Part shown: positions 1-64,000 of the stretch, piece by piece
How the letters are laid out: every line of letters begins with the position of its first letter
Numbering within the stretch: the stretch's first letter is position 1
Notes under the pieces: model-generated
Seen by the model: only the letters and a program-made list of their open reading frames with translations
Told to the model about the DNA's origin: nothing
Database searches by the model: none
Source of the DNA: Natronohydrobacter sp.
GTDB lineage: Bacteria > Pseudomonadota > Alphaproteobacteria > Rhodobacterales > Rhodobacteraceae
Direction of reading: 5' to 3'
NCBI GenBank assembly: GCA_030603695.1
Contig: JAUVXF010000011.1
Coordinates: forward strand, 1 to 64,000
DNA: 64,000 nucleotides
Program-made: the position numbers and the translations under genes

Positions 1-64
1 GCAGATCCTCAGGCCGCTCGCAGCCCTTCAGAAGTTCGTCCAGTAGTTCCTTGGAAATTGTCAT
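1..64 (-). CDS. IS256-family transposase, N-terminal fragment (cut by window edge)
   Basis: Only the first 21 codons are inside the window. They read MTISKELLDELLKGCERPED and then L, which matches the N-terminus typical of IS256/Mutator-type DDE transposases (a short leading peptide, then E/L-L-D-x-L-L and P-E-D-L). The ATG is at 62-64 on the minus strand and the gene runs out of the window to the left. Its position next to an integrase gene marks this end as accessory DNA. Whether the transposase is intact cannot be seen. Confidence 0.7.
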   Translation of the reverse strand, partial: MTISKELLDELLKGCERPEDL

Positions 65-91
65 CGTCCTTGCTCCTCTCAGGAAGCATGG

Positions 92-128
92 ACCAAATCA
101 CAGTTACACAGAAGATCGGACACTCTCT
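92..128. repeat. Probable terminal inverted repeat of the IS256-type element
   Basis: About 30-60 bp upstream of the transposase start lies a stretch containing GTTACACAGAAGATCGGACA and then CTCTC. IS256-family ends commonly look like this (a GTTACACA-type core next to a GACACTC-type tip, 30-60 bp from the transposase start). The element would therefore end near 127-128. The other end and the target duplication are outside the window, so the boundary is an inference. Confidence 0.45.
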
Positions 129-208
129 TTCTGAGCAGGTTAAGCAATGTGCGAACAGTAGTGCCCCTGTCGCGTTATAATTTTCTTTTGAATATCAATC
201 CCAAGAGA

Positions 209-237
209 GGTGGGAAGGTGTTGCTAGCCTACCCACC
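209..237. terminator. Hairpin downstream of the accessory gene (no U tract)
   Basis: GGTGGGAAGG pairs with CCTACCCACC (one mismatch) around a 9-nt loop, 45 bases past the stop of the minus-strand accessory gene. There is no T run after it on the minus strand. It could be a weak or Rho-assisted terminator, or simply a structured intergenic element. Confidence 0.35.
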
Positions 238-281
238 CCTTGAGCGTCGGTTGCATGTGATCATCCATCAGGCGCACCATT

Positions 282-1133
282 TTATAGCCTATGATCATCT
301 TGGATAATGTTGAAGTTCTCGATTTCAGCGGGGTTGTCCGATTCGATTTCATCAGCCTGCCCTCCAGTTGGAACAGCCCCTCCTTTGGTTTGCCAATTTA
401 CGACTTTTGCGATCTCTTCAACAGGAAGCTCTTGAATAAATCCATCCTTGTCCGCCAAGCCATACTTTATTCCATGGGTTTTTACCCACTCCACTACGGT
501 GGCCTTAACACTCATATTTGTGCGCGCTTGCTTAACATTTTCCCAGGCAGCAACTGCACATGCGAGCTTAGCAGAATAACGCGGATGCTCGCTATTTCGA
601 AAGCCCTCTGCCTTATTGGATGGGAAATAGAATGATGGAAGGAAACCACGCAACTTCATCCAAGCTTTCAGATCATCAACGGATACCGTTGTTTCGCTCC
701 AATCGGGTTCCTTCAGATAGATGATAGTATGTTCAATAAGCTTTGGTTCGATATTGGTTAGTATTGTTCCACCGCTGATGCGCAACAGGCCATCATAGGT
801 GATCTGCCCCTCGCTTTCCTCCGGAATATCTGTTGAACTATCATTCCAAAGGTAATGCGCCCTCTGAGGTCTAGTGCGTAGCGCAAGGATAGCGGCCAGT
901 TTGTTGGCAAGGATCGCGTGACGAATTGCGCTAAAGACGGCAATGAAGCTTGGCGACTCGAAATAGCTATCGGGGCCTATATCCCACCCCTTTGTGCGAA
1001 AACGGCCATCAATTGGATTGGAGGGGCTAAGTGGTTCGCTTTTACCGGGATCAATATCAACTGCGAGCATTGCCGCATTGTTAACTGACAATGTTTCACT
1101 GAGCCGCCAGTAGTCCATAGCATTCAATGCCAT
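282..1133 (-). CDS. Hypothetical accessory protein coupled to the integrase
   Basis: 283 residues, soluble, with no signal peptide or membrane segment. I know no function for it. The N-terminus (MALNAMDYWRLSETLSV) and a central HPRYSAKLACAVAAWE block resemble uncharacterised proteins that often accompany P4-type integrases in proteobacterial islands. This is recall of a pattern, not a search. Its ATG overlaps the integrase stop by one base (TAATG), so the two are probably translated from one mRNA. The C-terminal third is acidic and low in complexity. A+T is higher than in the core genes to the right, which fits horizontal acquisition. Confidence 0.6.
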   Translation of the reverse strand: MALNAMDYWRLSETLSVNNAAMLAVDIDPGKSEPLSPSNPIDGRFRTKGWDIGPDSYFESPSFIAVFSAIRHAILANKLAAILALRTRPQRAHYLWNDSSTDIPEESEGQITYDGLLRISGGTILTNIEPKLIEHTIIYLKEPDWSETTVSVDDLKAWMKLRGFLPSFYFPSNKAEGFRNSEHPRYSAKLACAVAAWENVKQARTNMSVKATVVEWVKTHGIKYGLADKDGFIQELPVEEIAKVVNWQTKGGAVPTGGQADEIESDNPAEIENFNIIQDDHRL

Positions 1134-2422
1134 TAGCCAATCCTTACCACATTGCCAGTTTTGATTGTCCCGCCCATGAAATCAGCCCAATCAGCCATCA
1201 TTCTCCTGCGCTTTTCGATCATGTCACCGCGCCGATAGCTGGCCTCCACCGCGTTGCTGATTTTGTGCGCGAGCGCCACTTCCGCCATCTCACCCGGATA
1301 GGTGGTCATTTCTGCTGCCCAATCCCGGAATGTGCTGCGCAGGCCATGCGGCACGGCGGGCCGTTTGGATACCCGATCAAGATAGCCCGTGCCCCCTTGG
1401 GCGATGTCTGTTTCATGCATTCGCTTCATGGTGGCCGATAGCGTCATATCTGACAATTGCCCTCCGCGCGCTGCTGGAAACACAAGCGGGTTGCCCTCCA
1501 ACTTGGGAAGAGCTTTCAGCAGCTCGATCGCGCGGGCAGGCAGTGGCACGCGGTGTTCCCTGTCCATCTTCATGCGCGCGGCTGGGATAATCCAAAGCGC
1601 CTTGTCCAAGTCCACTTCTTCCCAAAGCGCGCCCCTGACCTCTTTCGATCGCGTGGCGGTCAGGGCAGCAAATTCAAGCGCCCGCGCGCCAAAACCTTCA
1701 CGCTCTTGCAGGGCAGCATACCAGCGCGGGGCATCTTCTAGCATCACGGCGGGGTGATTTTCTTCCTTTGCCACCTTGGACGGCGCAGGTAAAAGTTCTT
1801 TCAGGTTGCCTGCCCAGCGCGCGGGGTTGTCGCCTGTCCTATGGCCTGCAACGGTTGCCCAGCTTAGAACAGCCTCTATCCGACCGCGCACGCGGCTGGC
1901 GGTTTCGGTTTTGTCCATCCAGATGGGTTGAAGCACGCGCAAGATATCCTGTGTCGTGATATCCTGCACCAGCATTTTGCCTAGATCAGGGGTGACATAG
2001 GTGGCAAGGGTGTTTTCCCACTGCTGACGGTGCTTGGGGTTTCGGAAAGCATTCAGCTTCGCGGCAAGCGCCTTGTCCACAGCATCGGCGAAGGTCAGGC
2101 CACGATGTTGCGCGGCTATGAGCGCAGCCTTGGTGGCCTTACGTTCTTCTACCGGGTCAATACCGCGTTCAATCTTGTCGCGCGCCTCTCTCGCCTTGTC
2201 ACGGGCCTGTGATAGCGTAACAGTCGGAAAACTGCCCAAGCCAATGTCACGGCGCAATGCCCCTACCTTGATACGCAATACCCAAGAGCGCCCGCCCTTT
2301 GGTGTGACTTGCAGGTAAAGCCCTGTCACGCCACCCACTGAGAAGAGGACGTTGCGCTTGCCACCGGGATGGGCCAGCCGCTTCACATCAAGCGCGGTCA
2401 GTTCTTCGGCAATCCTCGGCAT
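1133..2422 (-). CDS. int: Tyrosine-recombinase integrase, P4 type
   Basis: 429 residues from the start chosen here (MPRIAEELTALDVKRL; an in-frame ATG lies 21 bases further upstream). The N-terminal ~90 residues match the arm-type DNA-binding domain of P4-like integrases (GGVTGLYLQVTPKGGRSWVLR, then GLGSFPTVTLSQAR). A core-binding domain follows, then a catalytic domain with the expected residues: R in TATRSKEVRG, H-x-x-R in HGLRSTFRDW, and Y in EASYRRGDM. It should catalyse site-specific integration or excision of an island. Such integrases usually sit beside a tRNA attachment site, but I see no tRNA here. Full length suggests the gene is intact. Confidence 0.9.
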   Translation of the reverse strand: MPRIAEELTALDVKRLAHPGGKRNVLFSVGGVTGLYLQVTPKGGRSWVLRIKVGALRRDIGLGSFPTVTLSQARDKAREARDKIERGIDPVEERKATKAALIAAQHRGLTFADAVDKALAAKLNAFRNPKHRQQWENTLATYVTPDLGKMLVQDITTQDILRVLQPIWMDKTETASRVRGRIEAVLSWATVAGHRTGDNPARWAGNLKELLPAPSKVAKEENHPAVMLEDAPRWYAALQEREGFGARALEFAALTATRSKEVRGALWEEVDLDKALWIIPAARMKMDREHRVPLPARAIELLKALPKLEGNPLVFPAARGGQLSDMTLSATMKRMHETDIAQGGTGYLDRVSKRPAVPHGLRSTFRDWAAEMTTYPGEMAEVALAHKISNAVEASYRRGDMIEKRRRMMADWADFMGGTIKTGNVVRIG

Positions 2423-2881
2423 TCCATCTATCCCACAAACCACCCATCAAAATGATCGTAACCAGATGCAAAGGATTGTGCAAGGTTGCATATGCAGGAT
2501 GTGGGGTTTTCTTCTGATAAACAGGGCTTTGGCTTCATTTAAGCATATGATTGCAAATGATTGTTGTGACTTTATGGCGGGCTCACTGTCCGCTATTAAA
2601 CATTGTTTTTACGCCACAAAATATATCCGCTGTGGGCTTTCCCCAAATAACGAAAGCGCTTGGCGGGTCTATGTGTGTGTGACATGCGCCCGTTGGCCCT
2701 GTTCGTTATTGTCGCGTCACCTTCGGTCAATGCGTTGATCTGGGCGCTTTTGCTGGTATCAATCCTTGGCCCCGGTATTCTGGCAGGCATTTCGTCGCGC
2801 ACCATCACCTAACTGGCAATCAAAGTAACCTCTGAGCAGCGCATCTAGGAGAGTAAATGCGCCGTGGGCTGGGTGTAACCG
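2423..2881. other. Gene-poor intergenic stretch between island and core genes
   Basis: 459 bases, clearly richer in A+T than its neighbours, with no convincing gene and no tRNA or attachment duplication that I can see. The one suggestive piece is a short plus-strand frame at 2684-2812 (ATG to TAA, 42 codons). It encodes a hydrophobic segment (NALIWALLLVSILGPGILAG) and could be the remnant of a membrane protein. It probably also holds the integrase promoter and the island junction. Confidence 0.5.
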
Positions 2882-3337
2882 TCACTCCAGGACAGTCGGC
2901 CAGTTGGCATCGGCTGCGCTAATCCGTGTCGGAATGTCTCGTTCCCAGCGGCGTTGGACGCGTCTGGAGAAATTCAGGTAGAGTTTTCCGTCAACGATCC
3001 GCCATGCTTCGGGCACTGTCGAAGCGATATACCCCTCGCTAATGGCCCATGCGCAGTAGCCCCCATATTGCGGGGCATATGCCGCAGGATCTGCCGCGAA
3101 AGCATCGCGGTTGGCTGCATTGGAAAAATGCCAGGTTGTGCCGTTCCAATTATGGACGAATTCGGGTGATCCTTGAACCGGGGCGCCTTGCGTGAAGTAA
3201 GCGACCACATCGCTGCCATCGACGGCAACGCCATTATTGGCATAGACTGGAGCGGCTTGGGCCGCCGCGCGCGTAGCAATCGCCCCGGCGATAGGAAAAC
3301 CGGTTGCGATTGTAAGAAAATGGCGGCGTGACAGCAT
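2882..3337 (-). CDS. Tat-exported YHS domain protein
   Basis: 151 residues. The N-terminus carries a twin-arginine signal (SRRHFLT, then a hydrophobic stretch ending ATRAAAQA), so export through Tat to the periplasm is likely. The rest is a YHS domain: GVAVDGSDVVAYFTQG, a WHFSNAANRDAFAADPAAYAP core and GGYCAWA. YHS domains occur in metal-handling and oxidoreductase proteins, but no reaction can be assigned. The start overlaps the stop of a small upstream ORF (TGATG), and an ArsR regulator lies just before that, so the three may form one metal- or stress-responsive unit. That last point is an inference. Confidence 0.8.
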   Translation of the reverse strand: MLSRRHFLTIATGFPIAGAIATRAAAQAAPVYANNGVAVDGSDVVAYFTQGAPVQGSPEFVHNWNGTTWHFSNAANRDAFAADPAAYAPQYGGYCAWAISEGYIASTVPEAWRIVDGKLYLNFSRRVQRRWERDIPTRISAADANWPTVLE

Positions 3338-3507
3338 CAGATAAACCCCGGCTTTAGCATGGCGTCAGCATAGTGTTTTTTGTCGGGCGCGCGCCAGCCA
3401 TATGACCAGCCTGCCATACAAAAGTGACCATTCGCGGCGGTATTGCGCTGCGCCAGCGCGGCCATCACAACCGGCAGCAAAGCCATGGGAGCGCCTGAGC
3501 AAGGCAT
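3337..3507 (-). CDS. Small ORF translationally coupled to the YHS gene
   Basis: 56 codons (MPCSGAPMALLPVVMAALAQ..., ending DAMLKPGFI). A second ATG at 3486 would give 49 residues. Its TGA overlaps the YHS ATG as TGATG, the usual arrangement for translational coupling. It lies between arsR and the YHS gene on the same strand. The first part is hydrophobic and the second is polar with several aromatics (GHFCMAGWSYGWR). I do not recognise a family. It could also be the decayed 3' end of a longer gene, because the ribosome-binding site is weak and a competing frame overlaps it. Confidence 0.4.
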   Translation of the reverse strand: MPCSGAPMALLPVVMAALAQRNTAANGHFCMAGWSYGWRAPDKKHYADAMLKPGFI

Positions 3508-3562
3508 TCTCAACGCGATGATCTAAGCTGCCGTCCCGTAAAAACGCACCTGACACAGCACC

Positions 3563-3913
3563 TCACGCTTCTGACGGCGTGCTCTCCAACTCTTGCGCCA
3601 GAAACCGCTCGAAGGCATCGAGATTGACAGCCTCGAACTGTCCGAAGGCCTGCATCCAGATACTAGCCTCGCGCAGGTTGTCGGGTTCCAGTTTGCACCA
3701 TTTCACCCGCCCGCGCTTTTCCTGACTTATCAGCCCGGCGGCGGCCAGAATGCCCAGATGCTTGGAAATCGCGGCCAGCGACATGGCGAAAGGTTCGGCA
3801 ACATCTGTTACCGCCATGTCATCTTCCAGCAGCATGGCCAGAATGGCGCGCCGCGTGGGATCGGCAAGCGCCATGAAAACCAGATCAAGCGAAGGGGGCG
3901 CGGGGCTGTCCAT
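3563..3913 (-). CDS. ArsR-family winged-helix regulator
   Basis: 116 residues. Typical ArsR fold: ALADPTRRAILAML at the start, a recognition helix region SLAAISKHLGILAAAGLIS, then a beta wing with GRVKWCKL. There is no CxCxxC-type metal site in the DNA-binding helix, so the inducer is unknown; many relatives of this shape are paired with SRPBCC or YHS-type genes. A 5-bp inverted repeat (TCAAC-N6-GTTGA) lies 32 bases upstream of the start and is a plausible autoregulatory operator. Confidence 0.85.
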   Translation of the reverse strand: MDSPAPPSLDLVFMALADPTRRAILAMLLEDDMAVTDVAEPFAMSLAAISKHLGILAAAGLISQEKRGRVKWCKLEPDNLREASIWMQAFGQFEAVNLDAFERFLAQELESTPSEA

Positions 3914-3944
3914 TCCTCTCTTCTGCGCCGGGGGGATAAAAAGG

Positions 3945-3960
3945 TCAACTCTTTGGTTGA
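3945..3960. promoter_or_regulatory. Candidate ArsR operator
   Basis: TCAACTCTTTGGTTGA is an inverted repeat with 5-bp arms and a 6-bp spacer, 32 bases upstream of the arsR start. The size and TCAAC/GTTGA arms fit operators described for ArsR-type regulators. Assignment to this protein is inferred from position only. Confidence 0.5.
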
Positions 3961-4073
3961 ATATGCTGCATCTGCAAAACCGAGCGTTCAGGGGACTGGC
4001 CGCCCGTGGGGCGTCTGCGCTAAATTTATATAAATCAATTGGTTGTCTGATTTTTGCGGTGTGGATATCTGGC

Positions 4074-4100
4074 TTGACTCTGAAAGCCCCTCTGCATAGT
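4074..4100 (+). promoter_or_regulatory. Candidate promoter of the F0 ATP synthase operon
   Basis: TTGACT (4074-4079) and CATAGT (4095-4100) resemble -35 and -10 boxes and lie 33 bases before the first gene, but the spacer is only 15 bp. Few other candidates exist between arsR and atpI. Confidence 0.35.
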
Positions 4101-4132
4101 TTGCGCCCAACTTGCAGCCGGAGGTGGCGGGC

Positions 4133-4486
4133 TTGGCAGAGCGTGACGAGATGGAGCGGCTAAAGGCCCTCGACGACCGGATCGCAAAGGCAAAAGCCGC
4201 GCTGGAGCCGCCGCGTGCTGCGCAGGATCATCACTCGATGGCCCAGGTGGGCTGGCGTATGGTGATCGAACTGGTGTCCGGTTTGGGCATCGGGGCGGCC
4301 ATGGGATACGGGCTAGACGTGCTGTTCGGCACTTTGCCCATTTTCCTTGTGGTGCTGACATTGCTGGGGTTCGCGGCAGGCGTAAAGACGATGATACGCT
4401 CTGCCCGCGAAATTCAGGACAACAGAGTAGATGCGGCTCGGCAAGGCGCGAGTGCGAAACAAGGGGACAAGACCAGTGGCCAGTGA
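4133..4486 (+). CDS. atpI: ATP synthase protein I
   Basis: 117 residues with two hydrophobic segments ([20 protein letters not shown] and [17 protein letters not shown]), as in AtpI/AtpZ, thought to assist c-ring assembly or Mg2+ supply. The start is taken as TTG at 4133, because GGAGGT lies 7 bases before it; an earlier TTG at 4112 has no such site. It is the first gene of the F0 operon, and its end overlaps atpB by 11 bases. Confidence 0.85.
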
Positions 4487-5219
4487 AAGCGGCGGTTTAT
4501 CCATCAAGCCGATGGAGCAGTTTGAGGTCAAGGCGCTGTTTGGTGGGGATATCAGCTGGTACACCCCAACCAATGTGACGCTTTGGATGGCGCTGACAGT
4601 GGTGGCAGCCTCTGCCCTGATGATCTATGGCGCACGCGGGCGCGCGCTGGTTCCCAGCCGCGCACAGTCTGCCGCCGAAATGACCTATGGGTTCATCTAT
4701 AACATGGTCAAAGATGTTGCGGGTCATGATGCGGTGCGCTTCTTCCCGCATATCTTCACGCTGTTCATGTTTGTTCTGTTTGCGAACCTGCTGGGGCTGA
4801 TCCCCTTCGCGTTCACCACCACATCGCATATCGCGGTAACGGCGGTGCTGGCTTTGACTGTGTTCTTGTCTGTCACGACTTTGGGTTTCATCCTGAATGG
4901 CACAAAGTTTCTGGGCCTGTTCTGGGTTAGCTCTGCGCCGCTTGCGCTGCGCCCTGTTCTGGCGCTGATCGAACTTATCTCTTACTTTGCGCGGCCCATC
5001 AGCCATTCCATTCGTCTTGCAGGCGCAATGATGGCGGGTCATGCTGTGGCCAAGGTGTTCGCGGGCTTTGCCAGCGCGCTTGGCGCGGCCTTCTTTGTGC
5101 CGGTGCTGGCTGTAACCGCGCTCTATGCGCTGGAACTGCTGGTGGCCGTCATTCAGGCCTATGTGTTCACAATTCTGACCTGCGTTTACTTGCGTGACGC
5201 ATTGCACCCCTCGCACTGA
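4476..5219 (+). CDS. atpB: ATP synthase F0 subunit a
   Basis: 247 residues from a GTG start preceded by AAGGGGAC; the frame begins [12 protein letters not shown]. It is the membrane subunit that forms the proton half-channels next to the c-ring. The essential arginine lies in [17 protein letters not shown], and the C-terminal helix carries the usual [15 protein letters not shown] motif. Length and five to six hydrophobic segments match the family. It overlaps atpI and is followed 60 bases later by atpE. Confidence 0.97.
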
Positions 5220-5279
5220 CGGGCGGCGCTACAGGGTCGAATACCTCATCTGCCAATTCCAACCTCAAGGAGAAATGAC

Positions 5280-5516
5280 ATGGAAGGCGATATCGCAGAA
5301 ATGGGCAAGTATATCGGTGTTGGTCTGACCGCCATCGGTATGGGCGGCGCTGCCATCGGTGTGGGCAACATTGCCGGTAACTTCCTGTCGGGTGCGCTGC
5401 GCAACCCGTCGGCTGCTGCTGGCCAGACTGCCATGCTCTTTATCGGCATCGCATTTGCAGAAGCTCTGGGGATCTTCTCGTTCCTCGTCGCTCTGCTGCT
5501 GATGTTCGCTGTCTGA
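5280..5516 (+). CDS. atpE: ATP synthase F0 subunit c
   Basis: 78 residues, a helical hairpin: a glycine-rich first helix ([21 protein letters not shown]), a polar loop with RNP, and a second helix carrying the ion-binding carboxylate Glu61 ([11 protein letters not shown]). The residues around Glu61 fit a proton rather than sodium type, though this is not decisive. A strong AAGGAG site precedes the ATG, suiting a subunit needed in many copies. A perfect hairpin follows the gene. Confidence 0.97.
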
Positions 5517-5542
5517 GCATTCCCGAAGTTATCCTTACGCGC

Positions 5543-5564
5543 GAGAGGGCCGCTAGGCCCTCTC
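5543..5564 (+). terminator. Hairpin between atpE and atpX (attenuator or mRNA stabiliser)
   Basis: GAGAGGGCC pairs perfectly with GGCCCTCTC around a GCTA loop. It is not followed by a U tract, so it probably does not end transcription. It could stabilise the atpE mRNA 3' end or lower the output of the b subunits relative to c. Confidence 0.6.
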
Positions 5565-5591
5565 GGTGAAAACAGGGCTTAGGGGGACGAC

Positions 5592-6110
5592 ATGGCAGAG
5601 ACTGCCGCTGCGGGGACAGGTATGCCCCAACTCGATTTATCCACCTTCTCCAACCAGATTTTCTGGTTGGTTGTGACGATGGTGGTGCTGTATTTTGTTA
5701 TGTCGCGCGTGGCCCTGCCACGTGTAGCGGCTGTTCTGGCGGATCGTCGCGGGACGATTACCAGCGATATCGCCGCGGCCGAAGAATACAAGCTGAAGGC
5801 GCAACAGGCAGAAGAAGCCTATAACAAGGCGCTTGCCGATGCCCGTGCAGAAGCAAACCGCATTGTAGAGGCTGCCAAGGCAGAAATGCAGGCAGAGCTT
5901 GATGTGCAGATTGCCAAAGCCGACGCAGAGATTTCCGCGAAATCGGCGGAATCAGAGCGCCGCATTCGCGAAATCCGCGACAGCGCCCTGGAGATGGTGA
6001 CAGACGTTTCCAAGGATGTCACAGGGGATATTCTGCGGCTGTTTGACGCCAAAGCCGATGCGCGCAGCGTGAATGCGGCTGTGAGTGCCCGCTTGAAAGG
6101 GGGTGCATGA
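5592..6110 (+). CDS. atpX: ATP synthase F0 subunit b'
   Basis: 172 residues: one N-terminal membrane helix ([16 protein letters not shown]) followed by a long alanine/glutamate-rich helical stalk ([20 protein letters not shown]). It is the divergent second b-type subunit found in photosynthetic bacteria and their relatives; with AtpF it forms the peripheral stalk holding F1. Its stop overlaps the atpF start. Confidence 0.93.
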
Positions 6111-6670
6111 TGCTTCGCTTGACTGTTGTTGCGTCAGTTCTGGCGGCTGGCCCGGCTTTTGCTGCGGGGGACTATCCGTTCTTCTCGCTCTACAATACCG
6201 ATCTGATCGTATTGATGGCCTTCCTCTGCTTTCTTGGGATACTTGTGTATTTCAAGGTTCCGGCCAAAGTATCAGATTTGCTGGACAGCCGGTCGGTTGG
6301 CATTCAATCCGAACTGGATGAAGCCCGCCGCCTGCGCGAAGAAGCGCTTGCATTGCATGCTTCGTTCGAGCGCAGACAGGCCGAGGTAAAAGACGATGCC
6401 GCGCGCATTGTTGAAAAAGCCAAGGCAGATGCCCAGCTTGCCGCTGATCAGGCAAAAGCAGAGATAGAGGCCTCTATCACGCGGCGCCTGAAGGCCGCGA
6501 GTGATCAGATTGCCTCTGCGGAAGCAAACGCGCTGCGCGAAGTGCGTGATCGTGCGGTGTCGGTGGCGATCGCGGCTGCCGGTGATGTGCTGGCCAAGCA
6601 AATGGATGCAGAACGTAACGACGCGCTGGTGCAAAAAGCCATTGGCGAAGTGCAAACGCGACTGCATTGA
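6107..6670 (+). CDS. atpF: ATP synthase F0 subunit b
   Basis: 187 residues. The first 20 residues ([20 protein letters not shown]) look like a cleavable signal, followed by the membrane anchor ([20 protein letters not shown]) and a helical stalk with many E/A/K repeats. Two ATGs are adjacent (6107 and 6110); a GGGGG site fits either. The gene overlaps atpX by four bases and ends the F0 operon. F1 genes are not nearby, as usual in this group. Confidence 0.93.
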
Positions 6671-6689
6671 TCCTTGGTGTAACAGATGT

Positions 6690-6721
6690 AAAAAAACCCG
6701 GCCATTGGGCCGGGTTTTTTT
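6690..6721. terminator. Bidirectional intrinsic terminator
   Basis: A perfect 14-bp stem (seven A, then CCCGGCC, paired with GGCCGGG and seven T) with an ATTG loop. The U tract works on both strands, so it can end the atp operon from the left and the GntR gene from the right. Confidence 0.93.
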
Positions 6722-6741
6722 ATGCGCATCTGCGACAGGTG

Positions 6742-7509
6742 CTAAAGCGCTTTCACATGGTCGAACCGCAGACGTGCGATTTCCTCGTTCTTTTCGCTGC
6801 GTTTTAGATCGCTCATCAACTGTTCCACATAATCCAGATGGGCACGCGCCGCGGCGCTGGCCCCTGCCGGATCGCGCATTTGCAAGGCTGCATTTATGGT
6901 GCGGTGCTGAGCCAGCAATTCATCGCGCGTGCCACGCTGCCGAAAGATCATCTGTCGGTTGTAGAATACGCCCTGATGCAACAGGTTGAACATGGCCCGC
7001 ATGATATGCAGCATGATGATATTATGCGAAGCCTCTATGATCGAGAGGTGGAATTCGGCATCCAGCCGCGCTTCCTCTGTCGGATCGCGTTTTAGATGGG
7101 CTGCTTCCATCTTGTGATAGATCGTATCGATCACCTGCAAATCCATGTCTGATCCATAGCGCGCGGCGCGTTCGGCAGACATCCCCTCCAGATCGCGGCG
7201 AAAGCTGATATAATCAAACAGCGCGGCATCATGGCTGGCAAATAGCCGCACCAGCGAATCCGAGAAGGCAGAATCCAACAATTCGGCCACATAAATTCCC
7301 GCACCTGCCTTGGTTGTCAGCAAGCCGCGCGCCTGCATTTCGGCAATCGCATCGCGCAGCGATGGGCGCGAGACGCCCAGCTTTTCGGCCAATTCACGTT
7401 CGGAAGGCAGGCGTTCGCCGGGCCGCAAAATCCCTTGCAGCAGCAGTAATTCAATCTGTTTAACGACGCTTTGAGACAGCTTTTCGGGCTGGATACGCTG
7501 AAACGGCAT
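6742..7509 (-). CDS. GntR/FadR-family regulator (FCD domain)
   Basis: 255 residues. N-terminal winged helix (RLPSERELAEKLGVSRPSLRDAI) and C-terminal all-helical FCD domain with its usual metal-site pattern (DAEFHLSIIEASHN and a later HRTINAAL/HLDYVEQL). The family responds to organic acids such as lactate, pyruvate or glycolate; the PdhR/LldR branch looks closest by eye, but the ligand is not known. It stands alone, between the atp terminator and the OmpA-like gene, so its targets are probably elsewhere. Confidence 0.88.
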   Translation of the reverse strand: MPFQRIQPEKLSQSVVKQIELLLLQGILRPGERLPSERELAEKLGVSRPSLRDAIAEMQARGLLTTKAGAGIYVAELLDSAFSDSLVRLFASHDAALFDYISFRRDLEGMSAERAARYGSDMDLQVIDTIYHKMEAAHLKRDPTEEARLDAEFHLSIIEASHNIIMLHIMRAMFNLLHQGVFYNRQMIFRQRGTRDELLAQHRTINAALQMRDPAGASAAARAHLDYVEQLMSDLKRSEKNEEIARLRFDHVKAL

Positions 7510-7609
7510 GATCTATTGGCCTTACAAATAGCAGATTCAGGCATTTTGCCGAAAAACTGCGCAGATTCTGGTAAAAAGATATGACCACTTTGGCGTTAGC
7601 GCAATAAGA

Positions 7610-7633
7610 AAGGCCAGCCTTGCGGCTGGCCTT
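7610..7633 (-). terminator. Terminator of the OmpA-like gene
   Basis: AAGGCCAGCC pairs with GGCTGGCCTT around a TTGC loop, 20 bases after the stop on the minus strand, followed by TCTTATT. A fairly good intrinsic terminator. Confidence 0.8.
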
Positions 7634-7652
7634 GTGTCAGTTTCAGCCGCAG

Positions 7653-8300
7653 TTATGCGGGTTGATGGGGCCGGATAAAGATTTCCACCCGCCGGTTCTG
7701 GCGGCGCCCCTCTGGTGTTGCGTTGCTGGCAATGGGTTGGCTCAGGCCGCGCCCGATGGTCTGTATCCGGTTTGAAGCCACCCCTTCCGAGCGCAGCACC
7801 TGCGCAACAGAGGCCGCGCGGCGTTCCGACAAGCCCTGATTATAGGCGGCCGATCCGGTATTGTCGGTATGGCCAATCACAATCACATCGCTGCGCGGGT
7901 AGTTCACCAGATTGGTGGCAATCACGCGCAGATCGCGTTGCAGATCGGGGCGCAGAACGGCACTATCCACGGCAAACAGCAAATCTTGGGGCAATGTCAG
8001 CACCAGTTCCTGTCCGGTATTGCGGATATCCACGTTATTGCCCAACTGGCGGCGCAGTTCGGCGGCCTGCCGGTCAAGCTGCTGGCCGATCAATGCGCCT
8101 GCGGTGCCGCCAATCACCGCGCCCGCAACTGCGCGGCGGGCATCGCCATCACCAGTGGCCACGCCAACGATACCTCCAACAGCGGCACCTGTCAGCGCAC
8201 CGGTAAGAGTGCGGTTTTGCTGGCTGTTGGGGTCTGGTGCGCAGGCAGCAAGCACCAGCGCCGCAGCGCCAAAGCCAAGCATGGGCAAGGATAGTCTCAT
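7653..8300 (-). CDS. OmpA-like lipoprotein with glycine-zipper segment
   Basis: 215 residues. The start is the ATG at 8300 because GGAGGA lies 7 bases before it; an upstream ATG would add 19 residues without such a site and hide the signal. The N-terminus is a lipoprotein signal with lipobox LAAC. Next come glycine-zipper repeats (GALTGAAVGGIVGVATG, AGAVIGGTAGALIGQ), then an OmpA C-terminal peptidoglycan-binding domain (VIGHTDNTGSAAYNQGLSERRA and GRRQNRRVEI). Probably an outer-membrane anchor to peptidoglycan. Confidence 0.9.
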   Translation of the reverse strand: MRLSLPMLGFGAAALVLAACAPDPNSQQNRTLTGALTGAAVGGIVGVATGDGDARRAVAGAVIGGTAGALIGQQLDRQAAELRRQLGNNVDIRNTGQELVLTLPQDLLFAVDSAVLRPDLQRDLRVIATNLVNYPRSDVIVIGHTDNTGSAAYNQGLSERRAASVAQVLRSEGVASNRIQTIGRGLSQPIASNATPEGRRQNRRVEIFIRPHQPA

Positions 8301-8358
8301 CTTCAAGTCCTCCACAAGGGTAATGGCATTATACAGCCTGCGCTTGGCAATAGCCATA

Positions 8359-9237
8359 TCACGTTCCCTTGACCGGCGCGCCCCTCTCTGCGGCGGCGTC
8401 TATCCGCGCGGATTCCCATGCCAGCATGGCGCGTTTGCGCGCCAAGCCCCAGTGATACCCGCCCAACCCGCCTGCGCTGCGCAAGCATCTGTGGCAGGGG
8501 ATCAGAAAGCCAATCGGGTTACGCCCCACCGCGCTGCCAATCGCGCGGCCTGCCCGCGGTGTGCCAATGCGGGCGCCAATCGCGCTGTAGCTTGTGACAT
8601 GGCCAGAGGGCACATGGAGTAGCGCTTCCCATACCTTGATCTGAAAGGGCGTGCCGATCAGATGCACATCTGCCTTGCCCGATTGCGCCAGCGCGGCAGC
8701 GACATGCGGCGCGGCAAGACTGGGGTTGTCAACATAGCGCGCCTTGGGCCAGCGCGCCTGCATTTCTGCCAAAACCACATCTTCCGCGCCCGGTTCGGCA
8801 AAGGCCAAACCGCATAGCCCACGCGCGGTGGCCATGCCCAATGCCAGCCCGAAAGGGGTTTCAAACCAGCCATGGCCAATCTCCAACCCCGCACCTTGGC
8901 GGGCATAATCGCCCGGTGTCATCGCCTCCCAGCGCACAAACAGATCATGCAACCGTGCTTGGCCTGACAGCCCCAAATCCTGTGCCGCCTGCAATGTCGT
9001 TACTCGCGCGTCCAGCAAGTGGCGCGCGTGTTCCAGTGTCAGATATTGCTGGTAGCGCTTGGGCGAAACCCCGGCCCATTGGCTGAAAAGCCGCTGAAAA
9101 TGCGCCGCACTCATACCCAGCGCCGCTGCCAGATCGGGCAGGCTGCGCTGCGTGCCGCCGGGGGCATCTATCATCGCGATGGCGCGCTCTATCACGCGGT
9201 AATGATAGCTTGGGTCAGACAGGGGCAGGTCATCCAT
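8359..9237 (-). CDS. AraC-type HTH fused to methylated-DNA--cysteine S-methyltransferase
   Basis: 292 residues. Residues ~15-110 are an AraC-type double HTH (AAALGMSAAHFQRLFSQWAG, then QAAQDLGLSGQARLHDLF). The C-terminal half is the alkyltransferase domain with the acceptor cysteine in PCHR and the GGYHWGLARKR motif. It removes O6-alkyl groups from guanine. The N-terminal Ada domain that repairs phosphotriesters and switches Ada into an activator is missing, so this is an Ada-like protein lacking that sensor. The start at 9237 avoids overlap with the divergent MFS gene; an open frame further upstream is antisense to it. Confidence 0.88.
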   Translation of the reverse strand: MDDLPLSDPSYHYRVIERAIAMIDAPGGTQRSLPDLAAALGMSAAHFQRLFSQWAGVSPKRYQQYLTLEHARHLLDARVTTLQAAQDLGLSGQARLHDLFVRWEAMTPGDYARQGAGLEIGHGWFETPFGLALGMATARGLCGLAFAEPGAEDVVLAEMQARWPKARYVDNPSLAAPHVAAALAQSGKADVHLIGTPFQIKVWEALLHVPSGHVTSYSAIGARIGTPRAGRAIGSAVGRNPIGFLIPCHRCLRSAGGLGGYHWGLARKRAMLAWESARIDAAAERGAPVKGT

Positions 9238-9378
9238 CACAGGCTCCGAAGGCAATTTGGCAAAGCTTATGCCAAACCTGCCCCGATTGGCGACACGAAA
9301 CCTGCGCAAAGCGGGCATTGCAACTGCTTCACAGGTGAAATACGAGTTCGCAAAGCGCTCAAAAATCAGGCAAAACAC

Positions 9379-10557
9379 ATGAAGCTTGGCCTTTTCTTTC
9401 TGGTAGTCGGCTATTTGCTGAGCCAATTTTACCGCTCTTTTCTGGCTGTCCTGTCGGGGCTGTTGCAGGCCGATATTGGTATAACGGCCGATGATCTGGC
9501 GTTTTCGTCCGGGCTTTGGTTTATCGTTTTCGCGCTGATGCAACTGCCTGTCGGCTGGGCGCTGGATAAATACGGGCCACGGCGCACAACGGCGCTGTTG
9601 CTGGGCCTTGGCGGAACCGGGGGGGCTGCGCTGTTCGCGCTGGCGCAATCGGCTTTGCATGTGCATCTGGCCATGGTGTTTCTGGGGGTGGGTTGCGCGC
9701 CGGTGCTGATGGCATCTTACTATATTTTCGCGCGCAGCTTTCCGCCTGCCATATTCGCCACGCTTGCGGGCGCTGTCATCGGTTTTGGCTCGCTTGGGAA
9801 TATTCTGGGCGCGCTGCCCATGGCATGGGCCGCAGAGGCGATCGGCTGGCGCGCGGCGATCCTTGTGATTGCCGGTGTCACGGCGCTTGTGGCCTTTGTG
9901 CTGTGGTGGGTGATCCAAGACCCGCCCAAAGCCGAGGCCCCGGATGGCGCTGCCGGCAGTTTGCTCGATTTGCTGCGCATTCCGGCGCTGTGGTTCATCA
10001 TTCCGCTGCTCATTGTCAATTACGCCCCGGCGGCTGGGCTGCGCGGGCTATGGGCAGGGCCGTTTTATGCCGATCTTTATGGTGCAAGCGCATCTGGTAT
10101 CGGGCAGATTACCCTGCTGATGGCCTGTGCCATGATTGCGGGCAGTCTGGCCTATGGGCCGCTGGATCGGCTGTTTGGCACGCGCAAGCTGGTTATTCTG
10201 GCGGGCAATCTATGCGCGGTGCTGTGCCTTGGGGCGCTGTGGCTGTTTCCGTTATCGGGGTTTTGGCAAACGGGTATCCTGTTGGCAGGGGTGGGCTTTT
10301 TTGGCGCATCCTTCCCGATGATGATCGCGCATGGCCGCAGCTTCTTTCCGGCGCATCTGACAGGGCGGGGGGTAACGCTTTTGAACCTGTTTTCCATTGG
10401 CGGGGTGGGGGTGTTGCAAATGCTTAGTGGCCGTGTTCATGCGGCCGCGCCCAGCCTGCCGCCCGAAGCTGCCTATCAGGCCATATTCGGGTTTTTTGCG
10501 GTTCTGTTGCTGATTGGCTGTGTGATTTACGCCTTCTCGCGTGACCGGACAGATTAG
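9379..10557 (+). CDS. MFS transporter
   Basis: 392 residues, about twelve hydrophobic segments, beginning MKLGLFFLVVGYLLSQFYRS. The loop 2-3 motif is present (GWALDKYGPRRT). A major-facilitator permease; substrate unknown. It is divergent from the alkyltransferase gene with ~140 bases between. The frame is open upstream of the chosen ATG, but the preceding residues do not look like a permease. Confidence 0.88.
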   Translation: MKLGLFFLVVGYLLSQFYRSFLAVLSGLLQADIGITADDLAFSSGLWFIVFALMQLPVGWALDKYGPRRTTALLLGLGGTGGAALFALAQSALHVHLAMVFLGVGCAPVLMASYYIFARSFPPAIFATLAGAVIGFGSLGNILGALPMAWAAEAIGWRAAILVIAGVTALVAFVLWWVIQDPPKAEAPDGAAGSLLDLLRIPALWFIIPLLIVNYAPAAGLRGLWAGPFYADLYGASASGIGQITLLMACAMIAGSLAYGPLDRLFGTRKLVILAGNLCAVLCLGALWLFPLSGFWQTGILLAGVGFFGASFPMMIAHGRSFFPAHLTGRGVTLLNLFSIGGVGVLQMLSGRVHAAAPSLPPEAAYQAIFGFFAVLLLIGCVIYAFSRDRTD

Positions 10558-10619
10558 CGCCCCTTCACCTTTGTCCAGATATGCGATAGGTGCAGGCCAG
10601 ATGTGAAAAGGAGGCCATG

Positions 10620-11642
10620 ATGGGCTATAAGGTCGTCGTTGTTGGCGCCACAGGCAATGTGGGCCGCGAAATGCTGAATATTCTGGCAGAGCGGGAATTC
10701 CCCGTAGAACAGATTGCAGCGCTGGCATCGCGCCGCAGCCTTGGCACGGAAGTCAGCTATGGCGACAAAACCCTGAAATGCGAGGATCTGGAGACCTTTG
10801 ATTTCACGGGCTGGGATATTGCGTTTTTCGCGATCGGTTCGGATGCGACAAAGGTTTACGCACCCAAAGCGGCGTCTCAGGGCTGTGTGGTGATCGATAA
10901 CTCTTCGCTCTATCGCTATGATCCCGATGTGCCGCTGGTTGTGCCAGAGGTGAATGCCGCCGCTGTGGAAGGGTATGCGAAGAAAAACATCATCGCCAAC
11001 CCCAACTGCTCTACCGCGCAAATGGTTGTCGCACTGAAACCCCTGCATGATCGCGCGCGGATCAAGCGGGTGGTTGTGTCCACCTATCAATCCGTTTCCG
11101 GCACAGGCAAGGAAGCGATTGACGAATTGTGGAACCAGACCAAGGGCATCTATGTTCCCGGTCAGGAAGTGGCGCCCAGCGTGTACCCAAAGCAGATTGC
11201 CTTCAATGTGATCCCGCATATTGATGTTTTCATGGAAGATGGCACCACCAAGGAAGAGTGGAAAATGGTGGCCGAAACCAAGAAAATCCTTGATCCCAAG
11301 ATCAAGCTGACCGCCACTTGCGTGCGCGTGCCGGTGTTTGTGGGCCATTCCGAAGCGATCAATATCGAGTTTGAGGATTTTCTGGACGAGGACGAGGCCC
11401 GCGATATACTGCGCGAGGCCCCCGGTATCATGGTGATCGATAAGCGCGAACCGGGTGGCTATATTACCCCGGTGGAATGCGTGGGCGATTACGCAACCTA
11501 TATCAGCCGTATCCGGCAGGATTCGACCGTGGAAAACGGGCTGAACCTGTGGTGCGTCAGTGACAACCTGCGCAAGGGCGCTGCCCTGAATGCTGTGCAG
11601 ATTGCAGAGGTTCTGGGCGTGCGCTGCCTGAAAAAAGGCTGA
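10620..11642 (+). CDS. asd: Aspartate-semialdehyde dehydrogenase
   Basis: 340 residues. NADPH-binding N-terminus (VVVVGATGNVGREML), active-site cysteine in NPNCSTAQM, and the substrate-binding histidine in RVPVFVGHSEA. It reduces aspartyl phosphate to the semialdehyde for lysine, threonine, methionine and peptidoglycan precursors. Two ATGs are adjacent; the second (10620) sits five bases after AAAGGAGG and is preferred. Followed by a strong terminator. Confidence 0.96.
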   Translation: MGYKVVVVGATGNVGREMLNILAEREFPVEQIAALASRRSLGTEVSYGDKTLKCEDLETFDFTGWDIAFFAIGSDATKVYAPKAASQGCVVIDNSSLYRYDPDVPLVVPEVNAAAVEGYAKKNIIANPNCSTAQMVVALKPLHDRARIKRVVVSTYQSVSGTGKEAIDELWNQTKGIYVPGQEVAPSVYPKQIAFNVIPHIDVFMEDGTTKEEWKMVAETKKILDPKIKLTATCVRVPVFVGHSEAINIEFEDFLDEDEARDILREAPGIMVIDKREPGGYITPVECVGDYATYISRIRQDSTVENGLNLWCVSDNLRKGAALNAVQIAEVLGVRCLKKG

Positions 11643-11664
11643 GCAGTGCCATGCGATCTGTGAA

Positions 11665-11694
11665 AGCGCGGGGCCAGCCAGCCCCGCGCTTTTT
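11665..11694 (+). terminator. Intrinsic terminator of asd
   Basis: AGCGCGGGGC pairs perfectly with GCCCCGCGCT around a six-base loop and is followed by TTTT. Confidence 0.9.
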
Positions 11695-11852
11695 CGTTTT
11701 CGCGCCAGATATGCGCCGAAAGCGGTGTTTCATTTCTTATCGGAACGCCCAAGGGCGGAACTGGCGGCGCAAATGTCGCAATCGCCTCTCCCAATTGCGG
11801 CATGCCCCGCTATAGCAGAGCGCAGAAGACATATCAGCGGAGGGAGCGCGAG

Positions 11853-13529
11853 ATGGGCTTTAAAACAGATATCGAAATCGCCCGCGCGGCGAAGAAGCGG
11901 CCAATTCAGGAAATTGGCGCGAAACTGGGCATACCGACAGAGCATCTGCTGCCCTTCGGCCATGACAAGGCCAAGATTTCGCAAGAATTTGTCGCACAGG
12001 CCCGCGCGCGGCAGCGTGGCAAGCTGATCCTTGTGACTGCGATAAACCCGACACCGGCGGGCGAGGGCAAAACCACCACCACCGTAGGCTTGGGCGATGG
12101 GCTGAACGCCATCGGCAAGCGCGCCGCGATCTGTATCAGAGAGGCCTCTCTTGGGCCAAATTTTGGCATGAAGGGGGGCGCTGCCGGGGGGGGCTATGCG
12201 CAGGTTGTGCCAATGGAAGATATGAACCTGCATTTCACGGGTGATTTTCATGCCATCACCTCGGCGCATAATCTGCTATCGGCAATGATAGATAATCACA
12301 TCTATTGGGGCAATGAGCTGGAAATAGACGATCGCCGGATCACATGGCGGCGCGTGATGGATATGAATGATCGCGCCTTGCGGGATATGGTCATCTCTTT
12401 GGGCGGTGTGTCCAACGGGTTTGCGCGCCAGACGGGGTTTGATATCACCGTGGCGTCAGAAGTGATGGCGATCTTGTGCCTTGCGGCCGATCTGGAGGAT
12501 TTGCAGCGCCGCTTGGGCGATATCGTGATTGCCTATCGGCGCGACAAAACGCCAATCTATTGCCGCGACATCAAGGCCGAAGGCGCGATGACCGTGCTTT
12601 TGAAAGACGCGATGCAACCCAATCTGGTACAAACGCTGGAGAATAACCCCGCCTTTGTGCATGGTGGCCCCTTCGCCAATATCGCGCATGGCTGCAATTC
12701 GGTGGTGGCCACGCAAACCGCGCTGGGGCTGGCCGATTACGTTGTCACAGAGGCCGGATTTGGCGCCGATCTGGGCGCGGAGAAGTTTTTCAACATCAAA
12801 TGCCGCAAGGCCGGGCTTTCGCCCTCTGTTGCCGTGATTGTGGCAACCGTGCGCGCTATGAAGATGAATGGCGGCATTGCAAAAGCTGATCTAGGTGCGG
12901 AAAATGTAAGTGCAGTGCAGAAAGGCTGCCCAAATCTGGGGCGTCATATTGAGAATGTGAAATCTTTTGGTGTGCCTGTTGTGGTGGCGATCAATCATTT
13001 CCATTCGGATACCGAGGCCGAAATTCAGGCGGTGAAAGACTATGTGGCGGGCCTTGGCGCAGAGGCGATCTTGTGTCGGCACTGGGCCGAAGGCGGGCAG
13101 GGAATTACAGAACTGGCGCAGCGTGTGGCCGATCTGGCAGAGGGCGAGAGCGCACAATTCGCGCCGCTTTACCCCGATGAGATGCCCCTATTCGAGAAGA
13201 TGGAAACCATCGCCCGCCGGATTTACCGCGCCGATGCGGTGCTGGCAGATGCGAAAATCCGCAAGCAGCTGAAAGAGTGGGAAGCGGCTGGCTATGGGCA
13301 TTTGCCCATCTGCATGGCCAAAACGCAATACTCCTTCTCGACAGACCCGAATTTGCGCGGCGCGCCAGTGAACCATTCTGTTCCGGTGCGCGAGGTGCGG
13401 CTATCGGCCGGGGCGGGGTTTATCGTGGCGATTTGCGGTGAGATCATGACAATGCCCGGCCTGCCGCGCAAACCAGCCGCCGAGAGCATCCGTTTCAATG
13501 ATGCGGGCGTGATTGAGGGGCTGTTCTGA
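11853..13529 (+). CDS. fhs: Formate--tetrahydrofolate ligase
   Basis: 558 residues. ATP-binding loop [18 protein letters not shown] and the family signature near [19 protein letters not shown]. It makes 10-formyl-THF from formate, THF and ATP. The start at 11853 follows CGGAGGGAG; an upstream in-frame ATG has no site. It precedes folD with 153 bases between, so the two link formate to the folate one-carbon pool. Confidence 0.97.
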
Positions 13530-13535
13530 CCATGC

Positions 13536-13589
13536 GGACGGTGGACGGCGCTCGCGCGGCGGCGCCGCCCGTCGCCCCGCCCACCGTCC
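13536..13589. other. GC-rich structured element between fhs and folD
   Basis: GGACGGTGG (13536-13544) pairs with CCACCGTCC (13581-13589), enclosing a very GC-rich segment that can fold further. There is no U tract. It may slow or regulate read-through from fhs to folD. Confidence 0.5.
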
Positions 13590-13682
13590 CACAGGGGTGA
13601 TTGCACTGCTGCGCCGCAGCGCGTAGGAGGCGATACACTTGCAGGCGCGCGGCCGGATATGCGAGAGAAGGAGATACAGCCA

Positions 13683-14573
13683 ATGGTGGCACAAATTATT
13701 GATGGCAAGGCATTTGCGGCCAAGATGCGCGACAAGATCGCCGCGCAGGTGGCGGCGCTGAAGGCGGATCACGGCATTACCCCCGGTCTGGCGGTTGTTC
13801 TGGTGGGGCAAGACCCGGCCAGTCAGGTATATGTCCGTTCCAAGGGCAAGCAGACCGTAGAGGTTGGAATGGCCTCTTTCGAACATCGGCTGGCGGCGGA
13901 CACATCCGAGGCAGAATTGCTGGCGGTGATTGACGCGCTGAATGCTGATCCGAAAATTCACGGCATTCTGGTGCAACTGCCGCTGCCAGACCATCTGGAT
14001 TCCGATCTGGTTATAAACCGGATTGACCCGGCGAAGGATGTGGATGGCTTTCATATTTCAAATGTTGGCTTGTTGGGCACGGGCCAGAAGGCGATGGTTC
14101 CGTGCACCCCTTTGGGCTGTTTGATGATGTTGCGCGCCCATCATGGCAGCTTGTCGGGTTTGCATGCGGTGGTGGTGGGGCGGTCGAATATTGTGGGCAA
14201 GCCCATGGCGCAACTTTTGCTGGGCGATAGCTGCACAGTGACAATCGCCCATTCGCGCACCCGCAATCTGGCCGAAATCTGCCGCAGCGCCGATATTCTG
14301 GTGGCCGCTGTTGGCAGGCCTGAAATGATACCGGGCGAATGGGTGAAACCCGGTGCGACTGTGATGGATGTGGGAATCAACCGTGTGGCGGATGGCGCGA
14401 AAACGCGCCTTGTGGGCGATGTGGATTTTGACAGCGCCGCCGCCGTGGCAGGCGCGATCACACCTGTTCCCGGTGGTGTTGGCCCGATGACAATTGCTTG
14501 CCTTCTGGCCAACACGCTGACAGCCACATGCCGCGCAAATGGGCTGCCAGAGCCGGAAGGGCTGACAGTCTAA
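13683..14573 (+). CDS. folD: Bifunctional methylene-THF dehydrogenase / methenyl-THF cyclohydrolase
   Basis: 296 residues. Catalytic YVRSKGKQ motif, QLPLPDH, PCTPLG and the NADP-binding [11 protein letters not shown], all in family order. It interconverts 5,10-methylene- and 10-formyl-THF. The start at 13683 follows GAAGGAG. The stop overlaps that of the convergent P-type ATPase gene. Confidence 0.97.
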
Positions 14574-17236
14574 GCGCGCTCCTGCTCTGGCTTGGGGCTG
14601 CCCAGCAGCTTCCAAGCCTTTGCGGCGTATTTGTCCAGTTCCAGCACCAAAAGCAGCACCACCCCCGCGAAGGCGCATTGCGCAACCTGCCACGGTGCAA
14701 GGGCCACAGTATCAAACAGCGCCTGCATGAGTGGCAGATAGGTGAAACCCGCCTGCAACACGACCACCAGCGCCACAGCGATCAGCACGGCGGGCGTGCC
14801 TTTTGCGCCTGTCCATGTCAGTGACCAGCCATGCCTGTAGCGCACGGAAAAGAGGTAGAATACCTCCATTGCAACCAGCGTGTTCAGGGCCATTGTGCGG
14901 GCCTCTGCCAGCCCCGCGCCTTGGGCCTGTGCCAGCGCGAATTGGCCAAAAATGCCAATGGCAAAGAGGATCGAGACCAGAAACACCCGCCACAGGATAA
15001 AGCGCGACATGATCGGCGCATTGGCCCGGCGTGGGGGCTGGCGCATGATGGCCTGCTCTGGCCGTTCAAAGGCCAGTGACATGGCCAGCGCCACGGAAGA
15101 CACCATATTCACCCACAATATCTGCAAAGGCGTAATGGGCAGCATCAGCCCGAACAACACCGCGATGATAAGCGAGATCGACTCGCCCCCATTCACAGGC
15201 AGAAGAAAGGTGATTACCTTTTTCAGATTGGCATAAACTGTGCGCCCCTGTTTCACAGCCTCTGCGATAGAGGCGAAGTTATCATCGGCCAGCACGAAAT
15301 CAGATGCCTCGCGCGCCGCCTCGGAGCCTTTTTGCCCCATCGCAATCCCCGCATCGGCGCGTTTGAGGGCAGGGGCATCATTCACCCCGTCGCCTGTCAT
15401 GGCCACAACCTGCCCGCGCGCCTGAAGGGCCTGCACAAGGCGCAGCTTATGCTCTGGGCTGGTGCGGGCAAATACATCGGTGCGCCGGATTGCCGCTTCC
15501 AGTGCGGTATCATCCATCTGGTCGATATCGGCACCCGTCAGCGGCTGGTCGGTCTGTTTCAGCCCGATTTGGCGGCCAATGGCGGCGGCGGTTCCGGCAT
15601 GATCGCCGGTGATCATCTTCACAGAAATCCCGGCGGCGTGGCATTCAGCGACAGCGGCAATCGCCTCGTCGCGGGGCGGGTCTATCAGGCCTACAAGGCC
15701 CAGCAGCACCAGCCCTTCAGATACGGCCTCATGCGACAGCGATGTGCCGTCATAGGGCATATGGGCCAAAGCCAGCACACGCTGGCCATCGCTGGCAATC
15801 CGGGCGCTGGCCGCTTCCCAATAGTCCCAATCCAGCGGCTGTGGCCCATCTGCGCCCATTTGGGTGGCGCAATGCGCCATCACGCGTTCGGGCGCGCCTT
15901 TCAGCAGCACCAGCCCGTCATGCAGCACCGCCATATAGCGGTAGCGGGCATCGAAGGGGATTGCGGCTTTGGCGCGGGGGCGGTTTGTGATGCGCGCGCC
16001 CAGCTTGCCCCCAAAGGCCAGAAGTGCGCCTTCCATAGGGTCGCCCTCTACGCGCCAGCCCTCTTTGCCTTGCACCAGCGCGGCGGTGTTACACAGCGCC
16101 GCAACCTGCGCCAGTTGCTCCAGAACGGCAGGCGCGCCGCCAGAAACTTCGCCATCCGGCGCATAGCCTTTGCCCGAAACCGTGGCCACATCCTGCGCAG
16201 TCACAACGCTTGCGACCATCATCTCATTGCGCGTCAGCGTGCCGGTTTTATCCGAACAGATGGTGGATACCGCGCCAAGCGTTTCAATAATCGGCAAGCG
16301 GCGGATAATGGCATTGCGCCGCGCCATGGATTGCACGCCAATCGCCAGCGTCACTGTCAGCACGGCGGGCAGACCTTCGGGAATGGCGGCCACGAACAGG
16401 CCCACCACGATCATGAACGCTTCGGCAAAGGGCAGTTCGCGAAAGGCCAGCGTAAAGGCCAGAATGACCCCGGCCAGCCCCATGATGACGCCAGTCAAGT
16501 ATTTCGCAAATACCTCCATCTGGTGAATAAGTGGGGTTTTCAATGTCTGCACCCCGGCCATCATGGTGCTTATGCGCCCGATTTCCGTGGCGCTGCCTGT
16601 GGCTGTGACAACGCCCAGCCCCGTGCCCTCGCTGACCATTGTGCCGCTAAAGCCCATTGCGCGGCGATCGCCCAGTGCGGCATCTGCTGCGACAGGATCA
16701 ACCGCCTTGCGCACTGGCACGGATTCGCCTGTCAGAATGGCTTCTTCCACTGTCAGGCCCGCAACCTCTATCAGGCGCAGATCGGCAGGGATCTTATCGC
16801 CTGCTTCCAGCACAACGATATCACCGGGAACAAGATCGGCGCCCGCAATCGCCATACGCTCGCCCGCGCGGATGACATTGGCCTTGGGGGCCAGCATGTC
16901 GCGCAATGCGTCCAGCGCCGCTTCGGCGCGGCCTTCCTGCACAAAGCCGATCACGGCATTGAGGATCACCACAGCCATGATCACGCCGGTGTCAATCCAA
17001 TGGCCCAAGAGTGCGGTAATCGCCGCCGCGCCAATCAGCACCAGAATAAGCAGGTTGTTGAACTGCCGCGCCAGCCGTTGCAACGGCCCTGCGCGGGGCG
17101 CATCGGGCAGTTTGTTGGGGCCGTGGGTGCGCGCCCGTGCCTTGGCACTGGCGCTGTCAATTCCGTTTGCGGATGTTTCCAGCCGCTCCAGCACAGTTTC
17201 GGCGGGAACGGCCCAAGGCATGTTTTTATCAGACAT
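14570..17236 (-). CDS. P-type cation-transporting ATPase (P2 type)
   Basis: 888 residues. All P-ATPase hallmarks are present: TGES (ILTGESVPV), phosphorylation loop SDKTGTLT, the KGAPE nucleotide site, [13 protein letters not shown] hinge, and M4 PEGLP. The N-terminal cation ATPase domain and about ten membrane helices fit the P2 group (Ca2+, Na+/K+ or H+-like). M6 reads [11 protein letters not shown] where Ca2+ pumps have NLVTD, so the transported ion is uncertain. The start is taken at [11 protein letters not shown]; the ribosome site is weak. The upstream SDR gene ends 19 bases before it. Confidence 0.92.
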
Positions 17237-17255
17237 ATCAGGTTTCAGTGTATGT

Positions 17256-18008
17256 TCAGGGCGCGGTATAGCCGCCATCTACCAGATGGTAGCTGCCGGT
17301 GACAAAGCTGGCACGATCTGACAGCAAAAAGCAGGTCAGCGCCGAGACCTCCTCGGATGTGCCAATCCGGCCCATCGGGTGCAAGCCTGCCAGCCCGTCC
17401 AGCATTTCCGCACTCAGGTTATTTGTCAAAAGCGGGGTCTGGATAAAGGCCGGGCCGACCGAATTGATGCGGATACCTTTTTGCGCATATTCCATCGCGG
17501 CGGTTTTGGTCAGGCCCAAAAGCGCGTGTTTGCTGGCCACATAGGCCGAAGAATTGGCAAAACCCACACTGCCAAGAATAGAGGCCATATTCACAATCGC
17601 CCCACCGCCCGCGCGTTCCATGGCCGGGATCTGGTAGCGCATGCCGTAGAACACGCCATTCAGATTGATATTGATCACCTTATGCCATGCCTCCAACGGG
17701 TATTCGCCAGTCGGGGCCTGAGCGCCGCCAATGCCTGCATTGTTGACGGCAAGATGCAGCGCGCCTGTTTCCGCCTCGGCAAAGGCCACAAGCGCTTGCA
17801 TGGCTTCGGGATCGGCCACATCGGCGGCAAAGGGGGCCGCCTTGCCCCCGCGATCCAAGATCGTGGCCACTGGCCCCGCGCACCCTTCGGCGCTGATATC
17901 CGAGACGATGACAAAGGCCCCGCTGGCGGCAAGCTCCAGCGCAATCGCCTCGCCAATGCCAGAGGCGGCGCCCGTGACAATGGCGGTTTTTCCTGCGAAA
18001 TCAAACAT
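17256..18008 (-). CDS. Short-chain dehydrogenase/reductase
   Basis: 250 residues of classical SDR type: TGAASGIG cofactor loop, NNAGIGG, catalytic serine in NMASILGS and YVASK. The acidic residue after beta-2 (VSDISAEG) suggests NAD(H) preference. The substrate is not known. It lies on the same strand just upstream of the P-type ATPase and may be cotranscribed. Confidence 0.9.
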   Translation of the reverse strand: MFDFAGKTAIVTGAASGIGEAIALELAASGAFVIVSDISAEGCAGPVATILDRGGKAAPFAADVADPEAMQALVAFAEAETGALHLAVNNAGIGGAQAPTGEYPLEAWHKVININLNGVFYGMRYQIPAMERAGGGAIVNMASILGSVGFANSSAYVASKHALLGLTKTAAMEYAQKGIRINSVGPAFIQTPLLTNNLSAEMLDGLAGLHPMGRIGTSEEVSALTCFLLSDRASFVTGSYHLVDGGYTAP

Positions 18009-18072
18009 GCTTCCCCCTTTGCTTGGTCATGCGGCCTTGGCCGCGCATGGGGGGAGTATGTCAGGCCGGGCA

Positions 18073-18108
18073 GGGCCTGTCTTTGCGCTCGCGCAAATTG
18101 GCAGGCCC
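18073..18108 (-). terminator. Hairpin after cysNC
   Basis: Outer arms GGGCCTG/CAGGCCC enclose inner arms TTTGCG/CGCAAA with small internal bulges. It lies 12 bases after the cysNC stop on the minus strand. It lacks a clear U tract, so termination is likely but not certain. Confidence 0.6.
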
Positions 18109-18119
18109 GCCCAGTGGGT

Positions 18120-20018
18120 TTACGGGATCAACTTTGAAACGATCATCTCTGCCGCCTCTTGCGCGCTAATCATGGTTGTATCAATGCGGATATGCGGGGT
18201 TTCCGGCGCTTCATAGGGGGAATCGATGCCGGTGAAATTGCGCAACTGCCCGGCGCGGGCTTTGGCATAAAGGCCCTTTACATCGCGCGCCTCGGCCTCT
18301 TCCAACGGTGTGTCGATAAAGACTTCGACAAATTCGCCCGGTTGCAACATGGCGCGCACCATCTCGCGCTCTGATCGGAAGGGTGAGATGAAGGCGGTGA
18401 TCACAATCAACCCGGCATCGGCCATCAGCTTGGCCACTTCGCCCACGCGGCGGATATTTTCCACCCTGTCGGCATCGGTAAAGCCCAGATCCTTGTTCAG
18501 CCCATGACGCACATTATCGCCATCCAGAAGGAAGGTGTGGCGGTTCATGCGGGCTAGTTTCTTCTCAACCAGATTGGCAATGGTGGATTTGCCAGAACCC
18601 GACAGGCCCGTGAGCCACAAGACCATCGGTTTTTGGTTTTTCATCGCGGCGTGATGGTCGCGCGAGATATCGGTGGCCTGCCAATGGATATTCTGCGCGC
18701 GCCGCAAGGCGAAATGGATCAACCCCGCGCCCACGGTGCGATTGGTCATCTTGTCAATCAGGATAAACCCGCCCAGATCGCGGCTGTCAGTATAGGGCGC
18801 GAAAGGGATATCGCGGTCGGTGGTGATAGTGGCCACGCCAATGGCGTTCAGATCCAGCGTTTTTGCGGCCAGATGTTCCATCGTATTGACATTGATCTGG
18901 TATTTGGGCTGCGCCACCGTGGCGCTGACAGTTTGCGCGCCCAGTTTCAGCCAATAGGCGCGGCCCGGCACAAGCGTATCCTCATCCATCCAGATGATGC
19001 TGGCCTCAAACTGATCGGCTACTTCGACAGGGCTTTGCGCGGCGGTGATCACCTGCCCGCGCGAGCAGTCAATCTCATCTTCAAAGCAAAGCGTTACGGC
19101 CTGGCCCGCCACCGCGCGTTCCAGATCGCCGCCAAGCGCCACAATGCGCGCGATTTTTGTGGTCTTGCCAGAGGGCAGAACGCGGATATCCTCGCCTGTG
19201 CAGATGCTGCCCGATGTGATCGTGCCTGCAAAGCCCCGAAAATCCAGGTTGGGGCGGTTGACCCATTGCACCGGCATGCGGAAGGGTTTGCCCTGATCGG
19301 CGGTTTGATCCAGTTCCACACGTTCCAGATGCTCCAGCAGCACCGGCCCATCATACCATGGCATTGCCGCGCTGCGGCTGGTGATATTATCCCCCGCAAG
19401 GCCAGAGAGGGGAATGGGCGTGAACCCGGCAATCCCGATACTGTCTGCAAAGGCGCGATACGCGGTTACAATCTGGTCAAACACCGCGCGGTCATAGCCT
19501 ACCAAATCCATCTTGTTCACGGCCAGCACCAGATGGCGGATGCCCAGCAAATGCGCCAGATAGCTGTGCCGCCGCGTCTGGGTCAGCACGCCCTTGCGGG
19601 CATCAATCAAGATCACGGCCAGATCGGCGGTGGACGCGCCTGTCACCATATTGCGGGTATATTGCTCATGCCCCGGCGTATCGGCCACGATGAATTTGCG
19701 CTTTTCCGTGGCAAAGAAGCGGTAGGCCACATCTATGGTGATGCCCTGCTCGCGCTCTGCTGCCAGCCCATCCACCAGAAGCGCGAAATCAATCGCCTCG
19801 CCCTGCGTGCCCATGCGCTTGCTATCGGCCTCCAGCGTGGCAAGCTGGTCTTCAAAGATCATCTTGCTGTCATAGAGTAGCCGCCCGATCAGGGTAGATT
19901 TGCCATCATCCACCGATCCGCAGGTGATAAAACGCAGCATGGTTTTGTGCTGGTGGCTGTCCAGATAGGCGGTGATATCTTCGGCAATCAGCGCATCTGT
20001 CTTGTAAATCTCGCCCAT
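18120..20018 (-). CDS. cysNC: Bifunctional sulfate adenylyltransferase GTPase subunit / APS kinase
   Basis: 632 residues. Residues 1-~445 are CysN, an EF-Tu-like GTPase ([25 protein letters not shown]). Residues ~455-632 are CysC, the APS kinase, with its own P-loop GLSGSGKST. With CysD it makes APS and then PAPS from sulfate. The fusion is common in this group. Its ATG overlaps the cysD stop by one base (TGATG). Confidence 0.96.
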
Positions 20019-20920
20019 CAGAAATAGCCCTCTTGCTTTTTCTTCTCCATCGAGGCCGATTGATCATGGTCAATCGCGCGGCCCTGACGCTCTGATGTGG
20101 TGGTCAGCAGCATTTCCTGAATGATCTGGGGCAGGGTGGTGGCGCGGCTTTCCACAGCGCCTGTCAGAGGGTAACAGCCCAAAGTGCGAAAGCGCACAGA
20201 GCGCATGACTGGCTTTTCACCGTTCAGGGGAAAGCGGTCATCATCCACCATCAGCAACAGCCCGTTATGATAGACTGTCGGGCGCTCTGCGGCATAGTAA
20301 AGCGGCACAATCTCTATGTTTTCCAGATGGATATATTGCCAGATATCCAGCTCTGTCCAATTCGAGATCGGAAAGACGCGCATGGATTCGCCCTTGATCT
20401 TGCGCGCGTTATAGACGCGCCACAATTCCGGGCGCTGGTTTTTCGGGTCCCAACGGTGGCTGGCGGTGCGAAAGCTGAACACACGCTCTTTGGCGCGGCT
20501 TTTCTCTTCATCGCGGCGCGCGCCACCAAAGGCGGCATCAAAGCCATGCAAATCCAGCGCCTGCTTCAGCCCTTCGGTTTTCCACATATCGGTATGTAAG
20601 CTGCCATGATCGAACGGGTTGATCCCTTGGCGGATGGCATCGGGGTTCTGATGCACCAAAAGCTGCATGCCCGCATTGCGCGCCGCGCGTTCGCGCATGT
20701 CATACATGGCCCGGAATTTCCATGTTGTATCCACATGCAACAGCGGAAAGGGCGGGGGCGCGGGATAAAACGCCTTGCGCGCCAGATGCAGCATCACCGC
20801 ACTGTCCTTGCCCACGGAATAGAGCATCACAGGCTTTTCAGCCTCGGACACAACCTCGCGCATGATATGGATCGCCTCGGCCTCCAGCCGCTGCAAATGG
20901 GTCAGGGTGATGATGGACAT
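20018..20920 (-). CDS. cysD: Sulfate adenylyltransferase subunit 2
   Basis: 300 residues. PP-loop ATP pyrophosphatase motif [12 protein letters not shown] and the family signature [15 protein letters not shown]. It adenylates sulfate in complex with the CysN GTPase. The start is [20 protein letters not shown]; a longer frame upstream lies in the AT-rich promoter region. First gene of cysD-cysNC. Confidence 0.96.
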
Positions 20921-20945
20921 GCTTGAAATCTCTTTAGCTGTAATA

Positions 20946-20974
20946 TTGAGAAATAGATAGATAAAGTCTAATCT
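20946..20974 (+). promoter_or_regulatory. Candidate promoter for the LuxR-type gene in the cysD divergent region
   Basis: TTGAGA and TAATCT are 17 bp apart, in an A+T-rich 89-bp region between two divergent genes. The -10 match is weak. It probably shares regulatory sites with the cysD promoter. Confidence 0.3.
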
Positions 20975-21009
20975 GCGCGCACCTCCCAAATGGGGGTAAA
21001 AGAGGGCAG

Positions 21010-21921
21010 ATGATCGGATCAGAGGTTTCGGGCCTTCTCATGGCCATCACGGCGGCGGGTGCGGGGCGCGATATCTGCGCGTTGCTTGCAGCCGTGCAGC
21101 GTTACTTCCGGGCCGATGATGCGCAACTGCGCCTGTCTGGCGCGGGGTGGGCTGTGGCTGGGCCAATAGCCGAGGGCTTGCCTCCCGTCTTTGCGGGCTT
21201 GCGCTTGGGCCGCGTCTATTCCCAAGCGGAACTGGCAGAGCGGGGCCAGACCGATCACAGGTTTGCGCCCGGCGAGGATTGCCGGGCAATCGGGCTGCGG
21301 CTGACCGAGGGCGCGGGCTGGCTTATCCTGTCGCGCGCGCGCACCGAATTTCGCGCAATTGACAGCGCCACGCTGGCCATGCTTGCGCCGCATGTGGCGC
21401 AGGCTTGTGCACTGGCAGATCAATTTTCCCAGATGCAGGCCCGCGCCCAAGTGGCAGAGCGGCATTTGCGCCTTATGGGCGTTGGAATTGTGCAGTGGGA
21501 TCGCCATGGGCGCGCAATTGCGCAAGATGCGATTGCGCGCGACATGCTTGCACGCCTGCCCGCTGGCGCCAGCCTGCCAGAACCACCGCAGGGCGTGCGC
21601 TTTTGCCATCCTGCGCCGGGCATGGATATGGTGGTGCAAGAGGGTGCGGGTGGGGCGCGGATCGGGATTTTGCGCGCCAGCACCCGGCCCTTGCCTGCGC
21701 CTGATGTTTTGGCGCAGGCGCTGGGGTTAAGCCTGCCAGAGGCCCGCTTGGCCCATGCGCTGGGCGAAGGGTGTTCCCTGCGCGAGGCTGCGGAAAGACT
21801 GGGCCTGACAGTGGAAACCGCGCGCAGCTATTCCAAGCAGATTTTCGCCAAGACAGGCGCGCGCGGCCAGCCAGACCTTATCCGCCGGATATGGGCAGGC
21901 GCGCTGCCTTTGGCGGGATAG
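21010..21921 (+). CDS. LuxR-type HTH transcriptional regulator
   Basis: 303 residues. The C-terminal ~65 residues are a LuxR/NarL HTH ([48 protein letters not shown]). The N-terminal ~200 residues have no recognised receiver or autoinducer domain. It is divergent from cysD with 89 bases between, so control of sulfate activation is plausible but unproven. Confidence 0.8.
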
Positions 21922-21995
21922 GGGTGGCGTGGTGCAGGCAGTGCTTTTTGCCACCTCAAAGACGGTTCCGTCATGAGGGGCAGTTATGGGGGGCG

Positions 21996-22187
21996 GGGAC
22001 GGTCAGAGTTGATTGCCCTGCGCGGAATCAAGGGCGAAGCCCGCCGCGCATCGCCGGGCCGCCCCCCGGCACGGCGATTTGGCTGCAACCAGCGCTTAGC
22101 TTGGGTTTCGTTCGGACATTGCCGCGATAAAGCGCAAAGCCTCAAGGTTAGATCGCCGCACCGCGGCCCGACGCTGCGCGGCTTTGC
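21996..22187 (-). repeat. Dispersed intergenic repeat, copy A
   Basis: On the minus strand this ~190-bp stretch is similar, end to end with small gaps, to 47821-48012 on the plus strand. Exact blocks include 22160-22186 (27 nt) and 22056-22090 (35 nt). It fills most of the 331-base convergent gap between the LuxR-type gene and plsY, and contains GC-rich hairpins such as GGGCGAAGCCC. No protein is conserved in the same frame without stops. It looks like a mobile small repeat or a structured RNA. Confidence 0.85.
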
Positions 22188-22252
22188 GCCCTCCCCAACG
22201 CCCCCAACCCGCTCCAAGCTGCCCTTGGCCAGCTTATGGGCGGCGCGGAAAG

Positions 22253-22867
22253 CTAGGGTTTTTCCTTCTTCTGGAAACGCGATTCCGTTCCTGCTTGCAA
22301 CCGTGCGATATTTTCGCGGTGCTTCCAGAAAATCATTGCCGCCAGCAGCGCAAACAGCGCCAGCATCTGCCCATATCCCAGCAAAAGCGCCAGCAGCGGG
22401 CTTAACCCCGCCGCCACAAGCGCCGACAGCGAGGAATAGCGCGACAGCTTGAACACCAGCGCCCAAATCGCGCAGATGGCCAGCCCCACGGGCCAAGCCA
22501 GAACCAGCGCTGTGCCAATGAACGTCGCAACCCCCTTGCCGCCTTTGAACCCCAGATACACCGGGTAAAGATGGCCCAGAAACGCCATGAGCGCTGCAAT
22601 CTGGCCTGCATCCGCGCCAAAGGCCCACCATGCCAGAAGTGCGGCCACAGCACCTTTGCCAGCATCCAGCGCGAATGTCAGAACACCGGCCAGCTTGTTG
22701 CCGGTGCGCATGACATTTGTGGCACCGATATTGCCAGAGCCGATCTGGCGCAGATCGCCCAAGCCCATCACGCGCGCAATCACCACACCAAAGGGGATTG
22801 CGCCCAGCAGATAGGCGGCCAGCCCCACCAGCGCCAGCAGCCACAGGGGATTTGTGATTTCAGGCAT
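22253..22867 (-). CDS. plsY: Glycerol-3-phosphate acyltransferase PlsY
   Basis: 204 residues, about five membrane helices. The three family motifs are present: GSGNIGATNVMR, GHLYPVYLGFKGGKGVAT and the later helical region. It transfers acyl from acyl-phosphate to glycerol 3-phosphate, the first step of phospholipid synthesis. The start at 22867 gives an 8-base overlap with the pyrC-like gene, placing plsY last in the pyrB operon. Confidence 0.95.
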   Translation of the reverse strand: MPEITNPLWLLALVGLAAYLLGAIPFGVVIARVMGLGDLRQIGSGNIGATNVMRTGNKLAGVLTFALDAGKGAVAALLAWWAFGADAGQIAALMAFLGHLYPVYLGFKGGKGVATFIGTALVLAWPVGLAICAIWALVFKLSRYSSLSALVAAGLSPLLALLLGYGQMLALFALLAAMIFWKHRENIARLQAGTESRFQKKEKP

Positions 22868-24143
22868 CCGCCTTCTCCTGCGTATGGACACATGCGCCCG
22901 CAACATAGGTTGCCAGCACCCGCCCTTGCATCCGCGCGCCATCAAAGGGCGTGTTCTTGGATTTTGACATCAGCGCAAAGCGATCCAGCACAAAGGGCGC
23001 ATCGGGATCAAACAGCACCAGATCGGCGGGGGCATCCACGGCCAGCCGGCCACAGGGCAGGCCCAAAAGCCGTGCGGGGTTCAGCGCCAGTGCCCGCCAG
23101 ATTTGCGGCAGGCTTAGCCCCTCGGAATGATAAAGCCGCATCGCGGCGGGCAAAAGCGTTTCCAGCCCGACAGCCCCGGCGGCGGCCTCTTCAAAGGGCA
23201 GGCGCTTGGATTCCTCGTCTTGCGGGCTGTGCATGGAACAGATCACATCAATCAGCCCATCTGCCACGGCCTGCACCATGGCGCGGCGGTCATCCTCGCT
23301 GCGCAAAGGCGGGGTAAATTTGAAGAAGGTGCGGTAATCGCCCACATCAAATTCATTCAATGTAAGATGATGAATGGAAATCCCCGCAGTTACCTGCAAC
23401 CCGTTGCGCTTGGCGCGTTCCAAAGCAGGCAGGCTGCGCGCGCTGGTGATCTGGTCTGCATGGTAGCGCACGCCCGTCATCTCGACCAAGCCCATATCGC
23501 GGTCAAGCCCCATCCGCTCTGCCATGGGGGACACCGCAGGCAAGCCGCGCAGAGAGGCGAATTTGCCGCTTGTCGCACAGGCCCCCTCAGACAGGCCCGG
23601 ATCTTGCGGATGGCCGATAATCAGCGCGCCAAGCCCCTTGGCATAGCTCATGCAGCGGCCCAGCACTTTGGTATCGCGCACCACCCGCGCCCCATCGGTG
23701 AAGGCAACTGCGCCTGCATCCAGCAAAAAGCTGATTTCCGCCATCTCGCGCCCCTCGCGCCCGCGCGTCAGCGCCGCCATGGCGCGGATATTCACAGGCG
23801 TGCGGGCCATCGCGCGGCGGGTGACGTATTCCAGCACTTCGGGTGTATCTATCGCGGGGTCTGTATCTGGGCGCAGAACAAGCGTTGTTACCCCGCCCTT
23901 GGCCGCAGCCAGCCCGGCGCTGCGCAACGATTCCTTGTGCTGTGCGCCCGGTTCCCCCACTTGAACGCCCATATCCACAATGCCGGGCGCAAGGCATTTG
24001 CCCGCGCAATCAATCACCTCTGCCCCGGCGGGGCAGTCGCCATCCAGCGCTGTGATCCGCCCGCCCTCTAGCGTCAGGCTGCCCAAGCGATCTTCCCCCG
24101 CCTCCGGGTCTATCAGGCGGGCATTGTGGAAATACAAGATCAT
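22860..24143 (-). CDS. pyrC: Dihydroorotase-like protein, probably catalytically dead
   Basis: 427 residues of the amidohydrolase fold. Active dihydroorotases have PGxxDxHxH; here it is PGIVDMGVQVGEPG, so both histidines of the first metal pair are lost. The catalytic aspartate region (usually xDHAPH) is SMHSPQ. It is therefore probably a structural partner of aspartate carbamoyltransferase, as shown for PyrC' in Pseudomonas, and a true dihydroorotase should be elsewhere. It overlaps the PH-like gene by four bases and plsY by eight. Confidence 0.9.
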   Translation of the reverse strand: MILYFHNARLIDPEAGEDRLGSLTLEGGRITALDGDCPAGAEVIDCAGKCLAPGIVDMGVQVGEPGAQHKESLRSAGLAAAKGGVTTLVLRPDTDPAIDTPEVLEYVTRRAMARTPVNIRAMAALTRGREGREMAEISFLLDAGAVAFTDGARVVRDTKVLGRCMSYAKGLGALIIGHPQDPGLSEGACATSGKFASLRGLPAVSPMAERMGLDRDMGLVEMTGVRYHADQITSARSLPALERAKRNGLQVTAGISIHHLTLNEFDVGDYRTFFKFTPPLRSEDDRRAMVQAVADGLIDVICSMHSPQDEESKRLPFEEAAAGAVGLETLLPAAMRLYHSEGLSLPQIWRALALNPARLLGLPCGRLAVDAPADLVLFDPDAPFVLDRFALMSKSKNTPFDGARMQGRVLATYVAGACVHTQEKADA

Positions 24144-24598
24144 GTGCGGGTTCCTTCACCGGCAATGGTTTCACGGATCAGTGCCGCCACGGCAGGCGCA
24201 TTGACCAGATGGCGCAGTGTGACCTTGCGCGCGTCTGTGTGCAGCGAAATGCTGGTCAGCCACACGCGCATGCGCCGGATATGTTTCAATTCAATTATAT
24301 CATCAGAGGCAAGGATCACGCGGCGATTTGTCAGCAGATAGGGCGGATGGGCGCCAAAGATGCGTTGCAGCATCAGCGGGCCAAAGAGAAAGACAAAGGT
24401 ACTCAGCAGCCCAGACCCAAAACCCGCCAGCACTTGCCCCAGCGGGATATTGGCCCAGATCAGCGCCAGCATAATCGCGGCCAGCACCAAAACCACCGCC
24501 AGTGCATCCATGATCAGGCGCAGTTGCAGGTCTTGCCCGATCAGCGCGCGCGGGGTTTCGCCCGGTTCCAGTGCAAATTGGATCTGCTGCTTGGCCAT
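24140..24598 (-). CDS. Membrane protein with bacterial PH-like domain (second of pair)
   Basis: 152 residues. Two membrane helices (ALAVVLVLAAIMLALIW and LLSTFVFLFGPLML) followed by a PH-like segment beginning YLLTNRRVILAS, the pattern of small bPH/YdbT-type proteins. Function unknown. It overlaps the preceding PH-like gene by one base (TGATG) and pyrC by four. Confidence 0.7.
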   Translation of the reverse strand: MAKQQIQFALEPGETPRALIGQDLQLRLIMDALAVVLVLAAIMLALIWANIPLGQVLAGFGSGLLSTFVFLFGPLMLQRIFGAHPPYLLTNRRVILASDDIIELKHIRRMRVWLTSISLHTDARKVTLRHLVNAPAVAALIRETIAGEGTRT

Positions 24599-25068
24599 CA
24601 GCCGCCTGTCCGCTTGGCGCGGCGCATGCGCGCGGCGTCTATCTCGGCCACAATCGCCTCGGAATTGGCAATATGTTTGATCAGATGCTTGTCGCCCGAT
24701 GTCGTGATGATCTGGATATCGCCAAACAGACGGCGCACCTTGTCCAATTCCAGCAGATAAACTTGCCGCCCGCCGGGGCCGACCAGCCGCATATTGCTAA
24801 GCACCCAGCGAAATTTCATCTGTTCGGAATACAGCCACAGCCCCCGCACCACCAGCGCCAGCACAGCCCCGAAAGAGCCGATCAGCACATGATCAGACCC
24901 GATAACGGCCAGAACCATGCCCACCACCCCCATCCCAAGCACGGCCATTACCGCATGGTCGCGGATGAATGTTGCCCTGTCGGAACGGATATCGCGCAAG
25001 AATTTCTCGCCCGGCTCTGGGGTGAATTCGGTTTCCGCCAGCGCGGTTTCGCGGATTTCCTCAGCCAT
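24598..25068 (-). CDS. Membrane protein with bacterial PH-like domain (first of pair)
   Basis: 156 residues. Two hydrophobic segments ([19 protein letters not shown] and [17 protein letters not shown]), then [25 protein letters not shown], which resembles the bPH strand pattern. It has the same architecture as the next gene, so the two may be ancient duplicates or partners. It overlaps pyrB by eight bases. Confidence 0.65.
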
Positions 25069-26032
25069 GGGCCGCAGCCTCGCGCAGGCGCGCGCGCTCG
25101 CGCTTGCGCCGCAGGTTGCGCGCCAGCAAATCCATGGCGGCCATGCGCACCGCAACCCCCATTTCCACCTGTTCCTGAATTACCGAGCGGTTGATATCAT
25201 CGGCAATCGCGCCATCAATCTCTACCCCGCGATTCATCGGGCCGGGATGCATGACAATCGCATCTTCTTTTGCGTAAGCCAGCTTTTCGGCATCCAGCCC
25301 ATAGCGGTGGAAATATTCGCGCTCGGACGGCACAAAACCGCCATCCATGCGTTCGCGTTGCAGGCGCAGCATCATCACCACATCCGCCCCTTCCAGCCCC
25401 GCGCGCATATCGTCAAATACCTCGACCCCAAATTCCTCTACCCCTTTTGGCATCAGGGTGGGCGGGCCAACAAGGCGCACGCGGTTTTCCATCTTGCCCA
25501 GCAAGATCAGATTTGACCGCGCCACCCGGCTATGGGCGATATCGCCGCAGATCGCCACGCATAGCCTGTGTAACCGCCCCTTCTTGCGCCGGATTGTCAG
25601 CGCATCCAGCAGCGCCTGTGTGGGGTGTTCATGTTTGCCATCCCCGGCATTGAGAACCGCGCAATTCACCTTTTCCGCCAGCAGGTTCACCGCGCCGGAA
25701 CTGCCATGGCGCACCACCAGCAAATCGGGGTGCATCGCGTTCAGCGTCAGTGCCGTATCTATCAGCGTTTCGCCCTTTTTCAGGCTGGATTGCGCCATGG
25801 ACATATTCATCACATCCGCGCCCAGCCGCTTGCCGGCCAATTCAAAGCTGGCCTGCGTGCGGGTAGAGGCCTCGAAGAACATGTTGATCTGCGTCATCCC
25901 CGCAAGGGCCGTGCCATGTTTCTCGCTGGAACGGTTGAGCGCGACATAGGCTTCGGACAGATCCAGCAGCGTGGTAATCTCTGTGGGCGATAACGGCTCT
26001 ATGCCCAGAAGATGATCTTTTGTAAAACTCAT
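25061..26032 (-). CDS. pyrB: Aspartate carbamoyltransferase catalytic subunit
   Basis: 323 residues. Carbamoyl-phosphate site [12 protein letters not shown], then [10 protein letters not shown] and the aspartate-binding region MLRLQRERM. It forms carbamoyl aspartate in pyrimidine synthesis. No pyrI regulatory subunit is present; the inactive pyrC three genes downstream probably takes the structural role. First gene of a five-gene overlapping operon. Confidence 0.97.
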
Positions 26033-26138
26033 GCGCCCTCGAATTCCGGCCCTGTGGCGGCCTTGTCCCTTATAGAAACCACACCCCGCCACGACAAGGC
26101 CGCTTTACCCGGCGCGGCGGGCGCATTACCTTGCAGCC

Positions 26139-26939
26139 ATGACAGTTGGCGCGCATTGGGAAACGGATTGGCACATGGCTTTGGCCTGTCTGGAATGGCA
26201 GGCCGATCTGGGCGTGGATGAGGCCATTTGCGACAGCCCCATCGACCGCTATATGCTGGAGGCAACACCGCCAAAGGTTGCAGCCGCCGCAGCGCCCCCC
26301 AATCCGGCCCTGCCCCTGCCAGAAGCGGTTGATCCGGTGCAAGAGGCCATGGCCGCCGCCAGCGCCGCGCCTGATCTGGCAGCATTGGAGGCCGCGCTTG
26401 CTGGCTTTGCCCATTGCGATTTGCGCCAAGGCGCGCGCAATTGCGTGTTTGCCGATGGCCAGCCCGGCGCGCGTGTGATGATTGTAGGCGAAGCGCCGGG
26501 GCGCGAGGAAGATTTGCGCGGCAAGCCCTTTGTGGGCGAGGCAGGCCAGCTTCTTGACCGCATGTTTGCCGCGATTGGCATGCAGCGCAGCCATCCAGAT
26601 CCGGGCCGCGCGCTGTATATCACCAATATCCTGCCATGGCGCCCCCCGCAAAACCGCGATCCCAGCATGGCAGAACGCGCCATGTTCCGCCCTTTCGTGC
26701 TGCGCCATATCGAATTGGCCGCGCCCGATATCGTGGTCTTGATGGGCCGCATCTCTGCGGCCACATTGCTGGAAACGGGCGATGGTATAACCCGCATTCG
26801 CGGCCAGTGGCGCGAGGTTCTGGGCCGTCCGGCGCTGCCCATGCTGCACCCGGCCTATCTGTTGCGCAACCCCGCCGCCAAGCGCGAGGCATGGGCCGAT
26901 CTGTTGGAACTCCAAGCAAGGATCAAAGCAACACCATGA
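26139..26939 (+). CDS. Uracil-DNA glycosylase, family-4-like, without the usual Fe-S cysteines
   Basis: 266 residues. Family motifs GEAPGREEDLRGKPFVGEAGQLLD and HPAYLLR, with a RPPQNRDP loop. Family 4 enzymes carry four cysteines for a 4Fe-4S cluster; here the RPP cysteine is W (LPWRPP) and the following one is F (AMFRPF), so the cluster is probably absent. A variable ~60-residue proline/alanine-rich segment precedes the domain. The stop overlaps moaB (ATGA). Confidence 0.85.
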   Translation: MTVGAHWETDWHMALACLEWQADLGVDEAICDSPIDRYMLEATPPKVAAAAAPPNPALPLPEAVDPVQEAMAAASAAPDLAALEAALAGFAHCDLRQGARNCVFADGQPGARVMIVGEAPGREEDLRGKPFVGEAGQLLDRMFAAIGMQRSHPDPGRALYITNILPWRPPQNRDPSMAERAMFRPFVLRHIELAAPDIVVLMGRISAATLLETGDGITRIRGQWREVLGRPALPMLHPAYLLRNPAAKREAWADLLELQARIKATP

Positions 26940-27478
26940 CCCGAATTGACGAGAGCAAGCCCTTCCTGCCCGTGCGCTTTGCGGTGCTTACCGTGTCAGA
27001 TACCCGCGATCTGGCGCAGGACAAATCCGGCGATACGCTGGTGGGGCGGATCACAGGCGCAGGGCATCTGCTGGCCGCGCGCGCCATTGTGCGCGATGAA
27101 CGCGACCAGATCGCCGCACAATTGCGCGACTGGTGCGCCAATCCAGAGATTGACGCCATTCTCAGCACCGGGGGCACGGGCCTGACGGGCCGTGATGTGA
27201 CTGTCGAGGCGCATCGTGATGTCTATGAGAAAGAGATAGAGGCGTTTGGAACGGTTTTTACCATCATCTCGATGCAGAAAATCGGCACATCCGCCATCCA
27301 GTCGCGGGCCTGTGCGGGGGTTGCGCAGGGCACATATCTGTTTGCGCTGCCCGGCTCGCCGGGGGCGTGCAAGGATGCCTGGGATGAAATTCTGGCCTAT
27401 CAATTCGATTACCGCCACCGCCCTTGCAACTTTGTCGAGATTTTTCCGCGCCTCGACGAACATTTGCGACGGAAATAA
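26936..27478 (+). CDS. moaB: Molybdenum cofactor biosynthesis protein B
   Basis: 180 residues. MoaB/MogA fold: FAVLTVSDTRDLAQDKSGD, TGGTGLTGRDVT and the ALPGSPGACKDAWD region. It should adenylate molybdopterin before metal insertion. The ATG overlaps the glycosylase stop by four bases, so the two are cotranscribed though functionally unrelated. Confidence 0.92.
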   Translation: MTRIDESKPFLPVRFAVLTVSDTRDLAQDKSGDTLVGRITGAGHLLAARAIVRDERDQIAAQLRDWCANPEIDAILSTGGTGLTGRDVTVEAHRDVYEKEIEAFGTVFTIISMQKIGTSAIQSRACAGVAQGTYLFALPGSPGACKDAWDEILAYQFDYRHRPCNFVEIFPRLDEHLRRK

Positions 27479-27564
27479 CGCGCTGCGGCGTTTGCACAGG
27501 TTGAACTGATACTGCTTTTGCAGCGTAGTCATCTCTGCGCGCCGATATTCAAGATGGGGATTCC

Positions 27565-29082
27565 ATGCGTTTTCTGACCCGCAGCCTGATTGCGCTGTTT
27601 CTTGCGGCCCTGTCGCTGTCTGCCTTGGGATATGCGGGCTATACGCTTGTCAGCGCCATCCAAAGCCGGGCCGAGGCCCCGGCAGGCGGGCCGGGCGCGG
27701 CCGCGCGCGAGCGCGTCTTTACCGTGCGCGCCCTTACAGTCACACCGGGAGAGGTAACGCCGGAACTTGCCGCTTTTGGCGAGGTGCGCGCGCGCCGCTC
27801 GCTGGATTTGCGCGCGCCTGTGGGCGGGCAGGTGCTGGAACTGGCCCAAGGCTTTGAAGACGGCGCCGAGGTGGCGGAAGGCCAGCTTTTGGTGCGCATT
27901 GATCCCGCTGATGCCGAGGCCGCTTTGGCGCTGGCGCAATCAGACACCGCCCGCGCCGAGGCAGAGTTGCGCGATGCCACCCGCGCCATGGTGCTGGCGG
28001 CCGAAGATGTGGCGGCGGCGCAAGCGCAATTTGATCTGCGCGCGCGCGCCTTTGAGCGGCGGCAGGATCTGGCCGCGCGCGGCGTGGCCACAGAGGCCGC
28101 GCTGGAAGAGGCCGAACTGGCGCTTGCCTCTGCCCGTCAGGCTTTGGTCGGGCGCAAGCAGGCCGACGCGCAGGCCGAGGCACGGCGCGATCAGGCCGCC
28201 AATGCGCTGGAGCGCCAGAATATCGCATTGGCAGAGGCCGAGCGGCGCTTGGCCGATACGCGCGTTTATGCCAGCTTTTCCGGCGTCCTGACCAATGTGG
28301 CCACCGTAGAGGGCGGGATTGTCACCCCCAACGAGCGCTTGGCCCAGATCATAGACCCCGCCGCGCTGGAAGTGTCTGTGCGTGTTTCAACCGCGCAATA
28401 TCTGCGCCTGATAGATGAGGCTGGCGAATTGCTGCGCAGCGAGGCCGAAGTGGCGCTGGAAGTGGCAGGGTTTGAAATCATCTCTCCGGGGCGGGTGTTG
28501 CGGTCTTCGGCCACGGTAGAGCAGGGCCAGAGCGGGCGGTTGTTGTTTGTGGAACTGGCCGCACCCCGCGGCTTTCGCCCCGGCGATTTCGTGACAGTGC
28601 GCCTGCAAGAGCCTGCCTTGCGCGATGTGGCCTTGCTGCCAGCCTCGGCTGTCACTGCTGCCGGAAATGTGCTGGCCATCACAGCCGATAACCGGCTGGA
28701 GGCCGTGGCGGTAACAGTTCTGCGCCGGCAGGGCGATAGCGTCATTATTGCCGCCCAAGCGCTTGCCGGGCGCGAGATCGTGCGCGAGATCGGCCCCAGC
28801 CTTGGCACAGGGATTCTGGTGCGCCCCCAGCGCGAAAGCGCCTTGGGCGAAGTGATACCCGATGCCCCCGAAATGGTGGTGCTTGATCCAGAGCACCGCG
28901 CGCGCCTGATTGCGCAGGTTGAAGGCAATGCGCGCATGCCAGAACAGGTGCGCGCGCGCATGCTTGCGCAACTGTCGCAAGCCGAAATCCCCGCAGCCAC
29001 GCTCGAACGGCTGGAAAACGGCGGCGGCGCTGGCCCCGGTGGCGCGGTGCCCCCGCAAATGCCACCCCAAAGCGGGGGCTAA
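27565..29082 (+). CDS. RND efflux periplasmic adaptor (membrane fusion protein)
   Basis: 505 residues. N-terminal signal or anchor (LIALFLAALSLSALGYAGY), a lipoyl half-motif (LRAPVGGQVLELAQGFEDG), a long alanine-rich coiled-coil hairpin at ~105-225, then the second lipoyl half (ASFSGVLTNVATVEGG) and beta-barrel. It links the inner-membrane pump to an outer-membrane channel. The RND permease follows after three bases. Confidence 0.9.
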   Translation: MRFLTRSLIALFLAALSLSALGYAGYTLVSAIQSRAEAPAGGPGAAARERVFTVRALTVTPGEVTPELAAFGEVRARRSLDLRAPVGGQVLELAQGFEDGAEVAEGQLLVRIDPADAEAALALAQSDTARAEAELRDATRAMVLAAEDVAAAQAQFDLRARAFERRQDLAARGVATEAALEEAELALASARQALVGRKQADAQAEARRDQAANALERQNIALAEAERRLADTRVYASFSGVLTNVATVEGGIVTPNERLAQIIDPAALEVSVRVSTAQYLRLIDEAGELLRSEAEVALEVAGFEIISPGRVLRSSATVEQGQSGRLLFVELAAPRGFRPGDFVTVRLQEPALRDVALLPASAVTAAGNVLAITADNRLEAVAVTVLRRQGDSVIIAAQALAGREIVREIGPSLGTGILVRPQRESALGEVIPDAPEMVVLDPEHRARLIAQVEGNARMPEQVRARMLAQLSQAEIPAATLERLENGGGAGPGGAVPPQMPPQSGG

Positions 29083-29085
29083 GGC

Positions 29086-32000
29086 ATGGCCGCTATTCGC
29101 ACCACCAAAGACCGTCTGGCCGTGCAGGCGCTGGGCCTGTTTCGCTACTTCACCCGCCACAAAACCGCCGCCAATCTGCTGCTCGTGGTCATGCTGGTGG
29201 CGGGGCTTGCGGCAATCCCGCAAATGCGCGCGCAGTTCTTCCCCGATGTGGTGGTCGATAATGTCTCTGTCGATATCCGCTGGCCGGGGGCGGGGGCGGA
29301 AGATGTGGACGGGGCCATTGTGCAACTGGTCGGCCCCGCATTGCAGGCGGTGGAGGGGGTAAGCCAAGTTACAGCCCAATCACGCGAGGGCCGCGCTAGT
29401 TTTACCATCGAATTTGAAACTGGCTGGGATATGGCGCGCGGCAGTGCCGATGTGCAAACCGCGCTCGATATCGTTGGCAACCTGCCCGAAGATGCCGAAG
29501 ACCCCGTGACGCGGCGCTCCAACTGGGCGGATCGGGTGACGAATGTGGTGGTCACTGGGCCTGTTGCCGTAGAACAGCTGGCCCGCTTTGCGGATGAATT
29601 TGCCGCACGGCTTTATGATGCGGGCATTACCCGCACCACGATTCGCGGCGTGGCCAGCGCCGAGGTGCTGGTAGAGGTTCCCACCCGCAACCTGATTGCC
29701 CATGATGTGACAATGGCCGAGATTGCGCAGGCCATCCGCAGCACAGTGAATACCGATCCCTCGGGCGAGGTATCTTCTGGCATATCGCGCGTGCGCACCG
29801 GCGCAGAGGCCCGCAGCGCGCAGGAGATTGCGCAAATCGCGCTGCGCAGCCGCCCCGATGGCAGCGTTTTGCGCATTGGCGATATCGCCGATCTGCACAC
29901 CGGCGGGATAGATCGCGACCGCGCTTTCTGGGTGGGCGATAACCCCGCCATCAGTTTGCGGGTAGATCGCTCTGAACGCGGCGATGCCATTGCCATTCAG
30001 GCCCGCGTGCAAGTGCTGGCCGAAGAGATGAACCGCAATCTGCCCGCAGGCACCAAGATAGAACTGGTCTCGACACGGGCAGAATTCATCTCCGGGCGGA
30101 TCGCAATCTTGTTGAAAAACGGCATTATGGGGCTGGCGCTGGTTGTGGTGCTGCTGTTCCTGTTTTTGAACGCGCGCACGGCGTTTTGGGTGGCGGCGGG
30201 TATTCCGGCGGCCATGCTGGCCGCGATTGCTGTCATGTATCTGATGGGCCTCAGCTTCAATATGATCTCGCTATTTGCGCTAATCATCACGCTGGGGATT
30301 GTGGTGGATGATGCCATCGTGGTGGGAGAGCATGCCGATTACCGCGCGCGCGAATTGGGCGAAACCCCGGCGCAGGCAGCGGAGAATGCCGCCACCCGCA
30401 TGGCCCAGCCGGTTTTTGCCGCCACTGTCACCACAATTCTGGCCTTTGGTGCGCTGATTGTGGTGGGGGGGCGGTTTGGAACGCTGATCGCCGATATTCC
30501 GCTGACGGTGATTGCGGTGCTTGTGGCCTCACTGGTGGAATGTTTCCTGATCCTGCCGAACCATATGTATCACGCCATTGCCAACGGGCTGAAAGAACGC
30601 TGGTATGATTGGCCCTCGCGGCAGGTGAACAGGGGCTTTCGCTGGTTCCGTGAAACGCTGTTTCGCCCGGTGATGGGCTTTGTTGTGGCCGCGCGTTATC
30701 CGGTTGTGGCAGGGTTGATAGCGCTTTTGACAGTGCAAGCCGCCCATATTGTGCGGGGCGATTTGCCGTTTCGTTTTTTCAACCCGCCCGAACAAGGCTC
30801 TGTCACCGGCAATATCGTGATGACAGACGGGGCCAGCCGCGAAGATACCCGCGAGATGCTGCGCGAATTGCAGCGCGCGACAGAGGCGCTGGGGCTATCC
30901 CTGACGGGCGAAAACGGCACAAACCCTGTGCTGTTTGCCATGACGGAACTGGGCGGGCATGCGGGCCGCCCCTTGGCTTCGGCAGAGAACAAGGATGGCG
31001 ATTTGCTGGGCGCCATTTCGATTGATCTGGTCGATGCCGATTTGCGCAACCTGTCATCCTTTGCCTTCGCATCTGCCCTGCAAGACGAGGTGCGCGCCCA
31101 TCCCCGGCTGGAAGAACTGAGTTTCCGGTCTTGGGGCACCGGGCCGGGTGGCGATAGCCTGTCTGTGGATCTTAGTGGCGGCGATGCAGAGACGTTGAAG
31201 GCAGCCTCTGACGCGCTGCGTGCAGCACTTGTGCCCTTCCCCGAAATTACCGGGCTGGAAGACAATCTGCCCTATGACAAGCAAGAACTCTTGCTGGAAC
31301 TGACACCGCAGGGGCAGGCGCTGGGCTTCACTGTGGACGGGTTGTCACGCGATTTGCGCAACCGCCTGTCAGGCATAGAGGCCGCAACCTTCCCCGATGG
31401 GCTGCGCACTGGGCGCATTCGTGTGGAAGTGCCACAATCCGAACGCGGCGCGGATTTTCTGGACAGCATGATGATGCGCACCGCCACGGGCGTATATGTG
31501 CCTTTGGGGGATATTGTCGCGGTGTCGGAACGGCAGGGATTTGCCAGCATCCGGCGCGAAAACGGGCTGCGTGTAGTAACAGTCACAGGCGATCTGTCAG
31601 AGGATGACCCGGCGCGCGCGCGCGAAATTACCCGCCTGCTGACCGAACGCATCCTGCCCGATCTGGAGGCCGATTTCGGGATCGCCACGCGCCTTTCGGG
31701 ACAGGCAGAGCAAGAGCGCGAATTCCTGTCAGATGCCGTTATCGGGGTGGGGATTTGCCTGATCCTGATTTACCTCACATTGGCTTGGGTCTTTGCCAGC
31801 TGGCTGCGCCCGCTGGTGGTGATGGCGGTGATTCCCTTTGGGCTGATCGGGGTGATTTATGGCCATCTCAGCTGGGGCATCGCCTTGTCGATGTTCTCTA
31901 TCGTTGGGGTGATGGGGATGATCGGGATCATCATCAACGATTCCATCGTGCTGGTGACAACGGTTGATCAATATGCGCGGGATCGGGGGCTGTTGCCGTC

Positions 32001-32493
32001 AATCATTGATGCGACCTGTGATCGTTTGCGCCCTGTGCTGCTGACAACCCTGACCACGGTTCTGGGCCTGACGCCCTTGCTGTTCGAGCGTTCCACCCAA
32101 GCCGAATTCCTGAAACCCACCGTGATCACGCTGGTTTACGGGCTGGGCTTTGGCATGTTCATCGTGCTGCTTCTGGTGCCCGCGGTGCTGGCCATTGGCC
32201 ATGACATGCGCCAGCAAATCACATCGCTGCGGCGCGCTTTGGTGCAGCCATCACGCGGGCTGGCGCTTTTGCCCATGGGGGCGGGCGTGGCGCTGCTGGG
32301 CTGGTTTGCGGCAACCATTGGCGCGGTGCTTGCCTTTGGGGCGCTGCCGGGGGGGCTGGGGGGCTTTGCGGCCAGCCCCATGCAAGGGGCTTTGGTGCTG
32401 TTTTTGGGTGGCGCCGGTCTGGGCCTGCTGGCGGTATGGGTTTTGGGGGCGCTGATCTTGTGGCGCGGGGCCAATAAAGGGCAAGGCGCTTAG
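29086..32493 (+). CDS. RND-family efflux permease
   Basis: 1135 residues of the HAE1/AcrB type. The proton-relay helix 4 reads GIVVDDAIVVGEHAD, and two repeats of membrane-porter-membrane order are visible (helix 1 near residue 30, helix 7 near 545). Unlike most relatives, ~85 residues follow helix 12 and hold two more hydrophobic segments (~1062-1085 and ~1101-1126). No outer-membrane channel gene is near. Substrate unknown. Confidence 0.93.
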   Translation: MAAIRTTKDRLAVQALGLFRYFTRHKTAANLLLVVMLVAGLAAIPQMRAQFFPDVVVDNVSVDIRWPGAGAEDVDGAIVQLVGPALQAVEGVSQVTAQSREGRASFTIEFETGWDMARGSADVQTALDIVGNLPEDAEDPVTRRSNWADRVTNVVVTGPVAVEQLARFADEFAARLYDAGITRTTIRGVASAEVLVEVPTRNLIAHDVTMAEIAQAIRSTVNTDPSGEVSSGISRVRTGAEARSAQEIAQIALRSRPDGSVLRIGDIADLHTGGIDRDRAFWVGDNPAISLRVDRSERGDAIAIQARVQVLAEEMNRNLPAGTKIELVSTRAEFISGRIAILLKNGIMGLALVVVLLFLFLNARTAFWVAAGIPAAMLAAIAVMYLMGLSFNMISLFALIITLGIVVDDAIVVGEHADYRARELGETPAQAAENAATRMAQPVFAATVTTILAFGALIVVGGRFGTLIADIPLTVIAVLVASLVECFLILPNHMYHAIANGLKERWYDWPSRQVNRGFRWFRETLFRPVMGFVVAARYPVVAGLIALLTVQAAHIVRGDLPFRFFNPPEQGSVTGNIVMTDGASREDTREMLRELQRATEALGLSLTGENGTNPVLFAMTELGGHAGRPLASAENKDGDLLGAISIDLVDADLRNLSSFAFASALQDEVRAHPRLEELSFRSWGTGPGGDSLSVDLSGGDAETLKAASDALRAALVPFPEITGLEDNLPYDKQELLLELTPQGQALGFTVDGLSRDLRNRLSGIEAATFPDGLRTGRIRVEVPQSERGADFLDSMMMRTATGVYVPLGDIVAVSERQGFASIRRENGLRVVTVTGDLSEDDPARAREITRLLTERILPDLEADFGIATRLSGQAEQEREFLSDAVIGVGICLILIYLTLAWVFASWLRPLVVMAVIPFGLIGVIYGHLSWGIALSMFSIVGVMGMIGIIINDSIVLVTTVDQYARDRGLLPSIIDATCDRLRPVLLTTLTTVLGLTPLLFERSTQAEFLKPTVITLVYGLGFGMFIVLLLVPAVLAIGHDMRQQITSLRRALVQPSRGLALLPMGAGVALLGWFAATIGAVLAFGALPGGLGGFAASPMQGALVLFLGGAGLGLLAVWVLGALILWRGANKGQGA

Positions 32494-32613
32494 CGTGTCG
32501 CGGTCATGCGCCCCACTCTCACCTTGGAGGGTGGCATCCATCACGCTTTTCCAACCAATGCCGCAGGCGAAACCGGCAAGGCTGCATCCAACCAGATGCA
32601 CAACGCCAAAGGC

Positions 32614-33450
32614 TTAGTTGGGAAAGCTGCACCCTTGATGCTGGACAACGCCATTTTCGCTGACAAGGCTGATGCGCACGCGGGATCGGTCAATCGCCTC
32701 TCCGGCAGAGGGGCGCAAAAAAGCGTGGCCAGTGATCGTATCGCCCACCCGCTGCGAGGGCATGGCGCGGTTGCGTATTGTGCTGCCCTGCAATTCCACA
32801 AGTGCAAATTCCGTAGCCCCTTGCGGCGGCACTGTCATGCTGGCGCTAAGCCGCAGGCCCTTTCTTTCAGGTGTGATGGTGCAGGATACAGCTTGCAGGC
32901 CAGCGCCTTGGGCAGGGCGGGGGCGCTGGGTCAGGGCGGTGGCGATCATGCCATCTGGCATGCCGCTGTCATTGAGGTTCAGTTGCAGCGCCAGTTCCAC
33001 CGGAATGCAGATATCATCGCAGACCCCTAGCGACAGGGTGGCATCCAGCACCATGGGCAACCCTTTTTCCAAAGGGGTCAACTCTATCGGCAAGATGATT
33101 TCATCATCATATCCAATGCTGGAAACACCCAATTTCGTGAACAGCCGGGGTTCGGGCCAGTGAATGCGCGCAGCCGCCACATTGCGCGAGGCCGACCAAT
33201 CCAGGCGTGGCACAATGCCGCTTTCGCCGGGATGGCGCCAATAGGTAATCCACTCTCCCGCCAGCCGGATATGCAATGCGGCCATATGCGTGCCCGCCTC
33301 GGTTTGCCAACCGGGGCGCATCCGCGCATCCATGATTTCGGCAATACGCGGGTTTTGCGCACTGGCCTTGGCTGGCAGGAAAAGGCCCGGCGCAAGCAGC
33401 GCGGCAAGCGTCAGAAATGTTGGAGCAAGGCGTCTGATAAAACATGTCAT
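32614..33450 (-). CDS. Periplasmic DsbD N-terminal-domain protein
   Basis: 278 residues. Signal peptide (LTLAALLAPGLFLPAKASAQ), then a DsbD-alpha/ScsB-like domain with the redox pair in LGVCDDICIPVEL. The membrane (beta) and thioredoxin (gamma) domains of DsbD are absent, so it must receive electrons from another protein or act as a chaperone. The start at 33450 gives a clean signal; longer frames upstream lack one. Divergent from yqgE. Confidence 0.85.
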   Translation of the reverse strand: MTCFIRRLAPTFLTLAALLAPGLFLPAKASAQNPRIAEIMDARMRPGWQTEAGTHMAALHIRLAGEWITYWRHPGESGIVPRLDWSASRNVAAARIHWPEPRLFTKLGVSSIGYDDEIILPIELTPLEKGLPMVLDATLSLGVCDDICIPVELALQLNLNDSGMPDGMIATALTQRPRPAQGAGLQAVSCTITPERKGLRLSASMTVPPQGATEFALVELQGSTIRNRAMPSQRVGDTITGHAFLRPSAGEAIDRSRVRISLVSENGVVQHQGCSFPN

Positions 33451-33605
33451 GCCTGCTGTGATTGCCTGTGGCGCGCAGGAAGGAAAGTAACAAGGGCGCG
33501 ACTTTTCGGCGCTGTGACCGGATTGCGTCAGTTCTTCCCATCCGATCCCCTTGGCAAGACAGGCCAAGGCGGGCATGTTGGCCCTGACGCAACCCATGGG
33601 CGATA

Positions 33606-34184
33606 ATGACACAGCTTACCGGCCAATTCCTGATTGCCACCCCTTCCATGCCCGATATCCGATTCGCGCATTCCGTTGTCTTGCTGTGCGCGCATTCGGA
33701 TCAGGGCGCGATGGGGATCATCATCAACAAGCCAATGCCGGATTTGCGCTTGCCCACATTGCTGACCCATCTGGATATCACCCGCGCGGGCGCGGCAGCC
33801 GGGCTGGGCGGCGATAGCCCGGATTTGCCTGTGCATTTTGGCGGCCCGGTCGAAACCTCGCGCGGGTTTGTGCTGCATTCGCCTGATTTCTTCGGCACAG
33901 AGGGCAGTATGACAATTGGCGACGGGCTTGTTCTGAGCACCTCTGTTGAAGTGCTCTCGGAGATGGCGCGCGGGCAGGGGCCGGGGAAGGCGCTGGTGGC
34001 GCTAGGCTATTCCGGCTGGGGGCCGCAGCAGTTGGAGCAGGAAATTCAGGCCGGTGGCTGGTTATTGGCGCAGGCCACAGCGCAACTGCTATTTGCCACC
34101 GAGGACGCGCGCAAATGGGGTGCAGCGCTGGCACAGATCGGGGTTGATCCGCGCATGCTGTCAGGCGCGACAGGTCACGCCTGA
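33606..34184 (+). CDS. yqgE: UPF0301 (YqgE) family protein
   Basis: 192 residues with the family pattern: GQFLIATPSM at the start, GAMGIIINKPM, HFGGPVETSRGFVLHS and GYSGWGPQQLEQEI. Cytoplasmic, function still undefined. Convergent with ftsY; the two ends overlap by ten bases. Confidence 0.93.
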   Translation: MTQLTGQFLIATPSMPDIRFAHSVVLLCAHSDQGAMGIIINKPMPDLRLPTLLTHLDITRAGAAAGLGGDSPDLPVHFGGPVETSRGFVLHSPDFFGTEGSMTIGDGLVLSTSVEVLSEMARGQGPGKALVALGYSGWGPQQLEQEIQAGGWLLAQATAQLLFATEDARKWGAALAQIGVDPRMLSGATGHA

Positions 34185-35209
34185 AAATCGGCACCCACAA
34201 GGGCGGCGGCAAATTCCTCTGGGTCAAAGGGTTGCAGATCGTCAATCTGCTCTCCCACGCCAATGGCATGGATGGGCAGGCCAAAGCGATCCGCCAGCGC
34301 CACAAGCACACCGCCGCGCGCCGTGCCATCCAGCTTGGTCATCACCAGCCCCGATACATCGGCCAGCTTGCGAAAGATTTCGACCTGATTCAGGGCGTTC
34401 TGCCCGGTTGTGGCATCCAGCACCAACAGCGTGTTATGCGGCGCGTCTGGATCAAGCTTGCGCAGCACGCGCAGGATTTTGGCCAATTCCTCCATCAGAT
34501 CGGTGCGGTTTTGCAGCCGTCCGGCGGTGTCTATCATCAGCAGATCAACGCCTTCGGCCTTGGCGCGCGCCAGCGCATCATAGGCAAGGCTTGCGGGGTC
34601 AGAGCCTTCGGGCGCTGTCATCACTGGCACACCTGCGCGCGTGCCCCAGATTTGCAACTGCTCTACCGCGGCGGCGCGGAAAGTATCGCCTGCCGCGATC
34701 ATTACCGATTTGCCTGCCGCGCGGAACTGGCTGGCCAGTTTGCCAATGGTCGTGGTCTTGCCCGCGCCATTCACCCCCACCACAAGCACCACTTGCGGGC
34801 GGGCGGGATAAAGCGGCAGGGGGCGGGCGACAGGTTCCATGATCCGGGCGATTTCTTGTGCCAGCGCGGATTTTATCTCGCGCACTGACATTTTGCGCCC
34901 AAACCGCCCTTCGGCCAGATTGGCGCAAACCCGCATGGCTGTTTCCACGCCCATATCAGCCTGAACAAGCAGGTCTTCAAGGCTTTCCAGCATTGCATCA
35001 TCCAGCACGCGGCGTGGGCTGTCATCACGCCCCAGCATCCGCCCCAGAAGGCCGGGTTTCGGGGTGTCGGGCTGCGGTTCGGGCGCGGTATCCGGGGTGG
35101 GCTGTGGCGCGGGGCTGTCTGCGCCCTCATCCACCAGCGCCTCCAGCCCCTCATCCAGCTTGGACGAGGCGCGAAACATGCGCTCTTTCATCTTTTTGAA
35201 AAACGACAT
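34175..35209 (-). CDS. ftsY: Signal recognition particle receptor FtsY
   Basis: 344 residues. A short acidic/proline-rich A region (TPDTAPEPQPDTPKPG), then the NG GTPase: GVNGAGKTTTIGKL, DTAGRLQN and TKLDGTARGG. It docks SRP-ribosome complexes at the membrane. The start MSFFKKMKERMF gives the usual amphipathic N-terminus. Confidence 0.96.
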   Translation of the reverse strand: MSFFKKMKERMFRASSKLDEGLEALVDEGADSPAPQPTPDTAPEPQPDTPKPGLLGRMLGRDDSPRRVLDDAMLESLEDLLVQADMGVETAMRVCANLAEGRFGRKMSVREIKSALAQEIARIMEPVARPLPLYPARPQVVLVVGVNGAGKTTTIGKLASQFRAAGKSVMIAAGDTFRAAAVEQLQIWGTRAGVPVMTAPEGSDPASLAYDALARAKAEGVDLLMIDTAGRLQNRTDLMEELAKILRVLRKLDPDAPHNTLLVLDATTGQNALNQVEIFRKLADVSGLVMTKLDGTARGGVLVALADRFGLPIHAIGVGEQIDDLQPFDPEEFAAALVGADFQA

Positions 35210-35349
35210 GCGCTAACCCTTTGCCTGATCCCGGTTTGCCCCAAAGCCAGAGCTATCCGATCTGCGCGCCATTGAAAAGCGGCCTGCGGCCTATGCGCGG
35301 GCCGCGTTTGCGTGATAGGGTTGCGCCATTGCTTCGGATTTTTCAGATC

Positions 35350-36390
35350 ATGCCTGTTTTGCCCTTTTTTATTACCGCGATTGTTCCTGTTTTGCTGCTG
35401 GCCCTTGTGGGGATTGCCGGGGGGATATGGGTTTGGGCGGCACTGGCCTATCTGTCTGTCATAGCCTTTCTGGCGGATGAGCTGGTCACATCGCCCCTTG
35501 CCGTGACAGACCCGGAGCAGGGTGAAATTGGCGCAAATGCGCTGTCCTGCGCGCTGGCTGGCGCGCATTTCGTGCTTCTCGCCGTGGCGGTGTTGGCCAT
35601 ATCCGGGGCGACAGGTTTGGGTGCTGGCGCTCAAGTGGCGGCTTTCGCGGCATTTGGCCTGTATTTCGGGCAGGTGAGCATTGCCAACGCGCATGAACTG
35701 ATCCACCGCAGCAATCGCGGCCTGTTCGGCCTTGGGAAATGGGTGTTCATCTCGCTTCTTTATGGGCATGTGACAACCACGCACAGGTTGCTGCATCACC
35801 CCCATGTGGCCACGCCAAAAGACCCGAATTTCCCGCCTTTGGGCCTTAGCTTTTATCGCTATCTGCCCCGCAGCCTGTGGGGCAATCTGCGCGAGGGCTA
35901 CCGGATAGAGGCCGCGCGTGCGGCGCGCACAGGGCGGGCCAACCCCTACCGCATGTATCTGGGCGGTGCGCTGGCCATGCTGGCGCTGGCCTATGCCTTA
36001 GCGGGCTGGGGCGGGGTGGGGGCGCTCGTGGCGCTGGGGGCCTATGCGCAGGTGCAACATGCCATGGTGGATTACCTCCAGCATTACGGTTTGGCGCGCG
36101 CGTGCCTGCCCGATGGCCGCTATGCGCCCCAAGGCCCGCAGCATAGCTGGAACAGCCCGCATTGGTTCACCTCTCTCATGGCGGTGAATGTGACGCGACA
36201 CTCCGATCATCACGCCCATCCCGCCCGCATCTATCCTGCCTTGCGTCTTGAACCGGGTATGCCCTGCCTGCCCTATAGCCTGCCTGCCATGGGTGTGATT
36301 GCGCTATTCCCTCGCTTGTGGTTCAAGATTATGGATAAACGGGTGCAAGACGCCCTCGCCCATGCTGAAGGAGAGCGCCCATGCGTATGA
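35350..36390 (+). CDS. AlkB-like membrane hydroxylase/desaturase
   Basis: 346 residues, four to six hydrophobic segments, with the three histidine boxes of the alkane-monooxygenase family: HELIHR, HHPHVATPKDPN and NVTRHSDHHAHP. These bind a di-iron centre that oxidises a lipid or alkane with O2. The substrate is unknown. The start is uncertain (no good ribosome site; an ATG at 35293 is possible). The next gene overlaps by ten bases. Confidence 0.85.
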   Translation: MPVLPFFITAIVPVLLLALVGIAGGIWVWAALAYLSVIAFLADELVTSPLAVTDPEQGEIGANALSCALAGAHFVLLAVAVLAISGATGLGAGAQVAAFAAFGLYFGQVSIANAHELIHRSNRGLFGLGKWVFISLLYGHVTTTHRLLHHPHVATPKDPNFPPLGLSFYRYLPRSLWGNLREGYRIEAARAARTGRANPYRMYLGGALAMLALAYALAGWGGVGALVALGAYAQVQHAMVDYLQHYGLARACLPDGRYAPQGPQHSWNSPHWFTSLMAVNVTRHSDHHAHPARIYPALRLEPGMPCLPYSLPAMGVIALFPRLWFKIMDKRVQDALAHAEGERPCV

Positions 36391-36782
36391 TTGCCGGCCT
36401 TGCCCTGATTGCCTGCCTTGGCAATCAGGCTCTTGCCCAAGTGCCGATGACAACTGAGGAATTTGATGCCTATGTCACAGGCCAGACCCTGACATTCGGC
36501 TTTGCGGGCGAAGCTTACGGCATAGAAGAATTCCGCCCCGGCCGCCGCACAACATGGGCATTCATCGGCGATGAATGCCGCGAGGGGCGCTGGTTTGCCC
36601 GAGATGAGCAGATTTGCTTCACCTATGACGACAGCACCACCGAAGAACATTGCTGGATATTCTGGCAGGGCGAAAACGGGCTGAATGCGCGGTTCATGGG
36701 CGAAGGCGCCAGCACAGAACTATATGAAGTGCAGCGCAGTTCCCGCCCGCTGATCTGCCCCGGCCCGGAAGTGGGGGTATAG
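36381..36782 (+). CDS. Small secreted protein coupled to the AlkB-like gene
   Basis: 133 residues. Signal peptide (MIAGLALIACLGNQALAQ). The mature part has four cysteines (DEC, QIC, EHC, LIC) that could form two disulfides, and a DDSTTEEHCWIFWQGE segment. No family recognised. A good AAGGAG site and a ten-base overlap with the upstream gene indicate cotranslation. Confidence 0.75.
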   Translation: MRMIAGLALIACLGNQALAQVPMTTEEFDAYVTGQTLTFGFAGEAYGIEEFRPGRRTTWAFIGDECREGRWFARDEQICFTYDDSTTEEHCWIFWQGENGLNARFMGEGASTELYEVQRSSRPLICPGPEVGV

Positions 36783-36800
36783 CCGGCCCTTGGCCGCCCC

Positions 36801-38063
36801 CTATAGCGCCCGCCAGCCGATATCACGGCGGCAAAACCCCTCGCGCCAGTCGATTTGATCAACCATGCCGTAAGCGCGCGCCTGCGCCTGCGCCAGCGTT
36901 GCGCCGCGTGCGGTGACTGTCAGCACGCGCCCGCCATTGGCCAGCACCCGTGCGCCATCAAGCTTTGTGCCCGCGTGAAACACCATATGCGCGCTGTCCT
37001 TGGGGCAATCCTCCAGCCCGCGGATTTCGCTGCCCTTGGCATAGGCCCCCGGATAGCCCTGGGCGGCCATGACCACTGTCAAGGCGTGATCATCGGCCCA
37101 GTTTACCGCCATCTCGCCTAACCGCCCTTCGGCACAGGCCAGCATCAGATCCAGCGCCTGCGCGCCAAGGCGCATCATCAGCACCTGGCATTCAGGATCG
37201 CCAAAGCGCACATTGTATTCCACCAGCCGCGCCCGGCCCTCCTTGATCATCAACCCGGCATAAAGCACCCCCTGATAGGGCGTGCCGCGCCGGGCCATTT
37301 CGGCCATTGTGGGGCGGATGATTTGGGCCATCGCAGCCTCTGCAATGCTGTCTGACAGCACGGGCGCAGGCGAATAGGCCCCCATTCCGCCGGTGTTCGG
37401 GCCGGTATCGCCATCGCCCACGCGCTTGTGGTCTTGGGCCGTGCCAATCGGCAGGCAGGTTTCCCCATCCACCAGCACAAAGAAACTGGCCTCTTCGCCC
37501 TCCATGAATTCCTCTATCACCACTTCGGCCCCGGCCGCGCCGAATTCGCCGCCAAACATGGTGTCAATCGCGTCCAGCGCCTCGGCCTCGGTCATGGCCA
37601 CGATCACGCCCTTGCCAGCGGCCAGCCCATCGGCCTTGACCACGATGGGCGCGCCTTGGGCGCGGATGTAATCCCGCGCGGCTTCAGCTTGGGTGAAATG
37701 GGCATAGCCGGCAGTGGGGGCATTCACAGCGGCGCATATTTCCTTGGTAAACGCTTTGGACGCTTCCAGCCGCGCCGCACCCGCAGAGGGGCCAAAACAG
37801 GAGATCCCCACCGCACGCAGCCTGTCGGCCACGCCTGCGGCCAGCGGCGCTTCGGGGCCGATGACCACGAAATCCACGGCGTTTTCGGCACAAAACCGCA
37901 CCACCGCGCCACCATCACAAATATCCAGATCGGCGCATTCCGCGATTTCCGCCATGCCCGCATTGCCCGGCGCACAGATCAGCCGGTCGCATTTGGGGTT
38001 TTGCAGGATCGCCCATGCCAGCGCATGTTCGCGCCCGCCACTGCCCAGAACCAGAATATTCAT
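36801..38063 (-). CDS. purD: Phosphoribosylamine--glycine ligase
   Basis: 420 residues. MNILVLGSGGREHALAW at the start, ATP-grasp with VVKADGLAAGKGVIVA, and the signature RFGDPECQ. Second step of purine synthesis. The chosen ATG at 38063 matches the family start; the open frame further upstream is antisense to xseA. Confidence 0.96.
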   Translation of the reverse strand: MNILVLGSGGREHALAWAILQNPKCDRLICAPGNAGMAEIAECADLDICDGGAVVRFCAENAVDFVVIGPEAPLAAGVADRLRAVGISCFGPSAGAARLEASKAFTKEICAAVNAPTAGYAHFTQAEAARDYIRAQGAPIVVKADGLAAGKGVIVAMTEAEALDAIDTMFGGEFGAAGAEVVIEEFMEGEEASFFVLVDGETCLPIGTAQDHKRVGDGDTGPNTGGMGAYSPAPVLSDSIAEAAMAQIIRPTMAEMARRGTPYQGVLYAGLMIKEGRARLVEYNVRFGDPECQVLMMRLGAQALDLMLACAEGRLGEMAVNWADDHALTVVMAAQGYPGAYAKGSEIRGLEDCPKDSAHMVFHAGTKLDGARVLANGGRVLTVTARGATLAQAQARAYGMVDQIDWREGFCRRDIGWRAL

Positions 38064-38117
38064 TGCCCGCCCTCTCTTGGCACATTCGCGCTGCCGTTCT
38101 AGGGTGGGTTTGCGCCC

Positions 38118-39548
38118 ATGACAAGCAAAGGCCTGCCGATGGATATGATTGACGAACCCGCCAGCAACACGCCCGAATTTTCGGTATCCGAGGTATCGGG
38201 GGCGGTAAAGCGTGTGCTGGAGGGGGAATTTGGCCGCATTCGCGTGCGCGGCGAAGTGGGGCGCGTGATGGTGGCGCGCACGGGCCATATGTATTTCGAT
38301 CTGAAAGATGATCGCGCGGTCATCGCCTCTGTCAGCTGGAAAGGGCAAGTTGCCCGCATGTCCGTGCGCCCCGAAGAGGGGATGGAGGTGATCGCAACTG
38401 GTCGCCTGACCACTTTCGCACCGCAATCCAAATACCAGTTGCAAGTAGAGAGTGTGGAACCCGCAGGCGCAGGGGCGCTGATGGCGATGCTGGAAAAACG
38501 CAAGGCCGCGCTGGCCGCAGAGGGGCTGTTTGCGCCTGAACGCAAGCGCCGCCTGCCTGCCCTGCCGCGTGTGATCGGGGTGATCACCTCTCCGCAAGGG
38601 GCGGTGATTCGGGATATCCTGCACCGGCTGCAAGACCGCTTTGGCGTGCATGTGCTGCTTTGGCCTGTGGCGGTGCAGGGCCAAGCCTGCGCGGGCGAGG
38701 TGGCGCGCGCGATTGCGGGGTACAATGCCCTGCCCGAAGCTGGGGCAATCCCGCGCCCCGATGTGCTGATCGTGGCGCGCGGCGGGGGGTCTATCGAAGA
38801 TCTCTGGGGGTTCAACGAGGAAATTGTCGTGCGCGCGGCTGCCAATAGCCGCATTCCGCTAATTTCGGCTGTCGGCCATGAAACCGATACCACGCTGATA
38901 GATTTCGCTTCTGACCAGCGCGCGCCGACGCCCACAGCGGCGGCGGAAATGGCGGTGCCGGTGCATGCCGATCTGCTGGCGCATGTGGCGGGCTTGGAAG
39001 CACGGTTGCTGCGCACAGGCGGGCAGATGGTCAGCGCGCGCCGCCAGCGGCTTGCTGATCTGTCACGCGCCCTGCCGCGTGCCGAAGCGTTGCTGGCCCC
39101 GGCCCTGCAACGCTTCGATATCTGGGCAGAACGGTTTCCGGGGGCGCTGCGTGCGCTGATTGCTGCCAAGGGGCAAGAGTTGCGCAGCACGTCGGCAGGG
39201 CTGCGCGCGGCGACTATCCGTTTTCAGATTGACAAATCCCGCGACCGGCTGGACGAGCGCGCCTTGCGCGCGCGCCGCGCCATGGGCTTGCGGCTGGAGG
39301 CACAGGCCACAAAGCTGGCCGCGCTGGAACGGCTGCGCCAGTCGCTTGGCTATCCTGCCACCTTGCGGCGCGGCTACGCGGTGGTGCGCGATGAGGGGGG
39401 GCAGGTGATCACTGCCGCCGCCCAAGCCGTGCAGGCCCGGATGCTGGAAATTGAATTTGCCGATAGCCGTTTGTCTGCTTTGCCACAAAAACCCGGCAAG
39501 GCCGCAAAACCCGCACCCAAACCGCCAGAACAGGGGGATTTGTTTTAG
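38118..39548 (+). CDS. xseA: Exodeoxyribonuclease VII large subunit
   Basis: 476 residues. OB-fold N-terminus (RVRGEVGRV...GHMYFDLKDD), then PRVIGVITSPQGAVIRDILH and ARGGGSIEDLWGFNEE of the catalytic region, coiled coil and a lysine/proline-rich tail. Degrades single-stranded DNA with XseB, which is not nearby. Divergent from purD. Confidence 0.95.
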   Translation: MTSKGLPMDMIDEPASNTPEFSVSEVSGAVKRVLEGEFGRIRVRGEVGRVMVARTGHMYFDLKDDRAVIASVSWKGQVARMSVRPEEGMEVIATGRLTTFAPQSKYQLQVESVEPAGAGALMAMLEKRKAALAAEGLFAPERKRRLPALPRVIGVITSPQGAVIRDILHRLQDRFGVHVLLWPVAVQGQACAGEVARAIAGYNALPEAGAIPRPDVLIVARGGGSIEDLWGFNEEIVVRAAANSRIPLISAVGHETDTTLIDFASDQRAPTPTAAAEMAVPVHADLLAHVAGLEARLLRTGGQMVSARRQRLADLSRALPRAEALLAPALQRFDIWAERFPGALRALIAAKGQELRSTSAGLRAATIRFQIDKSRDRLDERALRARRAMGLRLEAQATKLAALERLRQSLGYPATLRRGYAVVRDEGGQVITAAAQAVQARMLEIEFADSRLSALPQKPGKAAKPAPKPPEQGDLF

Positions 39549-39574
39549 TTTTGCCAACGGGCATAAAATAGCCG

Positions 39575-39703
39575 ATGGCCTGTTTCGGAGGGGAGGGGCT
39601 GGAAGGCCAGTATCGCAACTGCGCTACAGGGAAACAGACCGGCACTGTGTCCCGTATAGCAGCCTATGCGCCGCGCGCGGATGCAGGTGCAAAGCCTGGT
39701 TAG
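39575..39703 (+). CDS. Doubtful 42-codon ORF in the xseA/VOC gap
   Basis: MACFGGEGLEGQYRNCATGK... to TAG. It is open but has only a weak ribosome site and matches no family that I know. Recorded because the gap (234 bases) otherwise holds nothing clear. Confidence 0.15.
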   Translation: MACFGGEGLEGQYRNCATGKQTGTVSRIAAYAPRADAGAKPG

Positions 39704-39781
39704 ATGATTTTATTGCGAAACTGCCTTGGCGCGATGCCAAATCTGTTGTTGGCGAGATGGCGGATTGATAAATCTAGAATC

Positions 39782-40192
39782 ATGCCCAGCCGAATTGCGC
39801 ATTTTGCCCTGCTTGTTCCCGATTATGATGAAGCGCTTGCGTTCTTTTTGCGTATCGGTTTTGAATGCCGCGAGGATACTGACCTTGGCCAAGGCAAGCG
39901 TTGGGTGCGCATTGCCCCAGTGGGCGCGCAAACCGAGATTTTGTTGGCCCGCGCTGTCGGGGATCAGCAAATCGCGGTCATAGGTGCGCAGGGCGGTGGC
40001 AGGGTTTGGCTTTTCCTTGAATCCACCGATTTCGAGGCGGATCATACCAGATTGCGCGCGGCTGGCGTGACATTTGAAGGCAATCCGCGCAACGAGCCAT
40101 ATGGGCGCGTTGTGGTTTGGAGTGATCCTTGGGGCAACAGGTGGGATTTGATCCAGTTCGCCCAGACTGACCTTGGAGCCGCCATCGTGTAA
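39782..40192 (+). CDS. VOC (glyoxalase/dioxygenase-like) family protein
   Basis: 136 residues with the beta-alpha-beta-beta-beta repeat of VOC proteins: IAHFALLVPDYDEALAFF, then YGRVVVWSDPWGNRWDLIQF near the end. These proteins bind a metal and handle varied substrates; none can be named here. The start at MPSRIAHF agrees with the family. Confidence 0.82.
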   Translation: MPSRIAHFALLVPDYDEALAFFLRIGFECREDTDLGQGKRWVRIAPVGAQTEILLARAVGDQQIAVIGAQGGGRVWLFLESTDFEADHTRLRAAGVTFEGNPRNEPYGRVVVWSDPWGNRWDLIQFAQTDLGAAIV

Positions 40193-40250
40193 GGCCGTTG
40201 CGCGCTTTGGCGGATGGCCACCCACAAAGGGCACCAGAACACTCGCCCGC

Positions 40251-41438
40251 TTACCTGTTGCGCATGACCGCCCCCAGCGCGCGTGCCGTGGCGGCAATGC
40301 CCGCATCATTCAGCCCCGCCATATTGGCCCGCCCGTCGCCCAAGATATAGATGCCATGGGCGGCGCGCAGATGTTCCACCTCTGCCCCGTCCAGCGGCAA
40401 AAGCGAGAACATGCCCTGTTGCGCCGCGATAAAGCCAAAGCTGTCAGAGCCTGTTTCGGCCCGGATCGCATCGGCAAGCGCGCGGCGGTTTCCTGTCACG
40501 CGCGCGCGCATCTCTTCCAGCTCTGACAGCCACATCTGGCGTAGGGCGGAATTTGCCAGAATGGTGCTGACAATCCGGCCCCCGTGATCGGGGGGGAAGG
40601 CAAAGCTGGTGCGGTTCAGCCCGGCCAGAATTGCGGCCAGCGTGGCGCGCCTGCCTTCTGGCACAATCGCCATCGCCACGCCCACACGTTCGCGGTAAAG
40701 CCCGAAATTCTTGGAGCAACTGGCGGCCACCAGCACTTCGGGCAGGTGTGCGGCCAGATGGCGCAGCCCCGCCGCATCCGCATCCAGCCCCGCCCCAAAG
40801 CCCTGATAGGCCATATCCACAAACGGCACCGCGCCGCGCCGTTCCAGAAGCGCGGCTGTCTCGGCCCAGTCTTGCAAGGTCAGATCAACGCCTGTGGGGT
40901 TGTGGCAGCAGCCATGTAACAGCACCACATCGCCAGCGCCCACCTGCGCCAAATCCTCGAAATAGCCAGCGCGATCCAAGCCGCCGCAACTGCTGTCCAG
41001 ATAGCGATAGGGCCGCGCCTGCAACCCTGTGGCCGCGATCAGGGGCAAGTGGTTGGGCCATGTCTGCGCACTGACCCAGATCACAGCTTCGGGCCGCGCG
41101 AGCTTGATCAATTCGCACACCTGACGCACCGCCGCCGTGCCGCCGGGCGTGCCAACAGCCGCCACACGCGCACCGGGAACAGTGCCGCCCAGAAGCAAAT
41201 TCTCCATCCCCTCCAGAAACGCGGCATCGCCCGCCAGTGCCAGATAGGATTTGCTGTCCTGGCTTTCCAATATCTGCGCCTCTGCGGCCTTGACCGCGCG
41301 CATTACAGGGGTGCGCCCCTGCGCATTGCGGTAAACGCCCACACCCAGATCCACCTTATCCGGGCGGCTGTCTTGCGCAAAGGCTTGCATCAGGGCGATG
41401 ATGGCATCCAGCTTGGGGGCGGGCAGGGTTTCAAACAT
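40251..41438 (-). CDS. Aromatic/aspartate aminotransferase
   Basis: 395 residues of class I aminotransferases, aspartate/tyrosine subgroup: DLGVGVYRNAQGRTPVM, CHNPTG, and the PLP lysine in SCSKNFGLYRERVG. Transfers amino groups between aspartate or aromatic amino acids and 2-oxoglutarate. The start is MFETLPAPKLDA. Confidence 0.92.
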   Translation of the reverse strand: MFETLPAPKLDAIIALMQAFAQDSRPDKVDLGVGVYRNAQGRTPVMRAVKAAEAQILESQDSKSYLALAGDAAFLEGMENLLLGGTVPGARVAAVGTPGGTAAVRQVCELIKLARPEAVIWVSAQTWPNHLPLIAATGLQARPYRYLDSSCGGLDRAGYFEDLAQVGAGDVVLLHGCCHNPTGVDLTLQDWAETAALLERRGAVPFVDMAYQGFGAGLDADAAGLRHLAAHLPEVLVAASCSKNFGLYRERVGVAMAIVPEGRRATLAAILAGLNRTSFAFPPDHGGRIVSTILANSALRQMWLSELEEMRARVTGNRRALADAIRAETGSDSFGFIAAQQGMFSLLPLDGAEVEHLRAAHGIYILGDGRANMAGLNDAGIAATARALGAVMRNR

Positions 41439-41491
41439 GGCGCGCGCGCTTTCTTTTTTGGCAAATGGGCTTTGGGCCGGGGAATATGAAT

Positions 41492-42049
41492 TCAGGATGC
41501 AGGCGACCAGTCGCGCGTCAGAAGGCGGGTGCGCTCTTCTTGCCGGACAGGGGTGAACCCGTGTTTCTGATATTGGATCAGCGCGCGCGGGTGATCCAGG
41601 GTGCAGGTATTGACCAGCAGTTTCCGAACCCCTTCGCGCGCCCAGCCTGTCAGGATGGCGGTGCGCAGCATCCAACTGCCCAAACCCCGCCCGACAGAGG
41701 CCGGAACCAGCCCGAAATAGCTGAGATCGCAAATATCCCCCGCGCGCCAGTCCAGCATGAAAAACCCGTGTGGCCAGCCATGATCTATCAGCGAATAGAG
41801 CGCCACATCAGGATGCGTGAGCCAAGCTTCAATTTCTGCATCTTCGCTGGCATGCAGATCTGTCCATGCGTAATCGCGGCCAACCGCATCATAGAGCGCG
41901 CGAAAATACCAGACAGGGGGCTTTTGTGCCCGCAGCAAAGCGCCGGTCATGCCATTGGGGGTATGGGGCCACTCATACCCTGGCCTTTTGTCCATTTCCA
42001 GAAAGGTGACAGTATAGGGAACCTGCATTCCCGCGCGCCAACTGGTCAT
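41492..42049 (-). CDS. GNAT-family N-acetyltransferase
   Basis: 185 residues. Acetyl-CoA loop VGRGLGSWMLR, then the helical C-terminus NTCTLDHPRALIQYQKHGF typical of GNAT. Substrate unknown. Overlaps the sulfurtransferase gene by four bases (ATGA), so same operon. Confidence 0.85.
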   Translation of the reverse strand: MTSWRAGMQVPYTVTFLEMDKRPGYEWPHTPNGMTGALLRAQKPPVWYFRALYDAVGRDYAWTDLHASEDAEIEAWLTHPDVALYSLIDHGWPHGFFMLDWRAGDICDLSYFGLVPASVGRGLGSWMLRTAILTGWAREGVRKLLVNTCTLDHPRALIQYQKHGFTPVRQEERTRLLTRDWSPAS

Positions 42050-42891
42050 CCGGTTTGCACCTTCAGATCGGCGAATTGCCCCCATTCCGCCCAAGAGCCA
42101 TCATACAGCGCATGCGCCCGGTGGCCCAGAATTTCCAGCCCAAGACTAAGCACGGCGGCTGTGATCCCAGAGCCACAGGTCGTGATGATCTGGCGATCCA
42201 GATCAACGCCGGCCTGTTCAAAGGCCGCGCGCAAGGCATCGCCTTTCAGCATTGTCCCATCGGGGGCTTTGAGCGCGGTGAAGGGCAGGTTGATGGCGCC
42301 GGGCATATGGCCCGCGCGCAGGCCCGCGCGCGGCTCTGGCGTATCACCGCGAAAACGCTCTGCGGGCCGGGCATCAAGGATTTGCCAATCGCGCAGCTTT
42401 ACGGCGGCGGCCACTTCGCTGACATCTTTCACCATATGCGCCTGACGCTGCGCCGTAATATGGCGATCACGCAGGATAGGCGCCATATCTTCCATCTCGC
42501 GGCCCTCTGCCTGCCATTTGGGCAAGCCACCATCCAGAACGGCCACATCGGTCTTGCCCATCAGGCGAAACAGCCACCACACGCGCGCCGCCGAAAACAG
42601 GCCCATCCCGTCATAGACCACGATCTGATGACCATCGCCCACGCCCATGGCGCGCATGCGTGACATGAATTTTTCCACTGGTGGGGCCATATGGGGCAGA
42701 TCAGAGCGGTGATCACTGATCTCGTCAATATCAAAGAACCGCGCGCCGGGAATATGGCCCGCCTCATATTCGGCCCGCGCATCGCGGCCCATTTGTGGCA
42801 GATACCAGCTGGCATCGAGAACGCGCAAATCGGGGTCATTGAGATGCTTGGCCAGCCATTCGGTTGAGACCAGCGTTTTCGGATCGTCCAT
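42046..42891 (-). CDS. sseA: 3-Mercaptopyruvate/thiosulfate sulfurtransferase
   Basis: 281 residues, two rhodanese domains. The C-terminal one has the active cysteine in CGSGITAA (the G-S-G-I pattern favours mercaptopyruvate), and WYLPQMGRDAR, GHIPGARFFDID are in the first. Transfers sulfane sulfur. Confidence 0.92.
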   Translation of the reverse strand: MDDPKTLVSTEWLAKHLNDPDLRVLDASWYLPQMGRDARAEYEAGHIPGARFFDIDEISDHRSDLPHMAPPVEKFMSRMRAMGVGDGHQIVVYDGMGLFSAARVWWLFRLMGKTDVAVLDGGLPKWQAEGREMEDMAPILRDRHITAQRQAHMVKDVSEVAAAVKLRDWQILDARPAERFRGDTPEPRAGLRAGHMPGAINLPFTALKAPDGTMLKGDALRAAFEQAGVDLDRQIITTCGSGITAAVLSLGLEILGHRAHALYDGSWAEWGQFADLKVQTG

Positions 42892-43013
42892 CTTCCACCC
42901 CCGTCAGAGCCTTGCGCGCATGTTATCCCTTACCCGTAACGGCACAAAAGCACGCTGGCAAGACGCCTCTCCCCCCTTTCCCCGCGCGCAATGATGGCGT
43001 ATCGCTGCGCGCC

Positions 43014-44099
43014 ATGAGTGATATGTTGACCGAGAGATATGACGCTTTGGTTGAGGCGGGCACGATCCGCCCGGATGCAGCGCAGCGCGCGGCATTGGCC
43101 TTGTTTGCGCCGATCTATGCCTATCTGGCCAAACCCGCCCCAAAGGCGGGCGGGCTGCGGGGGCTTTTGGCGCGGCGCAAGCCCGATCCTGCGCCGGGGC
43201 TGTATCTATGGGGGGGCGTGGGGCGGGGCAAATCCATGCTGATGGATCTGTTTGTCGCCACGTTGGATGATATCCCCAAGCGGCGGGTGCATTTTCACGC
43301 CTTCATGCAGGAAATACATTCAGGCATGCACGCGGCGCGCAAGCGCGGTGTCGAAGATGCGCTGGCCCCTGTGGCCGATGCGGTGGCGCAAGAGGTGCGG
43401 CTTCTGGCCTTTGACGAGATGCAGATCACCGATATCACCGATGCGATGATCGTGGGGCGGTTGTTCGAGCGGCTGATGGCGGCAGGCGTGGTGATTGTGA
43501 CCACATCCAACCGGGTGCCGGATGATCTGTATAAAAACGGGCTGAACCGGGCGCTGTTTGTGCCCTTCATCGAGATGATCAAAACCCGCATGACCGTGCA
43601 TGCCCTGCAATCCGAGACGGATTACCGCCAGCACCGCCTTGCGGGTGCGCAGGTCTGGTTTGCGCCCGCAGACAGTGCCGCGCGCGCAGAAATGGCGCGG
43701 TTCTGGGAGGAATTGACCGGGCATGATCCGGGCAAGCCATTGGTGCTGAAAGTGAAGGGGCGCGATGTGGTGATCCCGCGCGCCCATAATGGCGTGGGCT
43801 GGGCAAGGTTTTGGGATCTATGCGGCCAGCCCTTGGGGCCTGCCGATTATCTGGCACTGGCAGAGGCGCTGCGCGTGTTGATGATCGAGGATATCCCCTA
43901 TCTGACAGTATCGAATTACAACGAGGCCAAGCGCTTTGTGACCCTGATCGACACGCTTTATGAAGCGCGTGTGCGGTTGATCGCCTCTGCCGCGTCAGAG
44001 CCTGAGCAGCTTTATACGGAAGGGGCCGGGTCTTTCGAGTTTGAGCGCACGGCATCGCGCTTGCGCGAGATGCAAGGGGCAGAGTGGGGCGCGGAATGA
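43014..44099 (+). CDS. zapE: ZapE/AFG1-like cell division ATPase
   Basis: 361 residues. Walker A GGVGRGKSMLMDLF, Walker B LLAFDEMQITDITDAM, sensor TSNRVPDDLY. Homologues act at the division ring or in mitochondrial protein quality control. Divergent from sseA with a 122-base gap. Confidence 0.92.
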   Translation: MSDMLTERYDALVEAGTIRPDAAQRAALALFAPIYAYLAKPAPKAGGLRGLLARRKPDPAPGLYLWGGVGRGKSMLMDLFVATLDDIPKRRVHFHAFMQEIHSGMHAARKRGVEDALAPVADAVAQEVRLLAFDEMQITDITDAMIVGRLFERLMAAGVVIVTTSNRVPDDLYKNGLNRALFVPFIEMIKTRMTVHALQSETDYRQHRLAGAQVWFAPADSAARAEMARFWEELTGHDPGKPLVLKVKGRDVVIPRAHNGVGWARFWDLCGQPLGPADYLALAEALRVLMIEDIPYLTVSNYNEAKRFVTLIDTLYEARVRLIASAASEPEQLYTEGAGSFEFERTASRLREMQGAEWGAE

Positions 44100-44106
44100 G
44101 GGGGGG

Positions 44107-44143
44107 ACGATCCTGCCCCCCCATTGAGGGGGGTCAGGATCGT
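44107..44143. terminator. Strong convergent hairpin between zapE and queG
   Basis: ACGATCCTG and a C run pair with a G run and CAGGATCGT to give about 15 bp; the loop is ATTGA-like. It covers the queG stop. No U tract, so it may act through stability on both strands. Confidence 0.6.
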
Positions 44144-45210
44144 GGGCGCCTATCCGCGCCCGGCCCGGCCCCCGGCGTGGCGCGCAAGCGCGACACGGCC
44201 CATTGCGCGGCCTCTGCCACGGTATCATCCCCATCCACGCACAGCGCCTGCGCCGCGGGCAAAAGCGCCGCAGCGCCCGAATTGCCAATCGCGTAAAGCA
44301 CGTTGCGCACAAAGCGGTTGCGCCCGATCCGTTTGATCGGGGAGCCGGAAAACCGCGCGCGAAAGCCCGCATCATCCAGCCCCGCCAGCGTGGCCAGATC
44401 AGGTGCCACCATGCCATCGCGCGCCGCATATTTCACCTCTGACGCCGTGCGCGCGAATTTGTTCCATGGGCAGACGGCAAGGCAATCATCGCAACCATAA
44501 ATCCGGTTGCCCATGCGCGCGCGCAGTTCCAGCGGCACAGGGCCGTGATGTTCGATCGTCAGATATGAGATGCAGCGCCGTGCATCCAGTTGATAAGGCG
44601 CGGGAAAGGCATCTGTCGGGCAGATATCCAGACAGGCGCGGCACGAGCCGCAATTCTCGCGCGCGGGGCTGTCTGCGGGCAAATCCAGCGTGGTGAAGAT
44701 CGCACCCAGAAAGAACCAGTTGCCCAGATCTCGCGACAGAAGGTTGGTATGCTTGCCCTGCCAGCCCAGCCCTGCCGCCGCGGCCAAGGGTTTTTCCATC
44801 ACCGGCGCGGTATCGACAAAAACCTTGATCTCTCCGCCCGCCTGCGCAATCAGCCACCGCCCCAGCGCCTTCAGGCGCTTTTTGACCACATCATGATAAT
44901 CGCGCCCCTGCGCATAGGCGGAAATCACCCCGCAATCGCGATGTTCCAGAAGCGCCAGCGGATCATGCCGGGGGGTATAGGGTTCGGCCAGCATGATGAT
45001 GCTGCGCGCCTGCGCCCAGAGTGCGGCGGGATTGCCGCGCCATGCCATGCGCTCTGCCATCCAGCCCATTTGCCCATGGCGCCCTTTGGCCACAAACTCT
45101 GCCAGCCGTTCGGCGGCCTGTGGGATGGCATCGGGCCGTGTCACCGCGCAGGCCTCAAACCCAAGGCGGCGGGCCTCTGCCATCAGATCGGATTTCAACG
45201 CGGCGCTCAT
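44134..45210 (-). CDS. queG: Epoxyqueuosine reductase
   Basis: 358 residues. Two 4Fe-4S motifs, [16 protein letters not shown] and [15 protein letters not shown], with the cobalamin-binding N-terminal domain before them. Last step of queuosine formation in tRNA. A HEAT-like tail ([19 protein letters not shown]) follows. Confidence 0.95.
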
Positions 45211-45234
45211 GGCCCAGAGATGGGCCTTTGCGCC

Positions 45235-45900
45235 CTAAAAATCCAGATCGGCATAATGCGGCGGGGGCAAAAACCCCGGAACCTGATCCGCCAGCAGCGT
45301 GCGAAAGGCCGGGCGCGATTTGATCTTGGCATACCATTCATGCACAAGGCTGGAGCGCTGCCAATCCACATCCTTGATGTAATCAAGGCAAGACAGATGC
45401 GCCGCAGCGGTGAAATCGGCCAATGTCATGTCATTGCCCGCCAGCCAACGGCGCTGACCCAACAGCCAATCCATGTAATCCAGATGAAACTTGATCCGCG
45501 CCGAGCCAAGCTTGATGCGCTGCGAATCCGGGTATCCGCGATTCATGATTTTCTTGTTCACCCGCTCGTAAAGCAGGTTGGATGTCACCTCGACATGGAA
45601 TTTATCATCAAACCAAGTGCAGATGCGGCGCATTTCATAACGGTCATCGGCATTGCGCGGCACAAGCGGCGGGTTTGGGATCACCTCGTCCAGATATTCG
45701 CAAATTGCCTGACTTTCTGTCAGCATGCGGCCATCCAGCCGCAAGACCGGCACTTTTCCGGCAGGATTGCGGCGCATGAAGTCCTGAGATGGCTCCCAGT
45801 AGCGTTCTTCCACCAATTCCACCTCTATGCGCTTTTCGGCCAGTGTCAGGCGCACTTTGCGACAGAAGGGCGAGAGGGGAACGTGATAGAGGCGGGCCAT
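45235..45900 (-). CDS. Glutathione S-transferase family protein
   Basis: 221 residues. Thioredoxin-fold N-terminus with SPFCRKVRLTL, NPAGKVPVL and LTESQAICEYLDE (glutathione site), then the helical domain with WLAGNDMTLADFT. 24 bases upstream of queG on the same strand. Confidence 0.9.
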   Translation of the reverse strand: MARLYHVPLSPFCRKVRLTLAEKRIEVELVEERYWEPSQDFMRRNPAGKVPVLRLDGRMLTESQAICEYLDEVIPNPPLVPRNADDRYEMRRICTWFDDKFHVEVTSNLLYERVNKKIMNRGYPDSQRIKLGSARIKFHLDYMDWLLGQRRWLAGNDMTLADFTAAAHLSCLDYIKDVDWQRSSLVHEWYAKIKSRPAFRTLLADQVPGFLPPPHYADLDF

Positions 45901-45966
45901 GCTGGGAAATCTGCTTTCTTGTGCTTTGGGGGTGATACTCTCTCTTGCCGTGCGCGCACGGAAAGT

Positions 45967-46710
45967 TCAACCGCCGATACAGGCCGCGCGCCCATCGCGC
46001 GCGATGGTTGCGGCGCCGTCCATGATCGCGCCGGTGCGATTGCGGATAAATTGGGTGGGGTTGGCAGCATCACGCTGTTTGGGCGCAGGCAGCACAGCGG
46101 CCAGACGCGCGGCTTGCAGTGCTGTCAGATTGGCGGCAGAGGTGCGGAAATAGCGTTGTGCCGCCGCTTCCACACCGAACACGCCGTCATCGAATTCGGC
46201 AATGTTCAGATATATCTCCAAAATACGGTGTTTGGGCCAGAGGGTTTCTATCAGCAGGGTAAAGCCTGATTCCAGCGCCTTGCGCCCCCAGTTGCGGCCA
46301 TGCCAGAGAAACACGTTTTTTGCGGTTTGCTGCGACAGCGTAGAGGCCCCGCGCGTAGAGCCAGAGGCGATCACACGGCGGATTTCGGTCATGTCAAAGC
46401 CCCAATGCAGGCAGAAATTGGCATCCTCCGCTGCAATGACAGAGCGCGCCATCACAGGGGCAATCTGTTCCATAGGCACCCATTGACGCTGAATTTCGCC
46501 CAAGCGGCGGTATTCTTGCAGCATATACAGGCCACCTGGCGGGGCAATGAAGCGATACAGCAGCACCCACAGCACCGATATGAGCAGCACAAGCGCAAGC
46601 CCGCGCCACAGCATGCGCCAGCCCCAGCGCACCCCGTCGGCAAAGCCGCCAAACCCCCGCCGAGGGGCTGCGCTGTCTTTGCGCGGCTTGCGGGATTTTG
46701 CTTTTGCCAT
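45967..46710 (-). CDS. mtgA: Monofunctional biosynthetic peptidoglycan transglycosylase
   Basis: 247 residues. A basic start, one membrane helix (LALVLLISVLWVLLYRF) and a GT51 domain with the catalytic EDANFCLHWGFD and GASTLSQQTAKNVFLW. Polymerises lipid II in the periplasm. Confidence 0.95.
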   Translation of the reverse strand: MAKAKSRKPRKDSAAPRRGFGGFADGVRWGWRMLWRGLALVLLISVLWVLLYRFIAPPGGLYMLQEYRRLGEIQRQWVPMEQIAPVMARSVIAAEDANFCLHWGFDMTEIRRVIASGSTRGASTLSQQTAKNVFLWHGRNWGRKALESGFTLLIETLWPKHRILEIYLNIAEFDDGVFGVEAAAQRYFRTSAANLTALQAARLAAVLPAPKQRDAANPTQFIRNRTGAIMDGAATIARDGRAACIGG

Positions 46711-46786
46711 GCCTGTATCAACTTATCTGCACGAGAGGCGGGTGAAAGCGGCGCGCGCGGTCGCGTGCAACCTTGTGGGGGCGCGT

Positions 46787-47662
46787 TTAGCGTGTTGGAA
46801 CCGGCACATCACCCCGGTAATCGTAAAACCCGCGATTTGTCTTGCGGCCCAGCCAGCCGGCCTCGACATATTTGGTAAGCAGCGGGCAGGGGCGGTATTT
46901 GGTATCGGCCAGCCCGTCATGCAGCACATTCATAATGGCAAGGCAGGTATCCAGCCCGATGAAATCCGCCAGTTCCAGCGGCCCCATCGGGTGATTGGCC
47001 CCCAGTTTCAGCGATTCGTCTATGGATTTGACCGAACCCACCCCTTCATACAGCGTGTACACGGCCTCGTTGATCATGGGCATAAGGATACGGTTGACGA
47101 TGAAGGCAGGGAAATCTTCCGCACTCGCGGCAGTTTTGCCCAGTTTTTCCACCACGCCCAGCAGGGTTTTATAGGTTGGCTCATCCGTGGCGATGCCGCG
47201 GATCAATTCGACCAATTGCATGACAGGCACTGGGTTCATGAAGTGAAACCCCATAAACCGCTCTGGCCTGTCGGTGCGCGAGGCCAGCCGCGTGATGGAG
47301 ATGGACGAGGTGTTGGAGGTGAGGATTGTATGCGGGCCGATATGGGGCAGCAGATCCTCGAAAATCGCCTGTTTGACGGTTTCGCGCTCTGTTGCGGCCT
47401 CTATGATCAGATCAGACGGGCCAAGGTCGGCCAGCCGGGTGGTGGTGCGGATGCGCGCCATGGCGGCGGCTTTATCCTCTGCCGTGGTTTTCCCGCGCGA
47501 GACCTGGCGTTCAATGTTGCGGTCAATCAGCGCGACGGCCTTGGTCAACGCCTCTTCAGAGATGTCATTGAGAAGCACATCATAGCCCGCCAGCGCAAAT
47601 ATATGGGCAATGCCATTGCCCATCTGGCCTGCGCCCACCACACCGACTGTCTTGATGTCCAT
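46787..47662 (-). CDS. hbd: 3-Hydroxybutyryl-CoA dehydrogenase
   Basis: 291 residues. NAD-binding GAGQMGNGIAHIFA, SNTSSISITRLA, catalytic HFMNPVPVMQLVE. The length matches stand-alone 3-hydroxyacyl-CoA dehydrogenases that feed polyhydroxybutyrate or ethylmalonyl-CoA pathways. The start is preceded by CAGGAGAG. Confidence 0.93.
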   Translation of the reverse strand: MDIKTVGVVGAGQMGNGIAHIFALAGYDVLLNDISEEALTKAVALIDRNIERQVSRGKTTAEDKAAAMARIRTTTRLADLGPSDLIIEAATERETVKQAIFEDLLPHIGPHTILTSNTSSISITRLASRTDRPERFMGFHFMNPVPVMQLVELIRGIATDEPTYKTLLGVVEKLGKTAASAEDFPAFIVNRILMPMINEAVYTLYEGVGSVKSIDESLKLGANHPMGPLELADFIGLDTCLAIMNVLHDGLADTKYRPCPLLTKYVEAGWLGRKTNRGFYDYRGDVPVPTR

Positions 47663-47820
47663 TGCCCGGCTCTCCTGTATTGTCTGGCGCTGACCATAAG
47701 TCCGGGCGCGCATATTGTGCAAGTGCGAAAGCCTGCCCGCATTTATCACCTGACACAAGGTTTCGCTATTCGAGAGGCTGTGGGGGTGATTGGCCGTTAT
47801 GGGGGGGATGGGGACATTCA
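47663..47820. other. Upstream region of hbd
   Basis: Together with the repeat and the 47 bases beyond it, this is a 397-base gap. I see no gene here; it should contain the hbd promoter. An open antisense frame has no support. Confidence 0.4.
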
Positions 47821-48012
47821 CAAAGCCGCGCAGCGTCGGGCCGCGGTTCGGCGATCTGGCCTTGAGGCTATGTTACTTTATGGCGGCAATGTCCGAACGA
47901 AATCGAAGCTAAGCGCAGGTTGCAGCCAAATCGCCGTGCCGGGGGGCGGCCCTTTGAGGCGCGGCGGCCTTCGGCCTTGACTCCGCGCTTGGTGTTCAGC
48001 TCCAACGTCCCC
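47821..48012 (+). repeat. Dispersed intergenic repeat, copy B
   Basis: Inverted second copy of 21996-22187. Exact blocks are 47821-47847 (27 nt) and 47918-47952 (35 nt), with intermediate blocks such as GCGGCAATGTCCGAACGAAA. Here it lies between two tandem minus-strand genes (pcs and hbd), so it is not confined to convergent gaps. Confidence 0.85.
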
Positions 48013-48059
48013 CAACCGCTCGCAGCCGCCCTTCGCGCCGGTGCGGGCCATCGCCCAGC

Positions 48060-48752
48060 CTAGCGCCGCTCTGGTAGGATTTGCTGCAAGATGCCCACAC
48101 TCACCAGATACAGGCTTGTCACGATCAGCGCCCAGGTTACGGCAGCGGGCTGGCTGAAACTTTCCCATGCTGCCCAAGCGGCCAAGCCTGTCCAGACAAA
48201 GGCAATCGGCAGCGACAGGTTACGCCAGCGCATCGTGCGCACAGGGTGGATGAATTTCAGCGGTGTGAACATCGCGGCAGCCAGAAAGGCCACGATCCCC
48301 AGAATAATCCAAAACCCCGGCTGCGTGGCAAAAATCACAACTGCGGCCATGTTCCAGCAGGCAGGAAAGCCCTGAAACGAGTTGTCGGTCGTTTTCATCC
48401 GGGTATCGGCAAAATAGAGAACACTTGTGAATGTGATTACAATAATCGCAATCCAGCCGGTCCAGCCCGGCAAAAGCCCACTTTGAAACAGTGCGAAAGC
48501 GGGGATGAAAACATAGGTCAGGTAATCAATGATCAGATCCAGCAATTCGCCATTTATGGTGGGGGCATTGTGTTTCACATGATACCGCCGCGCCAGGGGG
48601 CCATCGATGCCATCCACGATGAAAGCCACGACCAGCCATAAAAACATCATCGCCCAATCGCCCTGCACCGCTTCCAACAAGGCCAGCATGGCAAAGACAG
48701 CGCCTGTTGCCGTGAAAAGATGCACGCCATAGGCTTTCATCCGATCATCCAT
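48060..48752 (-). CDS. pcs: Phosphatidylcholine synthase
   Basis: 230 residues, about eight hydrophobic segments. The CDP-alcohol phosphotransferase motif is present in its Pcs form (DGPLARR, then NGELLDLIIDY). Condenses choline with CDP-diacylglycerol. The set of organisms having this enzyme fits an alphaproteobacterium. Confidence 0.9.
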   Translation of the reverse strand: MDDRMKAYGVHLFTATGAVFAMLALLEAVQGDWAMMFLWLVVAFIVDGIDGPLARRYHVKHNAPTINGELLDLIIDYLTYVFIPAFALFQSGLLPGWTGWIAIIVITFTSVLYFADTRMKTTDNSFQGFPACWNMAAVVIFATQPGFWIILGIVAFLAAAMFTPLKFIHPVRTMRWRNLSLPIAFVWTGLAAWAAWESFSQPAAVTWALIVTSLYLVSVGILQQILPERR

Positions 48753-48803
48753 GCTGGTCTTTCCTTTCTTGGCGGTTGTCTGGCGGCAATGCCCGCGCCT
48801 GAG

Positions 48804-49742
48804 TCATAAATGCGCGCGGGGATGGGCGGTTTTGTAGATTTCCATCAACTGCCCGGTATCTATTGCGGTGTAAACCTGTGTCGATTGCAAACTGGCATGG
48901 CCCAGCAATTCCTGTATTGCGCGCAAATCACCCCCGGCGGCAAGCAGATGCGTGGCGAAGGAATGGCGCAGCGCATGAGGGGTGGCGGTGGCGGGCAAGC
49001 CCAGTTGCAGGCGTGTGCTTTCCATCACTTTGGCCATATGGCGCCGGTTCAGCGGGCCGCCGCGGCTGGCGCGAAACAATGCGCTGTCGGGGGTTATTAC
49101 ATGGGGGCAGGCGCGCAGATAGGCGCTTATCGCTATGCGCGCCACCGGCAAAAGGGGCACATCCCGTTCGCGCCCGCCCTTGCCGTGAATGCGCAGGCTG
49201 TCGCCCAAAGGCAGCGCGCTTGCGGTTAGCGCCAGTGCCTCGGATATGCGCAGCCCGCAGCCGTAAAGCAGGGTAACAACCGCCGCATCGCGCAGCCCTT
49301 CCCAATCGCTGCGCGTTTGCAGTGGCACCAGCGCGATCACATCGCGCGCGGCCTGTTCGTTCAGAGGGCGGGGCAGGGTGCGGGCATATTTGGGCGCGCG
49401 TGTGGCCAGAATGGCGGAAATATCAAAGCCTTCGCGCTCTGCCAGCCAGCGTGCGAAACTTTTGACGGCGGACAGTTTGCGCGCAAGTGTGCGGCTGCCA
49501 ATACCCCCCGCGCGTTCCTGCGCCATCCATGCGCGCATGTCGCTTTGTCCAAGCTGGCCGATCTGGCCAATCCCGCCTGCGCCGCCCAGATGCGCTGCCA
49601 GAAACCCCAGAAATTGTCCAACATCATGGGCATAGGCCGCAACGGTATGCTCTGACGCGCCATCCAGCGCTGTCAGCCCGCCAAGCCAGGTTTGCAGTGC
49701 ATCGCGCTGCGCCGCGCTTGGCAAAGCACGCGGCGCGCTCAT
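48804..49742 (-). CDS. xerC: Tyrosine recombinase XerC
   Basis: 312 residues. SAM-like core-binding N-terminus and catalytic residues in order: R in YGCGLRISEAL, K in GKGGRERDVP, HALRHSFATHL, GH in LGHASLQSTQVY with the final tyrosine. Resolves chromosome dimers with XerD at dif. Not part of a mobile element here. Its start overlaps the DUF484 stop by four bases. Confidence 0.93.
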   Translation of the reverse strand: MSAPRALPSAAQRDALQTWLGGLTALDGASEHTVAAYAHDVGQFLGFLAAHLGGAGGIGQIGQLGQSDMRAWMAQERAGGIGSRTLARKLSAVKSFARWLAEREGFDISAILATRAPKYARTLPRPLNEQAARDVIALVPLQTRSDWEGLRDAAVVTLLYGCGLRISEALALTASALPLGDSLRIHGKGGRERDVPLLPVARIAISAYLRACPHVITPDSALFRASRGGPLNRRHMAKVMESTRLQLGLPATATPHALRHSFATHLLAAGGDLRAIQELLGHASLQSTQVYTAIDTGQLMEIYKTAHPRAHL

Positions 49743-50455
49743 GCCAGCCAGCGCCGCATTGCCCTTTCAAAAATCCCGGCAAAGAAGGCCAGAAGGTCTG
49801 TGCCTTGGCCGGGCTTGAACATATGCGGATTTTCCGAGGCCATGACCAGCATACCCCCCATGCGCCCTGTGCCCAGATCCAGCCGCATGCAGGCCTCTGA
49901 CCGCAGATCGGAGATGCGCGCGCCATAGAGCACATCTGTCTGAGGAATTGCCTGGCGCAGCACCACTTGCCGCGAGGTCGGGCCGCGCTGGGAACTCATA
50001 TAGGTTTCGGCAAAACCGGGGCGCATGATGCACAGCACATCCGAAATCCGCTCCAGCGCCGGGTCTGGCGCGGCGTCTGGGCTTTCCAGCACCAGTTTCA
50101 CCGCATCGACATTCAGAATCTGCGCCACATCACCGCCCAGATTGCGCAAGAATTCCTCAAATTTCTCTGGGTCAAGCATGCGCAAAATGGCGCGGTGAAT
50201 CTGGTTGGTGCCCGACAGGTTTTCATACGCCGCCGCGATCACGGCGCGGTGGGTTTCTTCCAGCCTGTCAAGGCGCGCTTCAAGCCGCTCCATGGCCAGC
50301 CCGCGCAGATCGATGATATTGTCCCCCATGCCGCGCTCGCTGGCTGCAACCAGCGTGCGCATGAGATCCTTGTCATCAAGGATCAAGGTGGGATCGGCCA
50401 GTATAGTGGCGCGGAATTCTTCGGCCTGATCGGGCCGCAGGGCGGTTCCTGTCAT
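49739..50455 (-). CDS. DUF484 family protein
   Basis: 238 residues. A coiled region (MERLEARLDRLEETHRAVI) followed by a GAF-like C-terminal domain (LGTGRMGGMLVMASENPHMF). DUF484 proteins often precede xerC in proteobacteria; their role is unknown. The start MTGTALRPDQAEEF was chosen over a longer frame. Confidence 0.88.
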   Translation of the reverse strand: MTGTALRPDQAEEFRATILADPTLILDDKDLMRTLVAASERGMGDNIIDLRGLAMERLEARLDRLEETHRAVIAAAYENLSGTNQIHRAILRMLDPEKFEEFLRNLGGDVAQILNVDAVKLVLESPDAAPDPALERISDVLCIMRPGFAETYMSSQRGPTSRQVVLRQAIPQTDVLYGARISDLRSEACMRLDLGTGRMGGMLVMASENPHMFKPGQGTDLLAFFAGIFERAMRRWLA

Positions 50456-50514
50456 GGGTATGCCTGTCCGTTGACTGCTCTGTTTTGATGTTCTTTGGCG
50501 GACTATAGCAAAGG

Positions 50515-51168
50515 TTACAGGATTTTTTGACCTGTTTTTTCCCAATCCTTCATGAATTGTGCCAGACCGGCATCTGTCAGCGGGTGGAAGGCCAGCTTGC
50601 GGATCACTTCGGGCGGGGCTGTCATGACATCCGCGCCAATGCGCGCAACATCCAGCACATGATTGACAGACCGGATAGAGGCCGCAAGGATCTGCGTCTC
50701 ATAGCCGTAATTGTCATAGACAACGCGAATATCTTCAATCAGCTCCATTCCGTCCAGCCCGATATCATCCAGACGCCCGACGAAGGGCGAAATGAAGGTC
50801 GCGCCCGCTTTGGCCGCCAGAAGCGCCTGATTGGCGCTGAAACACAGGGTGACATTTACCATCTTGCCTTCGCCCGTCAGCACTTTGCAGGCTTTCAGCC
50901 CGTCCCATGTCAGGGGCAGTTTGACAGTGATATTGGGCGCGATTTCGGCCAGCTTGCGGCCTTCGGCGATCATGGCCTCGGCCTCTAGCGCGACCACTTC
51001 GGCAGAAACCGGGCCATTCACGATTTCGCAAATCTCGCGCGTGACTTCGATAATGTCGCGCCCGGATTTCAAGATGATCGAGGGATTGGTCGTTACCCCG
51101 TCCACCATGCCCAGATCATTGAGTTCCCGGATTGCGGCGACATCGGCGCTATCGACAAAGAATTTCAT
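50515..51168 (-). CDS. fsa: Transaldolase / fructose-6-phosphate aldolase-like
   Basis: 217 residues of the short transaldolase family. [24 protein letters not shown], and the Schiff-base lysine in [11 protein letters not shown]. Whether it is a transaldolase (pentose phosphate pathway) or an F6P aldolase cannot be decided from sequence alone. Confidence 0.9.
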
Positions 51169-51246
51169 TTCTTACCCCTTCGGCTTGCAGCTTGTTTACG
51201 CCCGCGTCATACCTGAAGCGTCGCTGCACAGGAACCCCCCTTTGCC

Positions 51247-53451
51247 ATGTCACAGCCTGATTGCCCGGAGTTTTATGACCAAGGCAGCCCCTGCGGGGTG
51301 CTGACCGCAGAGCCTTTGGGCCGTGTGCTGGATTACCTTGCGCCAGAGGGCGGGGTTTGGCTGGGGGGCTTTGTGGAAGTGCCTTTGGGGCCGCGCCGGG
51401 TGGTGGGGGTGGTCTGGGGCCGGGCCGAGGGGCGCGTGGCCCGCGCGAAGCTTCGCCCTGTGATCCGCGTGCTGGATGCAGCCCCCATGCGGGCCGAATT
51501 GCGCGAATTTCTGGCGCGTGTGGCGGAATATACCCTTACCCCTTTGCCCGCGATGCTGCGCCTTGCAACCCGCGTGCCCGATCTGGGGCAGGGGCCTGCC
51601 ATGCGAAAACTGCTCTATCCCGGCGCGCAGATGCCAGAGCGGATGACACAGGCGCGCGAAAAGGTGATGGCTGTTTGCGCAGCCTATGGGGGCGCGGGGC
51701 TGACAGCGGGGGAACTGGCACAGGGGGCAGGGGTCAGTGCCGGGGTGGTGCGCGGGCTGGTGCAGGCCGGTGCGCTGCTGGAACGCGAAGCGCCGCGCGA
51801 CCAGCCCTATCCGCCGCTAGACCCTTCGCGCGCGGGCCACGGCCTGACGCCGGATCAGACGCAGGCGGCGGCGGTGCTGTGCGCAGGTGTGCAGGCCGGG
51901 CGCTATGGCACAACGCTTCTGAAGGGCGTGACAGGTTCCGGCAAGACCGAGGTGTATCTGGAGGCCGTTGCTGCCTGCCTTGCACAGGGCCGTCAGGCGC
52001 TGGTGCTCTTGCCCGAAATCGCGCTGAGCGCGGAATTTCTGACGCGGGTTGAAGCGCGCTTTGGCGCGCGCCCTGCCGAATGGCATTCCGGCGTCACACT
52101 CAGCGAGCGGCGGCGCTGCTGGCATATGGTCGCGCGCGGGGAGGCGCAACTGGTGGTTGGCGCGCGTTCGGCGCTGTTCCTGCCGTTTCGCGATCTGGGC
52201 CTGATCGTGGTGGATGAGGAACATGACAGTTCCTACAAGCAGGAAGAGGGGGTTCTTTACAATGCCCGCGATATGGCCGTTTTGCGCGCGGCCATGGCGG
52301 GGGCGCAGGTGGTGCTTGCCTCTGCCACGCCCTCGCTGGAAACATGGGCCAATGCGCAGGCGGGCAAATATGCCCGCCTTGATCTGGCCGCGCGCTTTGG
52401 CCCCAATACCTTGCCGGATATGCGCGCAATCGATCTGCGCGCAGAAGACATGCCCACGGGGCGCTGGATTGCACCCACGCTGCAAGCGGCGGTCACAGCG
52501 CGGCTGGCAGAGGGGGAGCAGGCGCTTTTATTCCTCAATCGGCGCGGATATGCGCCGCTGACAGTCTGCCGCGCCTGTGGCCATCAGATTGAATGTTCGG
52601 AATGTGATGCGCGCATGGTAGAGCATCGTTTCCTGAAACGGTTGGTCTGTCATCAATGCGGGGCCTCGCGGGCGATGCCAGAGACCTGCCCTTCTTGTGG
52701 CGCCGCAGACAGGCTGGCCCCCGTTGGCCCAGGTGTCGAGCGGCTGGAAGAAGAGGCGCGCGCGCTCTGGCCTCAGGCGCGGGTAGCGGTGCTGTCATCC
52801 GATCTCTTCGGCTCTGCCCGTGCGCTGAAAGAGCAGATTGCCACCATTGCCAGCGGGCAGGCGGATATCATCATCGGCACGCAGATCGTAGCCAAGGGCC
52901 ATAACTTTCCTGGCCTGACACTGGTGGGGGTGATAGATGCCGATCTGGGCCTGTCCGGGTCTGACCTGCGCGCGGCAGAGCGGGTGTTTCAACTGGTGCG
53001 GCAGGTTTCTGGCCGGGCCGGGCGGGCCGAAAAGCCGGGGGTTGCGCTGATCCAGACCAGCCAGCCCGAACACCCTGTTATCCGCGCGATCCTGTCGGGC
53101 GCGGAAGAGGAATTCTGGCACAGCGAGGCCGCGCAGCGGCAGGCTTTGGCCATGCCCCCTTATGGGCGGCTGGCCGGGATTGTGATCTCGGCCCCGGAAC
53201 TGGAACCCGCCTTTGCGCTGGGTCAGGCGCTGGCGCAGGCGGATGGGCCTTTGCGCGCGATTGGCGCACAGGTTTTTGGCCCTGCGCCAGCCCCCATTGC
53301 CCGCATTCGCGGGCGCCACCGGGTGCGCCTGCTGGTCAAGGCGCCCAAAGCCGCGCCCTTGCAAAGCGCGCTTGGCGTGTGGTTGCGCCCCCACAAGCTG
53401 CGGGGCGATTTGCGGCTGGCCGTGGATATAGACCCGCAAAGCTTTTTCTAA
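51247..53451 (+). CDS. priA: Primosomal helicase PriA
   Basis: 734 residues. Walker [13 protein letters not shown] (~226), DEEH-type Walker B (~322), an eight-cysteine zinc domain at ~440-490 ([26 protein letters not shown]), and motifs V-VI in [14 protein letters not shown] and [14 protein letters not shown]. Restarts stalled replication forks. Confidence 0.96.
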
Positions 53452-53512
53452 TCCGGTTGCATCGGGCGCAATCGGGGTTATCTCTGGCGCAACAGAGCGA
53501 AGGAGAGACAGC

Positions 53513-54163
53513 ATGTTCGGATTTGGCGCTGATAAAACCCGCATGATACCCCAAGCCGAGGCTTTGGCCGGGCGCGCAACCCCGCTGGCCACGGCCGAGA
53601 CACATGCCATTTCTGGCCGCCCCCTGAAAGCGCCTGTGCCCGATGGCATGGCAGAGGCCCTGTTCGGTATGGGCTGTTTCTGGGGGGTGGAGCGGATTTT
53701 CTGGCAAACCCCCGGTATCTGGCTGACAATGGTGGGCTATGCGGGCGGCTATACCCCGAACCCAACCTATCAGGAAGTGTGCACGGGCAAGACCGGCCAT
53801 AACGAGGTGGTGCGCGTGATCTTTGATCCTGCGACCCTCAGCTATGAGGCGCTGTTGCAGAAATTCTGGGAAAACCATGACCCGACCCAAGGCATGCGGC
53901 AGGGCAATGACCGGGGCACGCAATACCGCTCTGGGATTTATTGCTACAGCGCGGCCCAGCAGCAGGCCGCAGAGGCCAGCCGCACCGCCTATGGCGGACG
54001 GCTGCAAGCTGCGGGCTATGGTGCGGTGACAACGGAAATCCTGCCTGCGCCAGAGTTTTTTTATGCAGAGGATTACCATCAGCAATATCTGCACAAAAAC
54101 CCGCAAGGCTATTGCGGGATTGGCGGCACAGGTGTGACCTGCCCGATCGGGCTGAGCGCCTGA
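53513..54163 (+). CDS. msrA: Peptide methionine sulfoxide reductase A
   Basis: 216 residues. Active-site [36 protein letters not shown], and the resolving cysteine region near [13 protein letters not shown]. An N-terminal extension of about 45 residues has no clear signal. Repairs oxidised methionine. Confidence 0.94.
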
Positions 54164-54172
54164 AACGCGCGC

Positions 54173-54202
54173 GGGGCGTGACCTGCACCAAGGGCACGCC
54201 CC
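54173..54202. other. Hairpin after msrA
   Basis: GGGGCGTG pairs with CACGCCCC around 14 bases, 10 bases after the msrA stop. The right arm is the start of the G-quadruplex motif, so the two structures exclude each other. Confidence 0.45.
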
Positions 54203-54214
54203 ACCCACCCACCC
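54199..54214 (-). other. Four-tract G-quadruplex motif
   Basis: On the minus strand this reads GGGTGGGTGGGTGGGG: four G runs with single-T loops, the most stable kind of parallel quadruplex. It lies 127 bases before the PrmA-like start. Confidence 0.75.
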
Positions 54215-54340
54215 GCGCGCCCTTGCCACAGTTCACGCGCCCAGCGCGCGGGTGCTTCGCCTTGGCCGTGGTTTTGCTTGACCGGGCCACGCCCTGCCAG
54301 TATCGCGGCGCGTAACCCAGCCACAGAAAGCCGCGCGCCC

Positions 54341-55207
54341 ATGCCCACCTATACCGCCATCACCAAACTCACCTCTTCCGAGGAAGCCTATGCATTGTCC
54401 GAGGCCATGGAAAACATGACGCCAGAGCCGATGGGCGTGGGGGTGTTCGAGATGGAAGACGGCTCCGGCCTATGGGAAGTGGGGGGCTATTTCACCGATG
54501 CCCCTGACGAGATAGAGCTGTTGGTTCTGGCGCAAGCCTTCGGGGCGCAGCCTTTCATTGTGTCGGAATTGCCCGAAATCGACTGGGTGGCCAAAGTGCG
54601 CCGCGATCTTTCGCCGGTGGAGGCGGGGCGGTTTTTTGTCTATGGCAGCCATGATGCCGACAAATTGCCAGAGGGGCGCGTGGGCCTGTTGATCGAGGCC
54701 TCTATGGCCTTTGGCACGGGCCATCACGGCACAACCCTTGGCTGTCTGCGCGCGTTGGACAGGCTGGATACCGAAGGGTTCCGGGGCCGCAAGGTGGCCG
54801 ATATCGGCTGCGGCACGGCTGTGCTTGCGATGGGGGCCGCGAAAATCTGGCCCGATCCTGTGCTGGCCAGCGATATAGATGCAATCGCCGTAGAGGTGGC
54901 CGAGGCCAATATCGCGGCCAATGCGCTGGAAGGCCGCGTGACCTGTCTGGAAGCGACAGGGTTTGATCACCCTGTCTTGCAGGCTGCTGCGCCATTTGAT
55001 CTGGTCTTTGCCAATATCCTGATGGGGCCACTTGTCGCGCTGGCCCCTGATATGGGCCGTGTGATCGGGCAGGGGGGCTATGCTATCTTGTCGGGCCTGT
55101 TGGTGGAACAGGCGGAAACGGTTTTGGCCGCCTATCTGGATGCCGGTTTCAGCCTGCATTACCGCGAAGATATCGGGGAATGGGCCACGCTGACGCTGCG
55201 CCGCTAG
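54341..55207 (+). CDS. prmA: Ribosomal protein L11 methyltransferase-like
   Basis: 288 residues. SAM motif VADIGCGTAVLAMGAAK, then FANILMGPL, the PrmA pattern. The N-terminal ~100 residues correspond to the L11-binding domain. Methylates ribosomal protein L11 if the assignment is right. Confidence 0.9.
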   Translation: MPTYTAITKLTSSEEAYALSEAMENMTPEPMGVGVFEMEDGSGLWEVGGYFTDAPDEIELLVLAQAFGAQPFIVSELPEIDWVAKVRRDLSPVEAGRFFVYGSHDADKLPEGRVGLLIEASMAFGTGHHGTTLGCLRALDRLDTEGFRGRKVADIGCGTAVLAMGAAKIWPDPVLASDIDAIAVEVAEANIAANALEGRVTCLEATGFDHPVLQAAAPFDLVFANILMGPLVALAPDMGRVIGQGGYAILSGLLVEQAETVLAAYLDAGFSLHYREDIGEWATLTLRR

Positions 55208-55420
55208 GGCCATGTTCCGGGGCGGTTTGTCTTGCTGAGTGCCGATGATGCTGGTGCGTCTGCCGTGTCTGTAATTGCGGTAATACCCCTGCCTGACCTT
55301 GAAAAGCCTTGGGCTTGGCCCTGTGCGGGAAGGCAAGTTTTGGCCCGTCCCGCCCATGCTGCCGTTTTTTTGCCAAAATCTTGCTATAGCGTTTACCATG
55401 TCGCAGCATGGGGCAATTGA

Positions 55421-55921
55421 ATGTCGGTAGATCAGAGAACCGAATTTGAAGAGCGGCGGCTGCAACTGATGCGCAAGCATTTTGAGAGTGGCCCGCTTGC
55501 GAAAGCCTATTACCGCAAAAGAAGGCGCAACATATTGGGCGGTTTTCTGGGCAGTATGGTTCTTCTGATGCTGGGGCTGTTGCTTCTGAAGAGTTTTATG
55601 ATCGCCTATGAGGGGCAAGCGGGCTATGCGCGGATAGTTGCGCCGGCACTGGCAGGGCAAGCCGAGAATGGTTTGGCTGTGCAGCTGCTGGGGCCAGACC
55701 CCATTTCGACAGAGATCGCCGCGGCACTGGCGCCAATTCTGCCCCGGCGCGCGCCTGTCGCTCTACCAGTGCAACTTGAAGAGCAAGCCCCCATCCTGGA
55801 TGCGGATGCCGCCGCCAGCCCAGGCGCGGATAGCCAAGACCCAAGCCCGCAAAACGGCGCTCTCACCGCGCCCTCCTCAGAATTGGCCCGTCCTCGCGCC
55901 GTCCTGCAACTGACGGAATGA
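55421..55921 (+). CDS. Single-pass membrane protein of unknown function
   Basis: 166 residues. A charged N-terminus (EERRLQLMRKHFESGPLAKA), one membrane helix (GSMVLLMLGLLLLKSF) and a proline/alanine-rich C-terminal tail. No family recognised. It ends at a strong terminator. Confidence 0.7.
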   Translation: MSVDQRTEFEERRLQLMRKHFESGPLAKAYYRKRRRNILGGFLGSMVLLMLGLLLLKSFMIAYEGQAGYARIVAPALAGQAENGLAVQLLGPDPISTEIAAALAPILPRRAPVALPVQLEEQAPILDADAAASPGADSQDPSPQNGALTAPSSELARPRAVLQLTE

Positions 55922-55947
55922 AAAAGCCGCCCCATGGGGCGGCTTTT
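55922..55947. terminator. Bidirectional intrinsic terminator
   Basis: A perfect palindrome: AAAAGCCGCCCC pairs with GGGGCGGCTTTT. The A and T ends let it serve both the plus-strand membrane gene and the minus-strand DUF1127 gene. Confidence 0.88.
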
Positions 55948-55972
55948 GCAAAACATCGGTCAATAGCGGCGC

Positions 55973-56182
55973 TTAGCGCCCGCGTTTTACCACGATCTCG
56001 ATATCCGAGCGGCTCAGGCCGATATCGGCAAGCTCGCGGTCGGTCAGGCCGTTCAATTCACGGCGGGTAATGCGTTCGTCGTTCCAGGTCTTGAGGGTGG
56101 CGATCAATGCGCCAAGCGACAGGCCCTGGAAACCGGCGAGCACTTGTTCCGTATGGGTACGGCTATGTGCGTAGAAGGTCAT
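55973..56182 (-). CDS. DUF1127 small protein
   Basis: 69 residues. The C-terminal half has the DUF1127 pattern (WNDERITRRELNGLTDRELADIGLSRSDI). Some members act in phosphate or RNA-related regulation; the role here is unknown. The second ATG (56182) is used because GGAG lies six bases before it; the first gives 73 residues. Confidence 0.85.
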   Translation of the reverse strand: MTFYAHSRTHTEQVLAGFQGLSLGALIATLKTWNDERITRRELNGLTDRELADIGLSRSDIEIVVKRGR

Positions 56183-56220
56183 TTTGGTCTCCATGGGTGG
56201 TGTTTTCAAACCGCCTGCAT

Positions 56221-56251
56221 TTTATGCGGTCAGGATGCAGATACGCATAAA
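56221..56251. promoter_or_regulatory. Inverted repeat between DUF1127 and ruvC
   Basis: TTTATGCG and CGCATAAA, eight bases each, 15 apart, between two divergent genes. It could be an operator. It is not a LexA box of the type known in alphaproteobacteria (GTTC-N7-GTTC). Confidence 0.35.
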
Positions 56252-56412
56252 TCATCCGCAGGAGTAGAATGATAAAACGCAAGGCCAGTATGCAGCGGCA
56301 GCATAGCTGACTGGGGCAGAAAAACCGCGCCCCAGATGGAAGGGCTTGGCAGATGTTCGCTTTTCGTGCTACTTCTTGGCCGAAGCAGAAATATCTGAAA
56401 TCCGGGGCAGTT

Positions 56413-56916
56413 ATGCGCGTAATTGGTATCGACCCAGGCTTGCGCAACCTTGGCTGGGGGGTGATAGAGGCAGATGGAAGCCGCTTGCGCCATGTGGCCA
56501 ATGGGGTGTGCCATTCGGATGCCACGGCCACATTGGCCGCGCGGCTGTTGGATTTGCACCAGCAACTGACGCGTGTTGTGGCCCAGTTTCAGCCCATGAC
56601 AGCGGCGGTAGAGCAAACTTTCGTCAATAAAGACGCAGTCGCCACGCTGAAGCTTGGTTCGGCGCGCGGCATAGCGCTTCTGGTTCCGGCCCAGGCGGGG
56701 CTGGAGGTGGGGGAATATGCGCCCAATGCCGTGAAAAAAGCTGTGGTGGGTGTGGGCAAGGCCGCGAAAGAGCAGGTGGAACATATGGTGCGCATGCAGC
56801 TTCCCGGCGTGCAGATTGCCGGGCCGGATGCGGCCGATGCCTTGGCAATTGCCATTTGCCATGCCTTTCATGCACAATCGGCACGCGCCTTGGCGTTGGG
56901 GGGGTATCGGACATGA
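56413..56916 (+). CDS. ruvC: Holliday junction resolvase RuvC
   Basis: 167 residues. Acidic catalytic residues in [21 protein letters not shown] and [12 protein letters not shown]. Cuts Holliday junctions after RuvAB branch migration. First of a ruvC-ruvA-ruvB operon; overlaps ruvA (ATGA). Confidence 0.97.
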
Positions 56917-57584
56917 TTGGCAAGCTGACAGGCGTGGTGGATATGCGCGGCCCCGATCATGTGTTGCTGGATGTGCGCGGGGTTGGCTATATCGTTTATG
57001 TGTCAGACCGCACGCTGATGCAGTTGCCGGGGCGCGGTGAAGTGGCCGCACTTTATACCGATCTGGTGGTGCGCGAGGATTTGATGCAGCTTTATGGCTT
57101 TCCCACATTGCTGGAAAAGGAATGGCACAGGGTGCTGACATCTGTTCAGGGGGTGGGGGCCAAAGCCTCGTTGGCTATTTTGGGCGCTTTGGGGCCGGAC
57201 GGGGTGGCGCGTGCGATTGCGCTGGGCGACAGTGCGGCGCTGCGCAAAGCCCCCGGTGTGGGGCCTAAACTGGCCTTGCGCATTGCCAATGAGTTGAAAG
57301 ACAAGGCACCCGCGCTCATGGGGCTGGTGGAAAGCCCGGCGGCGGCCCCTGCCTTGTCAGTGCCGCAATCCGAACCCGTTGCCCCTGCCGCGCCGCGCCG
57401 CCCCAGCCCTGCGGCGGCGCCCGCCAGCACCGCTACGGCAGATGCCATGTCGGCTTTGGCCAATCTGGGCTATGCCCCCTCGGACGCCGCCCGCGCCGTG
57501 GCAGAGGCGCAGGCCACAGCGCCAGAGGCTGATGCCGCAACCCTGATCCGTGCGGCGCTGCGCCTGCTTGCCCCGAAAGGCTGA
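56913..57584 (+). CDS. ruvA: Holliday junction branch migration protein RuvA
   Basis: 223 residues. OB-fold start ([20 protein letters not shown]), two HhH motifs ([27 protein letters not shown]), then a C-terminal domain after an alanine/proline-rich linker. ruvB follows after three bases. Confidence 0.97.
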
Positions 57585-57587
57585 TCC

Positions 57588-58625
57588 ATGAGCACCCCCG
57601 ATCCCACCCTGCGCGGCGATGATCTGCCGGGTGACAGCCCAGAGCTTGACCGTGCCTTGCGCCCGCAAGGCCTGGACGAATTTATCGGCCAGCAAGAGGC
57701 CCGCGCCAATTTGCGGGTTTTCATCCAATCTGCCCGCATGCGGGGCGAGGCGATGGATCACACGCTATTTTATGGCCCGCCCGGCTTGGGCAAGACCACG
57801 CTGGCGCAGATCATGGCGCGCGAATTGGGTGTGGGCTTTCGCATGACATCGGGGCCAGTGCTGGCCAAGGCGGGTGATCTGGCCGCGATCCTGACAAATC
57901 TGGAAGCGCGTGATGTGCTGTTCATTGACGAAATCCACCGCCTGAATCCGGCTGTGGAAGAAGTGCTTTACCCCGCGATGGAGGATTTCCAGCTTGATCT
58001 GGTCATCGGCGAGGGGCCTGCCGCACGCACGGTGCGCATTGAATTGCAGCCCTTTACGCTGGTGGGGGCCACAACCCGGCTTGGCCTGCTGACAACCCCC
58101 TTGCGAGACAGGTTTGGCATTCCCACGCGGCTGCAATTCTATACAGAGGGCGAATTGTGCCAGATCGTCGCACGCGGCGCGCGGCTGCTTGGCATAAAGG
58201 CTGAAGATGAAGGCGTGCGCGAAGTGGCGCGGCGCGCGCGCGGCACGCCGCGCATTGCGGGCCGGTTGCTGCGCCGGGTGGTGGATTTTGCGCTGGTGGA
58301 AGGGGATGGGCGGCTGACACAGGCGCTGGCCGATAGCGCGCTGACGCGGCTTGGCGTGGATCATCTGGGGCTTGATGGCGCAGACCGGCGCTATCTGGCG
58401 CTGCTGGCGGAAAACTATGGCGGTGGCCCGGTGGGGGTGGAAACCATCGCCGCAGCCCTCTCAGAGGCCCGCGATGCGATAGAAGAGGTGATAGAGCCAT
58501 TCTTGCTGCAACAGGGCCTCATTGCGCGCACCCCGCGCGGGCGGATGTTGGCGGCAAAGGCCTGGGCGCATCTGGGCTTGGCTGCTCCCGCCCCCGTGGT
58601 GCAGGGCCGGTTATTCGAAGAATAG
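57588..58625 (+). CDS. ruvB: Holliday junction branch migration ATPase RuvB
   Basis: 345 residues. Walker [13 protein letters not shown], Walker [10 protein letters not shown], sensor [10 protein letters not shown], and the winged-helix C-terminus ([12 protein letters not shown]). Ends one base before the convergent lipase gene. Confidence 0.97.
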
Positions 58626-58626
58626 C

Positions 58627-59355
58627 TTACGGATTGGCCAGCTTGCGCAAGGCATTGCCAAAGGTCATGCCATGATCAAACGCGCCGTTGCGCAGGAATT
58701 CCAGTGTTTCGGCAATCACCATCGGATTGTTCATCATAAAGGTGTGCGACACATTCAGCACGATATGATCGTTCATTCCCGCCAGTTTGGTGCTTTCCAC
58801 CGAAACCTTGCCATCATCATCCCCCCCGATCAGCGCCGAGGTGAGCGGGTTGAGCGACACATCCCCCGCGATAATGCCCAGATCATAATCCGCAAATTCC
58901 GGCAGCGTATTGGGGGTTGCATCCTTATGCGTGCCAAGTTCCAACCCTGCGGGGCCGTTGATCCAGGAAAAGGCCTCTATATCTGCAAAGACATCCACAA
59001 TTTCTGACCCATGATTGGGCGGCGCCATCATGACCACGCGCCCCATGCTTTCGGGCCGGTTGCGTGCGAGCCAGCCGCGCGCCAGAATACCCCCCATGGA
59101 ATGCGTCACAAAATGCACGGTTCCGGCCGGGCACTCCGCCACGGCAAGCCCAACATGCCCCATCAATTCCGCAATCGGGGCCGCGCGCGAGGGGTAGCCA
59201 TAATTGACCACATCATAGCCATGCAGTTTCAGGGTTTCTTCCATAACCAACATGGAATTTTCAGACCGCGCCAGGCCATGCAGCAAGACAACGCAATCAG
59301 CCATGGCAGGCAGCGGAAGAAGGGCAAGGGCAGCAAGAGCGGTTTTCATGCGCAT
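58627..59355 (-). CDS. Exported alpha/beta hydrolase, lipase-like
   Basis: 242 residues. Signal peptide ([15 protein letters not shown]), oxyanion region [11 protein letters not shown] and nucleophile elbow THSMGG. A triacylglycerol-lipase-like esterase, substrate unknown. The start may also be the ATG two codons in (59349). Confidence 0.87.
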
Positions 59356-59400
59356 GATATAAAGCTAAATTGGATGGATACCATAAGGAAGTTTGCACAG

Positions 59401-59856
59401 ATGACATCTCCGCGATTGGCCGTTCGGGCAGTAATCTTGCATCATGACAGGCTGTTGATCGTGAACGCCTGGCCAGAGGGCAAAAGCGATCTGTGGTGTG
59501 CCCCCGGCGGCGGGGTAGAGCGCGGCGCGTCCTTGCATGAGAATTTGCACCGCGAGGTGTATGAGGAATGTGGCCTGAAAATTGCCATTGGCGCGCCCTG
59601 TCTGGTGAACGAGTTTCACGATCCTGCGGGCAGTTTTCATCAGGTGGATATCTATTTTCAGGCACAGATCATCGGGGGCCAGCCAGATCAGCCTTGGCGC
59701 GATCCGGCAGGTGTGGTGACATCGCGCCGCTTTGTCACCGAGCAGGAATTGCGCGGTTTGCGCTACAAGCCCGACACTTTGCCCGAAATCGCATGGGGCG
59801 CAGCCGCATGGGATGACCGCGCCCTGTATGACCCGCTAGAGCCGATTATCCGCTAA
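59401..59856 (+). CDS. NUDIX hydrolase
   Basis: 151 residues. NUDIX box GGGVERGASLHENLHREVYEE: the G-x5-E-x7-R-E-x-x-E-E pattern is complete. Hydrolyses a nucleoside diphosphate linked to something unknown. AAGGAAG lies 10 bases before the ATG. Confidence 0.9.
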   Translation: MTSPRLAVRAVILHHDRLLIVNAWPEGKSDLWCAPGGGVERGASLHENLHREVYEECGLKIAIGAPCLVNEFHDPAGSFHQVDIYFQAQIIGGQPDQPWRDPAGVVTSRRFVTEQELRGLRYKPDTLPEIAWGAAAWDDRALYDPLEPIIR

Positions 59857-59923
59857 TCCGTGGCCCTTTGTTTGGCCGCAATCGCGAATCGCAACAAGCC
59901 TCATCACGTTTGCTGAAATTGCT

Positions 59924-60907
<984 letters not shown>

Positions 60908-60957
60908 CTATCACAGCCAGCACAAGAGGGCAGGGCGCATCCGACTGCATGCCTAAA

Positions 60958-60988
60958 ATTATTGCGCTTGTTTGAAATATTATTGCGC
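60958..60988. promoter_or_regulatory. Direct repeats in the trxB/Lrp intergenic region
   Basis: ATTATTGCGC occurs at 60958-60967 and 60979-60988, exactly 21 bp apart (two helical turns), in an A+T-rich stretch between two divergent genes. This phasing is typical of Lrp/AsnC binding to both sites on one face of the helix. Confidence 0.6.
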
Positions 60989-61034
60989 AGCGCCCGCGAG
61001 ATGCGTAAAGAAGTGCAAAAATAGGAGTTAGAGC

Positions 61035-61535
61035 ATGTCAGGCGGAAAGCTTGATCCCATTGATCGCAAGATTCTGGCAGAGTTGCAGGCCGATGGGCGC
61101 ATGACCAATGTGGAATTGGCCAAGCGCGTTGGTATTTCTGCGCCCCCCTGCCTGCGCCGTGTGCGCGCGCTGGAGGAATCGGGCTTTATTCGGGGGTATC
61201 ATGCGCAAGTGAATGCGCGCGATCTGGGGTTTGAGGTGCAGGTCTTTGCCATGGTCGGGCTGAATTCGCAGGCCGAAGCCGATTTGGCGCGGTTTGAACA
61301 GCGCTGCCGCGCTTGGCCCTTTGTGCGCGAATGTCATATGCTCAATGGCGAGATTGATTTCATCCTAAAATGTGTCGCGCCCGATTTATCCAGCTTTCAG
61401 CGCTTTCTGACAGAAGAATTGTTGGCGGCTGACAATGTGATCACTGTGAAAACATCGCTGGTGATCCGCTGTGCAAAGGCGGAACCGGGTGTGCCCTTTG
61501 ATGTGCTGGAAGCGCGCGCAGCAGATATCGGGTAG
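61035..61535 (+). CDS. Lrp/AsnC-family transcriptional regulator
   Basis: 166 residues. N-terminal HTH (VELAKRVGISAPPCLRRVRALEESGFI) and a RAM ligand domain. A good AGGAG site precedes it. Control of trxB is possible, as both share one intergenic region. Confidence 0.9.
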   Translation: MSGGKLDPIDRKILAELQADGRMTNVELAKRVGISAPPCLRRVRALEESGFIRGYHAQVNARDLGFEVQVFAMVGLNSQAEADLARFEQRCRAWPFVRECHMLNGEIDFILKCVAPDLSSFQRFLTEELLAADNVITVKTSLVIRCAKAEPGVPFDVLEARAADIG

Positions 61536-61577
61536 CACGGGGGCGCGGTTGTGCCGCGCTTTCAGGCCGGGCAGGGG

Positions 61578-62888
61578 TTAGCGGGTAATCGTTTCTGCCT
61601 GAACAAACATGTTTTTCCATGCCCGATCTATCAGTTCTGGCGACATGTGGCGCGGCTTCCCTTCGAAATCGCAAATGGCAATCATCTGATCAATCAGAAA
61701 TATGGGCTGATAATTGGCATAGACATTGTTGATGGTCGGGTATTTCCGCTTCATCAGGTGGATAATCGCGCTTTCATCCAGTGGCAGGCGGCGTTTCTTG
61801 GCCATGAGCGCAAAGATTTTCAGGAAATCGGCCTGATTTGGCCCGTCAATCTTGATCTTGTAGAAAATCCTGCGCAATGCGGCCTGATCAAAAATCTCGT
61901 TCGGGTGGAAGTTGGTTGAAAAGATGATCAATGTATCAAAGGGCACGATGAATTTTTCGCCCGATTGCAGGGCAAGAATATCATAATTCATTTCCATCGG
62001 AACGATCCAGCGGTTCACGATGGCTTGCGGTGGTTCTTCCTGTCGGCCCAGATCATCTATGATGAATACGCCGCCCGTGGCCTTGAACTGCAAGGGCGCC
62101 TGATAGGTGCGCGAAACGGGGTTGAATTTCAGATCCAGCATATCCAGCGTCAATTCGCCGCCCGTAATCACGGTGGGCCGTTCGCAATAGACATAGCGAT
62201 TGTCAAAGCGGTTGCCCGATTGGCGCAAAAGCGAGGGGTTGTCATCCGAGCGCTCTACGATTGTGTGCACAATCGGATCGTAGACGCTGATGATCTGGCC
62301 CGCATGCACTACGGCGCGCGGCACATAAATCCTGTCGCCCATAGCCGCGCGAATGCCATTGGAAATGGAAGATTTCCCATTCCCCGGTGGGCCATAGAGC
62401 AAGATCGACCGGCCCGAACTGACCGCCGGGCCAAGATCATCCAGCAAGGTGGGTGGCAAAACCAGATCACTCATGGCGATCTGAAGTTGCCTGCGTGTGA
62501 TCTGGATATTGCGGATTGTCTGCGCCTTGATCTGCTCTTCATAGACGGACAAGGGAACGGGCATCGCGCCATAATATTCTGACTGTGCAAGCGCATCCAG
62601 CGCGCGGGCCTTGCCCGCCTCTGTCAGCTGAAACCGGGCTTCGGAGTTTGCGCCGCCGGGTGTGGTGGCCACGGCCTCTATCAACTGGCCTGCGCGTGCG
62701 CTATCCACCAATTCTATCGTCTGGGGAATGGGCAGGCAGATTGCACGCGCGATATCGGTGATCCGAAACAGCGACATTCTGAAAATCGTTTTCAGCAGGA
62801 TGTCACGCATCAGAACAGGGTCAAGCCCCGTTGCAGCAAGGCTTTTAATATATGGCGGCGATAATGGCGGAAGATTCTGAATGGTCAT
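61578..62888 (-). CDS. AAA-type ATPase, third gene of a pilus-like cluster
   Basis: 436 residues. Residues ~1-110 form a winged-helix-like region (LFRITDIARAICLPIPQTIELVD), then an AAA core with Walker A YGPPGNGKSS, Walker B VFIIDDLGRQEEP and sensor IIFSTNFHP. It is not a GspE/TadA-type secretion ATPase. It follows a prepilin peptidase and a TPR gene and may be a regulator or remodeller of that system. Confidence 0.75.
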   Translation of the reverse strand: MTIQNLPPLSPPYIKSLAATGLDPVLMRDILLKTIFRMSLFRITDIARAICLPIPQTIELVDSARAGQLIEAVATTPGGANSEARFQLTEAGKARALDALAQSEYYGAMPVPLSVYEEQIKAQTIRNIQITRRQLQIAMSDLVLPPTLLDDLGPAVSSGRSILLYGPPGNGKSSISNGIRAAMGDRIYVPRAVVHAGQIISVYDPIVHTIVERSDDNPSLLRQSGNRFDNRYVYCERPTVITGGELTLDMLDLKFNPVSRTYQAPLQFKATGGVFIIDDLGRQEEPPQAIVNRWIVPMEMNYDILALQSGEKFIVPFDTLIIFSTNFHPNEIFDQAALRRIFYKIKIDGPNQADFLKIFALMAKKRRLPLDESAIIHLMKRKYPTINNVYANYQPIFLIDQMIAICDFEGKPRHMSPELIDRAWKNMFVQAETITR

Positions 62889-62942
62889 TTCGCTTGTGCT
62901 TCACAGATGCTTTGAGCTTATACCGCAGAGTGTGAATTTTGG

Positions 62943-63449
62943 CTAAACAGGCATGTCACCGTAAAGGGTTGCCAGGCAGATATAGAACAGCAGGCTTGGC
63001 CCAAGTGCCAAACCCATAGGAAAGTCGCGCCTCTGCCAACTTTCCCAGTCTGGGGCAAGGCTGCGCAATTTTGGAATGCGCCGGGCAAGACGGTGGGATA
63101 GAAAGCTGATCACAGTCACGCAGCTAAGCAGCAGCAAGAACAGGCTTAGATCGCCAATTGCGATGAAGGGGGCCATTGCGGCCGCGAATTTTGCGTCCCC
63201 CGCCCCGATTACCCCCACCATGGACAGAACGAACCCCACCACCAGCACCACGGCCAGATTGGCCCAACCCCAGGCCCATGCCTGGAATGGCAAGGCAATC
63301 AGGCCAATCACCAGATAGACAGTGACCAGCGCAAGCACGGCCAAATTATGAATTTTCATCCATTTCATATCGCTCCACGCCACCCAGAGTGTCAGGGGCA
63401 GGACAAAGGGCAAAAACCAGAGCGCGGCATCGGCAGATAGCAGCATCAC
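62943..63449 (-). CDS. Prepilin peptidase, CpaA/TadV type
   Basis: 168 residues, about five membrane helices. Two catalytic aspartates: WSDMKWMKIHN and GAGDAKFAAAM. It lacks the methyltransferase domain of PilD, as CpaA/TadV do, and processes Flp pilin leaders. Overlaps the upstream TPR gene by four bases. Confidence 0.88.
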   Translation of the reverse strand: MMLLSADAALWFLPFVLPLTLWVAWSDMKWMKIHNLAVLALVTVYLVIGLIALPFQAWAWGWANLAVVLVVGFVLSMVGVIGAGDAKFAAAMAPFIAIGDLSLFLLLLSCVTVISFLSHRLARRIPKLRSLAPDWESWQRRDFPMGLALGPSLLFYICLATLYGDMPV

Positions 63450-64000
63450 AGCGCCCCGCCTCCGTCCAGCGCCCGCAAGGCGCGCACGGCTTCCTCATAA
63501 TGTTGCGGATGGGTGTCTATCGCTTCTTGCAGCAAGGTGCGCCCAATTGTGGTATCACCCTTGCGGATCGCGGCAATTGCCATCGTGTAAAGCAGCATTG
63601 CCTTTTCGCGTTGGGTCATTCGCACCATAGGCAGGCTGTAATTGCCTTGGCCCGCACGCGCCAGGACAAGGTTGTTCTTGGCCGTAAACAATTCTGGTTC
63701 GTGCTGAAGCGCCTGCATGAACAACTGCTCTGCGTCGCGCGGCGCGCCGCGTGTCAGTTTGGAAAACCCCCAATTGTTGAACACGCTGGCAGGGCGCGTG
63801 GTTAGCCCAATGGCGGTTTCATAAAAATGATCCGCACGATCCCATTGCTTCTTGCTGTCTGCGATCATGGCTTCCAGCCGGTAGCGATCAAAGGTTTCAT
63901 GGGTGGGGGGAATGGCATTCAGCGTGCGTTCGGCATTGGCCCAGTCATTTGTGCGAATATAGGTATCGGCCAACATGACGCGATCATCATTTTCGGCATC
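63446..64000 (-). CDS. TPR protein, TadD-like (cut by window edge)
   Basis: At least 184 residues; the frame stays open to the right edge (eight more codons beyond the first ATG at 63976). TPR-type helical repeats: WANAERTLNAIP, WDRADHFYETAIGL, FNNWGFSKLTRG. Probably the pilus-assembly TPR protein TadD or a relative. Confidence 0.75.
   Translation of the reverse strand, partial: DAENDDRVMLADTYIRTNDWANAERTLNAIPPTHETFDRYRLEAMIADSKKQWDRADHFYETAIGLTTRPASVFNNWGFSKLTRGAPRDAEQLFMQALQHEPELFTAKNNLVLARAGQGNYSLPMVRMTQREKAMLLYTMAIAAIRKGDTTIGRTLLQEAIDTHPQHYEEAVRALRALDGGGAL

Follow-up and report, generated by a model that had tools for sequence, protein, structure and literature searches.

A repeat carried in two inverted copies by a stretch of Natronohydrobacter sp. 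DNA is, on balance, probably a non-autonomous, dispersed and hairpin-forming intergenic element of Rhodobacteraceae, REP-like but a family of its own. The stretch analyzed, termed the window here, comprises positions 1 to 64,000 of contig JAUVXF010000011.1 in assembly GCA_030603695.1 (2.95 Mb, 40 contigs, 99.97% complete; own genome, G000; G and L numbers are genome and locus labels). Small dispersed repeats influence transcript ends and genome rearrangement, and the best known of them are short palindromes. The present repeat is larger, asymmetric and strongly covarying, has no Rfam 15 match and occurs in about half of the sampled genomes of the family, in from one to about a hundred copies. 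The family, its size, its asymmetry and its degree of covariation appear to be new, and no description of the family was found in the listed titles and abstract starts of open-licence papers. The placement itself is not new, because a preference of REPs for gaps between convergent or same-direction genes is already known from the available parts of PMC3733652 and PMC1525189.

The initial annotation, made from the letters of the window, had proposed either a structured-RNA family or a small mobile repeat of MITE or REP-like type. A REP-like dispersed element is retained on the strength of many copies, presence or absence at orthologous sites and location at gene 3' ends, and a folded single strand on the strength of covariation and strand asymmetry, while a classical MITE is unproven and a RAYT-driven REP is disfavored.

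Two copies of one repeat in the window

The minus strand of 21996-22187 had been aligned with the plus strand of 47821-48012, and this alignment was reproduced: the 193 aligned columns contain 163 identities and 2 gap columns, and exact blocks of 27 nt (22160-22186 with 47821-47847) and 35 nt (22056-22090 with 47918-47952) lie where they had been placed. Over these ranges the alignment score of the copies is 260, whereas 500 single-base shuffles reached 16 at most, and in a BLAST search of the own genome copy 2 matched copy 1 at 86% identity (E 3.9e-58). The ranges hold as the extent of the alignment, while the conserved core is narrower. The core scores below are from R1, a covariance model of 48 rows that include both window copies.

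22020..22186, minus strand: conserved core of copy 1, 168 model positions; R1 163.8 bits, E 3.1e-37 (the copy is a row of the model)
47821..47988, plus strand: conserved core of copy 2; R1 145.9 bits, E 4.8e-33 (the copy is a row of the model)
21010..21921, plus strand: gene flanking copy 1 on the side opposite to the PlsY-type gene, convergent; own gene call, no Pfam family at E 0.001
22253..22861, minus strand: glycerol-3-phosphate acyltransferase (PlsY-type) gene flanking copy 1; Pfam PF02660, E 3.6e-53
46787..47662, minus strand: 3-hydroxyacyl-CoA dehydrogenase gene flanking copy 2; PF02737, E 4.2e-60, and PF00725, E 5.6e-34
48060..48752, minus strand: gene for a CDP-alcohol phosphatidyltransferase domain protein flanking copy 2, on the same strand as the dehydrogenase gene and upstream of it; PF01066, E 5.8e-7

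Both copies lie between called genes, in keeping with the intergenic position first claimed for them, once the start of the dehydrogenase gene, which was first called at 46787-47821 and so too far upstream, is moved to its likely place near 47663. The copies were also said to share no stop-free frame; copy 1 has two open frames and copy 2 has none, and zero frames open in both does not fit a protein-coding reading. At gathering scores, Rfam 15 gave 0 matches in the window, and in nine loci it gave seven weak matches (up to E 5), none of them at a core.

Abundance and taxonomic range

A count of copies in the genome, which the initial annotation had called for, gave 57 BLAST matches, full and partial, far above two. 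They are spread over many contigs and are sometimes arranged in tandem with a period near 260 bases; the list is incomplete, as the covariance model adds C4:81190-81357. The retrieved stretches contain 62 pieces of the repeat, 49 of which cover most of the query. Match totals are not exact copy counts, because the opposite strand of a copy can match too. Neither a restriction to two copies nor a conserved reading frame, the two findings named at the outset as speaking against a repeat, was encountered.

A search of other Rhodobacteraceae, likewise called for, placed R1 matches in 152 of 296 genomes from an even draw across the family (up to nine matches scored per genome). A class-wide draw gave matches in 4 of 337 genomes, all four from the same family as the own genome; strict filters were used in both searches, and weak matches may be lost. 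Within the genus, 26 of 37 genomes, the own genome included, match the plain sequence. Four relatives yielded 121 (G034), 36, 35 and 32 matches, those of G034 falling on at least 91 separate chromosomal positions. Among the 91 chromosomal positions listed for G034, none lies in C1 1.00-1.25 Mb. Copies similar to those of the own genome were found at loci L071, L114, L122, L144 and L146. Plasmid copies occur in 93 records, 91 of which are from Pseudosulfitobacter. There were zero matches among 50,697 phage records, and the exact pattern was present in 0 viral contigs.

A covarying fold and its strand

A degenerate pattern of the 3' end was scanned against one genome per species (GTDB 220) and returned at least 115 stretches. 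We take all of the 80 titles listed to be Rhodobacterales, except one titled just Alphaproteobacteria (Carideicomes was checked). The pattern hits numbered 106; filtering on a TTTAT or TTCAT motif and on arm pairing energy left 84. A diverse subset of 52 was retained, of which 46 were aligned with the two window copies (alignment A1, 48 rows). The core folds into a long stem in two parts, with TTTAT as a conserved loop motif and a terminal hairpin on the 3' side.

RNAalifold predicted 28 pairs from the 48 aligned copies, 14 of them changed on both sides. In a 31-pair structure, 95.4% of the cells are paired and double changes affect 15 pairs and 139 cells, compared to means of 83.8%, 9.8 and 36.4 in 500 shuffles; with the partners slid, 35.6-50.5% of the cells were paired. 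Because the arm-pairing filter favors pairing, the count was repeated without it on all 106 hits. For 21 pairs, 91.8% of the cells were paired (32.8-49.1% when slid) and 251 were doubly changed (15-73 when slid); 21 of the 106 hits form fewer than 13 of the 21 pairs. The test for covariation proposed in the initial annotation was therefore positive: the stems show compensatory changes between genera in excess of those in shuffles and slid controls, in rows taken without weighting for phylogeny.

Little variation is seen in the outermost helix, in part because its 3' strand is fixed by the search pattern. The inner strand of this helix starts with GCCC instead of GCGC in 7 of 127 model matches (one of the searches covered 100 chosen loci). 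All seven of these rows have GGG in the 5' strand and six have CCGGGC in the 3' tail, a co-change by which the inner strand might pair with either side; we regard this alternative pairing as a lead and not as proof. Folding of single sequences was unremarkable relative to shuffles, with z of -0.75 and -1.59, and of -1.73 for a G034 copy with its arms.

In a duplex or a symmetric cruciform, G.T and A.C mismatches are expected about equally often in the stems. On the strand with the conserved loop and the 3' hairpin, the ratio of G.T to A.C was 47:7 among the diverse copies, 100:6 among those of the own genome and 48:3 in the stems of 36 G034 copies. Composition contributes to this excess, as slid controls gave 0.4:1 to 4:1, and in the unfiltered set, which includes rows lacking the full element, the ratio was 106:47. 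Counted as distinct events, G.T and A.C numbered 11 versus 4 and 11 versus 6, and 19 versus 20 in the unfiltered set. Since G.T exceeds A.C in the stems, one strand probably folds; the evidence for this is moderate, and composition accounts for part of the signal.

In some copies, small palindromes, often GTCATG...CATGAC, substitute part of a stem arm or of the interior, as if another tiny repeat had been inserted (L083, L088, L142, L143, L157, L158 and L175; L185 and L198 in the own genome).

Arms, inserted length and empty sites

Related arm sequences lie outside the core on both sides, and in the own genome they are of two related types, end 1 and end 2. The arms of the window copies and the stretches that contain them are as follows.

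22187..22245: end-1 arm of copy 1, on the side of the PlsY-type gene, limits approximate; arm score 46 for end 1 versus 30 for end 2
21930..22019: end-2 arm of copy 1, limits approximate; arm score 62 for end 2 versus 33 for end 1
47735..47820: end-2 arm of copy 2, limits approximate; arm score 50 for end 2 versus 18 for end 1
47989..48056: end-1 arm of copy 2, limits approximate; arm score 40 for end 1 versus 28 for end 2
21922..22252: whole gap with copy 1; 331 bases between the two convergent stop codons versus 6 in three relatives (G009, G016 and G036)
47732..48059: inserted stretch with copy 2; 328 bases from the stop codon of the upstream gene to a CTTTCGC motif versus 3 in five of eight relatives

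Both sides could be typed in 18 of 48 copies: nine read end 1-core-end 2, nine read end 2-core-end 1 and none has a same-type pair. As a control for the typing, 1 of 96 shuffled arms exceeded the score limit. Of the remaining 30 copies, 20 match neither arm type on either side, including most array copies, which carry a different spacer of about 90 bases. With regard to possible terminal inverted repeats, the two ends are related and the 18 typed copies always combine end 1 with end 2, with the limits of the element only approximate. On either side of the core, the G034 sequences look partly complementary to each other, as judged by eye. In 20 stretches retrieved to look for arms lacking a core, the search turned up fragments and altered cores only.

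Each of the two window loci shows a net insertion of about 325 bases, with approximate ends, and a difference of this size at both loci fits one unit of core plus arms. Convergent gaps in G034 have a median length of 330.5 bases with a copy and 71.5 bases without. Target-site duplications had been named as a further check; no clean duplication was found, and the element-free sites of the relatives yield no clean junctions. An early idea that CTAG is the duplicated target, taken from arm ends such as CTAGTG, was dropped because the pattern at up to two mismatches was found 50 + 29 times versus 35 + 31 for the reversed control, which is little excess, and because all three stop codons occur at the flanks in G034. 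The 9:9 arrangement was not put down to a simple inversion of the core between arms that stay in place, as the junction bases are not the same in the two orders; an exchange among copies is the better fit.

At the locus of copy 1, the region beside plsY was read in 12 relatives. It holds a copy in two closely similar relatives, G029 and G034, there facing a homolog of the gene upstream of copy 2, and none in the other ten. Genes similar to 21010..21921 lie near plsY in 6 of the 12 (L215, L216, L217, L223, L224 and L225), and the G017 stretch has a short match about 1 kb from plsY. At the junction of copy 2, the element is absent in eight of eight relatives; two weak model matches lie elsewhere in the stretches (17.0 bits in L228 and 16.3 bits in L226). 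The distance from the stop codon of the upstream gene to the CTTTCGC motif is 134 bases in one further relative, and in two of the eight the motif overlaps the end of that gene. An early view of this locus as a tight operon was wrong, as the gap between the flanking genes is 51-81 bases in seven relatives and 203 in one (397 in the own genome). Movement is read here from presence and absence alone, and absence in relatives could partly be loss.

At 47663-47731 of the window and in relatives L226-L233, a conserved CTTTCGC...TTGCAC...TATGG stretch precedes the dehydrogenase gene, with copy 2 just upstream of it; it looks like a candidate promoter.

Placement between genes

Gene calls for placement were made with a simple codon-usage script, which left 24 of 116 elements at named loci, 2 of 40 in the own genome and 1 of 36 in G034 untyped. 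Typed loci in the own genome (n = 38) comprised 21 convergent, 16 tandem and 1 divergent, and the gene pairs of the window (n = 61) comprised 12, 37 and 12, respectively. Convergent placement was most pronounced in G034, where 30 of 35 typed copies were convergent, 5 tandem and 0 divergent; in 20 stretches of this genome sampled by position, 13 copies were convergent and 2 tandem. Among element-free pairs of G034, 38 of 330 were convergent, or 18 of 96 where the gap was at least 100 bases. The named loci (92 typed) gave 53 convergent, 33 tandem and 6 divergent copies, with 85 of 611 gene pairs convergent, or 27 of 195 with a gap of at least 100 bases. With copies treated as independent, Fisher P values were 4e-20 (G034) and 1e-18 (named loci) relative to all pairs, and 3e-12 and 5e-14, respectively, relative to gaps of at least 100 bases. 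The element overlaps a gene call at 9 of 116 named loci.

In tandem contexts, the folding strand was sense in 28 cases and antisense in 26 (9:7 in the own genome, 1:4 in G034 and 18:15 at named loci). Such even orientation is what a selfish element would give, rather than an RNA module belonging to the gene upstream. Movement on the lagging strand might leave an orientation pattern along the chromosome. Replication-strand bias was considered for G034 and rejected: the 91 listed positions comprise 44 plus and 47 minus, and there was no clear switch at the sign change of GC skew in 20 sampled stretches.

The convergent enrichment (30 of 35 in G034, 13 of 15 in its sampled stretches and 53 of 92 at named loci) could also arise if the element served its host. 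As strong RNA structure in the 3' regions of both convergent genes, it would limit read-through and protect RNA ends, it would spread by selection and by recombination between copies, and its stems would be conserved through compensatory change, as they are. We nevertheless consider this unlikely. Copy 1 has no T-run terminator (0 sites of a hairpin followed by a T run in 21900-22300; shuffle mean of 1.0), orientation beside tandem genes is even, and most convergent gaps do without the element, with 13 of 51 convergent pairs in the G034 sample holding a copy. Avoidance of promoters and operons would explain the placement equally well.

A topological role is distinctly less probable. By analogy with BIME/REP sites, which are said to bind gyrase or IHF, the repeat might act as a duplex or cruciform that relieves positive supercoils between convergent genes. 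Its long inverted repeats would suit this role, as would its placement in convergent gaps, which the available part of PMC1525189 describes as prone to positive supercoiling and favored by REPs. However, the asymmetry of G.T over A.C, the asymmetric loop and the 3' hairpin are unexpected of a duplex or a symmetric cruciform. The selfish REP-like element that we favor has its own misfits here, namely the 6 of 92 typed named-locus copies in divergent gaps and the 9 of 116 that overlap a gene call.

Relation to known repeats and possible modes of movement

Excerpts of PMC3733652 describe REP units of 20-40 bp in two super-families tagged GTAG and CGTC, the latter predominating in Alphaproteobacteria and lacking a dedicated transposase. 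GTAG REPs and REPINs, as characterized there and in the available part of PMC1525189, are intergenic palindromic repeats with many copies that lie mostly in convergent or same-direction gaps, and the present repeat is placed likewise in the own genome, in G034 and at the named loci. They differ in their 20-40 bp size, GTAG tag and Y1 transposase from the 168-nt, asymmetric and untagged core found here in a genome without a Y1 match. CGTC REPs have stems of 8-9 bp and a CGTC end, whereas the present core has no CGTC end and a far longer two-part stem. The 3' hairpin of the repeat (...CTTGATTCCGCGC) only resembles the TTGATCC palindromes in L155 and L161. At these two loci, the 3' end of the repeat is close to CCCGGACTTGATCCGGG-type palindromes, which we take to resemble the CGTC-tagged REPs of Alphaproteobacteria.

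BOX elements are modular in design, and the attC sites of integrons are palindromes that fold as single strands and have the end motif RYYYAAC / GTTRRRY. The enterobacterial RU-1, RU-2 and RU-3 are small intergenic repeats, likened to MITEs in the available part of PMC2759123, and the BOX elements of pneumococcus, a different phylum, are small interspersed repeats according to an excerpt of PMC3049150; both were compared with the present repeat by description. The attC end RYYYAAC, as given in the available text of PMC8632094, and GTTRRRY are absent from the consensus ends of the 48 diverse copies (AAGCCGCG and CCGCGC). No cassette arrays were recognized at the repeat, and toxin-antitoxin genes adjoin some plasmid copies. 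Neither a target-site duplication nor a partner transposase is established for the present repeat.

Reverse transcription of a structured RNA, in the manner of a bacterial SINE, would account for one-strand folding and for the internally deleted copies that exist. The strongly kept 3' terminal hairpin, with inner strand and tail changing together in six of the seven GCCC rows, would also fit. Slippage across a hairpin can yield internal deletions as well, however, and the pattern that retrieved most rows of the 3'-hairpin comparison itself fixes this 3' end; we hold such an origin to be very unlikely. Least probable of all is a REPIN mobilized by a RAYT (Y1 HUH transposase), which would explain paired complementary arms, intergenic dispersal, and stems that differ between species with copies alike within a genome, but the 99.97% complete own genome has 0 matches to the Y1 transposase family PF01797 (a control search was positive in 5 of 14 known genomes), the core ends have neither GTAG nor CGTC, and the 20-40 bp quoted for REPs in the excerpts of PMC3733652 is several times shorter than the present unit.

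For the favored reading, many copies, lineage-specific sites, an insertion of the same length at both window sites and an evenly split orientation point to a selfish or semi-selfish repeat, and compensatory stems together with the one-strand signal point to a folded single strand at some step. Combined, these observations suggest that the folded strand may be recognized in trans, by analogy with REP/RAYT systems. One strand would fold while single-stranded, and a putative trans-acting enzyme would recognize the fold and copy or move the core with its arms. New copies would survive mainly where two genes end face to face, as we propose that no promoter or operon is disturbed there. Benefits to the host at gene ends are possible, through RNA end protection, blocking of read-through or relief of supercoiling. 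No transposase, integrase or reverse transcriptase could be tied to the element in a search that covered PF01797 in the own genome. Also set against this reading are the lack of a clean target-site duplication, the unremarkable folding of single sequences, the share of composition in the G.T asymmetry and the lack of a clear orientation pattern along the G034 chromosome.

A more far-reaching version is possible, and we put it forward tentatively: a strand-specific structured nucleic acid kept by compensatory evolution may at the same time be a mobile unit of about 325 bases at convergent gene ends, with a putative single-strand-recognizing enzyme and a core whose orientation between the arms can change. 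If true, this would combine two traits that are usually separate and define a new class of mobile convergent-gene-end element. Given the concentration between convergent genes, whether REP-like repeats serve or hide at gene ends could be tested in cultivable bacteria.

Rearrangement and gene content at copies

In G033, with a flank 90% identical to that of the own genome, the same end-1 arm lies beside plsY with the core apparently in the opposite orientation, at a contig edge. G033 has no array at either of two places in the C18 region where the own genome has arrays. L010:2195-6569 (G000 C18) and L238 (G033 C53) carry in opposite orientations a 4.4 kb segment that has HlyD-type, FtsX-type and ABC ATPase genes; each of its ends in G000 lies at a tandem array of the repeat, and its ends in G033 are without an array.

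In plasmids NZ_CP054608.1 and CP069022.1 (L234-L237), some breakpoints in gene content coincide with copies. Some copies have RelB/RelE-type genes next to them and others lack them, and one site has HipA in one plasmid and RelB/RelE in the other. The same plasmids carry a second subfamily with other stems and GCCCGG...CCGGGC ends (L236:6802-6967 and 40082-40244; L237:16340-16504). At one plasmid site, a full element (L236:3513-3678) corresponds to a 70-base mini form (L234:28588-28657), in which the interior between two ATCG repeats is missing.
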